This document shows positions 1-50,096 of a DNA stretch of 50,096 nucleotides, in pieces. The translations under genes and the position numbers were made by a program. The stretch comes from an uncultured Ardenticatenia bacterium. GTDB lineage: Bacteria; Chloroflexota; Anaerolineae; 4572-78; NAK82. Under the pieces are notes generated by a model. The model saw only the letters and a program-made list of their open reading frames with translations, had not been told where the DNA came from and did not search any database. Within the stretch, counting starts at the first letter, position 1, and each line of letters begins with the position of its first letter. Location of the stretch: positions 1 through 50,096 of the forward strand of contig CAKZLO010000010.1 in assembly GCA_937127125.1 (NCBI GenBank). Reading direction: 5' to 3'.

Positions 1-131
1 AGGATGAGGGGTTGTGTGGCAAGCCGGGTGAGGAGCCCAAGGTAGTGATTAGTGGTCTGGGGTTGCCGGTGGAGATGATTTCGTACACGTTGAATGGTTG
101 TGCACCCCAGTTCGCTCTGTGGAGCTTCAGG
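1..131 (+). repeat. Near-identical direct repeat, copy 1 (in binding-protein gene)
   Basis: Bases 1-131 match 1009-1139 with only two mismatches (78 versus 1086 and 107 versus 1115). The offset is exactly 1008 bases (336 codons). Immediately after base 131 the two copies diverge mostly at third codon positions while the protein stays similar. The repeat may extend left beyond the window. Confidence 0.9.
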
Positions 132-1340
132 GATTTGGGCTACCTGACCTACTATGTAACCTACCTAATGGCTACTGGCGCGATCAAAGGGGTCGAGGGT
201 GAACAGTTCGAAGCAGGCCGCATGGGCGTCTACACCATCCACAAGGATCCTACCCGTGAGAAGGGTCTGCGCGTCCTGATGGGCCCCTTCACTGTTTACA
301 CCAAGGACAACATTGAGGCAGAGGTAGGCGCCCCAACCGGGGCAGCGCCAGTGGCGAAGGTGACGCCGGGCCAGGCGGTGAAGATGGTGTTGCTGCCCAA
401 GTTCCTGGGCAACCTGGTGTTTGATCAGGCGCACGAGGGTGCGCTGGAGGCTGCCAAAGAGGTGCAAAATCCGGAGCCGCTGCAATTCTTGGGGCCGACG
501 CCGCAGGACAGTGTGGCTGGGCAGATTGAGATAGTGACGAACAGCACGACGCAGGGTGTCGATGCGATCATGCTGTCGAACAATGCGGGGGATCAGATAG
601 TGCCGGCGGCGAAGGCGGCGCGAGAGGCTGGGATCACGTTTGTGACGTGGGACTCGCCGATACCTTCGGCGGAAGGTGAGCAGGTATTTGTAGCCCAGGT
701 GGACTTCAACGAGACGGGCAAAGTGATGGCCGACATGGCGTTGAACATACTGGGTCCGGAGGGTGGCAAGTTTGCGGTGTTGTCGGCTTCGCCGGATGCG
801 GCCAATCAGAATGCCTGGATAGCGGCGTTGAAGGAAGTGTTGAAGCAACCGGAGTATGCGAAATTAGAGTTGTTGGACATTGTGTATGGGAATGATGTGT
901 CGGAGGACAGTTACAACCAGGCATTGGCGTTGGTGGACAAGTATCCGGACATGAAGTTGATTATGGCGCCGACGACGATAGGTATAGCGGCGGGTGCGAA
1001 GGCGCTGCAGGATGAGGGGTTGTGTGGCAAGCCGGGTGAGGAGCCCAAGGTAGTGATTAGTGGTCTGGGGTTGCCGGTGGAGATGGTTTCGTACACGTTG
1101 AATGGTTGTGCACCTCAGTTCGCTCTGTGGAGCTTCAGGAACCTCGGCTATCTCACCTACTATGTCACCTATGCCCTGGCCACCGGTGCCATTAAGGGTG
1201 AGGTAGGCGAGCGCTTCGAAGCAGGCCGCATGGGCGTTTACACTATCCACAAGGATCCTACCCGCCCGAAGGGTCTGCGTGTCCTGATGGGCCCCTTCAG
1301 CATCTACGATAAGACCAACGTCGAGGCGGAAGCTAAGTAG
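1..1340 (+). CDS. RhaS-like sugar ABC transporter substrate-binding protein, tandem-domain, 5' end outside window
   Basis: The frame is open from the left edge (first whole codon at base 3), so the true start and any signal peptide lie upstream. The visible part holds the last ~108 residues of one periplasmic binding domain, a linker rich in Gly, Ala, Pro and Thr (about bases 325-375), then a complete second type-1 periplasmic-binding domain with a RhaS/LsrB-like pattern ([12 protein letters not shown] near its start, then [15 protein letters not shown], and a C-terminal region with YTIHKDPTR). The second copy is in frame and has no signal peptide of its own, so this reads as one protein with two fused binding domains. 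Such proteins deliver sugars to an ABC permease outside the membrane. The downstream dehydrogenase genes fit sugar or sugar-acid catabolism. The exact ligand cannot be read from sequence. The alternative is a recombination product of two adjacent paralogues. Confidence 0.85.
1009..1139 (+). repeat. Near-identical direct repeat, copy 2
   Basis: This is the partner of bases 1-131, at 129 of 131 identical bases. The sharp edge between near-identity and strongly diverged but homologous sequence suggests local gene conversion or a fresh exchange between the two domains rather than uniform age. Confidence 0.9.
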
Positions 1341-1357
1341 TTTACCGCGCCATTCTG

Positions 1358-1386
1358 CTCCGGCCGGATGCCCCATCCGGCCGGAG
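1358..1386 (+). terminator. Strong hairpin after the binding-protein gene
   Basis: A perfect 13-bp stem (1358-1370 with 1374-1386) with a 3-base loop starts 17 bases after the stop codon. It is very GC-rich and is not followed by a T-run. It may therefore be an mRNA-stabilising or attenuating hairpin that keeps the binding protein more abundant than downstream products, rather than a full terminator. Confidence 0.6.
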
Positions 1387-1437
1387 CGATCTACTGTCGG
1401 GGATTCCTCTTTAGATAGCTTTGCTCTGCGAGGCGTG

Positions 1438-2538
1438 ATGAACTCCAAACAGCGTGTCCTAGCGGCAATGACCCGTCAGAGCTTGCCCGATCGGGTGCCG
1501 CTCCAGTTCGATCTTTCGCGGGCGCTGGCAGATCGACTCTGCCAGAAGCATAGTATCTCGCCGCATTATACAACTGCTTACTACGAGGATGTTACCTATA
1601 GGCTGTCCAATAACGAGCTGCGCGTGGCTATGGGCAGTGACTGTGTGGTCGTGGGTGCCAGCTTACCAAGAGGTTACCAACATCCTGTAGACAAGGATGG
1701 CTGCATCATCAATGAATTCAAGATGCGCATGCGACAGGGGCCTATCTATATGGAGGTGGTTGAGCATCCGCTGGCTCACGTAACGGAAGCTGCCGAAGTG
1801 GAAGACTTTCCATTTCCTGATCCTCTGGCGGAGGGTCGTTTCGACGATGCGGCCGCCCTGATTGAGAAATATCGTGACGAGAATTTCATCGTTGGCGATG
1901 TCGAGCTCACAATGTTCGATATGATGCAACAGCTTGTCGGTATGGAAAAGCTCCTCACCGATATGGCCACGGGAGCGCCCTACATCGAGCCGCTGATCGA
2001 AAAGTGCAAAAACTTTGCCCTGGCGATCGGACAACAGTTGGTGCGGATGGGTGTGGATGGTATCTGGACCGGGGATGACTTTGGGGCCCAGCATGGATTG
2101 CTGATTTCCCCACGTATGTGGAGGCAGTACTTCAAGGAACATTATCGCGAGATATATGCAGCTTTCAAGGCAATCAATCCGCACATCGTCATTATGCAAC
2201 ACTGCGACGGTGCCGTTGCGCCTATCCTCGAGGAATGGATCGAAGTTGGCCTGGAAGTGTTTAATCCAGTCCAGCCGAACGTTCCAGGTCATGATCCTCA
2301 GGAGCTCAAACGTCGCTTTGGTGATCGACTCTCTTTTTGGGGCGCGATTGACCAGCAGAAGCTGCTGCCATTTGGCAGCCCCGCGGAAATTGAAGCTGAT
2401 GTGAAGGCGAAGATTGAGGTGTTGGGGCAGGGTGGCGGTTACATGGTCGCTCCGGCGCATATCATTCAAGCAGATACTCCGATCGAAAATGTGGAAGCCT
2501 TCATCGCTGCAGTGAAGAAACACGGCACGTACGAATGA
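1438..2538 (+). CDS. Uroporphyrinogen decarboxylase (UroD/MtaA) family protein
   Basis: This 366-residue protein of the UroD fold (PF01208) is closer to the MtaA/CmuA-like methyltransferase branch than to heme-pathway HemE. It begins with MNSKQRVLAAM, has GDDFGAQHGLLISP in the middle and MQHCDGAV with adjacent His and Cys (the zinc-ligand region in methyltransferases), and ends with GGYMVAPAHIIQADTP. The family includes corrinoid-dependent methyltransferases as well as many members of unknown role linked to sugar transporter operons. ATG 1438 was chosen over GTG 1435 because a GAGG sequence sits just upstream at 1430-1433. It lies between a sugar-binding protein and an SDR gene, so a role in the same catabolic pathway, perhaps demethylation or decarboxylation of a sugar derivative, is inference only. 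Confidence 0.8.
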   Translation: MNSKQRVLAAMTRQSLPDRVPLQFDLSRALADRLCQKHSISPHYTTAYYEDVTYRLSNNELRVAMGSDCVVVGASLPRGYQHPVDKDGCIINEFKMRMRQGPIYMEVVEHPLAHVTEAAEVEDFPFPDPLAEGRFDDAAALIEKYRDENFIVGDVELTMFDMMQQLVGMEKLLTDMATGAPYIEPLIEKCKNFALAIGQQLVRMGVDGIWTGDDFGAQHGLLISPRMWRQYFKEHYREIYAAFKAINPHIVIMQHCDGAVAPILEEWIEVGLEVFNPVQPNVPGHDPQELKRRFGDRLSFWGAIDQQKLLPFGSPAEIEADVKAKIEVLGQGGGYMVAPAHIIQADTPIENVEAFIAAVKKHGTYE

Positions 2539-2602
2539 AGGGAAATTGTATACCCCAAGGTTGTAAATCTGCCCAACGGCTATCATTGGAGATGAGGGGA
2601 TT

Positions 2603-3361
2603 ATGCGTCTCAAGGACAAAGTAGCCATTGTCACAGGGGGTTCGCGCGGAATTGGGCGTGCCATTGCCTTGCGCCTAGGTCAGGAGGGGGCCAAGGTGGC
2701 CGTAGTGCATCTGCGCGGCAGCGAAGGGGAAGACGTGGCCCGGCTGATCCGGCAGCACGGTAGCACCGCTATCGCCATACACTGTGACGTCTCTGATAGT
2801 CAGCAGGTGCAGGCGATGGTGAATCGGGTTGTGCAAGAATGGGGCCGGATTGATATCCTGGTTAACAATGCGGCCATCTGCCCCTTCAAACCATTTCTCG
2901 AAATCTCTGAGGAACTCTGGGATCAGGTGCTGGAGACCAATCTAAAGGGCTACTTCCTGTGCTCACAGGCAGTAGCGCGGGTGATGGTTGAACAGGGGAT
3001 AAAGGGACGCATCATCGCTGTCAGCTCCATCTCTTCTGAGTTTGGGGGCAGCCAACAAACGCACTACTGTGCCTCCAAGGCTGGCATCAATCTGTTGATC
3101 AAGTCTATGGCGATCGCCCTCGGGCCGTATGGCATTACCTGCAATGCTGTATTGCCAGGCACTGTGGAGACAGATATCAATCGTGAACAGCTGGCTGACC
3201 CCGAAGTGCGGGCGTATTGGTCACGGCGTGCGCCGCTGGGACGCATTGGCATGCCTGAGGATATTGCGGGTCCGGTGGTGTTTTTTGCCAGTGATGACTC
3301 TGCCTGGTGTACGGGTGCGATGTTGGTGGTCGATGGCGGTGTGTCCGTCAACCTTCAGTGA
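2603..3361 (+). CDS. SDR-family NAD(P)-dependent oxidoreductase (first of two)
   Basis: This is a classical short-chain dehydrogenase/reductase of 252 residues. It has the cofactor motif TGGSRGIG (11-18), the NNAA motif (88-91), the catalytic serine region SSIS (141-144) and YCASK with Tyr155 and Lys159, and it ends with the usual VDGG segment. Such enzymes oxidise or reduce alcohols, ketones or sugars in the cytoplasm. The start follows a GAGGGGA ribosome site at 2594-2600. It shares the NNA-ICP-x-x-PF segment with the second SDR gene at 4737, which suggests the two are paralogues acting in the same pathway. Together with the lactonase-like gene that follows, oxidation of a sugar to its lactone is plausible. 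The substrate is not readable from the sequence. Confidence 0.88.
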   Translation: MRLKDKVAIVTGGSRGIGRAIALRLGQEGAKVAVVHLRGSEGEDVARLIRQHGSTAIAIHCDVSDSQQVQAMVNRVVQEWGRIDILVNNAAICPFKPFLEISEELWDQVLETNLKGYFLCSQAVARVMVEQGIKGRIIAVSSISSEFGGSQQTHYCASKAGINLLIKSMAIALGPYGITCNAVLPGTVETDINREQLADPEVRAYWSRRAPLGRIGMPEDIAGPVVFFASDDSAWCTGAMLVVDGGVSVNLQ

Positions 3362-3403
3362 AGAACGCAATGGCTTAGGGGAACTAGCAGGGGAATGTGG
3401 ACA

Positions 3404-4192
3404 ATGACGACTTACACGATCAAAGCGGTGAAGTATTGTGAACAGAGCGTGCCCGGTGCGCAGATGTTTTACATGGCACGCTGGGATGAATGGCTGGAAG
3501 CGGATTTCTTCTTCTTCATCCTGCGCCGTGATGATGGTAAGGTTATGCTGATAGATACAGGTATTCGCGACGTGGCAGAGATCCAGCCACTTGTGACTGC
3601 TGGGGTGGGGGAGCGCGGGCGTTTTCGCATGGATATGGCTACACAGAACATCCCTCTGCTGCTGCGTCGCGAAGGGATTGATCCGAATGAGGTTGAGTAC
3701 GTCTTTCTCACCCACTTGCACTATGATCACTGCTCCAATGTACACCTTTTCCCCAATGCGAAGATTGTGGTCTCGCGCACAGGCTGGCATCGCACGCTCG
3801 ACCCTCCCCATCCGAACCTAGTGCCGGATGTGCTCTTCCCGCGCGATGTGCTGGCCTATCTGATCAGCGAGGCCCGTGATCGGTTGATCCTGGCCGATGA
3901 TGAATCCCCTGAAATCATTCCTGGCATTGGCGCGTTCTATATAGGTGGCCATACGATGTGTAGTCAGGCGGTCACAGTGCAGACCAAACAAGGTTGCGCC
4001 GTTTTCCCTGGTGACACCATTTTCTACTATGAAAATTTGGAGAAGAAGCATCCGGTTGGACTTGCAGTGGACATTGTGCAGTGCTATCAGGCAATGGAGC
4101 GTGTGCGTGCTGTGGCAGACATCGTTGTGCCACCTCACGACCCACTCCTCCTGAAGCGATATCCTGACGGAGTGGTTGTGGGTGACACCTGA
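3404..4192 (+). CDS. Metallo-beta-lactamase-fold hydrolase, N-acyl homoserine lactonase-like
   Basis: This 262-residue protein has the HLHYDH dizinc motif (His104, His106, Asp108, His109), a GGH histidine (183), GDT aspartate (204) and PPHD histidine (245), the full ligand set of AHL-lactonase-like MBL enzymes. It has no signal peptide, so it should be cytoplasmic. The ATG at 3404 was preferred over ATG 3395 because AGGGGA (3389-3394) abuts 3395 but lies nine bases before 3404. The family hydrolyses lactone esters, including quorum signals. Between two SDR dehydrogenase genes in a sugar-uptake cluster, opening of a sugar lactone is a more natural inferred role than quorum quenching. Confidence 0.85.
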   Translation: MTTYTIKAVKYCEQSVPGAQMFYMARWDEWLEADFFFFILRRDDGKVMLIDTGIRDVAEIQPLVTAGVGERGRFRMDMATQNIPLLLRREGIDPNEVEYVFLTHLHYDHCSNVHLFPNAKIVVSRTGWHRTLDPPHPNLVPDVLFPRDVLAYLISEARDRLILADDESPEIIPGIGAFYIGGHTMCSQAVTVQTKQGCAVFPGDTIFYYENLEKKHPVGLAVDIVQCYQAMERVRAVADIVVPPHDPLLLKRYPDGVVVGDT

Positions 4193-4280
4193 GCCGAATG
4201 CTCAGGTCACCTGTCTCGTAGGGTGTCCTCGATTTGTTCAGTCGTATAGTCTATCAATCTCGTCATCCATGGAGGTTAGA

Positions 4281-4658
4281 ATGCCCCACCTTGAGTCGGC
4301 AACTCGCGAGAGTGCTCGTGTATATCGCCTGCCCGGGCGCAACTGGTATTATCTGATCGGCCCACAGAATAGCCAAGCGAGAAACATGACTTTTGGCTTG
4401 GCGGAATTTCCTGGTGGCACAGCTGCCGCGTTTCACGTGCATGCCGAGGAAGAAGAGATCGTATACATCCTTTCGGGAAATGGCGCTGTGGTCACCGAGG
4501 ATCAAGTTGTGGAGACTCGCCCTGGTGTCGCTGTCTTTATCCCGCCGGGTGTATCGCATCAAATTCGTGCTGATGGGCCGGAACCGCTCTGGCTTGTGTC
4601 CGTTTTCTCCCCACCTGTCATTCCAGGCAGTTACGACCCCACTAGGGATGCAAAATAG
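4281..4658 (+). CDS. Small cupin-domain protein
   Basis: This single-domain cupin has 125 residues. The metal-site pattern is present: H52-x-H54-x4-E59 in the first cupin motif and His93 in the second (IPPGVSHQI). The start at ATG 4281 follows GGAGG at 4271-4275; longer in-frame versions from upstream have no such site and an unrelated N-terminus. Small cupins in sugar clusters act as isomerases, dioxygenases or ligand sensors, and this sequence does not settle which. It sits between the lactonase-like gene and the second SDR gene, on the same strand. Confidence 0.8.
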   Translation: MPHLESATRESARVYRLPGRNWYYLIGPQNSQARNMTFGLAEFPGGTAAAFHVHAEEEEIVYILSGNGAVVTEDQVVETRPGVAVFIPPGVSHQIRADGPEPLWLVSVFSPPVIPGSYDPTRDAK

Positions 4659-4693
4659 TACTGTAGATCTTGTGTCGGGCCTGACTTCAGTTG

Positions 4694-4720
4694 GGGATAA
4701 CGTAAAAAACGTCTTATCCC
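4694..4720 (+). other. Intergenic hairpin between cupin and SDR genes
   Basis: GGGATA (4694-4699) pairs with TATCCC (4715-4720) and ACGT pairs with ACGT inside it, leaving a two-base bulge and a loop of five A. It lies 36 bases after the cupin stop and 16 bases before the next start. It may tune read-through or mRNA stability within the operon. Confidence 0.35.
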
Positions 4721-4736
4721 TGGATGGGAAGATGAG

Positions 4737-5486
4737 ATGAAGTCCGATGAACTGAGCGGACGTGTAGCGGTTGTCACTGGCGCGGCGCGTGGCATTGGAT
4801 TGGCCATTGCTCAGGCCTTGATTGCGCGTAGTGCATCTGTCGCCTTGTGGGATTTGGATGCGCAAGCGCTGGAGCAGGCAACGCCTTCCGTGGGAGGAAA
4901 TGCCTTGCCCCTTGTGGTCGATGTGACTGACGCCGAGGCGGTGCGTGCGGCGGTCATGCAGGTGGTGGATCATTTCGGTGCATTGCACATTTTGGTCAAC
5001 AATGCTGGCATCTGTCCGATGACCCCCTTTGAGCAGATCAGCGAGCAGGAATGGGAACGGGTGCTGGCTGTTAATCTCAAGAGTGCGTTCCTGTGTTGTC
5101 AGGCAGCGTGGCCTTCTTTGTGTCGTGCTGGGCCACACGGGCGTATCATTAACATCTCATCAGTGGCGGGGCAGATGGGTGGCGTCTCGGTGGGAGTGCA
5201 TTATGCGGCCGCCAAGGCCGGCCTAGTCGGGCTGACCAAAGCACTGGCCCAACGGTTGGCACAATACGGAGTGACTGTTAATTGTGTGGCGCCCGGCACA
5301 ACGGCAACAGAGATGACTGCTACCTGGTCGCAGGAAGATCTAGGGCGGGCATTGGCCAAAATCCCGTTGGGACGTCTGGCGCAGCCGGACGAAATCGCCG
5401 AGGCAGTATGTTACTTGGCATCAGACCGGGCTGCTTTCATCACTGGCGCAACACTTGACATAAATGGGGGTCTTTACTTACGCTGA
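4737..5486 (+). CDS. SDR-family NAD(P)-dependent oxidoreductase (second of two)
   Basis: This 249-residue classical SDR has TGAARGIG (14-21), NNAG (88-91), SSVAG serines (141-142), and YAAAK with Tyr156 and Lys160. It ends with a short INGG-type tail. An aspartate in WDLDAQ at the end of the second beta strand suggests NAD(H) rather than NADP(H); that is family knowledge applied to this sequence. It is the last gene of the cluster on this strand. It resembles the SDR at 2603 strongly around the NNA-ICP-x-x-PF segment and probably arose by duplication, acting on a related substrate or at a different position of the same sugar. Confidence 0.88.
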   Translation: MKSDELSGRVAVVTGAARGIGLAIAQALIARSASVALWDLDAQALEQATPSVGGNALPLVVDVTDAEAVRAAVMQVVDHFGALHILVNNAGICPMTPFEQISEQEWERVLAVNLKSAFLCCQAAWPSLCRAGPHGRIINISSVAGQMGGVSVGVHYAAAKAGLVGLTKALAQRLAQYGVTVNCVAPGTTATEMTATWSQEDLGRALAKIPLGRLAQPDEIAEAVCYLASDRAAFITGATLDINGGLYLR

Positions 5487-5514
5487 CGCCACTCAGGCTC
5501 CAAGTCTTTCCCGC

Positions 5515-5541
5515 GGTTTTCGTGTAGAAAAGCCGAAAACC
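5515..5541. terminator. Hairpin between convergent SDR and GHMP kinase genes
   Basis: GGTTTTCG (5515-5522) pairs perfectly with CGAAAACC (5534-5541), with an 11-base loop. It lies between the ends of two facing operons and touches the stop codon of the minus-strand kinase, so it could terminate transcripts from both sides. No long T-run follows. Confidence 0.45.
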
Positions 5542-6542
5542 TATTCTGCTTCCAGCGTTGCGCCGGCCACCGGCTCGACGCGGTAGATAGCTTGTGCACC
5601 GGCGGCTTGCAGCGCCGTCTCTAGCGGTGTGATATCCTCTTCAAGCCAGAGCACGATGATCGTTCCGCCATCACCGGCGCCAGCGAGCTTGGCTGCTGGT
5701 GCACCGGCGGCCAGTGCGGCGGCAATAAGTCTCTCATTTGACTCACCCGATCCGCCCAAATCGCGCTGGATGGCATGATTTTCATTCATCACCCGTGCTA
5801 GCAGATCCCAGTCTTCGAGCAGCAACGCGCGCTTGCCGATACGTGCCAGTTCGGTAATGCGTTTGTAGCCTTCCACCACCTGTGGGTCGCCTTCCAGCCA
5901 TCGTTCGCGCAATGGCTTGTGCACCGCGCCTGACGAGTGTTGCACGCCGGTAAAGCCCAGGACGAACGGCAGCTGGCGTACGTAGGGTGCGATGGGCTCG
6001 ACGGTGGCGAACAATTCCGCTTCTTCAGCGCGGTAGAATTGCTTGCCACGAAAGTCCATGTAGTTGAGGCCTCCGAAGGTGCACATATAGGCATCCTGGT
6101 AGCCACAGACCACTTTGAGGTGGTGTAGCTCGATAAACCGGGCCTTCTCTGCCAGCTGGTAACGATTCAGGTGCTTTCCCATCCATGCTAACAACCCTTG
6201 CAACAGGGACACCACCAACGCGGTAGATCCTGCTAACCCGCTGCGCAGTGGAATTTCGCTTTCATATTCGATACAGCAAGTGATGGGTGGCAGGCGTAAA
6301 TAGGTGAGTACAGCGCGCGCTACATCGAAAGCATCACCCCGTGGGCGCAGGTCACCCCAATTCTGAACGTGGCAAGTTTCGCCATTGGTGCATAAAGTCA
6401 GTCTGTCCGCTGAGGTGATGTGCACGCGAGCACGCATCGGCACGGAGCAGGACAACACTGCGCCGCCGTACATGTCTGTGGGGTTACCAATCACTCCGGC
6501 TCGGCCAGGCGCCGAGCTAACTATCTTTCGGTTAGAGCTCAT
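5541..6542 (-). CDS. GHMP-family sugar kinase
   Basis: This 333-residue GHMP kinase shows motif 1 as APGRAGVIGN-PTDMYGG (about 11-27), motif 2 as PLRSGLAGSTAL (98-109, a variant of the P-x3-G-L-x-S-S phosphate loop) and motif 3 as KLAGAGDGG (285-293). Members phosphorylate sugars, heptose phosphates or mevalonate. Its start overlaps the end of galU by 11 bases, so the two are co-translated. A kinase next to a sugar nucleotidyltransferase suggests salvage: sugar to sugar-1-phosphate to UDP-sugar. A HddA-like heptose kinase or a glucuronokinase-like activity are the nearest candidates. The exact substrate is unknown. Confidence 0.85.
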   Translation of the reverse strand: MSSNRKIVSSAPGRAGVIGNPTDMYGGAVLSCSVPMRARVHITSADRLTLCTNGETCHVQNWGDLRPRGDAFDVARAVLTYLRLPPITCCIEYESEIPLRSGLAGSTALVVSLLQGLLAWMGKHLNRYQLAEKARFIELHHLKVVCGYQDAYMCTFGGLNYMDFRGKQFYRAEEAELFATVEPIAPYVRQLPFVLGFTGVQHSSGAVHKPLRERWLEGDPQVVEGYKRITELARIGKRALLLEDWDLLARVMNENHAIQRDLGGSGESNERLIAAALAAGAPAAKLAGAGDGGTIIVLWLEEDITPLETALQAAGAQAIYRVEPVAGATLEAE

Positions 6543-7434
6543 ACGCTTTGGACTTTAGATATTGACGTGCTAGATAGCCGTAACGCTCGTCGGCGAGGGC
6601 AAAGTCAATAAAGGTTCGAAAATAGCTTTCGAAGTTGCCAATGTCATAGCGTCTTTCGTTAGGTCGGAATAACCAAGCATAGACAGGTTGTCCCATTTGG
6701 ATGAGCAGTTTGATCGCGTCAGTGAGCTGGATCTCGCCCCGGCTGTCAGGTGGAGTACGCGCAAGCGCCTCAAAGATAAGCGGGCTGAACGTATAACGCG
6801 CTGCCACTGCAAGTCGGCTGGCCACTGTACCTCGTGGCGGTTTCTCGACAATATCGACCATTGGAGTCGGTTGACCGGGAGGTGGTGGCTCGCGCTGGAC
6901 GATTACAATGCCATAGCGGTGAGTCTCTTCCGGGGGTACTTCCTCGACGGCCACGACGGCAGCCGCGTTCAGGCTCAGATGAGCCTCCATCATCGCACGC
7001 AGTGGGGCGGAAGGTTCCATGGCGGCAATAAGCGAGTCGCCTAACGCCACAACGCAGTGATCACCGTCCACAAACTCAGCACCCAATGCCACGGCGTCGC
7101 CCAGTCCACGCGGACTGCTCTGTCGCGTGTAGAAGAAGTGGGAGTCGCGTTGGATGTAGGCCAGCTCAGCCAGCATAGCCTCATTGCCTGCCTGCTTCAA
7201 TGCGGCCAGCAATACAGGGTCGGTGTCAAAGTGATCCTCGATAGCCTGTTTGCGCCGTCCTGTGATGATGAGGATCTGTTTGACGCCGGCGTCTTGCAAC
7301 TCCTCAACGACATATTGCATAGCGGGCTTGCGTCCGACTGGTAGCATCTCTTTAGGTTGTGACTTGGTGGCTGGCAGCAACCGCGTGCCTAATCCAGCAG
7401 CAGGTATAATCGCCTTGGTAATTCGCTGAGTCAT
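6532..7434 (-). CDS. galU: UTP-glucose-1-phosphate uridylyltransferase family
   Basis: The protein has 300 residues, normal for bacterial GalU. It has the nucleotidyltransferase signature GLGTRLLPAT near residue 14 and KEMLPV (28-33). Later landmarks are a GLGDAV loop, DIVEKP and a C-terminal GEIQLTDAI. It would make UDP-glucose, or a UDP-sugar from the product of the linked GHMP kinase, in the cytoplasm. The start at 7434 follows a clear GGAGGGAG ribosome site; an upstream in-frame extension to 7509 would run through the promoter and lacks family similarity. The gene is first of a two-gene operon. Confidence 0.9.
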   Translation of the reverse strand: MTQRITKAIIPAAGLGTRLLPATKSQPKEMLPVGRKPAMQYVVEELQDAGVKQILIITGRRKQAIEDHFDTDPVLLAALKQAGNEAMLAELAYIQRDSHFFYTRQSSPRGLGDAVALGAEFVDGDHCVVALGDSLIAAMEPSAPLRAMMEAHLSLNAAAVVAVEEVPPEETHRYGIVIVQREPPPPGQPTPMVDIVEKPPRGTVASRLAVAARYTFSPLIFEALARTPPDSRGEIQLTDAIKLLIQMGQPVYAWLFRPNERRYDIGNFESYFRTFIDFALADERYGYLARQYLKSKAYEL

Positions 7435-7480
7435 TACTCCCTCCGCCACGTTAGGGTTAGGGTACTCGCTCTGATTGTCC

Positions 7481-7509
7481 ATCATACTTTGAAGTGGGAG
7501 TTGATGCAA
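7481..7509 (-). promoter_or_regulatory. Promoter for the galU-kinase operon
   Basis: On the minus strand TTGCAT (7504-7509) is followed after 17 bases by TATGAT (7481-7486). The predicted start of transcription is near 7474, giving a leader of about 40 bases before galU. Confidence 0.55.
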
Positions 7510-7657
7510 TCTGGGATGTTAGCTTGTTCAGACGCATTGGGCTGTCAGGGAATGTTCGCCTGCGGCACAAGGTCAAGCGTTGTGCCACAATCGGCTGTGG
7601 GTTGATCTCTTCGAGGTTGGTCCATATGTAGTGCTGTATAACCTCAACGATAGCTGG

Positions 7658-7686
7658 TTGCTGACCACTGTGCCTCCCTGTATAAT
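7658..7686 (+). promoter_or_regulatory. Promoter for the zinc-ribbon gene
   Basis: TTGCTG (7658-7663), a 17-base spacer and a perfect TATAAT (7681-7686) give a predicted start near 7693, about 43 bases before the ATG at 7736. The rest of 7435-7735 is non-coding and holds a 7-bp hairpin (7564-7570 with 7580-7586). Confidence 0.65.
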
Positions 7687-7735
7687 GGGAGTGATAAAGT
7701 GCCCGCCTGACGATGCTGGTGAAGGAGAGTGGGTC

Positions 7736-8437
7736 ATGAGTCGCAGCCAGATGTTGTATGATTTGCAACAGACAGACCTGGAACTGGAGAGTATTGCCCA
7801 GCGACTGGAACAGATCGCCACCAGATTGTCTGAGGACAGTCACCTCAAGCAAGCACAACAACGCGCTGCCGAGGCGGAGGCGAAACTGCATGGATGCCAT
7901 GTCCAAACTAAAGATCTAGATTTGGAGATTCGCAGCCTGACGCAGCGCATCGAAGCTGACGAACAGAAGCTTTACGGTGGGCGCGTGACCAACCCCAAAG
8001 AGCTGTCAAGTCTCCAAAATGATATTGCAGCTCTCAAGCGCTGGCGCGAGAAGAAGGAAGAGAGCTTGCTGGAGGCGATGGAAGCAGAGGAAACGGCCCA
8101 GGCCCAATTAGCAGAAGCGCGCACAGCATTGGCGCATATTATGGAAGAGTGGCAGTCAACGCAGGCCAGCCTTCTCGCCGAAAGAGAACGCCTTGAGGAA
8201 CGCCGGCGTGAGTTGGAGGAATATCGCAATTTCCTGCTCTCCTCATTAGCGCAGGCTGACATCGAGACATACGATCGATTGCGTGCACGCAAGGGAGGCC
8301 GTGCGGTGGCGGGGGTGAAAGGAGGTATCTGCCAGGGATGCCACGTGGCGCCCCCGCTTCACCAGATACAACAGGCAAGCGTTGGGGTTGAGCTGGTCTT
8401 CTGTAACAACTGTGGGCGCATTCTCCACGTGCTGTAG
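7736..8437 (+). CDS. COG1579-type coiled-coil protein with C4 zinc ribbon
   Basis: This 233-residue protein is almost entirely alpha-helical coiled coil (about residues 5-170), followed by a C-terminal zinc ribbon with Cys199-x2-Cys202 and Cys223-x2-Cys226. It belongs to the widespread COG1579 family (CT398-like), which is thought to bind nucleic acid or act as an adaptor; no activity is established. ATG 7736 was chosen because AAGGAG lies at 7722-7727. A longer open frame from 7580 would include the promoter and shows no similarity. It appears to be a single-gene unit, convergent with the lipoprotein gene. Confidence 0.85.
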   Translation: MSRSQMLYDLQQTDLELESIAQRLEQIATRLSEDSHLKQAQQRAAEAEAKLHGCHVQTKDLDLEIRSLTQRIEADEQKLYGGRVTNPKELSSLQNDIAALKRWREKKEESLLEAMEAEETAQAQLAEARTALAHIMEEWQSTQASLLAERERLEERRRELEEYRNFLLSSLAQADIETYDRLRARKGGRAVAGVKGGICQGCHVAPPLHQIQQASVGVELVFCNNCGRILHVL

Positions 8438-8498
8438 CTAGCGCGTACTCCGGCATCTTTAAGTTTACGTTGTGGTGGAAAAACAAAGGGGCACTCGT

Positions 8499-8969
8499 TT
8501 ACTCTTCAGGTGGCAGGCATAGCACTGCATAGTTTCCGCGGTCTGTGTGGTATTCATACAATCTCCCTTGTGCCTGCAAGAGGATCAGGAAGCCTGGAGT
8601 GATGACTTGGGCATACATCATGCCCTCCTTGGGGCAACCCAAGCTGGTATCCGACCATTCGACTGCTGCCACTTTCAACACGTGTATCGCGCTGGGTAAC
8701 ACCCCAAGGCGCTGGGCCAGATCCTCGATTGCCACCTGAGTTGCCATACGAGCTTCAGGATCGGTGTGAACAGGTGACATTTCCGCCACAGTTGCAAAGC
8801 GTGCTACTGCTGTTGCAGTGGCACTTATTTTCTGAGTCTCCCGGGCAATTTGCGTGGCGAGACGCAAGGGAGGATATCTCTCTGCTTGGCATCCTATGAT
8901 GCCGAACAACAACATCATTTGAGATAGAATTGCTATCAAATACACAACCGGAAAGGTATATCGTTTCAT
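8499..8969 (-). CDS. Small lipoprotein with conserved C-terminal domain of unknown function
   Basis: This 156-residue protein starts with a positively charged then hydrophobic segment ending in IIGC (lipobox, Cys27), so it should be a membrane-anchored lipoprotein facing outward. After a linker, the C-terminal ~75 residues have the pattern LGV-x-I-x-VL-x-VE, W-x-DTSLGCP, YAQVITPGF and YEYHTD. I have seen this pattern in many Chloroflexota lipoproteins without an assigned function. The start at 8969 follows GGAAGG; longer starts encode no signal. It lies 22 bases downstream of the YggU-like gene and probably shares its transcript. Confidence 0.75.
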   Translation of the reverse strand: MKRYTFPVVYLIAILSQMMLLFGIIGCQAERYPPLRLATQIARETQKISATATAVARFATVAEMSPVHTDPEARMATQVAIEDLAQRLGVLPSAIHVLKVAAVEWSDTSLGCPKEGMMYAQVITPGFLILLQAQGRLYEYHTDRGNYAVLCLPPEE

Positions 8970-8991
8970 CGTTTGCCTTCCCATGGTCCCT

Positions 8992-9333
8992 TCACCTGGG
9001 CTTCTCGCTCTTGCCCATACCATCCTCTCCAATAACATGGGCAAGGCGCTGCGCAACCTCCTGTGGCGACAAGCCAAGGATACACACAATCTTGTTGCGC
9101 GACGAATTGCCCTTGATTATTTCGATACTGCTTTTTGGTACCCTCAGAGATTTCGCAAGCAGCTGGGCTAATGCGCTGTTGGCCGCACCTTCCACCGGTG
9201 CGGCTGTCAGCCGAACTTTGAGTGCTTCCCCTTCCCAGCCTGTGATCTCGCTTCTGTCCGACCGGGTCACCACGTGCACAGGGAGTGCCGCGCCGCCACA
9301 TGCTTCGGTGATCTTGAGCTCACATTTATGCAT
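8992..9333 (-). CDS. DUF167 / YggU family protein
   Basis: This small 113-residue protein shows the DUF167 pattern: KVRLTAAPVEGAAN in the middle and LGLSPQEVAQRL near the C-terminus. The family is conserved in bacteria and has no proven function. It is often found beside yggT and proC, as here. The ATG at 9333 follows a GGGAG ribosome site. A short non-coding gap of about 105 bases separates it from yggT upstream. Confidence 0.85.
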   Translation of the reverse strand: MHKCELKITEACGGAALPVHVVTRSDRSEITGWEGEALKVRLTAAPVEGAANSALAQLLAKSLRVPKSSIEIIKGNSSRNKIVCILGLSPQEVAQRLAHVIGEDGMGKSEKPR

Positions 9334-9438
9334 CTCCCTGTCTCTCTTTCTGAGCCCCTGAAGTAAGCCTCGTTCGAAAGGTACTTTGTATTGTCTAAAT
9401 GTAATGTAATGAAGACCTGCTAGATTACAAGCTTTACT

Positions 9439-9735
9439 TTATGTCACACTTCGCAGTAGAAGACCCTCCAACAGCCGACGTATCACTTCAAGCAGGATCA
9501 GAGCAACAATTGGGCTGAAGTCCACGGCGCCGAAGGTGGTGAAGCGGCGCAGCGGGTCCAGTAGAGGATCTGTGACTTGATGGAGCACGCGCACGAACGG
9601 GTTGTGGGCATCAATGCGCACTCCCATCAATGGCAGCCATGTCAGGATAACCCTTGCGAGAATAGCTAGCGAGGTCAGCTGAAATAGAAGGTTGACAAGC
9701 ACAACGAGAAATTGGGCAACGTTACTCACTGTCAT
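9439..9735 (-). CDS. YggT family membrane protein
   Basis: This 98-residue protein has two hydrophobic segments (about residues 5-28 and 72-92). Between them is the family signature around RVILTWLP, NPFVRVLHQVTDPLLDPLRR and the DFSPIVALI segment. YggT proteins are membrane proteins linked to cell division, envelope shape or osmotic stress; the mechanism is unknown. The start at 9735 follows GGGGAG and overlaps the end of proC by 14 bases, indicating translational coupling. Confidence 0.88.
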   Translation of the reverse strand: MTVSNVAQFLVVLVNLLFQLTSLAILARVILTWLPLMGVRIDAHNPFVRVLHQVTDPLLDPLRRFTTFGAVDFSPIVALILLEVIRRLLEGLLLRSVT

Positions 9736-10555
9736 TATCGAGGCTCCCCAGATATTTCGATTTTTGATACGCTGCCCACACTGCCTTTGATATGACAGTG
9801 CGCAAGCCACCTTTCTCAAGCTGGTAGATTGCTTCAGCCGAGGTGCCACCTGGGGAGGTAACCATATTCCGCAGCACAGCGGGGTGCAGCCTTGAACGAC
9901 GGGCGAACTCGACCGAACCGCGCATAGTCTGAAGCACCAGCTGCTCGGCGACGCGGCGTGAGAAGCCCATATGGACGCCAGCGTCGATTAGCGCTTCCAT
10001 GACCAGAAAGATATAGGCTGGACCGGTGCCCGACAGTGCCGTGGCCATATCCAAGTAATCCTCGTGATTAACATACAGTTCCTCTCCTAGTGCGCCCAGA
10101 ATAGCCTTAACCTGCGCGCGCTGTTGCTCGCTGGTCCCGGGAGTGGCTGTCCATACAGACATACCCATGCCCACTTGTGCAGGAGTGTTAGGCATCACCC
10201 GTACGATGGCAGGGTGTTGCAACCCTTTGGCGAGTCGCGCAATGGCTACACCGGCAACGATTGAGATCACTAGGGCTTCGGGGCGTACGGCTCCGCCGTC
10301 CAGCTCGGCCAATACCTCGCCGATCACCTGTGGCTTGACCGCCAGAATCACTACATCCCCGAAGGCGGCAGCTTGGCGGTTGTCCTGGGTGGTCTGAATC
10401 CCATACTGCAGGACGAGTTCCTCTGCACGATCGGCGCGCACATCACTGGCCAGGATGTTCTGGGCCGGCAGGAGCTGCTGATCCAGCAACCCTTTGATCA
10501 TCGCTTCGGCCATCACGCCACTACCAATGAAACTGATCTTGGTGTCTTGTAACAT
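9722..10555 (-). CDS. proC: Pyrroline-5-carboxylate reductase
   Basis: This 277-residue protein has an N-terminal Rossmann motif FIGSGVMAEAM (9-19), the VLAVKPQ segment and a C-terminal signature SGTGPAYIFLVMEALIDAG, then a TSPGGTSAEAI loop. It catalyses the last step of proline synthesis, NAD(P)H-dependent reduction of pyrroline-5-carboxylate. The ATG at 10555 was chosen because the alternative GTG at 10567 lies inside the GAGGG ribosome site. It follows yggS by 17 bases. Confidence 0.92.
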   Translation of the reverse strand: MLQDTKISFIGSGVMAEAMIKGLLDQQLLPAQNILASDVRADRAEELVLQYGIQTTQDNRQAAAFGDVVILAVKPQVIGEVLAELDGGAVRPEALVISIVAGVAIARLAKGLQHPAIVRVMPNTPAQVGMGMSVWTATPGTSEQQRAQVKAILGALGEELYVNHEDYLDMATALSGTGPAYIFLVMEALIDAGVHMGFSRRVAEQLVLQTMRGSVEFARRSRLHPAVLRNMVTSPGGTSAEAIYQLEKGGLRTVISKAVWAAYQKSKYLGSLDNDSE

Positions 10556-10572
10556 TAAAACCCTCACAAATT

Positions 10573-11388
10573 CTACTGGCGCTCACCGAAGATAGCGCGC
10601 CCAATACGCACTATCGTCGCACCCTCCTCAATTGCTACCTCAAAGTCATCTGTCATTCCCATCGAAAGGTGTAGCCACTCTACATCAGGGATCTCCTGAC
10701 GCAGCACCTCTCGCAGAGCACGCAGTGAGGCAAACACAGGCCGAGCGAGCTCAGCGTCCGGTACGATAGGTGCCATGGTCATCAGCCCTTGCAGCTTAAG
10801 ATGGGCGAAGCGAGCAATGGTGCGCACATCTTGGATAAACGTGTCACGCTTTTCGCGATCATGCTGCCAGTTGGCGAGCGGAAAGCCATACTTGCTGGCT
10901 TCGCCTGACACATTGCACTCCAGCAACACGGGGACTACTCGTTGCTGTCCAGCAGCGCGCGCCTCGAGGCGCTCTGCCAAGCGTAGGCTATCTACTGAAT
11001 GGATCATGTCGAAACAAATCGCCTGTGCCGTTTTGCGGTGCTGAATATGTCCAATCATGTGCCATATCGGGCGCTCATTCGATTTGGCTAACGCACCCAA
11101 CGACTCCGCCAGAGCGGACATCTTGGGGATGCCTTCTTCGACGCGATTTTCGCCAAAGTGGCGGACACCAATGTGGTGCGCTATCTGCACCACCGCGAGA
11201 GGTTGTGTCTTAGTCACTGCCACAAGCGTAACTTCATTGGGCGTACGTCCGACACGATACGCTGCCGCGGCGATGCGTGCACGCACATGCTCCAGATTGA
11301 TAGCAATAGTCTCCGACCTGAGGTCTTCCCGGGTGATACCTGAGCCCGCAGAAGCGGCCGCTTCATATATCTGTTGTTCCGTCATCAT
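10573..11388 (-). CDS. yggS: YggS-family pyridoxal-phosphate homeostasis protein
   Basis: This 271-residue alanine-racemase-fold protein binds PLP through the lysine in VAVTKTQP (about residue 60). Further landmarks are HFGENRVEE, WHMIGHIQHRK, SVDSLRLAERL, LSMGMTDDF and the end VRIGRAIFGER. The family (PLPBP/YggS) buffers free PLP and affects amino-acid balance. The N-terminal ~25 residues extend beyond the usual start, so the first codon is uncertain; ATG 11388 or 11385 are possible and neither has a strong ribosome site. The start overlaps pgeF by about 26 bases. The order pgeF-yggS-proC-yggT is a common bacterial arrangement. Confidence 0.9.
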   Translation of the reverse strand: MMTEQQIYEAAASAGSGITREDLRSETIAINLEHVRARIAAAAYRVGRTPNEVTLVAVTKTQPLAVVQIAHHIGVRHFGENRVEEGIPKMSALAESLGALAKSNERPIWHMIGHIQHRKTAQAICFDMIHSVDSLRLAERLEARAAGQQRVVPVLLECNVSGEASKYGFPLANWQHDREKRDTFIQDVRTIARFAHLKLQGLMTMAPIVPDAELARPVFASLRALREVLRQEIPDVEWLHLSMGMTDDFEVAIEEGATIVRIGRAIFGERQ

Positions 11389-12199
11389 TGTGCGTCCGAT
11401 ATCCAATGATCACACCAAAGCGACCGGTGCGTCCGTTGTCTCCGCGGTGAGAAAAGAACAAGTCGCGATGACAAGCAGTGCAGAGCGCCATGTTGAGCAC
11501 GTGCCCAACTCCTGCAGATAGGAGTTGCTGATAATTTGCCTGCCACAAGTCGAGGTAAGTACGACGACCACTATCACGCAACAGCAGAGCAGCTATCTCG
11601 GGCAGTGCCATAGTGACCTTGCGAACTGTTTCGGGCCCCACTTCATAGCAACAAGGCCCAATGGAAGGCCCAATCAGGGCAGTGATATCGTTGGCATCGC
11701 AACCCAGCTCCTCTACCATCGCACGCACGGCGGCCCCGGCCACGTTTTGTAACGTGCCACGCCAGCCGGCGTGCACAAGCCCGACTGCCCGCCGCTGGGG
11801 CGAGTGGAGAAGAATAGGTATACAGTCGGCAAAGCGCATGCTCAGCATGACACCCGGTTGTGCTGTGATCAAGCCGTCTGCCTGGCCTAACCATTGTCCG
11901 GCTTCTTGTGCCGTGACGCGTCTTATAGTGCGCCCATGCACCAGATGACACTGTGCCACTTGGGTGCTCTGGATCCCCAGCGCACTGTACACACGGGCAT
12001 GGTTGCATTCTACAGCGCTGGGCTCATCACCTACGGCGCGGCTGAGATTAAGGGTAGCGTAGGGGGGGCGGCTGACACCACCATGTCGCGTAAGAATGAC
12101 ATGCACCAGATGCGGCTGGTTCGTCCATGGCTCAAACTGATAAATTGGGAGCCCGTCCAACTGGGTATATCGGAAGCCAGAGTTAACATCTTCTGTCAT
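11363..12199 (-). CDS. pgeF: Laccase-domain protein, PgeF/YfiH family
   Basis: This 278-residue protein has the conserved metal-binding histidine/cysteine set of DUF152/YfiH. CHLVHG, the RFADCIPIL motif, HAGWRGT and GPSIGPCCYEVG are present, and FFSHRGDNGRTGRFG lies near the C-terminus. Family members were called polyphenol oxidases; E. coli YfiH acts as a purine nucleoside or peptidoglycan-editing enzyme (removal of UDP-MurNAc-L-Ser). ATG 12199 is preferred, although no clear Shine-Dalgarno precedes it; a GTG at 12220 is an alternative. It is the first gene of the pgeF-yggS-proC-yggT group. Confidence 0.88.
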   Translation of the reverse strand: MTEDVNSGFRYTQLDGLPIYQFEPWTNQPHLVHVILTRHGGVSRPPYATLNLSRAVGDEPSAVECNHARVYSALGIQSTQVAQCHLVHGRTIRRVTAQEAGQWLGQADGLITAQPGVMLSMRFADCIPILLHSPQRRAVGLVHAGWRGTLQNVAGAAVRAMVEELGCDANDITALIGPSIGPCCYEVGPETVRKVTMALPEIAALLLRDSGRRTYLDLWQANYQQLLSAGVGHVLNMALCTACHRDLFFSHRGDNGRTGRFGVIIGYRTHNDDGTTDI

Positions 12200-12389
12200 C
12201 GTCAGCCAAAAGTTTAACACAAAGGATGGTGCGGAGCAAGCAAGTATGGTGAGGCTACGTTCTCGCCCTCGAGTATTGTGAAACGTTACCTCGTTCTTAT
12301 TTCAGCTACATCTGAAACGAGAAGCATTCTGTTTCTCGATTGCTCTGTTCTTGGCGGAGACTAACAGGCTCAAAATTACTAAAAGCTGT

Positions 12390-12418
12390 TTGACTTAGAG
12401 TGGAAGCTGTGTTATAAT
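12390..12418 (+). promoter_or_regulatory. Promoter of the perR-like gene
   Basis: TTGACT (12390-12395), a 17-base spacer and TATAAT (12413-12418) are one base off full consensus. The -10 lies inside TTATAAT followed by ACTTTATA, resembling half of a PerR box, so autoregulation is possible. A further AT-rich inverted repeat, ATAAA (12428-12432) with TTTAT (12438-12442), lies in the early leader. The 12221-12389 stretch upstream holds a nested hairpin around 12290-12321 and no gene. Confidence 0.8.
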
Positions 12419-12465
12419 ACTTTATAGATAAAAATTATTTATTAGGAGTATTTATCAACAAGGAT

Positions 12466-12906
12466 GTGACTGACCAGCGGTCTAGGGTGCAGGAGCTGAT
12501 ACAAAGGCTGCGCGAACGGGGTTGTCGCATTACACCGCAACGGCTTGCTATACTTCACATCTTGACACGTGATCAGAGCCACCCCAGCGCCGAGGATATC
12601 TTCAAGGAACTCTACACACAGTTCCCTACCACTAGCCGGGCTACTGTCTATAAGATGATCGCGGTACTGAAGGAGATGAACGAGATACTTGAACTTGAGT
12701 TCAGTGATCAGAGCAACCGTTACGATGGCAATCGGCCATATCCTCATACCCATCTCATTTGTTTGTATTGTGGTGCAATTAGCGATCCGGAGCACGCGGG
12801 GTTGGATGATTTGCCGCGCGAGCTTGCATTGCATGCTGGCTATGAGCTAGTGAGTTATCGTTTTGATGTCTACGGTATCTGCCCTGCCTGCCGGGCAACA
12901 AAATAG
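12466..12906 (+). CDS. perR: Fur-family regulator, PerR-like
   Basis: This 146-residue protein has an N-terminal winged helix (RITPQRLAIL, SRATVYKMI) and a C-terminal dimerisation domain. All regulatory metal ligands of Bacillus PerR have equivalents: His39, Asp87, His94, His96 and Asp107. The Asp (not Glu) at 107 is the residue that separates peroxide-sensing PerR from iron-sensing Fur. The structural zinc site is Cys99, Cys102, Cys139, Cys142. The following gene is a Dps-like ferritin, a standard PerR target. GTG 12466 is the only ordinary in-frame start, yet the best ribosome site (AGGAG, 12444-12448) lies 17 bases upstream. An ATC at 12454 would have ideal spacing, so the true first codon is uncertain. 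Confidence 0.85.
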   Translation: MTDQRSRVQELIQRLRERGCRITPQRLAILHILTRDQSHPSAEDIFKELYTQFPTTSRATVYKMIAVLKEMNEILELEFSDQSNRYDGNRPYPHTHLICLYCGAISDPEHAGLDDLPRELALHAGYELVSYRFDVYGICPACRATK

Positions 12907-12980
12907 AAGGTGTTTTTTATGCTTCTTCCGGCTGTTACCGGCGTGTTATTTGATGATCAAGCCTATCTAGTAGGTTGCGC

Positions 12981-12990
12981 AAGGAGGTGA
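12981..12990 (+). other. Orphan perfect Shine-Dalgarno sequence
   Basis: AAGGAGGTGA is fully complementary to the usual 16S rRNA 3' end, but no ordinary ATG or GTG with a meaningful frame follows at proper spacing. A CTG at 12992 would open a 16-codon peptide ending at TGA 13040-13042. It lies in the 204-base gap before the Dps-like gene, where I found no convincing promoter. Confidence 0.5.
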
Positions 12991-13110
12991 ACTGTTCGTT
13001 TATTTGTACTATCAGACGCACTATAAACCGCACAATTGGTGACTCACTGAGTGTTCTGTTCATTTCAAATCTTAAAAATCTTACGGGTTTGCAGAAAGGG
13101 AGATGTTCCT

Positions 13111-13665
13111 ATGGCACAAGTAGCGCGAGAAGTGGTGGAAAAGGCTGGAGTGGATGTTGACAAGCTGCTGGATTTGCTCATCCGCAATGCCTCGGCCGAG
13201 TTGACAACGTATTACTACTATACGATCCTGCGCGTAAATCTGATCGGGTTGCAAGGGGAGGGTCTTAAGGCTATTGCTGAGGATGCTCGCATTGAAGACC
13301 GCAATCACTTTGAGGCATTGGTGCCGCGCATCTACGAGCTGGGTGGTAAGCTGCCCCGCAATATGAACGAGTTTCACGATATTTCGGCCTGTAAGCCTGC
13401 CTACTTACCTGAGGATCCAACCGATATCCAAGCCATGCTTAAAGTGCTGGTGAATGCCGAGCGTTGCGCGGTCAAGGGTTACACCGAGATCTGCAACATG
13501 ACGGCTGGGAAGGATCACCGGACCTATGACCTGGCTTTGGCTATCCTACACGAGGAGGTCGAGCACGAGTCGTGGTTCGCTGAGTTCTTGGGCGAGGGTC
13601 CCTCAGGGCATGGTGGTGTGCGGCGCCAGGGACATTCGCCGCACGTGTCACGCTTCCTGACATAG
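13111..13665 (+). CDS. Dps-like / ferritin-fold iron-storage and DNA-protection protein
   Basis: This 184-residue four-helix bundle protein has ferritin-type metal residues: Glu in NASAELTTYYYY, a D-x-x-H in EDRNHFEAL, Glu residues in NAERCAVKGYTEIC and E-x-x-H in HEEVEHESWF. Two cysteines flank the third helix (C-x8-C), a feature of the Dps-like (DPSL, thioferritin) branch known from archaea and some bacteria. It would store iron while consuming peroxide in the cytoplasm. ATG 13111 follows AAAGGGAG at 13095-13102; an upstream extension to 13051 has no support. It follows the perR-like gene by about 200 bases and is likely repressed by it. Confidence 0.85.
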   Translation: MAQVAREVVEKAGVDVDKLLDLLIRNASAELTTYYYYTILRVNLIGLQGEGLKAIAEDARIEDRNHFEALVPRIYELGGKLPRNMNEFHDISACKPAYLPEDPTDIQAMLKVLVNAERCAVKGYTEICNMTAGKDHRTYDLALAILHEEVEHESWFAEFLGEGPSGHGGVRRQGHSPHVSRFLT

Positions 13666-13695
13666 GCAGACATCGTCTTAACGCATAAAGGATTA

Positions 13696-13735
13696 GACAC
13701 CGCTGCCGACGAGATCATTCGCCGGCAGCGGTGTC
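13696..13735. terminator. Bidirectional terminator between the Dps-like and membrane-protein genes
   Basis: A perfect 13-bp stem GACACCGCTGCCG (13696-13708) with its complement at 13723-13735 encloses a 14-base loop. The right arm codes for the last residues of the minus-strand gene, whose stop is in the loop. No T-run follows on either strand. Confidence 0.65.
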
Positions 13736-15226
13736 ACGTATGAAGAGCGTTGCCATTTGGTCGCGGAAACGCTCTTGCCAGCCCGCTTCGCGGCGCAGGA
13801 AACGTGCCAAGGTACTATCTGCCTCGACAAGCACTGTGCGCACGTTGTATCTTTTTAGTTGTTCCTGCCAACCTTCGGTGGCACTGTGGATTGCCAGATA
13901 TTGACGTAGGAACGCATCATCATACAGATCGGTGCGACCATCCACAAAGACTTGATACTCGGGCCACAGAGTGAAGATGAGATAACCGCCCCAGTTGTAA
14001 CTGTTGAACAGTGCACCCGGTGCTCGCTGGGCGCGAAGGACAGACACCGCATCCACCGGCATAGTTTCCCGGATAGCCTTTTGTAATGTTGCTGGTTGCA
14101 ATGCTACATAGATCTTCAATATCGCTGCACACACAACGAGCACCAGGAATGCTCCATGCAGAACCGTCTGCGCTCGTCCGCTGGCCAGCGGACGCGTTGT
14201 TCCGTTCAACCAGCGCTGCATATGTGGTAACGCGCGCCAATCTTCCAGCTGGTGTTCCAGTGCCAGACTGGAATAGCGCACCAAGATCGGAGCACTCAAT
14301 AAGGCAAAAAGTGCCATATTGCGTCCTGCCAACAAAGCGGCGATTGTCCATACCCCTAGGATGAGGAGATCGCTGAAGTCGGCTCTTCGACCGGAGCGTC
14401 CCAATGCCAACAGTACACCCAGAAACAGCAGCAGAAGTGGTTGTTGCCACAGCTGGTGGAAGTCGGGCGATTGCCATTCCTGTATGAATTCGCGCAACAC
14501 ATCGATCCCAACGGTGCGAAATGGATAAACCCACATGTGCCATGTGTGTGGATTGACACCCACAGCCGCGAAGCTCAACAACATCACAAGCCCCAAATGT
14601 CGCAGCCGTGTCGTCGAGAGGACAGCATCGTCGTGATGGCACGTCAGATGATTGAGTGCTTCACCCACTAAATAGCATCCCATTACAATGAATGCAATAG
14701 CATAGCCCCCATGTACATTGGCCCACACCAGTATCACAAGAGGCATCCATGGCAACAGCCTGCCTTTGTGGTGCTTGTAGCGATACAAAAGGTAGCTCAC
14801 TAAGGCTGTCAACAGGAAGGAGACGAGCTGCGGACGCGCAGCCCAAATAACCGATGAGGTAATAGCTCCCCACACGACTACCATAGCGCGCACATAGGCG
14901 TTGCCCTCACATTGAAGCCAGACTAGGTACCAAGCTAACGTCACGAGCGCGGCCACACCTAACGCCAGTAGTTGCCAGCTGCCCAGATGATACAACGCGT
15001 ACCAGAAAATCTGTGCTAGCCAGCCATGGTTGATCCACGGCATGCCGTAACGCGTGTAGGAAAAGGGGTCTGTCAGTGGGATAGCGCGTTGCTCGACGAT
15101 GTAACGTCCGCTGGCCAAGTGCCACCAGGTGTCTGTGTCAGCCGGCATGCGTACTGCCATAGCGAAAATCGCGACAAAGACAAAAACGGTGAGCACACGC
15201 TGCAGAGGCAGAGAGGACAAGTACAT
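13715..15226 (-). CDS. Multi-pass membrane protein, GT-C glycosyltransferase-like
   Basis: This 503-residue protein starts with a membrane segment, then a D-x-D-containing first outer loop (MPADTDTWWHLASGRY) followed by DPFSYTRYG and HGWLAQ, as in GT-C glycosyltransferases. About ten further hydrophobic segments follow. A C-terminal soluble part carries NSYNWGGYLIF and VFVDGRTDLYDD, a pattern I know from uncharacterised bacterial membrane proteins. It probably transfers a sugar from a lipid carrier at the outer membrane face, but no activity is proven. It is the last gene of the cluster, 20 bases after the GT87-like gene. No clear ribosome site precedes ATG 15226. Confidence 0.7.
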   Translation of the reverse strand: MYLSSLPLQRVLTVFVFVAIFAMAVRMPADTDTWWHLASGRYIVEQRAIPLTDPFSYTRYGMPWINHGWLAQIFWYALYHLGSWQLLALGVAALVTLAWYLVWLQCEGNAYVRAMVVVWGAITSSVIWAARPQLVSFLLTALVSYLLYRYKHHKGRLLPWMPLVILVWANVHGGYAIAFIVMGCYLVGEALNHLTCHHDDAVLSTTRLRHLGLVMLLSFAAVGVNPHTWHMWVYPFRTVGIDVLREFIQEWQSPDFHQLWQQPLLLLFLGVLLALGRSGRRADFSDLLILGVWTIAALLAGRNMALFALLSAPILVRYSSLALEHQLEDWRALPHMQRWLNGTTRPLASGRAQTVLHGAFLVLVVCAAILKIYVALQPATLQKAIRETMPVDAVSVLRAQRAPGALFNSYNWGGYLIFTLWPEYQVFVDGRTDLYDDAFLRQYLAIHSATEGWQEQLKRYNVRTVLVEADSTLARFLRREAGWQERFRDQMATLFIRDTAAGE

Positions 15227-15246
15227 ATATATTTCTGGCTAGCTCC

Positions 15247-16479
15247 TCACCCTATCTGTTTTGGCGATCTGTTTGCGCTGGCTGGCGATCTCTTGGTTGG
15301 CGGCCTGGAAACCAGCTGCTGATACATCTCCCAGACAAGTGTGGTGAACAAGAGCGTGCGTATTCCAATTGTGAGTGGCAACAGCTGGGTGAGGCCGCGG
15401 GACAGAATCACTGGCCATTCCAGCGCGTTAACCAGACCCAATACCACGATAAACAGCACTGCACGTTCCAAGGGCAAAGAGAGCAACAGCAGTGGAATAG
15501 CCACCAGCTGCCATTGCGGACTCCACCCTTTTGACCAAAGGAAGAGAAGAGTAAGAAGTAACGCAGCAAATGTCGGCAGGTCTTGGGCCAGACCGCGTGC
15601 TGGGCGACGTGTCAAGGCCAATACTGCCAGTCCAGCAAACGGTATGAAGGTTAACCAGGAGGGCAGGCGGGAAGGGTTATGGAGTGGCAACGCGGCATAT
15701 GCTGCAGAAAAGCGCTCCACCAGAGGACCAAAGTTGCCAGTGTTACCTATATTGCCATCCAGCAATGCCCACACCGTCTGCCAGGACGACTTGCTCATCT
15801 GGGCCTGTAGTGAGGCCAGAGTAAACGTGGGGCTGAGCACATACAATGGCGCCAGGAAGGCCAAACAGATGAGCAAGGCGTTCAATCCACACACCAGGGC
15901 AGTGCGCCAGCCACCGGCCCGCCAAGCAACCAGGAGCAAACCCAACGGCCATAGCTTGGTCATCGTGCCCAATCCAATGCACAGACCAGCTAACTTATCG
16001 TGCCTGTGCTGCAACGCCCATAGGCTACCCAGCACGAACAGGACTACCAGCGCTTCGAAGGTGCCGATCCAGATGAAAACGGGCACATATAGGGCTGCGT
16101 ACACCCAGACGATGCGCAGTGCTCGTGCCTGACCCCAACTGGCAGAGGCCAGACGATACAACAAACATAGAACGCCCACCTCACAGGTTAGCAGCACGAG
16201 GCTCAATAGCACTACATAGTTCGGAAAGGTTCCGCCGCTCAACCAATAAATTGGGATGTTGATCAGCAGAGGAAACAAGGGGGGATATTCAGACCAGTAG
16301 TGCACAAAAGGCCAGTGACCTGTCTCAGAGAACGCCGCCAGTCGGAAAAGCACTTCATAGTCGCCATAGCGAGTCAGCTGATCTGCTGGCCAGATCATCA
16401 AAATCATCAGGCGTGTGCTGATGAAGACCAGCAGCGTCCACCCAAAAGGCTCGAGACGCAGCTGGTTCGCGAAGCGCAT
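15247..16479 (-). CDS. GT87/DUF2029-like membrane glycosyltransferase
   Basis: This 410-residue polytopic protein has DYEVLFRLA and EYPPLFPLL in its N-terminal part, the acidic loop and Y-P-P-L pattern of GT-C mannosyltransferases of the GT87/DUF2029 type. These use polyprenyl-phosphate-mannose at the outer face of the membrane. The gene directly follows a predicted polyprenol-phosphate mannose synthase by 9 bases, matching that donor. The last ~25 residues are polar and basic (SRPPTKRSPASANRS) and likely cytoplasmic. The acceptor is unknown. Confidence 0.78.
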   Translation of the reverse strand: MRFANQLRLEPFGWTLLVFISTRLMILMIWPADQLTRYGDYEVLFRLAAFSETGHWPFVHYWSEYPPLFPLLINIPIYWLSGGTFPNYVVLLSLVLLTCEVGVLCLLYRLASASWGQARALRIVWVYAALYVPVFIWIGTFEALVVLFVLGSLWALQHRHDKLAGLCIGLGTMTKLWPLGLLLVAWRAGGWRTALVCGLNALLICLAFLAPLYVLSPTFTLASLQAQMSKSSWQTVWALLDGNIGNTGNFGPLVERFSAAYAALPLHNPSRLPSWLTFIPFAGLAVLALTRRPARGLAQDLPTFAALLLTLLFLWSKGWSPQWQLVAIPLLLLSLPLERAVLFIVVLGLVNALEWPVILSRGLTQLLPLTIGIRTLLFTTLVWEMYQQLVSRPPTKRSPASANRSPKQIG

Positions 16480-16488
16480 AGGGCGTCC

Positions 16489-17280
16489 TCAGGCAATGGG
16501 AGAACGGCACTTGCTCTGTGTGCTCCGAGCGCGCTTGCCATAACGCTCGGCAGAGCGCCAGAAGAGCAGTCGACTAACAAACAGGCGCAGCACTGTCCAC
16601 ATAGCTTTGTAGATCTCCACTTGGGAGATCTTTGAGCTGCCCTGGCGACGATTCTCAAAAAGGATAGGGGTTTCCCCGAACGTGTATCCCAGTTGTTGGC
16701 AACGAAACATCATCTCAATCAAGAAAGAATAACCATTAGAAAAGATGCGATCCAGCTCGATACTTTGCAGCACCTCGCGCCGATAACAGCGAAAGCCAGC
16801 AGTGCAGTCGTGGGCCTTCAGGCCAAGCAATGTGCGCGCGAAGAGATTGGCGCCTCGGCTCAGCCAGCGCCGGCGTATGCCCCACTCTTCGCTAACACCA
16901 CCGCCAGGCACGTAGCGTGAACCGATGCCAACGTCATAGCGCTCGATCAGTGCTACCACCGCAGGTAAATAGCGTGGGTGATGGGAGAAGTCGGCGTCCA
17001 TCGTCACCACGCGCTCAGCTCCCCGCGCAAGGGCATACTTGAAGCCGGCAATGTAGGCGGTGCCCAACCCCATCTTGCCGGCGCGGTGGATGACGTGCAC
17101 CCGAGCGTCACGTTGGGCCAACTCATCTGCCAGCTGGCCAGTTCCATCGGGCGAATTGTCATCTACTACGATGATTTCTAGATCCATCTCGAGCGCCATC
17201 AGCTGGCCAATCAGCGCCTCTAGATTGTCGCGCTCGTTATAAGTTGGAAGTATGACTGCTACGTTCACGCGCTTATGCAT
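16489..17280 (-). CDS. Polyprenol-phosphate mannosyltransferase (Dpm1-like, GT2)
   Basis: This 263-residue GT-A glycosyltransferase has ILPTYNERDNLE (10-21), VVDDNSPDGTG, the donor motif MDADFSHHP, GSRYVPGGGVSEEW and FENRRQGSSKIS. These are the fingerprints of dolichol- or polyprenol-phosphate mannose synthase. It lacks C-terminal membrane segments, as in soluble or peripheral Dpm1 forms. It moves mannose (or another hexose) from a GDP-sugar to polyprenyl phosphate at the inner membrane face. The two GT-C proteins next door are candidate users of the product. Confidence 0.9.
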   Translation of the reverse strand: MHKRVNVAVILPTYNERDNLEALIGQLMALEMDLEIIVVDDNSPDGTGQLADELAQRDARVHVIHRAGKMGLGTAYIAGFKYALARGAERVVTMDADFSHHPRYLPAVVALIERYDVGIGSRYVPGGGVSEEWGIRRRWLSRGANLFARTLLGLKAHDCTAGFRCYRREVLQSIELDRIFSNGYSFLIEMMFRCQQLGYTFGETPILFENRRQGSSKISQVEIYKAMWTVLRLFVSRLLFWRSAERYGKRARSTQSKCRSPIA

Positions 17281-17332
17281 TGTTGCAAGGTCGACGGGCC
17301 GTATATACTAGCGACCAACACTCTAAAGAATC

Positions 17333-19786
17333 TTAAATCTCCCCGTCTTGTAGCACGGGAGATTGCCTTTCATACTTTTTCGTGCGTGCACGCCGGGTGT
17401 CTCGTATCTGACACCACGCTTGACATATCACCATACTCATCAACGCTAAGATGGTCAAACCGCTGATGCAAATTCCCCACGTTAGAGATGCTGGCTGATA
17501 ATGCAGCACCACCTCATGAGAGCCTGCCGGGACGGGTAATGCCATAAATGCATAGTTGGCACACGTAATAGGCACCGGTTGACCGTCTACCGTGGCTTGC
17601 CAACCCGGGTAGTATGTGTACGCAAGCACCAGGTAGGCTGGCCGAGTTGCCGTGAAGCGTATTGTACGTTGATTGGGTTTCTCCTGCAAGGATGGCGGCA
17701 AAAGATGAGAAGGCAGTGAGGTCTCGGTGGCGCTTAGACCTATGCGTGCGGATGCGGAGGCAGTGGGCAGAGGAAGTGGTGTCTCCAACAGCACACTGGT
17801 TCGCGGATCAAAACGAGGATCAAGCAGCCGGTCGAGTATCTGTTGCGGGCTGCTGATGACCTCGCTATGTTCTACCAACCAGGCGCGTGGCAGCGTGGCA
17901 GACAATTGATAGAGATGGGGAACGTTATGCATTGGTTGCCAGCTCGGCGCTGGCGTTCTCGTTAGCACAAAGCCTACGCTCATCAATCTGAGCAACTGCT
18001 CGGCCTTGGATGGATCAGCGAGCCGGATGCGATCCAGCAGGCTGCGCCAGCGTTCTATCACTAATGGTTCGTTATTTCCCGTTGAAGCGATATCATCTAC
18101 TGCGTTCAGGTTGGGCAGCAAGCTAGTACGCAAAGGCTGCCAGTAGTGGATCTCCGCAGGAGCGAATTTTTTGAAGGTAAAGTAATGGTTAAACATAAGA
18201 TCATACTGGTATTCGGCGTCCACATGTAAACGCAGTGGAGTTGCAGGGCGCACCATCTCAGCGACGGGGTTGGCGGCGCGGTAGAGTTCAGCGGAAATCG
18301 TTGGTGTAAGTGGGGCTGCAGCTACCACCAGATCTACACCAAGCAAAATGATCACCAATCCCTGCCAGACAGCATGGGGCAAAGGGGATACTGACACGCG
18401 TGTGTCTGCATCATCTGATGCTCTCCCACGCAACAGTAGTACGACACACGCCAGACCCAGTAGGATGGCCAGTCGTTCCAAGGCAGGGATATATACCTGG
18501 GGTGGGTTCAGACCGCTGTGTTCAGCTACCCGCGCAACCACGAACGTTGCAAGTGCGCCGGCCAGCGTTAGACGCAATACATACTGCACGCGGTAGCTCA
18601 AGCCAAACCGATGCATTCCGAGGCCAGCCAGTGTACTGGCGCCTATAGCAAACCACAGCATCAGTCGCGCTGGCGCTTGAAAGAAGTCGAAACCGGGCAC
18701 ATATTGAAATATGAGCGGATACAATGGCGTATGGTCACCCATCGCCAGCACAATGGCTGCCACTATTAATACGGCGAAAAAAGGCTGTGGCGCTCGGGTA
18801 TTCCCCGGGTCCGAGGTATCGGCGGCCTCAGGGGCTTGGTAACCCTGACGTCGCAAACTTCGGACCCACCGCAGTACTGCCAGGAAGATTGACATAAGCG
18901 GCAGCACACCAATATAAGCATGGTCTTCCCAATAATTAGCATAGCCAGCATAGTTGCCCATTGCCGGGTTGCCGTACAGGTCTGGTGCCAGCAACGTCAG
19001 CAGGCGCCACGGCCAGTAGGAATACGTCATAGCAAAGTTCCAGTCCGTGCCGCTAGTACGCTGTGAGTGCAATAGAAGTTCTGCTGTGGGCAACACTTGC
19101 ACCGCTGACAGGCCGAGTGCCAGGCCGACAGAGAGGAACATCGCGAGCAGGGGGCGCACACTCCGGGAGCGGTAGGTCGCATACAGGAACAGTAGCACCA
19201 GGCTGTAGAACCAGGTCTGTGCGTGTCCTGCCAGGAATTGCATACTGAGCGGGATGCCCAGCCACACACTATCCAGTAGACGTTGCCGCTGCACCAGGCG
19301 ATCGGTCAGTGCCAGCAATAATGGCAACCAGGCATAAGCTGCCACCATGGTGATAAACTGAGTGCGCCCGACGACGTAGCCACCAAGCGCATAGCTGAGC
19401 GCCAGCACACAGCAACCCAGCCGGTCCAGGTGCAGTGTGCGTCCCCATACTAACGCTGCCAGGCCGGCACCAATAATGTGGAGCACCACCACATAACCCA
19501 GTGCCTGTTCCACTGGCAACAGACGCATTAACACATTGGGCGGGTAGAAGAAAGCGCTTTGGTGGTTGGCTAGCAGCGGCGCACCGTTGCCTAACAAGTC
19601 GCTCCACAGCGGCAACTGTCCAGCTGCTAAGGCTCGATTGATCAGGGTATGCCAGGGGTAGAACTGGATGAGTGGCACCCCCCAGTAGAGTACTTCGCCG
19701 GCAAACACCAGTCGCCAAAAAGCCAACAGTGGTGTCAGGATAGTGACTATGATTGGGACAAGGCGGTATATAGATTGCGTCCTCAC
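17333..19786 (-). CDS. YfhO-like bacterial membrane protein
   Basis: This 817-residue protein has about twelve membrane segments in the first ~500 residues. An early outer loop reads DLLGNGAPLLANHQSAFFYPPN and a late soluble domain ends in YYPGWQATVDGQPVPI, typical of the YfhO family (PF09586). In Firmicutes YfhO is required for sugar decoration of lipoteichoic acid; in other phyla it is assumed to be a GT-C enzyme using lipid-linked sugars. The GTG start at 19786 is the best available but has no clear ribosome site. It is the first gene of the glycosylation cluster, 52 bases before the mannosyltransferase. Confidence 0.82.
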   Translation of the reverse strand: MRTQSIYRLVPIIVTILTPLLAFWRLVFAGEVLYWGVPLIQFYPWHTLINRALAAGQLPLWSDLLGNGAPLLANHQSAFFYPPNVLMRLLPVEQALGYVVVLHIIGAGLAALVWGRTLHLDRLGCCVLALSYALGGYVVGRTQFITMVAAYAWLPLLLALTDRLVQRQRLLDSVWLGIPLSMQFLAGHAQTWFYSLVLLFLYATYRSRSVRPLLAMFLSVGLALGLSAVQVLPTAELLLHSQRTSGTDWNFAMTYSYWPWRLLTLLAPDLYGNPAMGNYAGYANYWEDHAYIGVLPLMSIFLAVLRWVRSLRRQGYQAPEAADTSDPGNTRAPQPFFAVLIVAAIVLAMGDHTPLYPLIFQYVPGFDFFQAPARLMLWFAIGASTLAGLGMHRFGLSYRVQYVLRLTLAGALATFVVARVAEHSGLNPPQVYIPALERLAILLGLACVVLLLRGRASDDADTRVSVSPLPHAVWQGLVIILLGVDLVVAAAPLTPTISAELYRAANPVAEMVRPATPLRLHVDAEYQYDLMFNHYFTFKKFAPAEIHYWQPLRTSLLPNLNAVDDIASTGNNEPLVIERWRSLLDRIRLADPSKAEQLLRLMSVGFVLTRTPAPSWQPMHNVPHLYQLSATLPRAWLVEHSEVISSPQQILDRLLDPRFDPRTSVLLETPLPLPTASASARIGLSATETSLPSHLLPPSLQEKPNQRTIRFTATRPAYLVLAYTYYPGWQATVDGQPVPITCANYAFMALPVPAGSHEVVLHYQPASLTWGICISGLTILALMSMVICQAWCQIRDTRRARTKKYERQSPVLQDGEI
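17336..17364 (-). terminator. Hairpin at the 3' end of the YfhO-like gene
   Basis: AATCTCCC (17336-17343) pairs with GGGAGATT (17357-17364), with a 13-base loop, overlapping the last codons of the gene. It may partly terminate or protect the transcript before the mannosyltransferase gene. T-tract support is weak. Confidence 0.35.
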
Positions 19787-19938
19787 TCGCAGTGCTATTT
19801 GAATCCGCTCTGAATGGTCAGTCTCATAGCAGCTATCTCAAGAGTCCACCGTTACAAGCGATAGTGGGCTGACAGAAGCGCAGGCCTGCGACAGCGAGAA
19901 AAGATAGCGCTGAGGACATCCGCAGTGCCTAGTGCCCT

Positions 19939-21372
19939 TTATTCGTTTGAAGTGTCCTGCTGCCTGTCCGAGGTTGGTTTCTTGCCGGACGATATCTCGT
20001 CGGCACCGTTTCCCTCTCTATCATTCGCCGCCTCGCCGATGCCGTAAGGTTGCCACTTATCCGCGTTAGCGCTCAGGCGATGTTCACTTGTGCGTCCACG
20101 TCGATGTAGTGCGTCGAACCCCTGCGGCTTGATCGCGATCCTGTCGCCTTCCAGCAAGCTCAGCAAGCCCTCTTGACCAGGCTCTGGACGGCGTGTCACT
20201 TGTGCTTCTAGGTGCTGGATGCGCGTCGGGTCGTAGTCCAAGGGCTCTGTATAGGTAGCAATATAGCCCTCAAAGTTGCGCAGGACCACACGACCAGGTG
20301 ATTGGGCCAGTAGGTAGTTGGGTCCCACTGGAACCTTGCCACCGCCACCTGGCACGTCGATTGTGTACTGAGGTACCGCGAAACCAGAGGTGTGGCCACG
20401 CAGCCCCTCGATGATCTCGATGCCCTTGCTAACAGGTGTGCGGAAATGGCCAGCTCCTGGCACCAAATCACACTGGTAGAGATAGTAGGGTCGTACCCGC
20501 ATTTGTACTAACTCATGCACCAGCTGACGCTGGATGTGCACTGAGTCATTAATGCCAGCGAGCAACACGCTTTGATTGCCGAGTGGGATACCTGCATCTG
20601 CCATGGACTCGCAGGCAGCGCACAACTCGGGCGTAATCTCGCGTGGGTGGTTGACATGAATGTTGATCCACACTGGATGATAGCGGCGTATCATTTGTAA
20701 CAGGGCGTCATCAATACGCATAGGAAGGAAGACCGGCACACGCGTGCCGATACGGATAACCTCGACGTGCGGGATGTCGCGCAGCCGCGCTAGCAAATCC
20801 TCCAGCACACGTAGACTGAGAGTGAGCGGATCGCCGCCGGAGAGGAGCACATCGCGCACTTGAGGCGTACGCCGAATGTACTCAATTTGGGCATCGTAAT
20901 CCTGAGGGCTAAAAGTGGCGTGCAGGTCGCCCACAAGGCGACTGCGGGTGCAATAGCGACAGTAGCTGGCACAATGCGTGGTCACCATCATAAGGACACG
21001 ATCAGGATAACGATGCACTAGCCCAGGCACTGGTGAGTGGGCGTCTTCAGCCAATGCGTCAACCGTCATAGCGGTAAATGCAGCTAACTCGCGTCCCTTG
21101 GGAATGACCTGCTGACGTACTGGACAAAGTGGGTCATCCGGATCGATCAGCGAGGCAAAGTAGGGGGTAATGTCGAGACGGAAACGACGCGCCGCAATGC
21201 CTTCTACCTCTTCGGGTGTCAGGCGGATCAACTGTTGCAACTCTTCCAGTGTATTAAGGCGTCGGCTGAGCTGCCAACGCCAATCGTGCCATTGCTCGTC
21301 AGGCACATGTGCCCAAATCGCAGGGCGTGGTGTGCGAGAAGCTTTCCACTCACGACTGAATTTGCGAATCAT
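19939..21372 (-). CDS. kamA: Lysine 2,3-aminomutase
   Basis: This 477-residue radical-SAM, PLP-dependent enzyme has the iron-sulfur motif Cys134-x3-Cys138-x2-Cys141, the SGGDPL segment, and the PLP lysine 346 in PGGGGKV. Asp302 and Asp339 match the two aspartates that hold the side-chain amine of lysine in characterised KamA, so lysine rather than glutamate is the expected substrate. Product: L-beta-lysine, used as an osmolyte precursor or in lysine fermentation. No beta-lysine acetyltransferase gene is adjacent. After about residue 405 there is a polar, probably disordered C-terminal tail of ~70 residues that is longer than usual. It has its own promoter and appears monocistronic. Confidence 0.9.
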   Translation of the reverse strand: MIRKFSREWKASRTPRPAIWAHVPDEQWHDWRWQLSRRLNTLEELQQLIRLTPEEVEGIAARRFRLDITPYFASLIDPDDPLCPVRQQVIPKGRELAAFTAMTVDALAEDAHSPVPGLVHRYPDRVLMMVTTHCASYCRYCTRSRLVGDLHATFSPQDYDAQIEYIRRTPQVRDVLLSGGDPLTLSLRVLEDLLARLRDIPHVEVIRIGTRVPVFLPMRIDDALLQMIRRYHPVWINIHVNHPREITPELCAACESMADAGIPLGNQSVLLAGINDSVHIQRQLVHELVQMRVRPYYLYQCDLVPGAGHFRTPVSKGIEIIEGLRGHTSGFAVPQYTIDVPGGGGKVPVGPNYLLAQSPGRVVLRNFEGYIATYTEPLDYDPTRIQHLEAQVTRRPEPGQEGLLSLLEGDRIAIKPQGFDALHRRGRTSEHRLSANADKWQPYGIGEAANDREGNGADEISSGKKPTSDRQQDTSNE

Positions 21373-21404
21373 CTTGTTTTTTTACCCCTTTGTCTCTCGA
21401 CCCA

Positions 21405-21440
21405 TATACTGAAGTATAAGGGGATTCGCCTATAGGTCAA
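21405..21440 (-). promoter_or_regulatory. kamA promoter with palindromic operator
   Basis: On the minus strand TTGACC (21435-21440), a 16-base spacer and TATACT (21413-21418) form a strong promoter. The -10 is one arm of a perfect palindrome TATACT-GA-AGTATA (21405-21418), so a repressor could bind over the start site. Predicted start near 21406, leader about 34 bases. Confidence 0.65.
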
Positions 21441-21493
21441 TGCTGGTAGGTGGCATGGATTCTCTTCAGCAAGGTGGCAACATGGCAAAAGGC

Positions 21494-21510
21494 CCTCCAG
21501 TAAGTGGAGG
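21494..21510 (-). terminator. Hairpin after the ADH-like gene
   Basis: CCTCCA (21494-21499) pairs with TGGAGG (21505-21510) around a 5-base loop. On the minus strand it is followed by GCCTTTTGCC, a weak T-run. It lies about 23 bases after the ADH-like stop codon. Confidence 0.45.
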
Positions 21511-21532
21511 TAACCCTCTCTGAAGGTGGAAC

Positions 21533-22684
21533 TTAGCTTAGCAAACTTGCTAGAATGAGATCTCGACAATCCTCGATAGAGACATCCCGAGGATTGTTCG
21601 CAATGCTCTCCGCTTGCATCGCCTCGCTGGCGATGCTATGCCAGTCATAATCGACAACAGCTGCGTCGAGCTCCTTGAGACAGGTGGGCAGGCCCAAGTA
21701 ACGCACGAATTGAATCAACCGTTCAACCAGCTGTTCTTCGGGTGCGTCTGTCGCTAAGGCGAGAGCATTATTGAGTCGTTGCCGCCTGATAGGTGAAATG
21801 GCAGTTAGATTGAAATGCACGACATGCGGTAATACGAGAGCATTAGCAATACCATTGTGAAGACGAAGGTGACGTCTCAGAGGGGTAGATAGCGCATCTA
21901 TCAACCCTCCGCCGCACTGATCGCGACACCATCCGGCCCACAAGGCAGCCAGCATCATAGCTTGGCGAGCGGTTAGGTCATTACCATCGGCAAGTGCTCT
22001 GGGCAAGTAATGCCACACCGTTTGGATGGCGGCTACTGCCAGCGGATCGACAAAGGGGTTGCTCTGGCGAGCGATGTAGGCTTCTAAGGCCTGGCTCATC
22101 GCCGTGATACCGGTAGCGGCAGTGTACAGAGGAGGCAAGGAAAAGGTAAACTCTGGGTTGATTAGTGCTACGTGGGGAAACATCAAAGGACTGGCAACTG
22201 TCTTGCTGGTTGTGTCTCCGTCACTGAAGATGGCGCAAGAGCGGGTTACCTCGCTGCCTGTGCCCGCTGTGGTTGGAATCGCTGCCAAAAAGCAGCTACG
22301 TCGCTGAACTTGCCGGTTGCCGTCAAGATAATCGGAATAGTTCCCCCCGTTCGCCAGAAGCATAGCAATTGCCTTGGCGACATCTATGACGCTACCACCA
22401 CCGAGTGCCACTATTCCTTGTACCTCTTCTTCCCGTGCCAGCTCCACCCCCCGGCTGACCTCTTGTACGTCGGGATTGCTGCTTACGTCGGTGAAAACGG
22501 CCACTCTGCAACCAGAGGCGGTCAAGGCGGAATACACTTGCCTGGCCCATGGGAGATCGACGACTAGCGGATCACTCACGAACAAAATACGCCGCAGTTG
22601 TGCACTACGCAATTGGGCGACCAAGCTCTCTCCTGTTGGCCGCCCAAAGATAACCTGCGTGGGGATGTACAGGACAAAGTGCAT
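21533..22684 (-). CDS. Iron-containing alcohol dehydrogenase family protein lacking metal ligands
   Basis: This 383-residue protein has the full Fe-ADH fold signature: LGGGSVIDVAKA (94-105) for NAD(P) and PTTAGTGSEVT (137-147). However, the metal site is gone. Where FucO-type enzymes have Asp196, His200, His263 and His277, this protein has Thr194, Gln198, Asp263 and Asn277, and the conserved His267 is Thr267. His276 is the only nearby histidine. Known metal-independent changes occur in a few family members, but loss of all ligands suggests a non-dehydrogenase role, a different reaction or a sensor function. It follows the regulator gene by 15 bases and shares its promoter. Confidence 0.82.
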   Translation of the reverse strand: MHFVLYIPTQVIFGRPTGESLVAQLRSAQLRRILFVSDPLVVDLPWARQVYSALTASGCRVAVFTDVSSNPDVQEVSRGVELAREEEVQGIVALGGGSVIDVAKAIAMLLANGGNYSDYLDGNRQVQRRSCFLAAIPTTAGTGSEVTRSCAIFSDGDTTSKTVASPLMFPHVALINPEFTFSLPPLYTAATGITAMSQALEAYIARQSNPFVDPLAVAAIQTVWHYLPRALADGNDLTARQAMMLAALWAGWCRDQCGGGLIDALSTPLRRHLRLHNGIANALVLPHVVHFNLTAISPIRRQRLNNALALATDAPEEQLVERLIQFVRYLGLPTCLKELDAAVVDYDWHSIASEAMQAESIANNPRDVSIEDCRDLILASLLS

Positions 22685-22699
22685 ATCAGGACGCTTGTG

Positions 22700-23338
22700 T
22701 TACGCCTTTTCGTACACCTCGAGCATAGCCAGTAATACCTCGTTGGTAAACTGGCTGATTTGTTGGTACGCTGCCACTAGGTCTATGTTAGCACTTTGGC
22801 CTACTGTCTTGGCCATCTGGCGCACGCCGTCCATCAGGAAATCCTGAAAGTAAAGAAAGGCGTTCACGGATTCAGTAATACGCAGGTTACGCGAGACGGA
22901 ACGTTCGCCGTAAGCTCGCCCCAGCGAGCGTGCTTCCTCAAGAATGTTTTGGCGATCACCGGGCTGGGTAAGATATTGCATTACCAGTGAGAGCAACTTA
23001 CGCCCTAGCTCGCGATGTTCTGCTTTGTCGGATTCGTCAAATCGCTTGTACCAGCTTTGATCGCTCATCTTGCCACCGCTCACCTCCAGGCGGGCGCGTC
23101 CCAGAGCACTCTGTACGAGCAATTGGATTCCAGCTGGCTCGAGTGGCTCTGGCTCCAGCAAAGCGCGCACATCTGTCTCAGCAAAACGGCGATGTCCACC
23201 AGGAGTGCGCACCGTATGAATCTTGCCCGCATCGGCCCATTGGCGGAGAGTGGATGGATGGACGCCCAGCATGCGACTGGCAGCTTGTAGCGACAACCAT
23301 TTCACATTAGGGGTAAGACCTGATCCTTTCCCAGGCAT
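22700..23338 (-). CDS. MerR-like helix-turn-helix regulator
   Basis: This 212-residue protein has an N-terminal MerR/excisionase-type helix-turn-helix (residues 14-60; LQAASRMLGVHPSTLRQWA, then TPGGHRRF). The all-helical C-terminal domain (about 95-212) resembles RsbRD-type regulatory domains of stressosome proteins. It probably binds DNA and senses a signal through the C-terminal domain. ATG 23338 follows AGGAGGAGG. Its promoter is bracketed by an inverted repeat, suggesting autoregulation. The cotranscribed ADH-like protein may be its effector partner. Confidence 0.78.
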   Translation of the reverse strand: MPGKGSGLTPNVKWLSLQAASRMLGVHPSTLRQWADAGKIHTVRTPGGHRRFAETDVRALLEPEPLEPAGIQLLVQSALGRARLEVSGGKMSDQSWYKRFDESDKAEHRELGRKLLSLVMQYLTQPGDRQNILEEARSLGRAYGERSVSRNLRITESVNAFLYFQDFLMDGVRQMAKTVGQSANIDLVAAYQQISQFTNEVLLAMLEVYEKA

Positions 23339-23458
23339 GCACTACCTCCTCCTAACTCCTAACCTTGTGGTCGACACTCATTTCACCTTACCCAAGTTCG
23401 TTGCCAGAGCTATGGAACATGCTGGCTGTCCCCTCAGGTTTCTGAGGTGATCTCGACA

Positions 23459-23497
23459 ACATAATGTAATTATACAATGATTCCATTATGTTCGCAA
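23459..23497 (-). promoter_or_regulatory. Promoter and operator of the regulator-ADH operon
   Basis: On the minus strand TTGCGA (23492-23497), a 17-base spacer and perfect TATAAT (23469-23474). The inverted repeat ACATAATG (23459-23466) and CATTATGT (23484-23491) flanks the -10. The leader of ~124 bases holds a hairpin (23432-23437 with 23442-23447, 4-base loop). Confidence 0.7.
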
Positions 23498-23561
23498 ACT
23501 CACTAGCGGAAGCGTTTGAATTTGGTTGGAAAGTTGTCTACGGGAGAAATTCGATTATGCT

Positions 23562-23589
23562 TTGGTAAAACTGTGCTTCATGCTAGAAT
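23562..23589 (+). promoter_or_regulatory. Promoter of archease-rtcB, probably leaderless
   Basis: TTGGTA (23562-23567), a 16-base spacer and TAGAAT (23584-23589) predict a start within a base or two of the ATG at 23597. No ribosome site precedes that ATG. Confidence 0.5.
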
Positions 23590-23596
23590 AATGCCT

Positions 23597-24007
23597 ATGA
23601 TCGGTTTCGAGGAGGTCGAACACACGGCTGATGTAGCTTTGCGCGTGCGTGGGCGTGATCTGAGCGATTTGCTGGTAAACGCCGCTCTGGGATTGACCAC
23701 GTTGCTGGCGGACCAGACTGACTCGCCTGGACAGGCTACGCAAGAGCGCCAAGTCGAGGTAGAAGCATTCGACCCAGAGAGTCTGTTGGTTAGCTGGCTG
23801 AGCGAGCTGATCTTCTGGGCAGAGAAAGACGGCTTTGTATGCAACAAGGTCGAGGTGTATGATGTCTCACCGACTCGACTCAAAGCTGTGTGCGTCGGTG
23901 GCTTCGTTTCTGAGTTGCGTCACCACATAAAGGCGGTGACTTACCATAATCTGAAAATCATTCAGACAGATCAGGGCTTGGAAACAATTGTGGTGTTTGA
24001 TGTATGA
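23597..24007 (+). CDS. Archease, RtcB ligase cofactor
   Basis: This 136-residue protein has the archease pattern: FEEVEHTADVALRVRG at the N-terminus, LLVSWLSELIFWAE in the middle and AVTYHNLKI near the end. Archease activates RtcB by speeding its guanylylation and multiple turnover. The adjacent rtcB gene, 19 bases downstream on the same strand, supports this. ATG 23597 (or 23591) is the first family-like start and has no Shine-Dalgarno; the promoter position suggests a leaderless message. Confidence 0.9.
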   Translation: MIGFEEVEHTADVALRVRGRDLSDLLVNAALGLTTLLADQTDSPGQATQERQVEVEAFDPESLLVSWLSELIFWAEKDGFVCNKVEVYDVSPTRLKAVCVGGFVSELRHHIKAVTYHNLKIIQTDQGLETIVVFDV

Positions 24008-24026
24008 GTGTAATGGGAGGTGAAAG

Positions 24027-25478
24027 ATGGTGGACAGTCAAGCGATCAAACGCGTAGATAAATATGTATATGAAATCGATTCCTCATTTCGCGAGGATAT
24101 GCGGGTACCGGCACGATTGTATACCGATGCCGAGCTCCTGGAGCATGCATTGGGTGATGCCAGTGTGGATCAGCTGGTTAACACTGCCACACTGCCAGGC
24201 GTGGTGAAATATGTGCTTGCGATGCCGGATATTCATCAAGGCTATGGCTTTCCGATTGGTGGGGTGGTAGCCACACAACTGCCTGATGGTATCATCTCGC
24301 CGGGAGGTGTGGGGTACGACATCAACTGTGGGGTGCGCTTGCTCGGTACACATCTGTCAGAGGAGGAGGTCAAGCCCTACTTGGACGACCTTGCAACCGC
24401 CATTTACAAAAACTGTCCCAGTGGCGTAGGGAAGGGGGGAGAAATCAAGCTAAAGACAGGTGAGCTGGATCGTGTCTTGGAGGAAGGTTCACGCTGGGCC
24501 AAGGCTCGCGGATTTGCCACGGATGAAGACTTGGAGCGCACCGAAGCAGGCGGATGCCTGGAGGGGGCTGACGCCGCTACCGTCAGTGCCAAAGCGAAAG
24601 AGCGTGGCCACGATCAGGTGGGCACATTGGGCGCTGGCAACCATTTCATAGAGTTGGATGTCGTGCGGGATATTTACGATGAGGAAGCGGCGCAGCGTTA
24701 TGGTCTTTTTGTGGGCCAAATTGCGGTGCAGATCCACTGCGGTTCGCGGGGGCTGGGCCATCAAGTCTGCACAGATTATGTGCAACGCTTCCAGCAGACA
24801 GTGCAGAGGTATGGTATCCGGTTGCCTGATCGCGAGCTGGTGTGTGCCCCGCTCAATAGTGCTGATGGTCAAGCCTATCTTGCTGCTATGAAAGCGGCAG
24901 CAAACTATGCTTTTGCAAACCGTCAGGTGCTGGCGCATCACGTGCGACATGCTTTTGTTGAGGCCTTGTCTGGGAAAGTCCGGAACCCGCATGTGTTCCA
25001 GATCTACGATGTCGGTCATAATATGGCCAAGATTGAACAGCATGAAGTGGATGGGAAGCGCATCACAGTTTGTGTGCATCGCAAAGGGGCCACACGTGCT
25101 TTTGGTCCCCATCACCCTGACGTCCCCTCTGCCTATCGAGATGTCGGACAGCCAGTCTTGGTACCGGGTTCGATGGGCACTGCCAGCTGGGTGTTGCGAG
25201 GCACAGAAGAAGCTATGCGCCAGACCTTTGGTTCCACCTGCCATGGCGCTGGTCGTGCAATGAGCCGTACACAGGCCAAGAAGAAGGTGTGGGGGGGGGA
25301 GCTGCGTGAACAGCTCGAGGGCCAAGGTATTCGAGTGAGGGCTGGTAGCATGTCAGGTCTAGCAGAGGAAGCTCCTTCGGCCTACAAGGATGTAGATCGG
25401 GTTGTGGAGGTCATGCATGGATCTGGCATTGCCACCAAAGTAGCTCGCTTGGTACCGATCGCTATTATTAAGGGCTAG
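24027..25478 (+). CDS. rtcB: RNA-splicing/repair ligase RtcB
   Basis: This 483-residue protein has all RtcB catalytic residues: Asp98, Cys101, His206, His237, His331 for manganese and His406 (in STCHGAGR) for guanylylation. They match the Pyrococcus RtcB set with a shift of two to three residues. It joins 2',3'-cyclic phosphate or 3'-phosphate ends to 5'-hydroxyl RNA ends with GTP. Here it probably repairs cleaved tRNA or rRNA, since no intron-bearing tRNA is visible. A GGGAGGTG ribosome site precedes ATG 24027. It is the last gene of the two-gene operon. Confidence 0.93.
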
Positions 25479-25487
25479 AATTGGGAG

Positions 25488-25517
25488 GACGGCCACGCCT
25501 AGCCAGGCGTGGCCGTC
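25488..25517. terminator. Strong hairpin between rtcB and the glycosyltransferase gene
   Basis: A perfect 12-bp stem (25488-25499 with 25506-25517) has a 6-base loop and starts 9 bases after the rtcB stop. It lies between convergent genes and can serve both, although T-tracts are weak. Confidence 0.7.
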
Positions 25518-25533
25518 TGCTGCTTGTGCTCCA

Positions 25534-26664
25534 TTAGAGGTTAGGGACCAAAGTCCGGTATACTTCCAGCGTCGCACGGGCAGCCAGTTCCCATGAGAAT
25601 TGGGTGGCATGGATCAGACCTCGCTGACGCATAGCATCGCGGAGCGCGTCATCCCGCCATACCTCCCCGATGGCCTCTGCCATTGCGCCGCTGTCATGGG
25701 GGTCGAAATAGTAGGCTGCTTCACCCCCCACTTCGGGCAAGCTGGAAGCATTGCTGCACACTACAGGTGTGCCGCATGCCATCGCTTCGAGAAGCGGTAG
25801 ACCAAAACCTTCGTAGAGGGAGGGCTCGACCAGCAATCTAGCGCCACTGTAAATGGCCGGCAGGTCTGTGTCACGCACGTGGCCGGTCAAAATCACCGTG
25901 TGGTGCAATCCTGACGTCTCCAATCTCCGGAAGAACTTTTTGTACAGCCACCCCTTGCTTCCGACAATTACCAGCCGTATGGTGGGATCACTGCGTTGCA
26001 GCACCTGCAAGGCATCTAACAATCGTTCGAGGTTCTTGCGCGGCTCGATGGTGCCCACACGCAGAATATAGTGTTCTGGCAGGCCATAACGGTTGCGCAC
26101 CGCTGCAATCTGTTCTGGCGAGGCCGGTTTGAAATGTGGAGCTGCTGCCTCATGAATGACTGTGATCTTGTTCTCCGGCACCCCATACAGGCGCATTAAA
26201 TCGCATTTCGTTGCTTCAGAAACAGTGATGATGGCGCCTGCGCGGCGACAGTAGAGGGGCATTGTAGCGTTGAGATACCAGAAATTGAGACGTTTGTGGT
26301 GTTCGGGGAAAAGATGGAAGATAAGGTCATGTACAGTGAGTACAGTTGGTATCCGCTGCAGTGGCAGCAGCAGGTGTTCCGTAGCATGGAACAGCTCGGC
26401 GTCTGGTAGTAGTGAGTCAAAACTGATGCTAAGCAAATGGCCCAGCCAGACCGCCATACGCCATGGTTTATAACCTGCACACACTCGCCGGCTTGGGAGC
26501 ACCTTTAAATTTGCTGGCAGGGGAGGCTCCTTCAGGGCCGAATTGTAGAAAAGGGCGCAGCGGGCGGGTTGCAACTCTGCCAGCGCACTGGCTAGGCTCT
26601 CGGCATAACGTCCCAGCCCTGCACGCGCGTTGACAGCGGCAGAGATATCAATGTAAATGCTCAT
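25534..26664 (-). CDS. GT4-type glycosyltransferase (Glycos_transf_1)
   Basis: This 376-residue GT-B glycosyltransferase opens with IDISAAVNARAGLGRYAESLA. In the C-terminal half it has LRVGTIEPRKNLERLLDA, VGSKGWLYKKF, HVRDTDLPAIYSGARLLVEPSLYEGFGLPLLEAMACG and SLPEVGGEAA. These are the usual nucleotide-sugar binding signature with the E-x7-E pair. It likely adds hexose to a lipid, polysaccharide or small acceptor in the cytoplasm. It is the last gene of the operon, 11 bases after selB. Confidence 0.88.
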   Translation of the reverse strand: MSIYIDISAAVNARAGLGRYAESLASALAELQPARCALFYNSALKEPPLPANLKVLPSRRVCAGYKPWRMAVWLGHLLSISFDSLLPDAELFHATEHLLLPLQRIPTVLTVHDLIFHLFPEHHKRLNFWYLNATMPLYCRRAGAIITVSEATKCDLMRLYGVPENKITVIHEAAAPHFKPASPEQIAAVRNRYGLPEHYILRVGTIEPRKNLERLLDALQVLQRSDPTIRLVIVGSKGWLYKKFFRRLETSGLHHTVILTGHVRDTDLPAIYSGARLLVEPSLYEGFGLPLLEAMACGTPVVCSNASSLPEVGGEAAYYFDPHDSGAMAEAIGEVWRDDALRDAMRQRGLIHATQFSWELAARATLEVYRTLVPNL

Positions 26665-26675
26665 TGATGGTACGC

Positions 26676-28589
26676 TCAGCGCAAGACCCTGTCGTCACCT
26701 ATGCGCCGTGTGATGTGCTGATCGTCCAGGTACTCCAAAAACGCCAATGCATACTTGCGACTGGTATTGAAAGCATCCCGCAGCATAGCCACGTTGACGC
26801 TGCCCCGATCAGCTATGGTTTGTTTTACCCATTCGAGCATCTCAGAGTAAGTCTCTGGCAGGATTAATACATCCGCACTCAGGCGTATTAGCTGGCCACT
26901 TTCCACTAATGCCTGGGTCACGAGCTCGCCTAATGCGGCGGTTACCTCTTTGTACGAAGGAGTAGTATACGGGTTGGCGCGGAACTCGCTGAACACATTG
27001 TCGATGGCTTTCTGCTGTTCGGGAGTAAACCGAACTTGATGGTCAGGATGACGCACCAAGGAATTGGCCTCCGCCAATGCGCCCTGACTAATGCCTCTTG
27101 CAAGTGCCTCGTTGAAGAGACGCGTCTCCAGCTTAAGACGACTCTTCAACATCTCGCGCGGGATACCTTGTCGCAAAGGGTTTTCGCGGTGGAAGCGGAG
27201 CACTTCCTCCGCAATACGGGCAAGAAGGGAGTTCCAACCGGCCGCGGATGTAATATATCGATTGGCCGCTATCAGTGTATCTGCATTCTCGCTTACCGTC
27301 TCGCCCGGCTGGAGCAGGAATATTCGTTCCTGCTTCAGCAGCTGTTCCAGCGCACGGGTAGCCGTTGCGGCAGGTATAGCACTACCCTCTATTACCTCGC
27401 GTGCCGGCAAAGGACCACGTCGATTCAATAGCTCCAGAATCAGGTCAGCGGGTGTTCCGCGTGCAAGTGTTTCTAAGCGCTGAATGACTTCAGGGCGAAA
27501 GCGACGGTGACGACGACGTGGTAAAGCGTCCACGATCACACCCCCGCCGATAGTTACAGAGGGGGAAAGCTGCCGGATAATGAAGCGATCACCCCTTACC
27601 AGTGGAATGGGTCGCGCCAAGCGCAATTGCACCCAACCACTTTCACCCGGTGCCAAGCTGTGCACACCCAACAATCTTACAAAAGCGGTGGTCTCTGCGG
27701 CACCGCTGAAGAACGCAACCTGTTGATTATGACGCAGTGCACTAGGAGCTGCACTCAGGTAGTGCAGCTGGGCATCTAGCAATTGAGTGGGTTCGAGCCA
27801 TCCGGGGGTGGTCAGTACATCGCCGCGCTCAATTTCTTCTGTACTGACACCAGTCAGGTTGACCGCCACGCGACTTCCCGGCTGTGCTATCTCGATTTTC
27901 TGCTTGTGGGTTTGTAGTCCGCGTACACGTACTTTGAGGTACTTTGGCAAAATTTGTACCTCCTGACCCAAGTGCAACGTTCCATCAATCAACGTGCCGG
28001 TCACCACAGTGCCAAAGCCGGCAACAGTGAACACACGGTCAATCGGCAAACGAGGTCTGCTGCAATCGGGTCGTGGCGGCACACGCGCTAGGACATCATC
28101 TAAAGTGCAGCGCAAAACTTCGAGACCCTCGCCTGTGACGGCCGAGACTGGCACTATAGGTGACCCTTCCAATACAGTGCCTTCCACAGCCTCCAGCACG
28201 TCAGCTTGGACGAGATCAATCCATTCTGGGCTTTCGGCCAAGTCAATCTTGGTGAGAGCGATAACACCAGCAGGTATCTGTAGCAGGTCTAGGATGGCCA
28301 AGTGTTCGCGTGTCTGTGGCATGACCCCTTCGTCTGCAGCGACTACCAGCATGGCAGCGTCGATACCGCCGACACCAGCCAGCATGTTCTTAATGAAGTC
28401 CTGATGTCCTGGAACGTCCACTATCCCAACCTGTTCGCCTGAAGGCAATGTCATCCAGGCGAAGCCCAGGTCTATGGTCATCTGGCGTTCCTTTTCCTCC
28501 TTCAAACGGTCCGGATCAATGCCAGTGAGCGCTTTGACCAGGGTGGATTTGCCGTGATCGACGTGGCCGGCAGTGCCGAGGACGCGCAA
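26676..28589 (-). CDS. selB: Selenocysteine-specific elongation factor SelB
   Basis: This 637-residue GTPase has P-loop [12 protein letters not shown], switch-2 DVPGHQDFI and TKID. EF-Tu-like domains II and III follow, then a C-terminal ~260-residue winged-helix region that in SelB binds SECIS RNA. TTG 28589 was chosen: GAGGAG lies 5 bases upstream and the product then starts [14 protein letters not shown], as expected; a longer start at 28634 would overlap the previous gene by 43 bases. The gene implies selenocysteine use in this genome, but no selA, selD or tRNA-Sec lies in the window, and no gene here shows an in-frame UGA. It begins two bases after the coiled-coil gene. Confidence 0.9.
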
Positions 28590-28591
28590 GG

Positions 28592-29758
28592 CTACTCCTC
28601 TTTCTCCATCATCTGTTCGAACCGAGTTTGCCACTCTTGGGCAGCTATTGTGCGCATCTGAGCGTCCTCTTCAGCGATCTGGATCAGGAGCTGGGTACGT
28701 TTTTCAAGTGTGCCCAAGCGCCCGCTTATAACAGTTATCTGGTCACTCAGCGTCGCCAATGCGCGATCGTAGTCGGCCCACTGGCGATCCCACTCGGAGA
28801 TGTGTTGCTGCCAACGTTGCTCCTGTTGTGTTTGCCACTCCTCTAACTGGGTTTTCTGGCGATTTTGGGAGAGACGTAGCAATTCAGCGGTCTCTTGTTG
28901 ATCGCGTGCGATTTGCTCCTGAAACGCTTGTAATCCTTCAGTTGCCTTCTTAACAACTTGCTGATATTCGGCATATTGCTCAATACGCCGCTCGAAGTTG
29001 TCCATGCGCTGGCGGTAGGCGTCGATTTCCTCGGTCCATAGTTTAATCTGACGGTCAACTTGAGCTTCGAGGAATTGGTGCTTCTCGAGTTCTCTCCCTT
29101 GGTTCTGGCGCAGCTCGTCCAGCTGGCTGCGCAGCTCCATCAAGCGCGGTGAGAGCTGCTCCAAATACTGGAGGCGTGGCAGCAGTACGTCCACGCGCCT
29201 GCCTACCTCGGCGATTTGGGCCTGCAAATCGGCAATGCGGCGCGCATCCTGGCGACGCTGCTCTTCGACAAAACTGGCGGTGCGTGTCCATTCCTCCCGT
29301 TGCCTGGCCAGGTTTTCCACTGCCATTTGGAGCTTGGCGAGCTCACCGCTCATGCGCTGCATGTCCACGCGACGGGCGGCCATTTCTTCGTCATATTTTC
29401 GATATCTCTCAATCTCCTTGCGAAAATCATTGACAGCGTTCATGAGCGTGGCAATCTCAGCCTGACGGGCTCGATCACCCTCCTGAAGTGCTTTCTGTCG
29501 CTGCGCCTCCCCTCGTTCCAACATAGCGTTGACCTGTTCTTTGAAGCGCTCGAAGTATCCCTCGAGCAGAGTCAGGCGTTCCAGCTGAGCACTTAGGACG
29601 CTGAACTGAGCTTCCAGTGCTGCAATACGTTGTTCCGTTTCCTCCCGTCCTCCGGTCAACCGTTCTACGTGTTGACGCAGCTGCTCGAGCACACGACGAT
29701 CTTGTTGATGTGCCTGGTCGAGCCAGTTGACCATTTGAGACAACTGGCTTTGTTCCAT
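28592..29758 (-). CDS. Long coiled-coil protein of unknown function
   Basis: This 388-residue protein is nearly continuous heptad-repeat coiled coil, rich in Glu, Gln, Arg and Ala, without signal peptide or membrane segment. No catalytic motif can be seen. It has a very good ribosome site (AAGGAGG, 8 bases before ATG 29758). It lies between an ATPase/beta-propeller membrane protein and selB in the same transcript, with gaps of 37 and 2 bases. A structural or scaffold role is possible. I do not recognise the family. Confidence 0.75.
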   Translation of the reverse strand: MEQSQLSQMVNWLDQAHQQDRRVLEQLRQHVERLTGGREETEQRIAALEAQFSVLSAQLERLTLLEGYFERFKEQVNAMLERGEAQRQKALQEGDRARQAEIATLMNAVNDFRKEIERYRKYDEEMAARRVDMQRMSGELAKLQMAVENLARQREEWTRTASFVEEQRRQDARRIADLQAQIAEVGRRVDVLLPRLQYLEQLSPRLMELRSQLDELRQNQGRELEKHQFLEAQVDRQIKLWTEEIDAYRQRMDNFERRIEQYAEYQQVVKKATEGLQAFQEQIARDQQETAELLRLSQNRQKTQLEEWQTQQEQRWQQHISEWDRQWADYDRALATLSDQITVISGRLGTLEKRTQLLIQIAEEDAQMRTIAAQEWQTRFEQMMEKEE

Positions 29759-29795
29759 TTGTGATGCCTCCTTAGTGTTTCTTCAGAGGATTCCA

Positions 29796-32108
29796 TCAAG
29801 GACGCCAGAACGGCTCCTGCTCGTCCACGTCAGGTGTGTTGGTCAGATTGACCACGTTCTGCCCATCGACCGACATTACAAAAATGTCCCAATTGCCAGC
29901 ACGATTTGAGTAAAACATAATCTGTCTGCCGTCGGGCGACCACACTGGGCCGTGGTCCGCCGCGCCCGGAAAATTGCTTACGTTGCGTTGGTTTGATCCA
30001 TCGGCATTCATTACATAGATTTCTGTGTTTCCGTCGCGGTTGCTTTCGAACGCGATGCGTCGACCATCTGGAGAGTACACTGGTGAAAGATCGTTGCCCT
30101 CGGCAGACGTCAGCCGACGTTCTTGCTCCGGCTTAGCACCTTGTCCATCTGAACCTGGCGCCGGCATTACATAGATATCCCAATTGTTCTCACGCTTGGC
30201 TGAATAGGCCATGGCTTTATAATCCGGAGACCACACCGGTGATAAACGGTTGACACCATCACTGGTAATCGGATACGTTGCCGTTCCATCTGCGCGTGCG
30301 ACAAAGACTTGCCAGTAACCGGCACGGTTGGAAGAAAACGCGATCTGAGTGCTATCCGGAGACCACGCAATTGTCCAATCGTTCGATGGATGGCGGGTAA
30401 TGTTGATTGCTCGTGTTTCATATTGCTCGGGTGAGAGACGATTGGCCTCGATGCCAGCTGTCCCCAGCACATCTGGTGCTGGCATCACCATAATCTCCCG
30501 ATTTTCGCCGCGTTTGGATACATAGGCGACCCAACGCCCATCTGGTGACCAAATGGGCGTGATATCTTCGTTGTTGGTAAATGTCAGTCGCTGGCGTTCG
30601 GATCCATCCACGTTCATCACAAAGATCTGCCAATTGGGGAGATCGCCGACCCCACCCACGTTACGTGCGCGAAACACGATCGAAGGCATTGTGCGCGTGA
30701 TAATGATAGGGCTGGTTGGGGTCGGTGTCGGTGGAATCGGTGTCGGAGTGGGCGTCGCGACAGGTGAGACCGCATCCACCAGTAACGGTGAGACGGTTGG
30801 CGTACTAGACGACTCAAACAGGTCCACCTGCCAAATCCCGGCGAAAATCAGACCCCACAGCAGAAGTCCCAGCAACGCTGTGGTTCCCAGCCCGGCAATG
30901 ATCCAATGCCCAATGGTCGATCTAGGCGATATTTCATCATCGGGTTGCTCGGAGGGCGTTTCAGCTACTGTCATCGGAACATTGAGACTTTCCCAATCAA
31001 TGCCGTCTAGCACCCTCTCTAGCGTGAAATGGCGTTCTAGCCAGTAGCTGAACAGTTTCACCCTAAAGCGGTAGCTAACTGCCCCCATGCGCATCAAAAC
31101 ACCACGCGCAGCCAGCTGGTCAAGAGCTTTCAATATTGGCTGCGCTGGTATCTCACTGTCGAACCGTTGAAGGTGGGTGATTACTTCTTGGTGTGTCGTC
31201 AGGCCGTGAGTGCCTTTGATACGACTCATTGCTACCAACACAGCGCGCTCTACTGCTCCTGATTGTTCCCAGATCGCCTTGAAGTGCTGCTCGGGCTGGT
31301 GCAACATCTCCTCCAACACAGCATCCACATCGCTTTGGTTGAGATTGCCATCGCGCGCACAGCGCTCAAACAGGGCATAGCAGAAACGCTGTAAATAGTA
31401 AGGATGGTTGGAGGCAAGATCAGCAATGCGTCTCACTGCACCTGGATCAAAACGGATGAGAATTTGCGCTGGTCTTGTGACAAGCTGCTGGGCATCTTCG
31501 TTGCTCAACGGCCCCAGATGGAGCACTTCGGCACTATGCAACAGCGGGTAGCTAAGACACTCGAAGGTGGGCTCAGACATAGTCAGGAACAGACGTAGAG
31601 AGGGGACTGTGCCCAACAGACTGGAGAGTGCTTCTAACACTCGCAAACGCGCCGTCTCGTCCTGCTGCCCTGCCCAAAGCAGATGCACATCGTCCAGGAT
31701 CAACAGTACAGGGCGGACTTCCCCGGGGGCGGACAAACTACACAGTTGAGCACGTAAGCGCTCCAGTGAGTCCTCGTCTGTTTGGTTGGGGAGAGGGACG
31801 TACTGACCTCCTGCCTGGCTCGCAACTGCTTTTGCCAGTTCATTCCAAGCCTCTGAGATCATGCATCCTTGATAGGGCTTGCATTCAAACAAGACACAGT
31901 GTTGTATCTCAGTGGGAAGTTCTGAGCGAAGAGCCAACGCTAGGGAGGACTTACCGATAAGATCAGCCCCGTAGACGATAAACAGTCGCCTTCCTGCGGC
32001 GAGTTGTTGCCCAATCCACAAGAGGGTATCATCGCGACCATACAGCATCGCCCGATCCTGTACTGGTCGCGTCGGGTCATATGGATTCGCAAACTCCCTC
32101 AAACCCAT
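29796..32108 (-). CDS. Membrane-anchored ATPase fused to TolB-like beta-propeller
   Basis: This 770-residue protein combines three parts. First, an NTPase of the AAA/STAND kind (about 20-380) with Walker A GADLIGKS (47-54), Walker B PVLLILDDVH and a winged-helix-like end. Second, a single membrane segment (about 400-424) followed by a Pro-Thr repeat linker (TPTPTPIPPTPTPT). Third, at least five PD40/TolB-like repeats (WSPDGRWVAYVS, WSPDSTQIAFSS, WSPDYKAMAYSA, YSPDGRRIAFES, WSPDGRQIMFYS). The ATPase should be cytoplasmic and the propeller extracytoplasmic, a possible transmembrane signal device. ATG 32108 is preceded by GAGGTG at short spacing. Function unknown. Confidence 0.85.
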   Translation of the reverse strand: MGLREFANPYDPTRPVQDRAMLYGRDDTLLWIGQQLAAGRRLFIVYGADLIGKSSLALALRSELPTEIQHCVLFECKPYQGCMISEAWNELAKAVASQAGGQYVPLPNQTDEDSLERLRAQLCSLSAPGEVRPVLLILDDVHLLWAGQQDETARLRVLEALSSLLGTVPSLRLFLTMSEPTFECLSYPLLHSAEVLHLGPLSNEDAQQLVTRPAQILIRFDPGAVRRIADLASNHPYYLQRFCYALFERCARDGNLNQSDVDAVLEEMLHQPEQHFKAIWEQSGAVERAVLVAMSRIKGTHGLTTHQEVITHLQRFDSEIPAQPILKALDQLAARGVLMRMGAVSYRFRVKLFSYWLERHFTLERVLDGIDWESLNVPMTVAETPSEQPDDEISPRSTIGHWIIAGLGTTALLGLLLWGLIFAGIWQVDLFESSSTPTVSPLLVDAVSPVATPTPTPIPPTPTPTSPIIITRTMPSIVFRARNVGGVGDLPNWQIFVMNVDGSERQRLTFTNNEDITPIWSPDGRWVAYVSKRGENREIMVMPAPDVLGTAGIEANRLSPEQYETRAINITRHPSNDWTIAWSPDSTQIAFSSNRAGYWQVFVARADGTATYPITSDGVNRLSPVWSPDYKAMAYSAKRENNWDIYVMPAPGSDGQGAKPEQERRLTSAEGNDLSPVYSPDGRRIAFESNRDGNTEIYVMNADGSNQRNVSNFPGAADHGPVWSPDGRQIMFYSNRAGNWDIFVMSVDGQNVVNLTNTPDVDEQEPFWRP

Positions 32109-32142
32109 CACCTCAAATCTTCAGTGGGTGGTGTAAGCAATC

Positions 32143-32166
32143 CCTGAACGCTCCCCTTTGTTCAGG
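32143..32166. other. Hairpin between ileS and the ATPase gene
   Basis: CCTGAAC (32143-32149) pairs with GTTCAGG (32160-32166), with a 10-base loop. It lies about 70 bases after the ileS stop on the minus strand and may terminate that transcript. The T-run (GGTTTTC) is on the plus strand side, so the direction is unclear. Confidence 0.35.
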
Positions 32167-32233
32167 TTTTCTGGATGTGTGCTGCCTAGGACACCCTGTT
32201 GTCAGGATTTTCATTATATCATCTATTATTTTG

Positions 32234-35200
32234 CTAGCGACGATGTAATCCTAGCGTGATGGGCATCCCTTCAATTGCGTGTTGTTGCACAAAGGCCTCG
32301 TGCGGTGGCTGGCCTGGTATCAGAGACACTGTAAGGGTCTCCGCTTTGATATAGTCTGCCCACTCGTGCACCACTTTCGCCAGCTCGCCATCCGCTATGA
32401 AGTACGTGGTGATACGATCTTCAATGTTGAAGCCGGCGTCTTTGCGCTGTGTTTGGATGCGTCGTACAATCTCGCGGGCCAGCCCTTCAGCACGCAGCTC
32501 AGCGGTGATGACTGTGTCGACTGCTACGGTGATCCCTTTCTCTGCTGCCACGGATAATCCAGCTGCTGGCTGCGTCTGCACAATGATCTCCTCTGGTGAC
32601 AACTGTACCGTTTCGCCGTCAACCACCAAGGATATTGGAAAACCATTCCTCACCTGCTGCACGATCTCTTTAGTGTTTGCTGCCATCAATGCAGCGCGAA
32701 CTTTGGGGAAAACGGCGCCAAAGCGTGGTCCAAGCAGCTTATTGTCTGGCAACACCTGATAGCGAACCAGTGTGCTTTCGTCCGAGACGATCTCCAAGGA
32801 TTTCACATTTAGTTCATCTACGATGATCGCTCTCATTGCGTCGTCCATCATGGACGCCATACTGGCGTCGCTCAGATACACCAGTGCTTTCTGGAGTGGC
32901 TGACGCACTTTGATGTTAGCGCTTCCGCGCGCGCCCAGGCCAAGGCTGGCAACGCGACGTGCCAGCTCCATGCGCTTGAGAAGATGCTCATCCACTGCTG
33001 CTACATCAGCTAATGGCCAGGACGTATGATGTACACTGTTATAAGCTTGGGGATGCACTTCACGCACCAAGTTTTGGTACATTGCCTCAGTTACAAATGG
33101 AGTGAAGGGGGCAAGCAGTCTGACAAGTCGCACCAGCACGTAGTACAGCGTTGCATATGCATCTTTCTTGTCGGCATCGTGTTCGCTCTTCCAGAAACGT
33201 CGCCGGCTCCTGCGCACATACCAATTTGTCAGATCGTCCAGAAACTCTTCGATTAAGACAGTGGCGGTATAAGCATCAGAGTTCTCCAGAGCTTCTGTAC
33301 AGCGTCCTACGATCTGGTTAATGCGGGCAAGAATCCAGCGGTCGAGCAGAGTCTCTGTTTGCGGCAGAGCTCCCTCGGGCTGAGCTGGGTCAAATCCATC
33401 TGTTGCGGGCTCCCATTGGTCCAGCCGTGCGTAGGTGACAAGGAAATTGTACGCGTTCCATAGTGGTATCAAGAAACGGCGACGTGTTTCATCGGCGCGC
33501 CGGTAACCGAACAGCAGGTTTTGATCCGGTTTTTGGGAACAATAGAGCCAGCGCATGACATCCACACCCATTTTGTCCGCTGCATCGTTGAACTCGATGG
33601 CGTTTCCCCAGCTCTTGTGCATAGGGCGTCCATCTTCGGCCAATAGCGTGGCGTACCCGAAGTTTTGCAGGAAGGGCGGGCTGTTCTCAAGCACGGTTGC
33701 CATAGCCAACAGACTGTAAAACCAGTTACGGAACTGACCGGGAAATGACTCGCTGATCCAATGTGCCGGGTACCACTTGCGCCAGTATTCCCGATCTGAT
33801 CGGTAGCGCAAAGTGCTGAAGCTCACGATGCCGGCATCGAGCCACGGATTACCTACATCTGGAATGCGGCTCATCAGCTCCTGACAACGCGGGCAGCGAA
33901 TCTTCACTGCGTCAATGTAGGGACGATGGGGTGTATGTCCAGCGAATTCTTCCCACCCTGCTGCCGCTCGTGCCTCGAGCTCGAATTCGTCACCGATCAC
34001 CTCGTAATGGCCGCACTGAGGGCAGCTCCAGAACGGAAGTGCAAGTCCCCAGTAACGTTTCTTGCTGATCATCCAGTCGTGCATGTTGTACAGCCAGTCC
34101 ATTTCCCGCGCGTAGCCAAACTCTGGGATCCAGCGGATCTGGCTGACAATATCCATAATTTGATAGCGCAGGCTTCTCTCCTTCTCCTCTTTAGAGAGTG
34201 CCTCCCGCGGTTTGTCGTAGACCGGGCCCATGCTGATGAACCACTCATCCACCAAGCGGAAAACCAGCTCAGTTTTGCAGCGCCAACAAACCGGGTAACG
34301 GTGGACATAAGAAGAGACATCGTAAAGGATGCCTTTGTGCCTCAGGTGCTCGAAGATCATTTCACGTACTTCGGTGACGTGCTTGCCGCTTAGCCAATCG
34401 AAGTGGGCCGTAAAATAGCCCTCCTCGTCCAACGGTGCGATCATTGGCAGGCGGTGTTGCTTGGCCAGCTGGAAGTCCTCGGCACCACAGCCTGGCGCTA
34501 TGTGTACGACACCTGTGCCCTCTGTTTCACCTACTTCATCCCACAGAATGACACGATGGGCGTCGCAAGCGCTTTCCTTGATATCGCGGATCAGCTCCTC
34601 CTGTTCTGGATATCCTCCCGGCATCCGGGCTGCTTCCAGTTCATCGAAAGGACCCTCATATGTCCAACCTTCCAGCGCCGATCCAGGCATCTCGGCCAGA
34701 ATCTCGTAGGGTCCTTTTAGCATATGGAGCGTGCCCTTTGAGAGATAGAGGATCTCCCCATTGTGGCGTAACTTTACATAAGTCAAAGCCGGACCCACAG
34801 CTGCTGCTACATTGCTCGTAAGGGTCCAGGGCGTGGTAGTCCACACCAACAGCGACTCTCCTGGTCGGTTGCGCAATGGGAAACGTAGAGTCACACCAGG
34901 GTGGGTCATTTCTACATAACCATCGGTTACGATTTCGTGCTGACTGATGCCTGTGGCACAACGCGGGCACCATGGCATCACGTCGGCACCACGGTAAAGC
35001 CAACCCTTTTGCCAACATTTCTTCAGGAAGGTCCAGATCATGTGATTGTTCTCGTCGGAGAACGTGAAGTAGCTGCCGCCCAGTTCTGGCATTCCGAGCC
35101 GAGCTACAATCTGTTCCACCGTGTCGGTGACTGGGCCTAGCGGACCCTGGACTGTGATAACACGCGATGGATCTTCGACGATTAGGTCTGCCAGCCAGCG

Positions 35201-35653
35201 CAGCTGATCTGGATCATTCCAATCCATCCAATAGCCTAGGCGAATAGATTGTTCCGTCTGGACTGCAGCATATCGGAGCACACGTTCTTTACACTTTCGC
35301 ACAAAACGATCGAGACCATATGCCTCAATGTCGCGCTTCGATTTGAACCCGAGCTCCTTTTCGACTTCTACTTCGACCCACAGACCCTGACAATCGAAGC
35401 CATTCTGATAGCGCAGCTCACGCCCGCGCATGGTCCAGAAACGATTGAATAGATCTTTGTAGGTGCGTCCCCAGCCATGATGAACACCCATCGGGTTGTT
35501 GGCTGTGATGGGCCCGTCGATGAAGGACCAGGTCGGCTGCCCGCGATGCAGCTCCCGCATCGCCTCGAAAGCATGTGTCTCTTTCCAAAATCGGAGTATC
35601 TCATACTCTTGAGCGATGAAATCTACGTTGGCAGGAACTTCCCGAAAAGTCAT
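32234..35653 (-). CDS. ileS: Isoleucyl-tRNA synthetase with GVHH in place of HxGH
   Basis: This 1139-residue class-I synthetase has the Rossmann catalytic core, a CP1 editing domain, a tRNA-binding C-terminal region and family landmarks such as NGFDCQGLWVEVEVEKELGF. Aligned with Thermus IleRS (GLPHVGH), the HIGH motif here reads GVHH (residues 56-59). The first and third positions are exchanged. The KMSKS loop is also altered to PMHKS (GRPMHKSWGN). Such swapped-motif IleRS have been reported in a subset of type-2 enzymes and linked to very high mupirocin resistance. It charges tRNA-Ile in the cytoplasm. It starts 13 bases after the alanyl-tRNA editing gene, forming a tRNA quality-control pair. 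Confidence 0.92.
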   Translation of the reverse strand: MTFREVPANVDFIAQEYEILRFWKETHAFEAMRELHRGQPTWSFIDGPITANNPMGVHHGWGRTYKDLFNRFWTMRGRELRYQNGFDCQGLWVEVEVEKELGFKSKRDIEAYGLDRFVRKCKERVLRYAAVQTEQSIRLGYWMDWNDPDQLRWLADLIVEDPSRVITVQGPLGPVTDTVEQIVARLGMPELGGSYFTFSDENNHMIWTFLKKCWQKGWLYRGADVMPWCPRCATGISQHEIVTDGYVEMTHPGVTLRFPLRNRPGESLLVWTTTPWTLTSNVAAAVGPALTYVKLRHNGEILYLSKGTLHMLKGPYEILAEMPGSALEGWTYEGPFDELEAARMPGGYPEQEELIRDIKESACDAHRVILWDEVGETEGTGVVHIAPGCGAEDFQLAKQHRLPMIAPLDEEGYFTAHFDWLSGKHVTEVREMIFEHLRHKGILYDVSSYVHRYPVCWRCKTELVFRLVDEWFISMGPVYDKPREALSKEEKERSLRYQIMDIVSQIRWIPEFGYAREMDWLYNMHDWMISKKRYWGLALPFWSCPQCGHYEVIGDEFELEARAAAGWEEFAGHTPHRPYIDAVKIRCPRCQELMSRIPDVGNPWLDAGIVSFSTLRYRSDREYWRKWYPAHWISESFPGQFRNWFYSLLAMATVLENSPPFLQNFGYATLLAEDGRPMHKSWGNAIEFNDAADKMGVDVMRWLYCSQKPDQNLLFGYRRADETRRRFLIPLWNAYNFLVTYARLDQWEPATDGFDPAQPEGALPQTETLLDRWILARINQIVGRCTEALENSDAYTATVLIEEFLDDLTNWYVRRSRRRFWKSEHDADKKDAYATLYYVLVRLVRLLAPFTPFVTEAMYQNLVREVHPQAYNSVHHTSWPLADVAAVDEHLLKRMELARRVASLGLGARGSANIKVRQPLQKALVYLSDASMASMMDDAMRAIIVDELNVKSLEIVSDESTLVRYQVLPDNKLLGPRFGAVFPKVRAALMAANTKEIVQQVRNGFPISLVVDGETVQLSPEEIIVQTQPAAGLSVAAEKGITVAVDTVITAELRAEGLAREIVRRIQTQRKDAGFNIEDRITTYFIADGELAKVVHEWADYIKAETLTVSLIPGQPPHEAFVQQHAIEGMPITLGLHRR

Positions 35654-35666
35654 ATGATAAATGTCC

Positions 35667-36386
35667 TCATACAGCGTCCAGTTGAATCTCGATGCGCTTG
35701 TTAATGCGTCCTTTACTCTTGTAGTCTACCACGCGTACATGCCCTACCTCACGTGTGTTCGCTACGTGGGTGCCACCGTCGGCTTGCAAGTCCAACCCCA
35801 CAATCTCGACCGTACGCACTTGGGTGATGTGCGGTGGCAGCAAGTTGATTTTGGTGCGAATCAGGTCGGGTATGCGAAATGCCTCTTCGCGTGACAACAG
35901 CTGCACGCGCACTTCGCGGCCGGCGGATACTTCAATGTTCACCCGTTCCTCAGTCTCATGTACTAGCTCCTGGTGTAGAGTCTCGAACTCAAAGTCCATG
36001 CGGCCCCTGAGCGGTTCCATGTTGCCACCCGTGACCAGGGCACCATAGTCACGCCATACCACCCCGCACAGGATATGGAGAGCGGTGTGTGTACGCATTA
36101 AGCAATAGCGATATTCCCAGTCCAATTGACCTATCACAGGCGTCCCTGTCACTGGGAGTGTTCCCTCCAGAACGTGCCAGACGACCTCGCCATCGCGCTT
36201 AATTTGGGTGACAGGCAAGAGGCGACCGCCTATGACCAGCCAGCCGCGATCTGCTGGCTGGCCGCCTCCACCGGGGAAAAATGCGGTGCGATCCAATGCC
36301 ACAGCGTTTAGCTGAGGATGGAGATCAAGGACACAGGCCTCAAATTCTTTTATGTAGCTGTCGGTCTGGTACAACAAGATTGTCAT
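35667..36386 (-). CDS. Alanyl-tRNA editing protein, AlaX-M type
   Basis: This 239-residue protein is a free-standing editing-domain homologue of AlaRS that removes Ser or Gly from mischarged tRNA-Ala. It has the N-terminal glycine-rich PGGGGQPADRG segment and the zinc-site His100-x3-His104. In the second half of the zinc site the usual CGGTH reads DGGTH, with Asp203 in place of Cys and His207 retained. It has the usual AlaX-M size. The start overlaps the metallo-hydrolase gene by 47 bases. Its position before ileS suggests joint control of translational accuracy. Confidence 0.85.
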   Translation of the reverse strand: MTILLYQTDSYIKEFEACVLDLHPQLNAVALDRTAFFPGGGGQPADRGWLVIGGRLLPVTQIKRDGEVVWHVLEGTLPVTGTPVIGQLDWEYRYCLMRTHTALHILCGVVWRDYGALVTGGNMEPLRGRMDFEFETLHQELVHETEERVNIEVSAGREVRVQLLSREEAFRIPDLIRTKINLLPPHITQVRTVEIVGLDLQADGGTHVANTREVGHVRVVDYKSKGRINKRIEIQLDAV

Positions 36387-37221
36387 TCGATTTGGTCATC
36401 TCCTGGTATAATGCGCGCAGATTAGCATAATGGAGGTCTTGGACCATCCCGTTGAGGGAAATGCGAGATTTGCCGCACGACTCAATGTCCAGCTTGCGCA
36501 ACGCTTCTTCAATGTTCTGTCCTGCTCTGATGATCTCCCCTAAGCGCTGCTGAATCGTATTCAGGTAACGGATGTTGCTTTGTATTGCTTCTCGCACCTC
36601 GCCGCGCAGCAACACCTCACCGTGGCCTTGGATCACTGTGTCGATGCTTAGCTGCAGTAGAGTCTCCAAGGACCTTATGAAGTCCATATGGTTGCCCCCT
36701 ACAAAATAAGGGATAGGCATCATTGTGTCTGCTGCTATGAGTACTTTGTCCTCTCTAATGTATGCCACGATTGAGTCGGGGGTATGTCCCGGGGTTGGGA
36801 TCATTTGTAATGACTTGCCGCCTAGGTGAAGGCATAGTTCTCCCTCATCAAAGGTAATATCAGGTACCCGGATTGGCACATCGTCCTCGTCCGATGGCCG
36901 CCTGTCTCGGATCTGGCTTGTCCTCAACTTAAGCATATCCAGCATTGTCTGAGCGCATAGCTGGTGGCATACCAGTTGTACATTTTCGAAGAGGAAATTG
37001 CCGTTGGAGTGGTCTCCGTGCCAGTGCGTATTAACGAGGTAGCGGATGGGGCCACGACCCAATCCCTTAAGGAAGCTAAGCATTCCACGCGTTTCTTCTG
37101 GAAACGGTAAGGTGTCAAAAACCACGATACCCTCGCCCGTTATGACGGCTGTAGCAGTCACTTGGGCATACAGATCGCTGGTAAACACGTAAATGTCGTC
37201 TGAGACTCGTTCGCGTCGCAT
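36340..37221 (-). CDS. Metallo-beta-lactamase-fold hydrolase
   Basis: This 293-residue MBL-fold protein has HWHGDH, a later GHTPDS histidine, an AADTM aspartate and the final GHGEV histidine. It resembles the SoxH / quinoprotein relay family of cytoplasmic hydrolases. The start at 37221 follows GAGGTGA. Substrate unknown. It is part of the minus-strand operon: 96 bases after the Taq carboxypeptidase and overlapping the AlaX gene. Confidence 0.8.
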   Translation of the reverse strand: MRRERVSDDIYVFTSDLYAQVTATAVITGEGIVVFDTLPFPEETRGMLSFLKGLGRGPIRYLVNTHWHGDHSNGNFLFENVQLVCHQLCAQTMLDMLKLRTSQIRDRRPSDEDDVPIRVPDITFDEGELCLHLGGKSLQMIPTPGHTPDSIVAYIREDKVLIAADTMMPIPYFVGGNHMDFIRSLETLLQLSIDTVIQGHGEVLLRGEVREAIQSNIRYLNTIQQRLGEIIRAGQNIEEALRKLDIESCGKSRISLNGMVQDLHYANLRALYQEMTKSNDNLVVPDRQLHKRI

Positions 37222-37317
37222 ACTGCTTGGGTCACCTCTTAGGATGCTATCACGTCTGGTTAGCCGCTGCAGACTGCAGCGCATCGAGAAGGGAGTGCCA
37301 CCTGTAAGAGTTCAGGA

Positions 37318-38832
37318 TCAAAGAGCATACAGCTCCCCAAACTTCTGTTTAATGTAATCGATGTAGTTCTTAGCAGTGAGCTCGTTGCCTGTGACTCTGG
37401 CGACCAGTTCTGCAGGTGTATATTTGCGTCCATGTCGGTGGATATTTTGGCGCAACCAGTCCAGTAATTCACTAAAATGCCCTGTCGCAATCTGGTCTGC
37501 TAATCCACTAATGTCACGTTTCGCCTGGTCAAAGAATTGGACAGAGTACAAGTTGCCCAGTGAATAGGTGGGAAAATAGCCCAACATTCCACCAGACCAG
37601 TGCACGTCCTGCAATACACCCAGAGCATCATTAGGCGGTACAATGCCTAGGTATTCTTCCATTTTGGCGTTCCATGCCTCTGGTAGTTCGCGGATGTGTA
37701 CCCGTCGTTCCAACATGTCGTTTTCCAGCTCAAAGCGGATCATTATGTGTAGATTGTAAGTCACCTCATCGGCTTCGACACGGATAAAAGTGGGTTTTAC
37801 AGCATTAATGGCTTGATAGAAATCTTCGAAGTCAACATCGCCCATCTGCTCAGGAAACATTTGCTGTAGACGCGGAAAGTAGTGGTACCAAAAGGCCTGG
37901 CTACGTCCTATCAGGTTTTCCCATAGACGTGACTGCGACTCATGAATGCCCAGCGAGGCACCATCATCCAGGCCGGTGCGTTCTAGCGTCTTTGCCAGTC
38001 CCTGTTCGTAGAGACCATGGCCGCCCTCATGAATGGTGCCAAACAGAGCGGTTGGAAAATAGTTAGGGTCTAAGCGCGTGGTTAATCGCACATCGTCGAT
38101 CGAAAAGGCAGTAGTAAATGGATGGACCGACTTGTCCTGACGACCACGGTTGAAGTCAAACCCCATGTCGCGCAGGATGGCCAACCCGAAGTCCCACTGT
38201 TTTTGAATGTCCATAGGACGTCTCAGGATCGCATCATTCCCGAGCCTCGTCTGGCTTGCGATGGTTTTAACCAGCGGCACCAGTTCTGCTTTTAGGTTCT
38301 CAAACAGAGTGGCTACCTGCGCGGTCTTCATATCCGGCTCATACTGATCTAACAATGCGTCGTATAAGCGATCCTGGTATCCCAACGCTTCTGCAATTTG
38401 AATGTTCAGGTCCACAATCTTCTCAAGGTGAGGTAAGAAGATCGCGAAGTCGGCCGCAGCTTTGGCCTTGGTCCATGCCTCATAAGCAAGTGTCGAGGCA
38501 CGCGCCAACTCGGCGACCAGAGCAGGGGGAATTCTGCGGGCTTTTTCGTAATCGCGCAACGTCACCCGTACCAAGCTAGCTTCATCCGAGTCATAATCCC
38601 ACTCGGCCGCCGGAGCACGCAACGCTTCCAACAGTTGTCCGATCTCGTCGCTGATGAACCAAACGTGCGCGGTTCGCTGCAGGGTGGCCAGCTGTTCTGC
38701 GCGCGCAACGGCACCGCCAGGTGGCATATACGTCTGTTGGTCCCACGACAACACAGCCGAAGCGCGATGCAAATCGCGGATCTCGCCCAGTCGGTGCCTG
38801 AGTTCTTGCAGCTCTTTTGGCTCATCTTTCAT
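37318..38832 (-). CDS. Carboxypeptidase Taq (M32 metallopeptidase)
   Basis: This 504-residue protein, the normal length for M32, has the zinc-binding motif HEGGH, the HPFTTAF segment, the ESQSRLWEN motif and IRVEADEVTYNLHI. These are the hallmarks of thermostable carboxypeptidase Taq, a cytoplasmic enzyme that trims C-terminal residues from peptides. ATG 38832 follows AGGTGG at a good distance. It is the first gene of a transcript that continues with the MBL hydrolase, AlaX and ileS. Confidence 0.92.
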   Translation of the reverse strand: MKDEPKELQELRHRLGEIRDLHRASAVLSWDQQTYMPPGGAVARAEQLATLQRTAHVWFISDEIGQLLEALRAPAAEWDYDSDEASLVRVTLRDYEKARRIPPALVAELARASTLAYEAWTKAKAAADFAIFLPHLEKIVDLNIQIAEALGYQDRLYDALLDQYEPDMKTAQVATLFENLKAELVPLVKTIASQTRLGNDAILRRPMDIQKQWDFGLAILRDMGFDFNRGRQDKSVHPFTTAFSIDDVRLTTRLDPNYFPTALFGTIHEGGHGLYEQGLAKTLERTGLDDGASLGIHESQSRLWENLIGRSQAFWYHYFPRLQQMFPEQMGDVDFEDFYQAINAVKPTFIRVEADEVTYNLHIMIRFELENDMLERRVHIRELPEAWNAKMEEYLGIVPPNDALGVLQDVHWSGGMLGYFPTYSLGNLYSVQFFDQAKRDISGLADQIATGHFSELLDWLRQNIHRHGRKYTPAELVARVTGNELTAKNYIDYIKQKFGELYAL

Positions 38833-38875
38833 AATATTATCCACCTAGGTCCCGTGAAGTGAACCCGAAAACACG

Positions 38876-38934
38876 ATGGTCTCTCTTCCTGGCTCTGGGG
38901 TGACCGAATACCCATTTCTCCACCCGGGGACCAT
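38876..38934 (-). other. Possible structured leader of the Taq operon
   Basis: ATGGTC (38876-38881) pairs with GACCAT (38929-38934), and inside it GGGTG (38898-38902) pairs with CACCC (38921-38925). It lies between the predicted promoter and the Taq start codon. I could not match it to a known riboswitch. Confidence 0.3.
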
Positions 38935-38958
38935 GCCTTTGACTGCAAAGCTCAAAAA

Positions 38959-38987
38959 ATTATACACCAATGGGATAAAAAAGAAAA
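38959..38987 (-). promoter_or_regulatory. Candidate promoter of the Taq-MBL-AlaX-ileS operon
   Basis: A perfect TATAAT lies at 38959-38964 on the minus strand, just after the terminator hairpin. The -35 (TTTTCT at 38982-38987) is weak. The predicted leader is about 120 bases. Confidence 0.4.
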
Positions 38988-39095
38988 GGTCGAAAAGCTA
39001 AACTTTCGACCTTTTGCATTTTCGTTTGTCCAGAGACCGGGGGAACGGGCCGCTCTCTGGACGGAAGAAGGAGATGCGCGAGGTACTCGCTTTTA
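38977..39095 (-). ncRNA. Candidate small RNA of unknown identity
   Basis: Reading on the minus strand there are three consecutive hairpins: GCGAG with CTCGC (39078-39090), a 9-bp stem GTCCAGAGA (39028-39036 with 39054-39062) and the terminator at 38984-39015. A TACAAT -10 lies at 39102-39107, without a good -35, giving a transcript of about 120 bases. No protein frame fits. It could instead be the 3' untranslated region of the thioesterase mRNA. The rest of 39096-39226 shows no gene. Confidence 0.4.
38984..39015 (-). terminator. Textbook intrinsic terminator
   Basis: AAAAGGTCGAAA (38984-38995) pairs perfectly with TTTCGACCTTTT (39004-39015), with an 8-base loop. On the minus strand it is followed by CTTTTTTATC, a clear T-run. 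It ends whatever transcript comes from the right. Confidence 0.85.
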
Positions 39096-39226
39096 TTTAA
39101 AATTGTAGAGCTATAGAGATTGGAGCACATCAGCCATAAAGCCAATCCGTTGTATATCTTTATGCGCAAAGTGACTGATACGCACAGACGCTTACTAGGC
39201 CAAATGGCGGATAGTACATCCCCACG

Positions 39227-39685
39227 CTATCGCCTGAGACTGGCCCAAAATGCCTGCCAGTCTGGTGGCAAACGCACCGGTCGCCCAGCTCTATCAATAC
39301 ATATATGCATGGTGGCGCCGGTCGCTAGACACTCGCCGGTTTCTGCATCTACCACCTCGTATTCGAAGTCCACTTGCCGGCTGCGGACTTTGCTTACCCG
39401 CACCCGCACCGTCACCGCTTGGTCATAACGTGCGGGTGTGGCAAAACGCAAATGTAGTTCGGTGACGGCCAGTCCGTATCCTGCGCGCTCAAGGTCGGCA
39501 TAGGGTTTCCCGTATTGGCGCGACAGGGCGCTACGCGCCTCCTCCAACCATGGGACATAGGCACTATGGTGGACGATGCCCATTTGATCAGTCTCGGCAT
39601 ATCGCACATGGAAGGTGACCTCGGCGGCCCAACCGCTGTTGATGTCAAGTGCATGTTCATCCGGCTTAGTCAGAGTGAGTATCAC
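39227..39685 (-). CDS. Acyl-CoA thioesterase, YbgC/4HBT hotdog family
   Basis: This ~152-residue hotdog-fold protein has the family motif RYAETDQMGIVHHSAYVPW with Asp in the catalytic position, then EEARSALSR and an end with VRLPPDWQAF. It hydrolyses acyl-CoA thioesters in the cytoplasm. The start is uncertain: GTG 39685 lies about 10 bases after AAAGGGG and avoids overlap with the divergent TPR gene; an upstream ATG at 39718 is possible. Confidence 0.85.
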   Translation of the reverse strand: MILTLTKPDEHALDINSGWAAEVTFHVRYAETDQMGIVHHSAYVPWLEEARSALSRQYGKPYADLERAGYGLAVTELHLRFATPARYDQAVTVRVRVSKVRSRQVDFEYEVVDAETGECLATGATMHICIDRAGRPVRLPPDWQAFWASLRR

Positions 39686-39753
39686 AATGCATTTGCCCCT
39701 TTCAGGATATGCTTTCATTATACTGCACAGGGCGCGGTTCATCAGAATCTACC

Positions 39754-41301
39754 ATGTTTGTTTGGCGAATCGTGGCAAGAGCGATTACTCTACGTTTTAT
39801 GTTCGATCTGCTGGTCCGTGTCTTGATCCACGTTAGGCCACGTCTGTCCTCAGTTTTAGCACTGGTGGTCGTGGCCTTGCACCCTATGCTAATCTCAAGG
39901 GCTACCTTACCCCCGCAAGATGCTGTCACGATGCTTTGGCAAGCAGCGGAGGAGCTTCGTGCCCTTAGATCTTACACCGGCGCGATTCAGGCGTATGAAC
40001 GGATAGCAGCTCTCTCACCCACTGATCCTGCTCCGTTGGTTGCTGTTGGCTATATCTATCTGGCTCAGCAAGAATGGCTGCTTGCAACGGATGCTTTCAA
40101 TCGCGCACTGGCACGTCGGATTGACTTTGGTTCCGCTTGGACTGGACTCGCGAGTGCTAGCTGGGCCCGGGGCGATCTTCATGCAGCTGTTACCCAGTGG
40201 CAAACCGCCTTGGAGTATCAACCTGATATGATGCAAGCGCGTTTGGGCCTTGCGCTGGGCTTCATTTACGAGGGGCAGTTGCACGAAGCTGCGACCACCT
40301 TGGCGGCTGGTGTGGCGATGTTGCAATCCGGTGCCTCGCTCCCGATCGAGCAGTCTGGTGCAATGGCTTCGGCGTATCTGTTGCGAGGAGCCATATTGGC
40401 GTTGGAGTCGCCAGTGGAAGCTCGGCGTGAGCTCTCCCTTATCGCGGACAATGCTCCCCAAGAGACGTTGGTGGCGCGCAATCACCTCGTAGAGGCGCTT
40501 GACCGTGCTGCCGCGGCCGATACGCCTGCCCAGGCAACCAAGTACATTGGGTTAGCCATAATGAAGGCCGAGCTGTGGCCACTGGCTCGTCTGGCGCTAA
40601 TGCGTGCCTACAGCCTACAGCCGGATGATGCAGAAACAGTGGCATCGTTGGGATATGTAGAGGCGATGATGGGCCTGGACCGTCCAGCTTGGGAACATCT
40701 CAGCACAGCAGTCGTTCTGCGTCCGCAGTGGTCACTTGCTCGCTTGTGGTTAGGCAGATACTGTCTACAGAATGGTCTGTTGTACCTATCTATCGCTCAG
40801 TTGCGTATGGCTTCCGCTTTAGAATTGTCCGATACGACAGCCTTGCTTGAATTATCCCGTGCTTATGTGAGTCTGGGCAATTATGCACAAGCGGAGCAGG
40901 CTCTGCTTGCTGCCGTGGAGCGGGCGCCCTATGATCTGGATGTCCGTCTAGCTCTGGTGAATTTCTATGCGGATAGCTTGTGGCACGTTGCCGATCGTGG
41001 GTTGGCTGCTGCCAAATCTGCTGCCGAGATGGCGCCTCAGGATGCTCGTGTACGCGACATGCTCGGATGGATGTACCTTCTGGCCGGAGATATGGATCAA
41101 GCTCGTCTGCATCTATTCAGTGCACTTGCGCTGAAGCCCGACCAAGCTAGCACTTACTACCATTTGGGCAAGTTTTACCTCGCATTGGGGTTTCAGGATC
41201 ATGCCCGTACAGCGTTTTGTCGTGCCGTTGATTTGGATAGTACAGGTCAGCTGCGCCCACGAGCTCTAAGAAGCCTCACCCAGCTGAACCAGACCAGTTA
41301 G
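39754..41301 (+). CDS. TPR-repeat protein with N-terminal membrane anchor
   Basis: This ~515-residue protein has a hydrophobic N-terminal segment (about 28-48 from ATG 39754) that may be a signal anchor, followed by about ten TPR-like helix pairs up to the C-terminus, for example YTGAIQAYERIAALSPTDP, LLATDAFNRAL, YAQAEQALLAAVERAP, and ARLHLFSALALKPD. TPR arrays bind proteins or peptides. No enzyme domain is seen. Start choice is uncertain; 39754 and 39799 lack clear ribosome sites. The stop overlaps the stop of the facing membrane protein by four bases. Confidence 0.75.
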   Translation: MFVWRIVARAITLRFMFDLLVRVLIHVRPRLSSVLALVVVALHPMLISRATLPPQDAVTMLWQAAEELRALRSYTGAIQAYERIAALSPTDPAPLVAVGYIYLAQQEWLLATDAFNRALARRIDFGSAWTGLASASWARGDLHAAVTQWQTALEYQPDMMQARLGLALGFIYEGQLHEAATTLAAGVAMLQSGASLPIEQSGAMASAYLLRGAILALESPVEARRELSLIADNAPQETLVARNHLVEALDRAAAADTPAQATKYIGLAIMKAELWPLARLALMRAYSLQPDDAETVASLGYVEAMMGLDRPAWEHLSTAVVLRPQWSLARLWLGRYCLQNGLLYLSIAQLRMASALELSDTTALLELSRAYVSLGNYAQAEQALLAAVERAPYDLDVRLALVNFYADSLWHVADRGLAAAKSAAEMAPQDARVRDMLGWMYLLAGDMDQARLHLFSALALKPDQASTYYHLGKFYLALGFQDHARTAFCRAVDLDSTGQLRPRALRSLTQLNQTS

Positions 41302-43313
41302 CTTGTCACTACCACTCTTCCGAGCTCAATAGGACCACCTGCCGACTGCATCGATGGGTAGAGATACATCCCAACCCAGAGACGATATTCCCCTGGCTCG
41401 ACCGTAATAGGCAGCGCCATCGTGTGGACATCTAGTAGCCTTTCCCCTTGTTTCCAGAGTGAGGTGGGGTAGTAGACGCCGCCCGGGCGGTGGTCACTCT
41501 GCGTGATGAGATTGCCTTCCTCATCTGTCAAGTGCACAAAAGTTGTGTAATCGTATTGGATCTCCTGCAATGGTTCCCAATAAAGCTGAACTATAACTGC
41601 ATTTCCGGGGTGTATTGCTGGAGGTGAGATGTCGTACCCTATCAAACGCACTAGGCCACTCAGCCGATCGTCTAACTGGTATTGGGGCACTCGATTCGCT
41701 GCCAATCCTACCACTTTCACTAACGGTGACATCTCTTCTTCGTTTTCCAGCTGCACCTTGACCTCCAACCCCTGCATCTGCTTGATCAAAAAAACTGGTC
41801 TGTTGCTGCCCATTGCCTCATCCAGCACTCCCCCGATGTCCTCATAGGCTGGATCGCCGACGATACGGGGAAAAAGCCCTAGCAGGTCACCTCGTTGGCC
41901 CTCCACATACTGATAGTACCATAACGGCATCATCTCATCTCGGTCATTGCTGATCAAGATCGCGCCAAATGGTATAGGACGCTGCAGTATGGGTTGCCAA
42001 AGCGTTGCAGCTGCATTGTCAGAGGAACGGTCGACTCGAGGCAGGTTTTGTATGAATGTCCACACTGGAAGTATCAGGCTGAGTAAAATGACCCCATGCC
42101 TTATGTGGTGGACTTTCATCTTGGATGCTGCGTCTGTCAGACTGACCAGGCCGATACCAATCAATGGGGTGATCAGCAGATATGATGGGATGTAGAGCAC
42201 TTCTACATCCCCAATGGCGTAGAGAAGGTTAAAAGCTACATAGGCCGTATAGCTTAACGCTATCAATATCAACCAAGGCCACCGGCGTCCCAACAACATA
42301 CGAGTCACCCCAATGAATGCCAGACAGATACCGATCAGTCCAAACTGCTTGTCTAGCAACTCCATCACTGTTTTTAGGTGAGCTGCCCATTCTGTCAGTT
42401 TGCTCGCTGAGGCAGCGCCCAGGCGCAAGTTTTCTGCGAAAGCAGCCCCCACTATGTGGTTCAGCATTCCGCGCCCAGTGTTTTCATAGAGCACCAGCTG
42501 CTGTTCTGGACTCAGAGTAAGGACAGTGTAAGGTACGTAGGGAGCCCGAAGTGGTAGATACAGATACAGGAGTAAAGGCAACAACACTCCAGCTGTGCCG
42601 ATCACTACAGTACGCCATAGGGTGTACCTTTGGGGGGATGACGGGGGGTTGCCACTGCTTGTCTGTCCTCGCCTGGACCATATGGCGCAGACTAATATTC
42701 CTGGTAGCAGTGCCAGGATGGTGCGGTGATGGGTCAGTGCCAGCCCAAAACCGATAGCAAGTGCTATAGTAAGACCTCGATAGTGAGGCATTTCCACCCA
42801 GCGTAAAAGAAGGAGAAGCAAGGATACCACGAAAAATGCATTGAGGGAGTATACCTCGGCGATGATCGCTTGACTCCAGAAGGTTTGGGTAACCGCGAAG
42901 GTAGCACTGGCTATCCCAGCAGCCATACGTGTCACCAAGGGTTCAACTCCACCTACTGTGCGCACAATAAGGTTTCGCACTAAAAAATAGCTCAACCCGA
43001 CCGTCAGGGAAGCCCAGAAGCATGAGAACAGGTTCATACGATAAGCTACATTTCCTATCGGCAGCAGATGGCTCCATAACCAACCAAGTATTACATAGAG
43101 GGGGTAGCCGGTAGGATGAGCGATCCCCAGGATATAGGGCACAAACTGAAACTCTCCGCTGTCGCCGAAAAGGACGGAAGGCGCGCATGTTGTCACGTAG
43201 AGCACTGCGCTGAGTACTGTCAAGCTCGTTGCAATGAGCTTGTCCGGCGAGGTGGCGCTGGATAATAAGGCCAAAACATCATGGATGAGACGCGGTTTGG
43301 GTGAACGAATCAT
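41298..43313 (-). CDS. DUF2723 (TMEM260-like) membrane glycosyltransferase
   Basis: This 671-residue protein has about eleven membrane segments in the first ~430 residues. The first outer loop contains GDSGEF and AHPTGYPLY, the signature of DUF2723, whose eukaryotic relative TMEM260 is an O-mannosyltransferase. The C-terminal ~140 residues form a soluble beta-rich domain (YWEPLQEIQYDYTTFVHLTDEEG, YPTSLWKQGE, GEYRLWVGMY) common in Chloroflexota GT-C proteins. It likely glycosylates exported proteins or lipids. ATG 43313 (not 43337) was chosen, as it lies at the predicted transcript start. Confidence 0.85.
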   Translation of the reverse strand: MIRSPKPRLIHDVLALLSSATSPDKLIATSLTVLSAVLYVTTCAPSVLFGDSGEFQFVPYILGIAHPTGYPLYVILGWLWSHLLPIGNVAYRMNLFSCFWASLTVGLSYFLVRNLIVRTVGGVEPLVTRMAAGIASATFAVTQTFWSQAIIAEVYSLNAFFVVSLLLLLLRWVEMPHYRGLTIALAIGFGLALTHHRTILALLPGILVCAIWSRRGQTSSGNPPSSPQRYTLWRTVVIGTAGVLLPLLLYLYLPLRAPYVPYTVLTLSPEQQLVLYENTGRGMLNHIVGAAFAENLRLGAASASKLTEWAAHLKTVMELLDKQFGLIGICLAFIGVTRMLLGRRWPWLILIALSYTAYVAFNLLYAIGDVEVLYIPSYLLITPLIGIGLVSLTDAASKMKVHHIRHGVILLSLILPVWTFIQNLPRVDRSSDNAAATLWQPILQRPIPFGAILISNDRDEMMPLWYYQYVEGQRGDLLGLFPRIVGDPAYEDIGGVLDEAMGSNRPVFLIKQMQGLEVKVQLENEEEMSPLVKVVGLAANRVPQYQLDDRLSGLVRLIGYDISPPAIHPGNAVIVQLYWEPLQEIQYDYTTFVHLTDEEGNLITQSDHRPGGVYYPTSLWKQGERLLDVHTMALPITVEPGEYRLWVGMYLYPSMQSAGGPIELGRVVVTS

Positions 43314-43320
43314 AAATTGA

Positions 43321-43350
43321 ATTATAGCATTGGCCATAAGGCGTTTACAA
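43321..43350 (-). promoter_or_regulatory. Promoter of the DUF2723 gene, leaderless
   Basis: On the minus strand TTGTAA (43345-43350), an 18-base spacer and TATAAT (43321-43326). The predicted start falls at about 43314, one base from the A of the ATG at 43313. No ribosome site exists. Confidence 0.65.
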
Positions 43351-43491
43351 TGTCCAAACGTGTTTTCCTTGTGAAACCAGAAGCGCGCCGTCCATCACCA
43401 CGCCGGCTGGTTGTTCAAATATGGGGTGCCTCTGAGTGGATAACCCTAATAGGATCTTGTTGTCATCTCTTGCTGCCGTGCAGGGATTGTC

Positions 43492-43559
43492 CGGTGTAGG
43501 CGACAGTGTCACCAGTCTCTGCGTAGCGAATTTTCCCCTACTGTTCTCCGGCTACACCG
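43492..43559. other. Long nested inverted repeat in a gene-free region
   Basis: CGGTGTAG (43492-43499) pairs with CTACACCG (43552-43559) and, inside, ACAGT (43503-43507) pairs with ACTGT (43540-43544). It is upstream of the promoters on both strands and thus may be a regulatory site, a fold of a longer RNA, or a remnant of a mobile element. Not identified. Confidence 0.4.
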
Positions 43560-43635
43560 CGCCCAGGATAACCAACAACATTGCAGTACTCGTAGCGATA
43601 CCAAAACAAACCTTGAAAACGATCCGAAAAAACTC

Positions 43636-43664
43636 TTGACGTAATAGCAAACTGTTGATATAAT
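43636..43664 (+). promoter_or_regulatory. Strong promoter with no protein gene downstream
   Basis: TTGACG (43636-43641), a 17-base spacer and TATAAT (43659-43664) miss consensus by one base. The predicted start is near 43671. It overlaps palindromes GTGT-ATA-ACAC (43670-43680) and ACATTCGAATGT (43679-43690). The next + strand gene, mraZ, is 740 bases away and has its own consensus promoter. Confidence 0.8.
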
Positions 43665-43670
43665 ATGTAG

Positions 43671-44005
43671 TGTATAACACATTCGAATGTTCCCTTTAGC
43701 ACCAGGGAACAGGCTGGTACGTTGATTGTTGAATACTCGCACGCTGCTGGCCGTTTCTACCTGGTGCAAGGCGATTTTCTCGTCTAGCCCTCCGTAGTTT
43801 GTGCTATCCCGCATCGATCACTGCCAAGTAGAACGCACCCGCAGCGTGGATCTCCGCAGACTTGTCCAATTGTTTTAACAATTTAGTTCTACACTGCGCA
43901 GATCCTCCACTTTGATCCCTTGCCTGTCGGTGAGTCACCGCCACATTTGTGGAGTGTGGTGGCGTCGGATTGCGCAACCGTAGGGTTGTAGAGCATTTCG
44001 ATGCT
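43671..44005 (+). ncRNA. Candidate large structured RNA
   Basis: No convincing reading frame exists on either strand. Starting from the strong promoter there are hairpins at 43688-43711 (7 bp), 43868-43883 (AATTGT with ACAATT), 43928-43940 (CGGTG-agt-CACCG), 43975-43988 (CAACC with GGTTG) and 43992-44005 (AGCAT-TTCG-ATGCT). A 7-bp pairing 43828-43834 with 43886-43892 crosses a stem 43846-43859 with 43894-43910, which would be an H-type pseudoknot. The core sequences of tmRNA, RNase P, 6S and SRP RNA were not found. The 3' end is undefined; 44006-44287 shows further weak inverted repeats and no gene. Confidence 0.4.
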
Positions 44006-44287
44006 ACTGCTATCTGATATGTGGTTGCCCTGGCTGCGTATCGAACTTTTCACTAAGTGGGAGAGAGTGGAGGGGCAGCACAATTTGCGTTCCGTTCCAG
44101 ACGCGCAGAAAAAATTTTAAGGTTCGGACCGTTCGACATCGCTGCGGCTGGAGCTCTCTCGCGAGCGCCGCAAGAAGTTGTATCATGACATAACTAGAAT
44201 ACAACATATTGTGCAGAGCAAGGTTTGCGTATGATGCCTATTTTGCAGGCAAGACTGGGAGGTTAATGCGTTAAGTCGGAAAAGCCA

Positions 44288-44317
44288 TTGACACGATAGG
44301 GAGGATAGTGGTATAAT
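44288..44317 (+). promoter_or_regulatory. Consensus promoter of the mraZ (dcw) operon
   Basis: TTGACA (44288-44293), an 18-base spacer and TATAAT (44312-44317) are perfect consensus hexamers. Predicted start near 44324, with a leader of ~86 bases that can pair CCGGA (44344-44348) with a later TCCGG. Confidence 0.88.
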
Positions 44318-44341
44318 TTGGGTTGAAGTGGATCAAAGTGG
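44315..44341 (+). promoter_or_regulatory. MraZ-type operator: three 10-bp-phased boxes
   Basis: AATTTGG (44315-44321), GAAGTGG (44325-44331) and AAAGTGG (44335-44341) recur every 10 bases, each with a 3-base spacer. This matches the direct-repeat binding sites of MraZ (TGGG-type in E. coli, AAAGTG-type with 3-base spacers in mollicutes). They sit across the -10 and transcription start, as expected for autorepression. Confidence 0.75.
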
Positions 44342-44409
44342 GGCCGGAGGCCTTAAAACCCCTGTTCCGGTGTCCACGATGGAATCCCGGCGGGAGGAGA
44401 TGTTCTCCA

Positions 44410-44835
44410 ATGCTTATGCTTGGTACATACCTGCACAGCCTCGATCCAAAGGGACGTCTCACGATACCCGCCCGATTCCGTGACGAACTCACCCCAGGGA
44501 TAGTAATTACCAAAGGGATAGGCAATTATCTTGAGCTCTATCCACACAATGTATTCGAAGTGTTTGCGAAACGTGTGGAAGGAGTCCCTGTGCCGGATCG
44601 TGATCTAGCACGCTACGTCTTTGCAAATGCATCATATGAGGTACCAGATCGACAGGGGAGAATATTAATACCCCAAATGTTGCGTGAGCATGCTCATCTA
44701 ACACCAAATGGCGAGGTGCTGATCGCTGGTGTTGGTAACCATCTCGAGATATGGAATCGTGAGCTTTGGGATGCTAAGATGGCTGGGATCACGACCGCGA
44801 TGCTTGAGGAAAAGCTAATCCAGTATGGTATTTGA
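44410..44835 (+). CDS. mraZ: Transcriptional regulator MraZ
   Basis: This 141-residue protein is built of two SpoVT/AbrB-like repeats, with DPKGRLTIPARFRDEL near the N-terminus and the second repeat near VPDRQGRILIPQMLREHA. MraZ forms ring oligomers and controls the division and cell-wall operon. ATG 44410 lies 11 bases after GGAGGAG (44392-44398); a frame-compatible longer start at 44323 would include the operator and is not supported. It is the first gene of the dcw cluster, and its likely binding boxes lie just upstream. Confidence 0.93.
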   Translation: MLMLGTYLHSLDPKGRLTIPARFRDELTPGIVITKGIGNYLELYPHNVFEVFAKRVEGVPVPDRDLARYVFANASYEVPDRQGRILIPQMLREHAHLTPNGEVLIAGVGNHLEIWNRELWDAKMAGITTAMLEEKLIQYGI

Positions 44836-44861
44836 CCGATGCATACAGATAGCCTAGTCCA

Positions 44862-45791
44862 ATGCACATCCCTGTGTTGATACAAGAGGTGTTAGCAATG
44901 CTCAATCCGCAGCCAGGACAGTGGTTTATCGACGGTACAGTTGGCACGGGTGGGCATGCTCAAGCTATCCTGGAGGCAACTGCTCCGGATGGTCGACTTC
45001 TAGGATTGGATGCAGATCCAGACACGCTTGAAGTAGCGCACGAACGTTTGAAAACCTATAGTGATCGAGTCTGTCTCGTCAACGCAAACTTTGCCGACTT
45101 GGCTGAGGTAGCCCACAATTTGGGTTTCTTTCCAGTTCATGGGGTCTTGCTCGATCTGGGGATCTCATCGCGGCAATTGGAGGCGGCTGAAAGAGGTTTT
45201 TCTTTCCAGGTTGAAGGTCCCCTAGATATGCGATACAGCCCGAGCTCATCGGTGACGGCATACGACCTGGTTAATAGCCTGCCAGAAGAGGAATTGGCTG
45301 AGTTGCTCTATCGTTTTGGTGAGGAACGGCGCAGTCGGATAATTGCACGCGCAATTGTGGCAGCACGACCGGTCTCGACGACCACTCAGTTAGCCGAAAT
45401 CGTGACTCGTGCAGTTGGTGGGCGACGTGGCGCGCGTCTCCATCCTGCTACGCGTACGTTTCAAGCGCTGCGTATTGCGGTGAATAACGAGCTGGAAGCT
45501 CTAGCGCGTGCTTTGCCCTCAGCTACCAGTGTATTGATGCCCGGAGGTAGACTGGCGGTCATCGGTTTCCATTCTTTGGAGGATCGCATTGTAAAGGAAT
45601 ATTTCGCGCGAGAGGCCAGAGATTGTATATGCTCGTCGGCGTCCTATGTCGTGCCGTGCACGTGTGGTCATCGTGCCACTTTGCGCATCGTCACGAAGAA
45701 GCCCGTGGTACCAAGCGCCGAGGAGATCAGGATGAATGTGCGTGCTCGTAGTGCTAAATTGCGTGTCGCCGAGCGCAGGGGGTTTGAATAG
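44862..45791 (+). CDS. rsmH: 16S rRNA (cytosine-1402-N4)-methyltransferase
   Basis: This 309-residue protein has the SAM-binding motif [10 protein letters not shown] (24-33), [11 protein letters not shown], the long insert with GPLDMRYSP, and [15 protein letters not shown] and [10 protein letters not shown] near the C-terminus, all classical MraW/RsmH signatures. It modifies C1402 in the ribosomal decoding centre. It follows mraZ by 26 bases. The ATG is preceded by only a weak ribosome site. Confidence 0.95.
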
Positions 45792-45795
45792 GTCT

Positions 45796-46194
45796 ATGAA
45801 CACTCGAACTTCTCCCCAGATTCAAACCTTGCTTCGTCCTGGCCACCTGATGCATCGTTTCATGGGGCGGATAGGACTGAGGGACACTCTTGGGCTGTTG
45901 CTGATGATCTTCATTGTCAGCCTTATCGGGTGGTTATATCTAATACAGGCACATGCCATTTCTGCGATCAATCTCCAGATTGAGGAATCTCGGCAGAAGC
46001 TCGAGGAGATCGAAGCCGAGAACGCAGCACTTCGAGTTGAGATCGCGAAGTGGGAGTCCCTCCCACTCGTGGAAGAGCGGGCACGTGAGCTGGGTTTTGC
46101 CCCAGCTACCAACGCATTCTATTTATCGGTTCCGGGTTACTCGGTCGAAGAAGCTTCTGTGTGGGAGGCTAGTCGGCTTGAGATTAACCCGTAG
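45796..46194 (+). CDS. ftsL: FtsL/DivIC-like cell-division protein
   Basis: This 132-residue protein has a cytoplasmic N-terminus of ~32 residues, one membrane segment (about 33-53) and then a coiled coil (INLQIEESRQKLEEIEAENAALRVEIAKWES) ending in ARELGFAPA. This is the layout of FtsL, a bitopic division protein that bridges FtsB, FtsQ and FtsI/FtsW. The sequence is divergent, and its identity rests largely on position between rsmH and ftsI. It starts 4 bases after the rsmH stop. Confidence 0.8.
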   Translation: MNTRTSPQIQTLLRPGHLMHRFMGRIGLRDTLGLLLMIFIVSLIGWLYLIQAHAISAINLQIEESRQKLEEIEAENAALRVEIAKWESLPLVEERARELGFAPATNAFYLSVPGYSVEEASVWEASRLEINP

Positions 46195-46225
46195 TGTATC
46201 CTTGGACTGACGGACGTGAGTTTTT

Positions 46226-47986
46226 ATGGCGGTTAGTCGCGAAACTCGTTTACGTGTTCTGATCGTGATGGCATTGCTGGCGATTGCCTTGTTAGTGTTG
46301 ATGGGCCAGCTATTACGTTGGCAGGTTTTTGACCGGGCCACTCCTCTGGCGTATGCCAAACGTGGAGAAGGAGGACAAGTCCAAGAGACTCTTGAGCCGC
46401 GCAGGGGTCTCATCTTTGACCGCGATGGGATCTTGCTGGCGTCCAATCTAACTACCTACAGCGTGGGTGCTTCGCCGAATGCTATGCCTGATGAGGCTTA
46501 CCGTCGTAGGTTTGCCGAAAAGATTGCTCCATTGCTGGGCCAGGACCCAGCCGCCGTTATGGAGAAAATAGCGGATACGACACGTGTGTACGTCCGACTC
46601 GAAGATCACGTTTCGCAGGCGACGGCACGCGAGATTGCAGATCTGGGTTATCTGATAGTCACGCTCGAGGAGCGTAGCCAACGTATCTACCCACGGGGCA
46701 CACTTGCAGCCCATCTGCTAGGTTTTGTGACAAGCGATTTGGCGGGCTATCGTGGCAGCTATGGAGTCGAAGGTTTCTATGAAAGTGTGCTGCGAGGTAA
46801 GCCAGGTAGCGGTGTCGCTGAGCCTGACCCTTGGGGCAAGCCAATTCCTGTGGCGCGGGCTCAGTACACGCCTCCTGAAGATGGGAAGAACTTGTATCTA
46901 AGTGTTAGGTATACAGTGCAGCACATCATCGAACGTGAGCTAGCGCAAGCGCTAGAGGACTCGGGTGCTGAAAGTGGCACTGTAGTGGTGTTACAACCCC
47001 ACACAGGTGCGATCCTCGCGATGGCCAGCCTACCGGCCTATGATCCTAACCGCTATGCCCAAGAGACCTATGAAAGCTTTATCGATCCTGCAATTAGCAA
47101 GGTTTACGAGCCGGGTTCTGTCATTAAAGTGGTGACAGTGGCAGCTGCGCTGGATTCAGGCGTGATATCTCCTGATGAGATCCTATATGACCCTGGCGCA
47201 ATCGAAGTGGGCGGCAGCCCTATTTACAATCCGGACAAGCAGGCATATGGCCAGGTTGATCTCACTACGGTCTTGGGTAAGTCTCTAAATGTGGAAGTGG
47301 CCCAGATCGCGGTCCGATTGGGGCCTGAGCGTTTTTATCATTATTTGCGACGTTTCGGGTTTGGCAGTGCTACAGGGGTTGATCTGGCTGGCGAAGTGAC
47401 TGGTGGTTTCAAGACCCCAGATGATCCTGAATGGTCAGAAAGCGATCTCGGCAGAAACAGCTTTGGTCAGGCGATGGCTGCAACTCCCCTTCAGGTTGCG
47501 GTGGCGCTTGCGTCCATTGCGAATGGCGGCTTACTGATGAAGCCATATGTGGTTCAGGCAATTGCGGACAATAATGGCCATAGTGTCACGACGGCATCGA
47601 AACCGATACGGCGTACTGTCACAGCCCAAACCGCACATGCTGTAACGAGAATTTTGGAGAAAGCTGTTGAGCAGGATACGAGTCTCGCCCAAGTACCGGG
47701 TTACCGGGTGGCGGGCAAATCGGGGACTGCTCAAGTATACGTGGCGGGAGGATATCATCCCACAGCCACTATTGCTTCGTTTGCGGGTTATCTGCCTTCT
47801 AATGATCCGGCAGTGCTTATTCTGGTAGTGCTGCGACGTCCTCAAACTTCACCATGGGGTTCGCAAGTAGCGGCACCAGTGTTTGCCCGCATTGCCAAGC
47901 AGCTTATGGTGCTGTTAGATGTGCCTCCTGATGTAGTGCGCGAGCGAGTCACGAGCTCGTCGACAGCTGTGGTGGTGCAATGGTGA
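46226..47986 (+). CDS. ftsI: Penicillin-binding protein 2/3-type transpeptidase
   Basis: This 586-residue class-B PBP has a single N-terminal membrane segment (about 11-32), a dimerisation domain (RRGLIFDRDG near 60) and a transpeptidase domain with S298-V-I-K301, S353-L-N355 and K498-S-G500. It crosslinks septal peptidoglycan at the outer membrane face with FtsW. There is no PASTA domain. It is followed directly by murF with a 7-base overlap, whereas in most dcw clusters murE comes here. Confidence 0.93.
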   Translation: MAVSRETRLRVLIVMALLAIALLVLMGQLLRWQVFDRATPLAYAKRGEGGQVQETLEPRRGLIFDRDGILLASNLTTYSVGASPNAMPDEAYRRRFAEKIAPLLGQDPAAVMEKIADTTRVYVRLEDHVSQATAREIADLGYLIVTLEERSQRIYPRGTLAAHLLGFVTSDLAGYRGSYGVEGFYESVLRGKPGSGVAEPDPWGKPIPVARAQYTPPEDGKNLYLSVRYTVQHIIERELAQALEDSGAESGTVVVLQPHTGAILAMASLPAYDPNRYAQETYESFIDPAISKVYEPGSVIKVVTVAAALDSGVISPDEILYDPGAIEVGGSPIYNPDKQAYGQVDLTTVLGKSLNVEVAQIAVRLGPERFYHYLRRFGFGSATGVDLAGEVTGGFKTPDDPEWSESDLGRNSFGQAMAATPLQVAVALASIANGGLLMKPYVVQAIADNNGHSVTTASKPIRRTVTAQTAHAVTRILEKAVEQDTSLAQVPGYRVAGKSGTAQVYVAGGYHPTATIASFAGYLPSNDPAVLILVVLRRPQTSPWGSQVAAPVFARIAKQLMVLLDVPPDVVRERVTSSSTAVVVQW

Positions 47987-49458
47987 GATCTCGGATGAGT
48001 GAGCAAGTGACTTTAACATTGTCTGAGGTCTTGGCTGGACTCACTGGCTGGACAGAATGGAGTGGAACGATAGCCAACACTCCTATCAGCCAGGTGATCA
48101 TTGACTCACGGCAGGCATCGTCGGGTGCTATGTTTGTCGCACTTCCTGGCAAGCAAGTCGATGGTCATGACTATGTGGCCGACGCTTTCCAGCGTGGAGC
48201 CATCGTGGCATTAGTGCACCATCCTGTGCAGGGAGATTGGGGTACCATCGATGCGACAGCTGTCGATTCGATGCCGAAGAATCTCGATGAGCTGCGATTA
48301 CCAGTGTGTGTCAGGGTGCTAAACACGTTGAGCGCCCTCCAGCGTCTGGCTGCCTATTGGCGGAAGAAGTTTTCCGTGCGCGTCGTTGGCATCACGGGTA
48401 GCGTCGGAAAGACGATGACGAAGGAACTCACTTGGGCGGTTCTGAGCCGCCGCTTCTCCACCTTGAAGAACCCTGGCAACCTCAACAATGAGATAGGGCT
48501 GCCTCTAACGTTGTTACAGCTGCGTCCCACTCATGAACGTGTCGTCCTGGAAATGGGGATGTACAACGTAGGGGAGATAGCTCAACTGTGCGCAATCGCT
48601 TGTCCTCAAGTGGGAGTAGTGACGAACGTCGGTCCAACCCATCTAGAGCGTCTGGGCAGTATCGAGCGCATTGCTGAGGCAAAATCAGAGCTGGTACAGG
48701 CATTGCCTCCGGGTGGCACTGCAGTGCTCAATCACGATGACCCGCTGGTGCGCGCAATGTCTGGCAAGGTGACGAAAGGCGTGCGCGTGTTCCACTATGG
48801 CCTCACCTCAGAGGCAGATTTGTGGGCTAGTGATGTATTGAGTGAAGGATGGGAAGGAATTCGCTTTGTATTACATTATGGACGTGAGGCCGTCCACGTT
48901 AAAGTTCCTCTTTTGGGACGCCACAGCGTTCATAATGCTTTGTGTGCCACAGCAGTAGGGCTCATCGAAGGGATGCACTGGGAGGAGATCCTTCTCGGTT
49001 TGCAGGATAGCTCTGTGCAATTGCGTTTGGTAAGCGTGCCCGGCATAAACGACTCGATCATACTCGATGATACTTATAATGCCAGCCCAGTATCCACCAT
49101 TGCAGCACTCAACTTGCTGGATGACCTGACATCTAGTGGGCGCAAGATAGCTGTCTTGGGCGACATGGCCGAATTGGGAGAGTTTGCGGAAGAAGGACAT
49201 CGCAAAGTGGGCTGCCGAGTAGTTACTACTGCTTCGCTCCTGGTCACAGTTGGGTCACTCGCACGGCTTATTGCCGAGGAGGCTCGCGCCTGTGGGATGC
49301 CAGCTGAAACAATTATTCAGGTTGCAACTAATCAGGAAGCTATCGCTCATTTGCGTCAGCTCGTTCAGCCGGGGGACATCATTTTGGTGAAAGGCTCGCG
49401 TTCTATGGCGATGGAGGAGATTGTAGAAGCTATTCAGAAGGCTGAGGGCGGTCGCTGA
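47980..49458 (+). CDS. murF: UDP-MurNAc-tripeptide-D-Ala-D-Ala ligase
   Basis: This 492-residue Mur ligase has the ATP loop GITGSVGKTMTKE (137-149; most family members read GSNGKT or GTNGKT), the NPGNLNNEIGLPLTLL segment, NVGPTHLERLGS and DDTYNASPVS, which points to MurF rather than MurE. It adds the D-Ala-D-Ala dipeptide in the cytoplasm, completing the pentapeptide precursor for MraY. ATG 47980 overlaps ftsI by 7 bases; ATG 47995 is an alternative start. It ends one base into mraY. Confidence 0.92.
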   Translation: MVRSRMSEQVTLTLSEVLAGLTGWTEWSGTIANTPISQVIIDSRQASSGAMFVALPGKQVDGHDYVADAFQRGAIVALVHHPVQGDWGTIDATAVDSMPKNLDELRLPVCVRVLNTLSALQRLAAYWRKKFSVRVVGITGSVGKTMTKELTWAVLSRRFSTLKNPGNLNNEIGLPLTLLQLRPTHERVVLEMGMYNVGEIAQLCAIACPQVGVVTNVGPTHLERLGSIERIAEAKSELVQALPPGGTAVLNHDDPLVRAMSGKVTKGVRVFHYGLTSEADLWASDVLSEGWEGIRFVLHYGREAVHVKVPLLGRHSVHNALCATAVGLIEGMHWEEILLGLQDSSVQLRLVSVPGINDSIILDDTYNASPVSTIAALNLLDDLTSSGRKIAVLGDMAELGEFAEEGHRKVGCRVVTTASLLVTVGSLARLIAEEARACGMPAETIIQVATNQEAIAHLRQLVQPGDIILVKGSRSMAMEEIVEAIQKAEGGR

Positions 49459-50096
49459 TGCACTATCCTTTGACCTTGGCAGCTATCTCCTTCTTAGTGG
49501 CAGTGATTTGGGGCGCGCCGCTTATCAGTTTGCTTCGACGTTGGCGTATTGGCAAGCAAGTTCGAATTGATGGCCCTGCCACTCATCAAATGAAAGTGGG
49601 AACACCCACCATGGGTGGCCTCATGATACTGGTGCCGGTTTTGGTGATCACTGGGGTCTTGAATTTGGCCAATCTATGGGGACTCACTTTGATTGGGCGC
49701 TCCATATTAGTGCCTATGGGGGTGATGGCTGCCTACGGTGCGCTTGGTGCATTGGACGATCTCACCGGAGTACGCCGCGTGCCGACAGGTATGTTGGCAC
49801 GCCATAAGTTCTTATGGCAGACGCTCCTCGCAGTAATGACAGCGCTTGTCCTGCACTTTGGACTTGGCTTACGCAGTGTCGCCATCCCGGGTATCCCAGA
49901 GAAGATCGACATAGGCGGATGGTACATCCCCATTGCCACGTTTGTCATTGTGGCCACATCGAATGCTGTTAACCTTTCTGATGGGTTGGATGGGCTTGCG
50001 GGGAGCTTGTGCACGCTGGCCTTCGCAGCTTATGGAGTGATTGCTTATCTGCAAGGCCAGACTTGGTTGGTAGCTTTTGACTTCACAGTAGTGGGT
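49458..50096 (+). CDS. mraY: Phospho-N-acetylmuramoyl-pentapeptide transferase, 3' end outside window
   Basis: The first 213 residues are visible, with membrane segments and the motifs RIDGPATHQMKVGTPTMGG, ALDDLTGV with the catalytic aspartate pair, and NAVNLSDGLDGLAG. MraY transfers phospho-MurNAc-pentapeptide to undecaprenyl phosphate, making lipid I. Its ATG overlaps the murF stop in ATGA fashion (TGATG), a sign of translational coupling. The frame is open to the window end. Confidence 0.93.
   Translation, partial: MHYPLTLAAISFLVAVIWGAPLISLLRRWRIGKQVRIDGPATHQMKVGTPTMGGLMILVPVLVITGVLNLANLWGLTLIGRSILVPMGVMAAYGALGALDDLTGVRRVPTGMLARHKFLWQTLLAVMTALVLHFGLGLRSVAIPGIPEKIDIGGWYIPIATFVIVATSNAVNLSDGLDGLAGSLCTLAFAAYGVIAYLQGQTWLVAFDFTVVG

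Follow-up and report, generated by a model that had tools for sequence, protein, structure and literature searches.

A candidate structured leader RNA upstream of mraZ in one genus of Chloroflexota, resembling UpsM in layout

UpsM is a small RNA derived from the leader of the division and cell-wall (dcw) cluster of Rhodobacter sphaeroides, where it is abundant and stable and is processed by RNase E with Hfq (PMC5089854). It is confined to Rhodobacteraceae; its transcription stops at an intrinsic terminator 84 nt ahead of mraZ, which has no promoter other than that of UpsM (PMC5089854). The mraW RNA motif (RF01746) is a candidate structured RNA found with a dcw gene in Actinomycetales (PMC2864571). 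Judged from its sequence, the locus analyzed here resembles UpsM in having a promoter far upstream of mraZ and a putative extended leader that begins with a structured RNA of about 200 nt. Knowledge of regulatory RNA in Chloroflexota is scant, as it is for control of the division cluster by RNA.

The window, i.e., the whole stretch of 50,096 nucleotides that was analyzed, lies on contig C10 of a draft genome of an uncultured Ardenticatenia bacterium (G000). It was compared with two genomes of the same genus (G001 and G002), giving three genomes in total. The following features frame the region upstream of mraZ.

43337 (start), minus strand: TMEM260-like gene, upstream neighbor of the P1 region in G000
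43636-43664, plus strand: promoter P1, TTGACG-17-TATAAT, 11/12 matches
44108-44122, plus strand: conserved DNA block, AGAAAAAATTTTAAGG
44178-44213, plus strand: conserved double palindrome, TTGTATCATGACATAA..ATACAACATATTGTG, candidate operator of P2
44288-44317, plus strand: promoter P2, proximal to mraZ, TTGACA-18-TATAAT, 12/12 matches
44325-44344, plus strand: MraZ-type operator repeats, GAAGTGGATC AAAGTGG, with a 10-bp period
44410-44835, plus strand: mraZ (start at 44410), with rsmH and other dcw genes downstream

The promoter proposed in the first-pass annotation (TTGACG-N17-TATAAT) is indeed present as P1 and is kept in both relatives, including the flanking CTC...TAAT and TAATATA. The region was rightly described as gene-free: among the frames tested on both strands of 43338-44323, none matched Pfam. 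All three genomes share this layout ahead of mraZ, but the gene beyond P1 changes from the TMEM260-like gene (G000) to rpsT (G002) or a LysM-domain gene (G001), the latter two read from translations; in G001, a small frame without identity lies between the LysM-domain gene and P1. In both relatives P1 is followed by the conserved block, about 200 bp of diverged DNA, AAAAATTTTAAGG, the double palindrome and P2 with AAAGTGG repeats. That the block stays before mraZ while its other neighbor changes speaks for a link to the dcw cluster. As read from translations only, the dcw order at 45736-49458 is mraZ, rsmH, an ftsL-like gene, a penicillin-binding protein gene and a murF-like gene, with murE absent between the last two.

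P2 lies about 650 bp downstream of P1 and is conserved in the relatives. The AAAGTGK-type repeats number two in G000 (one of them GAAGTGG) and three in each relative, as expected of an MraZ operator, and the AAAGTGGNNN repeats at P2 fit the published MraZ site (AAAGTGKN3)3, described in Mollicutes (PMC5282649). By its motifs, P2 is an ordinary autoregulated mraZ promoter, and the repeats suggest that this autoregulation is conserved in Chloroflexota. The double palindrome, located about 75 bp upstream of P2, reads ACACAACATATTGTGT in G002, where its centers are about 21 bp apart. It is likely an operator of P2, at which a regulator of the dcw promoter likely acts. Its second half resembles an NrdR box, and NrdR was considered and rejected, as the 21-bp spacing of the centers does not fit the spacings in PMC12051234. 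A block of the AAATTTTAAGGTTTC type also precedes mraZ in a further genus of the family (G006, L035), so that its conservation extends beyond the genus.

The features of the putative RNA itself are as follows.

43672-43885, plus strand: conserved structured RNA domain, modelled part 43673-43848
43689-43710, plus strand: hairpin H1, GUUCCCU (43689-43695) paired with AGGGAAC (43704-43710), identical in 3/3 genomes
43699-43767, plus strand: possible pseudoknot, H1 loop GCACC (43699-43703) with GGUGC (43763-43767)
43712-43735, plus strand: nearly invariant 24-nt linker, GGCUGGUACRUUGAYUGUUGAAUA, candidate partner-binding site
43740-43848, plus strand: long hairpin, with outer helix 43740-43747/43841-43848 and inner helix 43752-43760/43828-43835
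43750-43950, plus strand: stretch with C-over-G skew in all three genomes, tentatively a Rho-loading or unstructured region

P1 and the first ~100 nt behind it are retained in both same-genus genomes. Between G001 and G002, identity reaches 80-93% at 43687-43773, comparable to the mraZ coding region (mostly 77-97%), drops to about 50% in the loop between 43773 and 43834, and returns to 81% at 43834-43863, a span in which the 3' strand of the long hairpin lies. It is at background level past ~43885, with 33-53% across most of 43908-44051. As the identity profile falls off in this way, we place the conserved RNA at about 180-215 nt and not at 330; its 3' limit (~43850-43885) was estimated from the point at which identity drops. 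The first-pass annotation had treated the whole ~330 bases as one structured RNA. This was not confirmed: in G000 the fold of the 349-nt stretch is more stable than that of its shuffles (z -3.58), but the homologous stretches of the relatives fold at z -1.68 and -0.28, and identity is at background after ~43885. Nor is the core fold of the relatives exceptionally stable (z -1.01 and +0.80).

Such ordinary fold energies in the relatives would be expected if the folding were due to chance and the conserved part consisted of a promoter and slowly diverging DNA only. We consider this very improbable, since one and the same helix comes out on top in each of the three genomes, at homologous offsets, and the identity of the block equals that of the mraZ coding region, whereas adjacent DNA is near background. 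We slid the 5' strand from each genome along ~600 nt of the sequence downstream of it in that genome; the long helix was the best duplex in 3/3 genomes, at offsets of 53, 63 and 62 nt (-29.6, -35.4 and -25.7 kcal/mol), and only 1, 0 and 2 of 200 shuffled strands equalled it within 130 nt. Three of the eight pairs of the outer helix show compensatory double changes; four are invariant, and in the remaining pair one cell is broken. This covariation was equalled by 23 of 500 row shuffles of an alignment of three rows only; the statistics are modest because only three sequences are available. In G000, the columns of the inner helix do not align. For each of the three cores, the minimum-energy fold contains both H1 and the outer helix, at 65 C as well.

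These compensatory changes also bear on a reading of the conserved blocks as DNA operators of a tandem-promoter region, in which P1 would only add transcription and the RNA would have no role. The sites at 44108-44122 and 44178-44213 in the same spacer do resemble DNA sites, and H1 is an inverted repeat of the kind that a regulator could bind. Yet, conservation starts right after the P1 start and runs for ~100 nt, including the long invariant linker, and the helix changes are compensatory over a comparable ~100 nt; thus, we regard a purely operator-based explanation as unlikely.

A frame of 12 codons (ATG TTC CCT ... TGA, from 43687/43688), which reads M-F-P-x-x-P-G-N-x-L-V-x-stop in two genomes, overlaps H1 and raises the idea of a leader-peptide attenuator. 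We find this scarcely credible: G001 has no start codon, no ribosome-binding site is visible, and there is no attenuator terminator. The mini-frame does not look coding, because all its variable codons are non-synonymous and the ATG is lost in G001.

As for tertiary contacts, the H1 loop could pair with the segment after CCU, which is GGUGC in G000 and GGUAU in the relatives. In the latter, the pairing becomes UACC/GGUA: two pairs differ on both strands and one cell is broken, which makes it a better pseudoknot candidate than the crossing stems proposed earlier. Those stems, GTAGAAC/GTTCTAC and GTGGATCTCCGCAG/CTGCGCAGATCC, do exist in G000 but not in the relatives. As a conserved feature, the pseudoknot built from them has to be abandoned: GTAGAAC already forms the 3' strand of the inner helix of the conserved hairpin (43752-43760/43828-43835), so that the pseudoknot competes with that helix, while for the second stem the best helix lies elsewhere in the relatives, and 47 and 139 of 200 shuffles equal it. 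The palindrome noted at the predicted start (ACATTCGAATGT, 43679-43690) is similarly present in G000 and absent from the relatives. The TTCG-capped hairpin was found near 43992-44005.

No Rfam family was found at the locus, either in the window at the gathering score or in the region at E up to 1; the Rfam 15 covariance models included mraW (RF01746), SRP RNA and riboswitches. In the relatives, the search returned one weak match, outside the element. The earlier statement that known large RNAs do not match agrees with the presence of 6S, RNase P and tmRNA genes elsewhere in G000, the RNase P match scoring just under the family cut-off. Promoter, sequence and helices are all conserved in both same-genus genomes. 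Of the refuting outcomes named in the first-pass annotation, neither a lack of conservation in relatives nor a hit to a known family was thus observed. What survives of the original suggestion is therefore a putative, undescribed structured non-coding RNA by the division cluster, conserved and without an Rfam match, but shorter than proposed and with a different pseudoknot.

Two covariance models were built from the element. R1 (92 positions) scores the three genomes at 101-113 bits and R2 (182 positions) at 162-202 bits. At E 0.05, R2 found nothing besides the three genomes among 396 genomes of the class. The R1 hits outside the genus that were inspected (23-28 bits; G345, G376) were rejected because they fall within long protein-coding frames, and no Rfam family was found among the weak model hits. 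A DNA pattern run over 400 genomes of the phylum matched only the genome of origin and one further site with 3 mismatches; in viral contigs it had no match. Whole-genome model searches showed the element to be absent from other genera of the family, and none was seen when the mraZ upstream regions of G004-G006 were read. Scans over 40 genomes used strict filters, with which diverged copies could be missed. The element looks genus-restricted within the genomes compared.

Comparison of the three genomes shows that P1, the sequence and helices behind it, the linkage to mraZ and a second promoter with operator repeats are conserved. From these features we infer transcription, a 3' end, a partner and an effect on dcw expression. 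P1 would drive a structured RNA of ~180-215 nt forming the head of a long alternative mraZ/dcw leader (~738 nt). H1, with its loop able to pair with the CCUGGU segment, the linker and the long hairpin would make up a compact domain, which probably binds a protein, an RNA or a small molecule. Most P1 transcripts would probably stop or be processed before P2, yielding a stable small RNA, and some would read through into mraZ, while MraZ-autoregulated P2 would secure the basal supply of division proteins. The RNA would then work like UpsM, i.e., as a leader-derived RNA of the division cluster. We give about an even chance to this proposal as a whole, that of an undescribed, genus-restricted, UpsM-like dcw leader RNA driven by P1, with partial release of a small RNA and basal expression from P2.

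The domain lies ~525-560 nt from the mraZ start, which is far for a cis-acting switch, and because this intervening DNA is partly unconserved, a separate RNA species may be argued for. It could be an independent trans-acting sRNA gene that is merely upstream of mraZ, ends before P2 and acts on distant targets or a protein. Consistent with such a gene, ~200 bp of unconserved DNA separate the RNA domain from the P2 elements, P2 is complete by itself, and the linker has no significant pairing to the mraZ leader. On the other hand, the position before mraZ is constant in 3/3 genomes while the other neighbor differs, no second copy of the element was found elsewhere in the three genomes, and these genomes hold no extended complement of the linker with up to 3 mismatches. 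Nor was an intrinsic terminator seen at the domain end in any of the three. Altogether, we treat the trans-acting sRNA as a tentative possibility. Both the linkage to mraZ and the distance are compatible with a UpsM-like leader, part of whose transcripts terminate early to give a small RNA. Rho was found only in G000, no Rho RNA-binding domain being detected in G001 or G002, perhaps because both are incomplete drafts, and we therefore consider Rho-dependent termination weak, despite a C-rich bubble in 3/3 genomes. It is doubtful that the element represents a novel class of leader RNA that senses a ligand or protein and controls the division and cell-wall cluster of thermophilic Chloroflexota, giving a free sRNA on early stop and a dcw leader otherwise.

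Among known RNAs, 6S RNA is likewise stand-alone, structured and ~180 nt long, but genuine 6S genes (RF00013) are located elsewhere, on contig C44 of G000 and in G002. The mraW motif shares the association with dcw genes, yet RF01746 gave no match here at permissive thresholds. With UpsM, which was compared with it by layout, the element shares its restriction to one clade. In contrast to UpsM, no intrinsic terminator was found between the RNA and mraZ, and a second strong, conserved promoter (P2, 12/12) is present where UpsM has no other; thus, we did not file the element as UpsM. It is nevertheless defined and testable, with a base-pairing model. If transcribed, it would be the second independent clade-specific structured RNA heading the dcw cluster, after UpsM, which would suggest that such control arises repeatedly.
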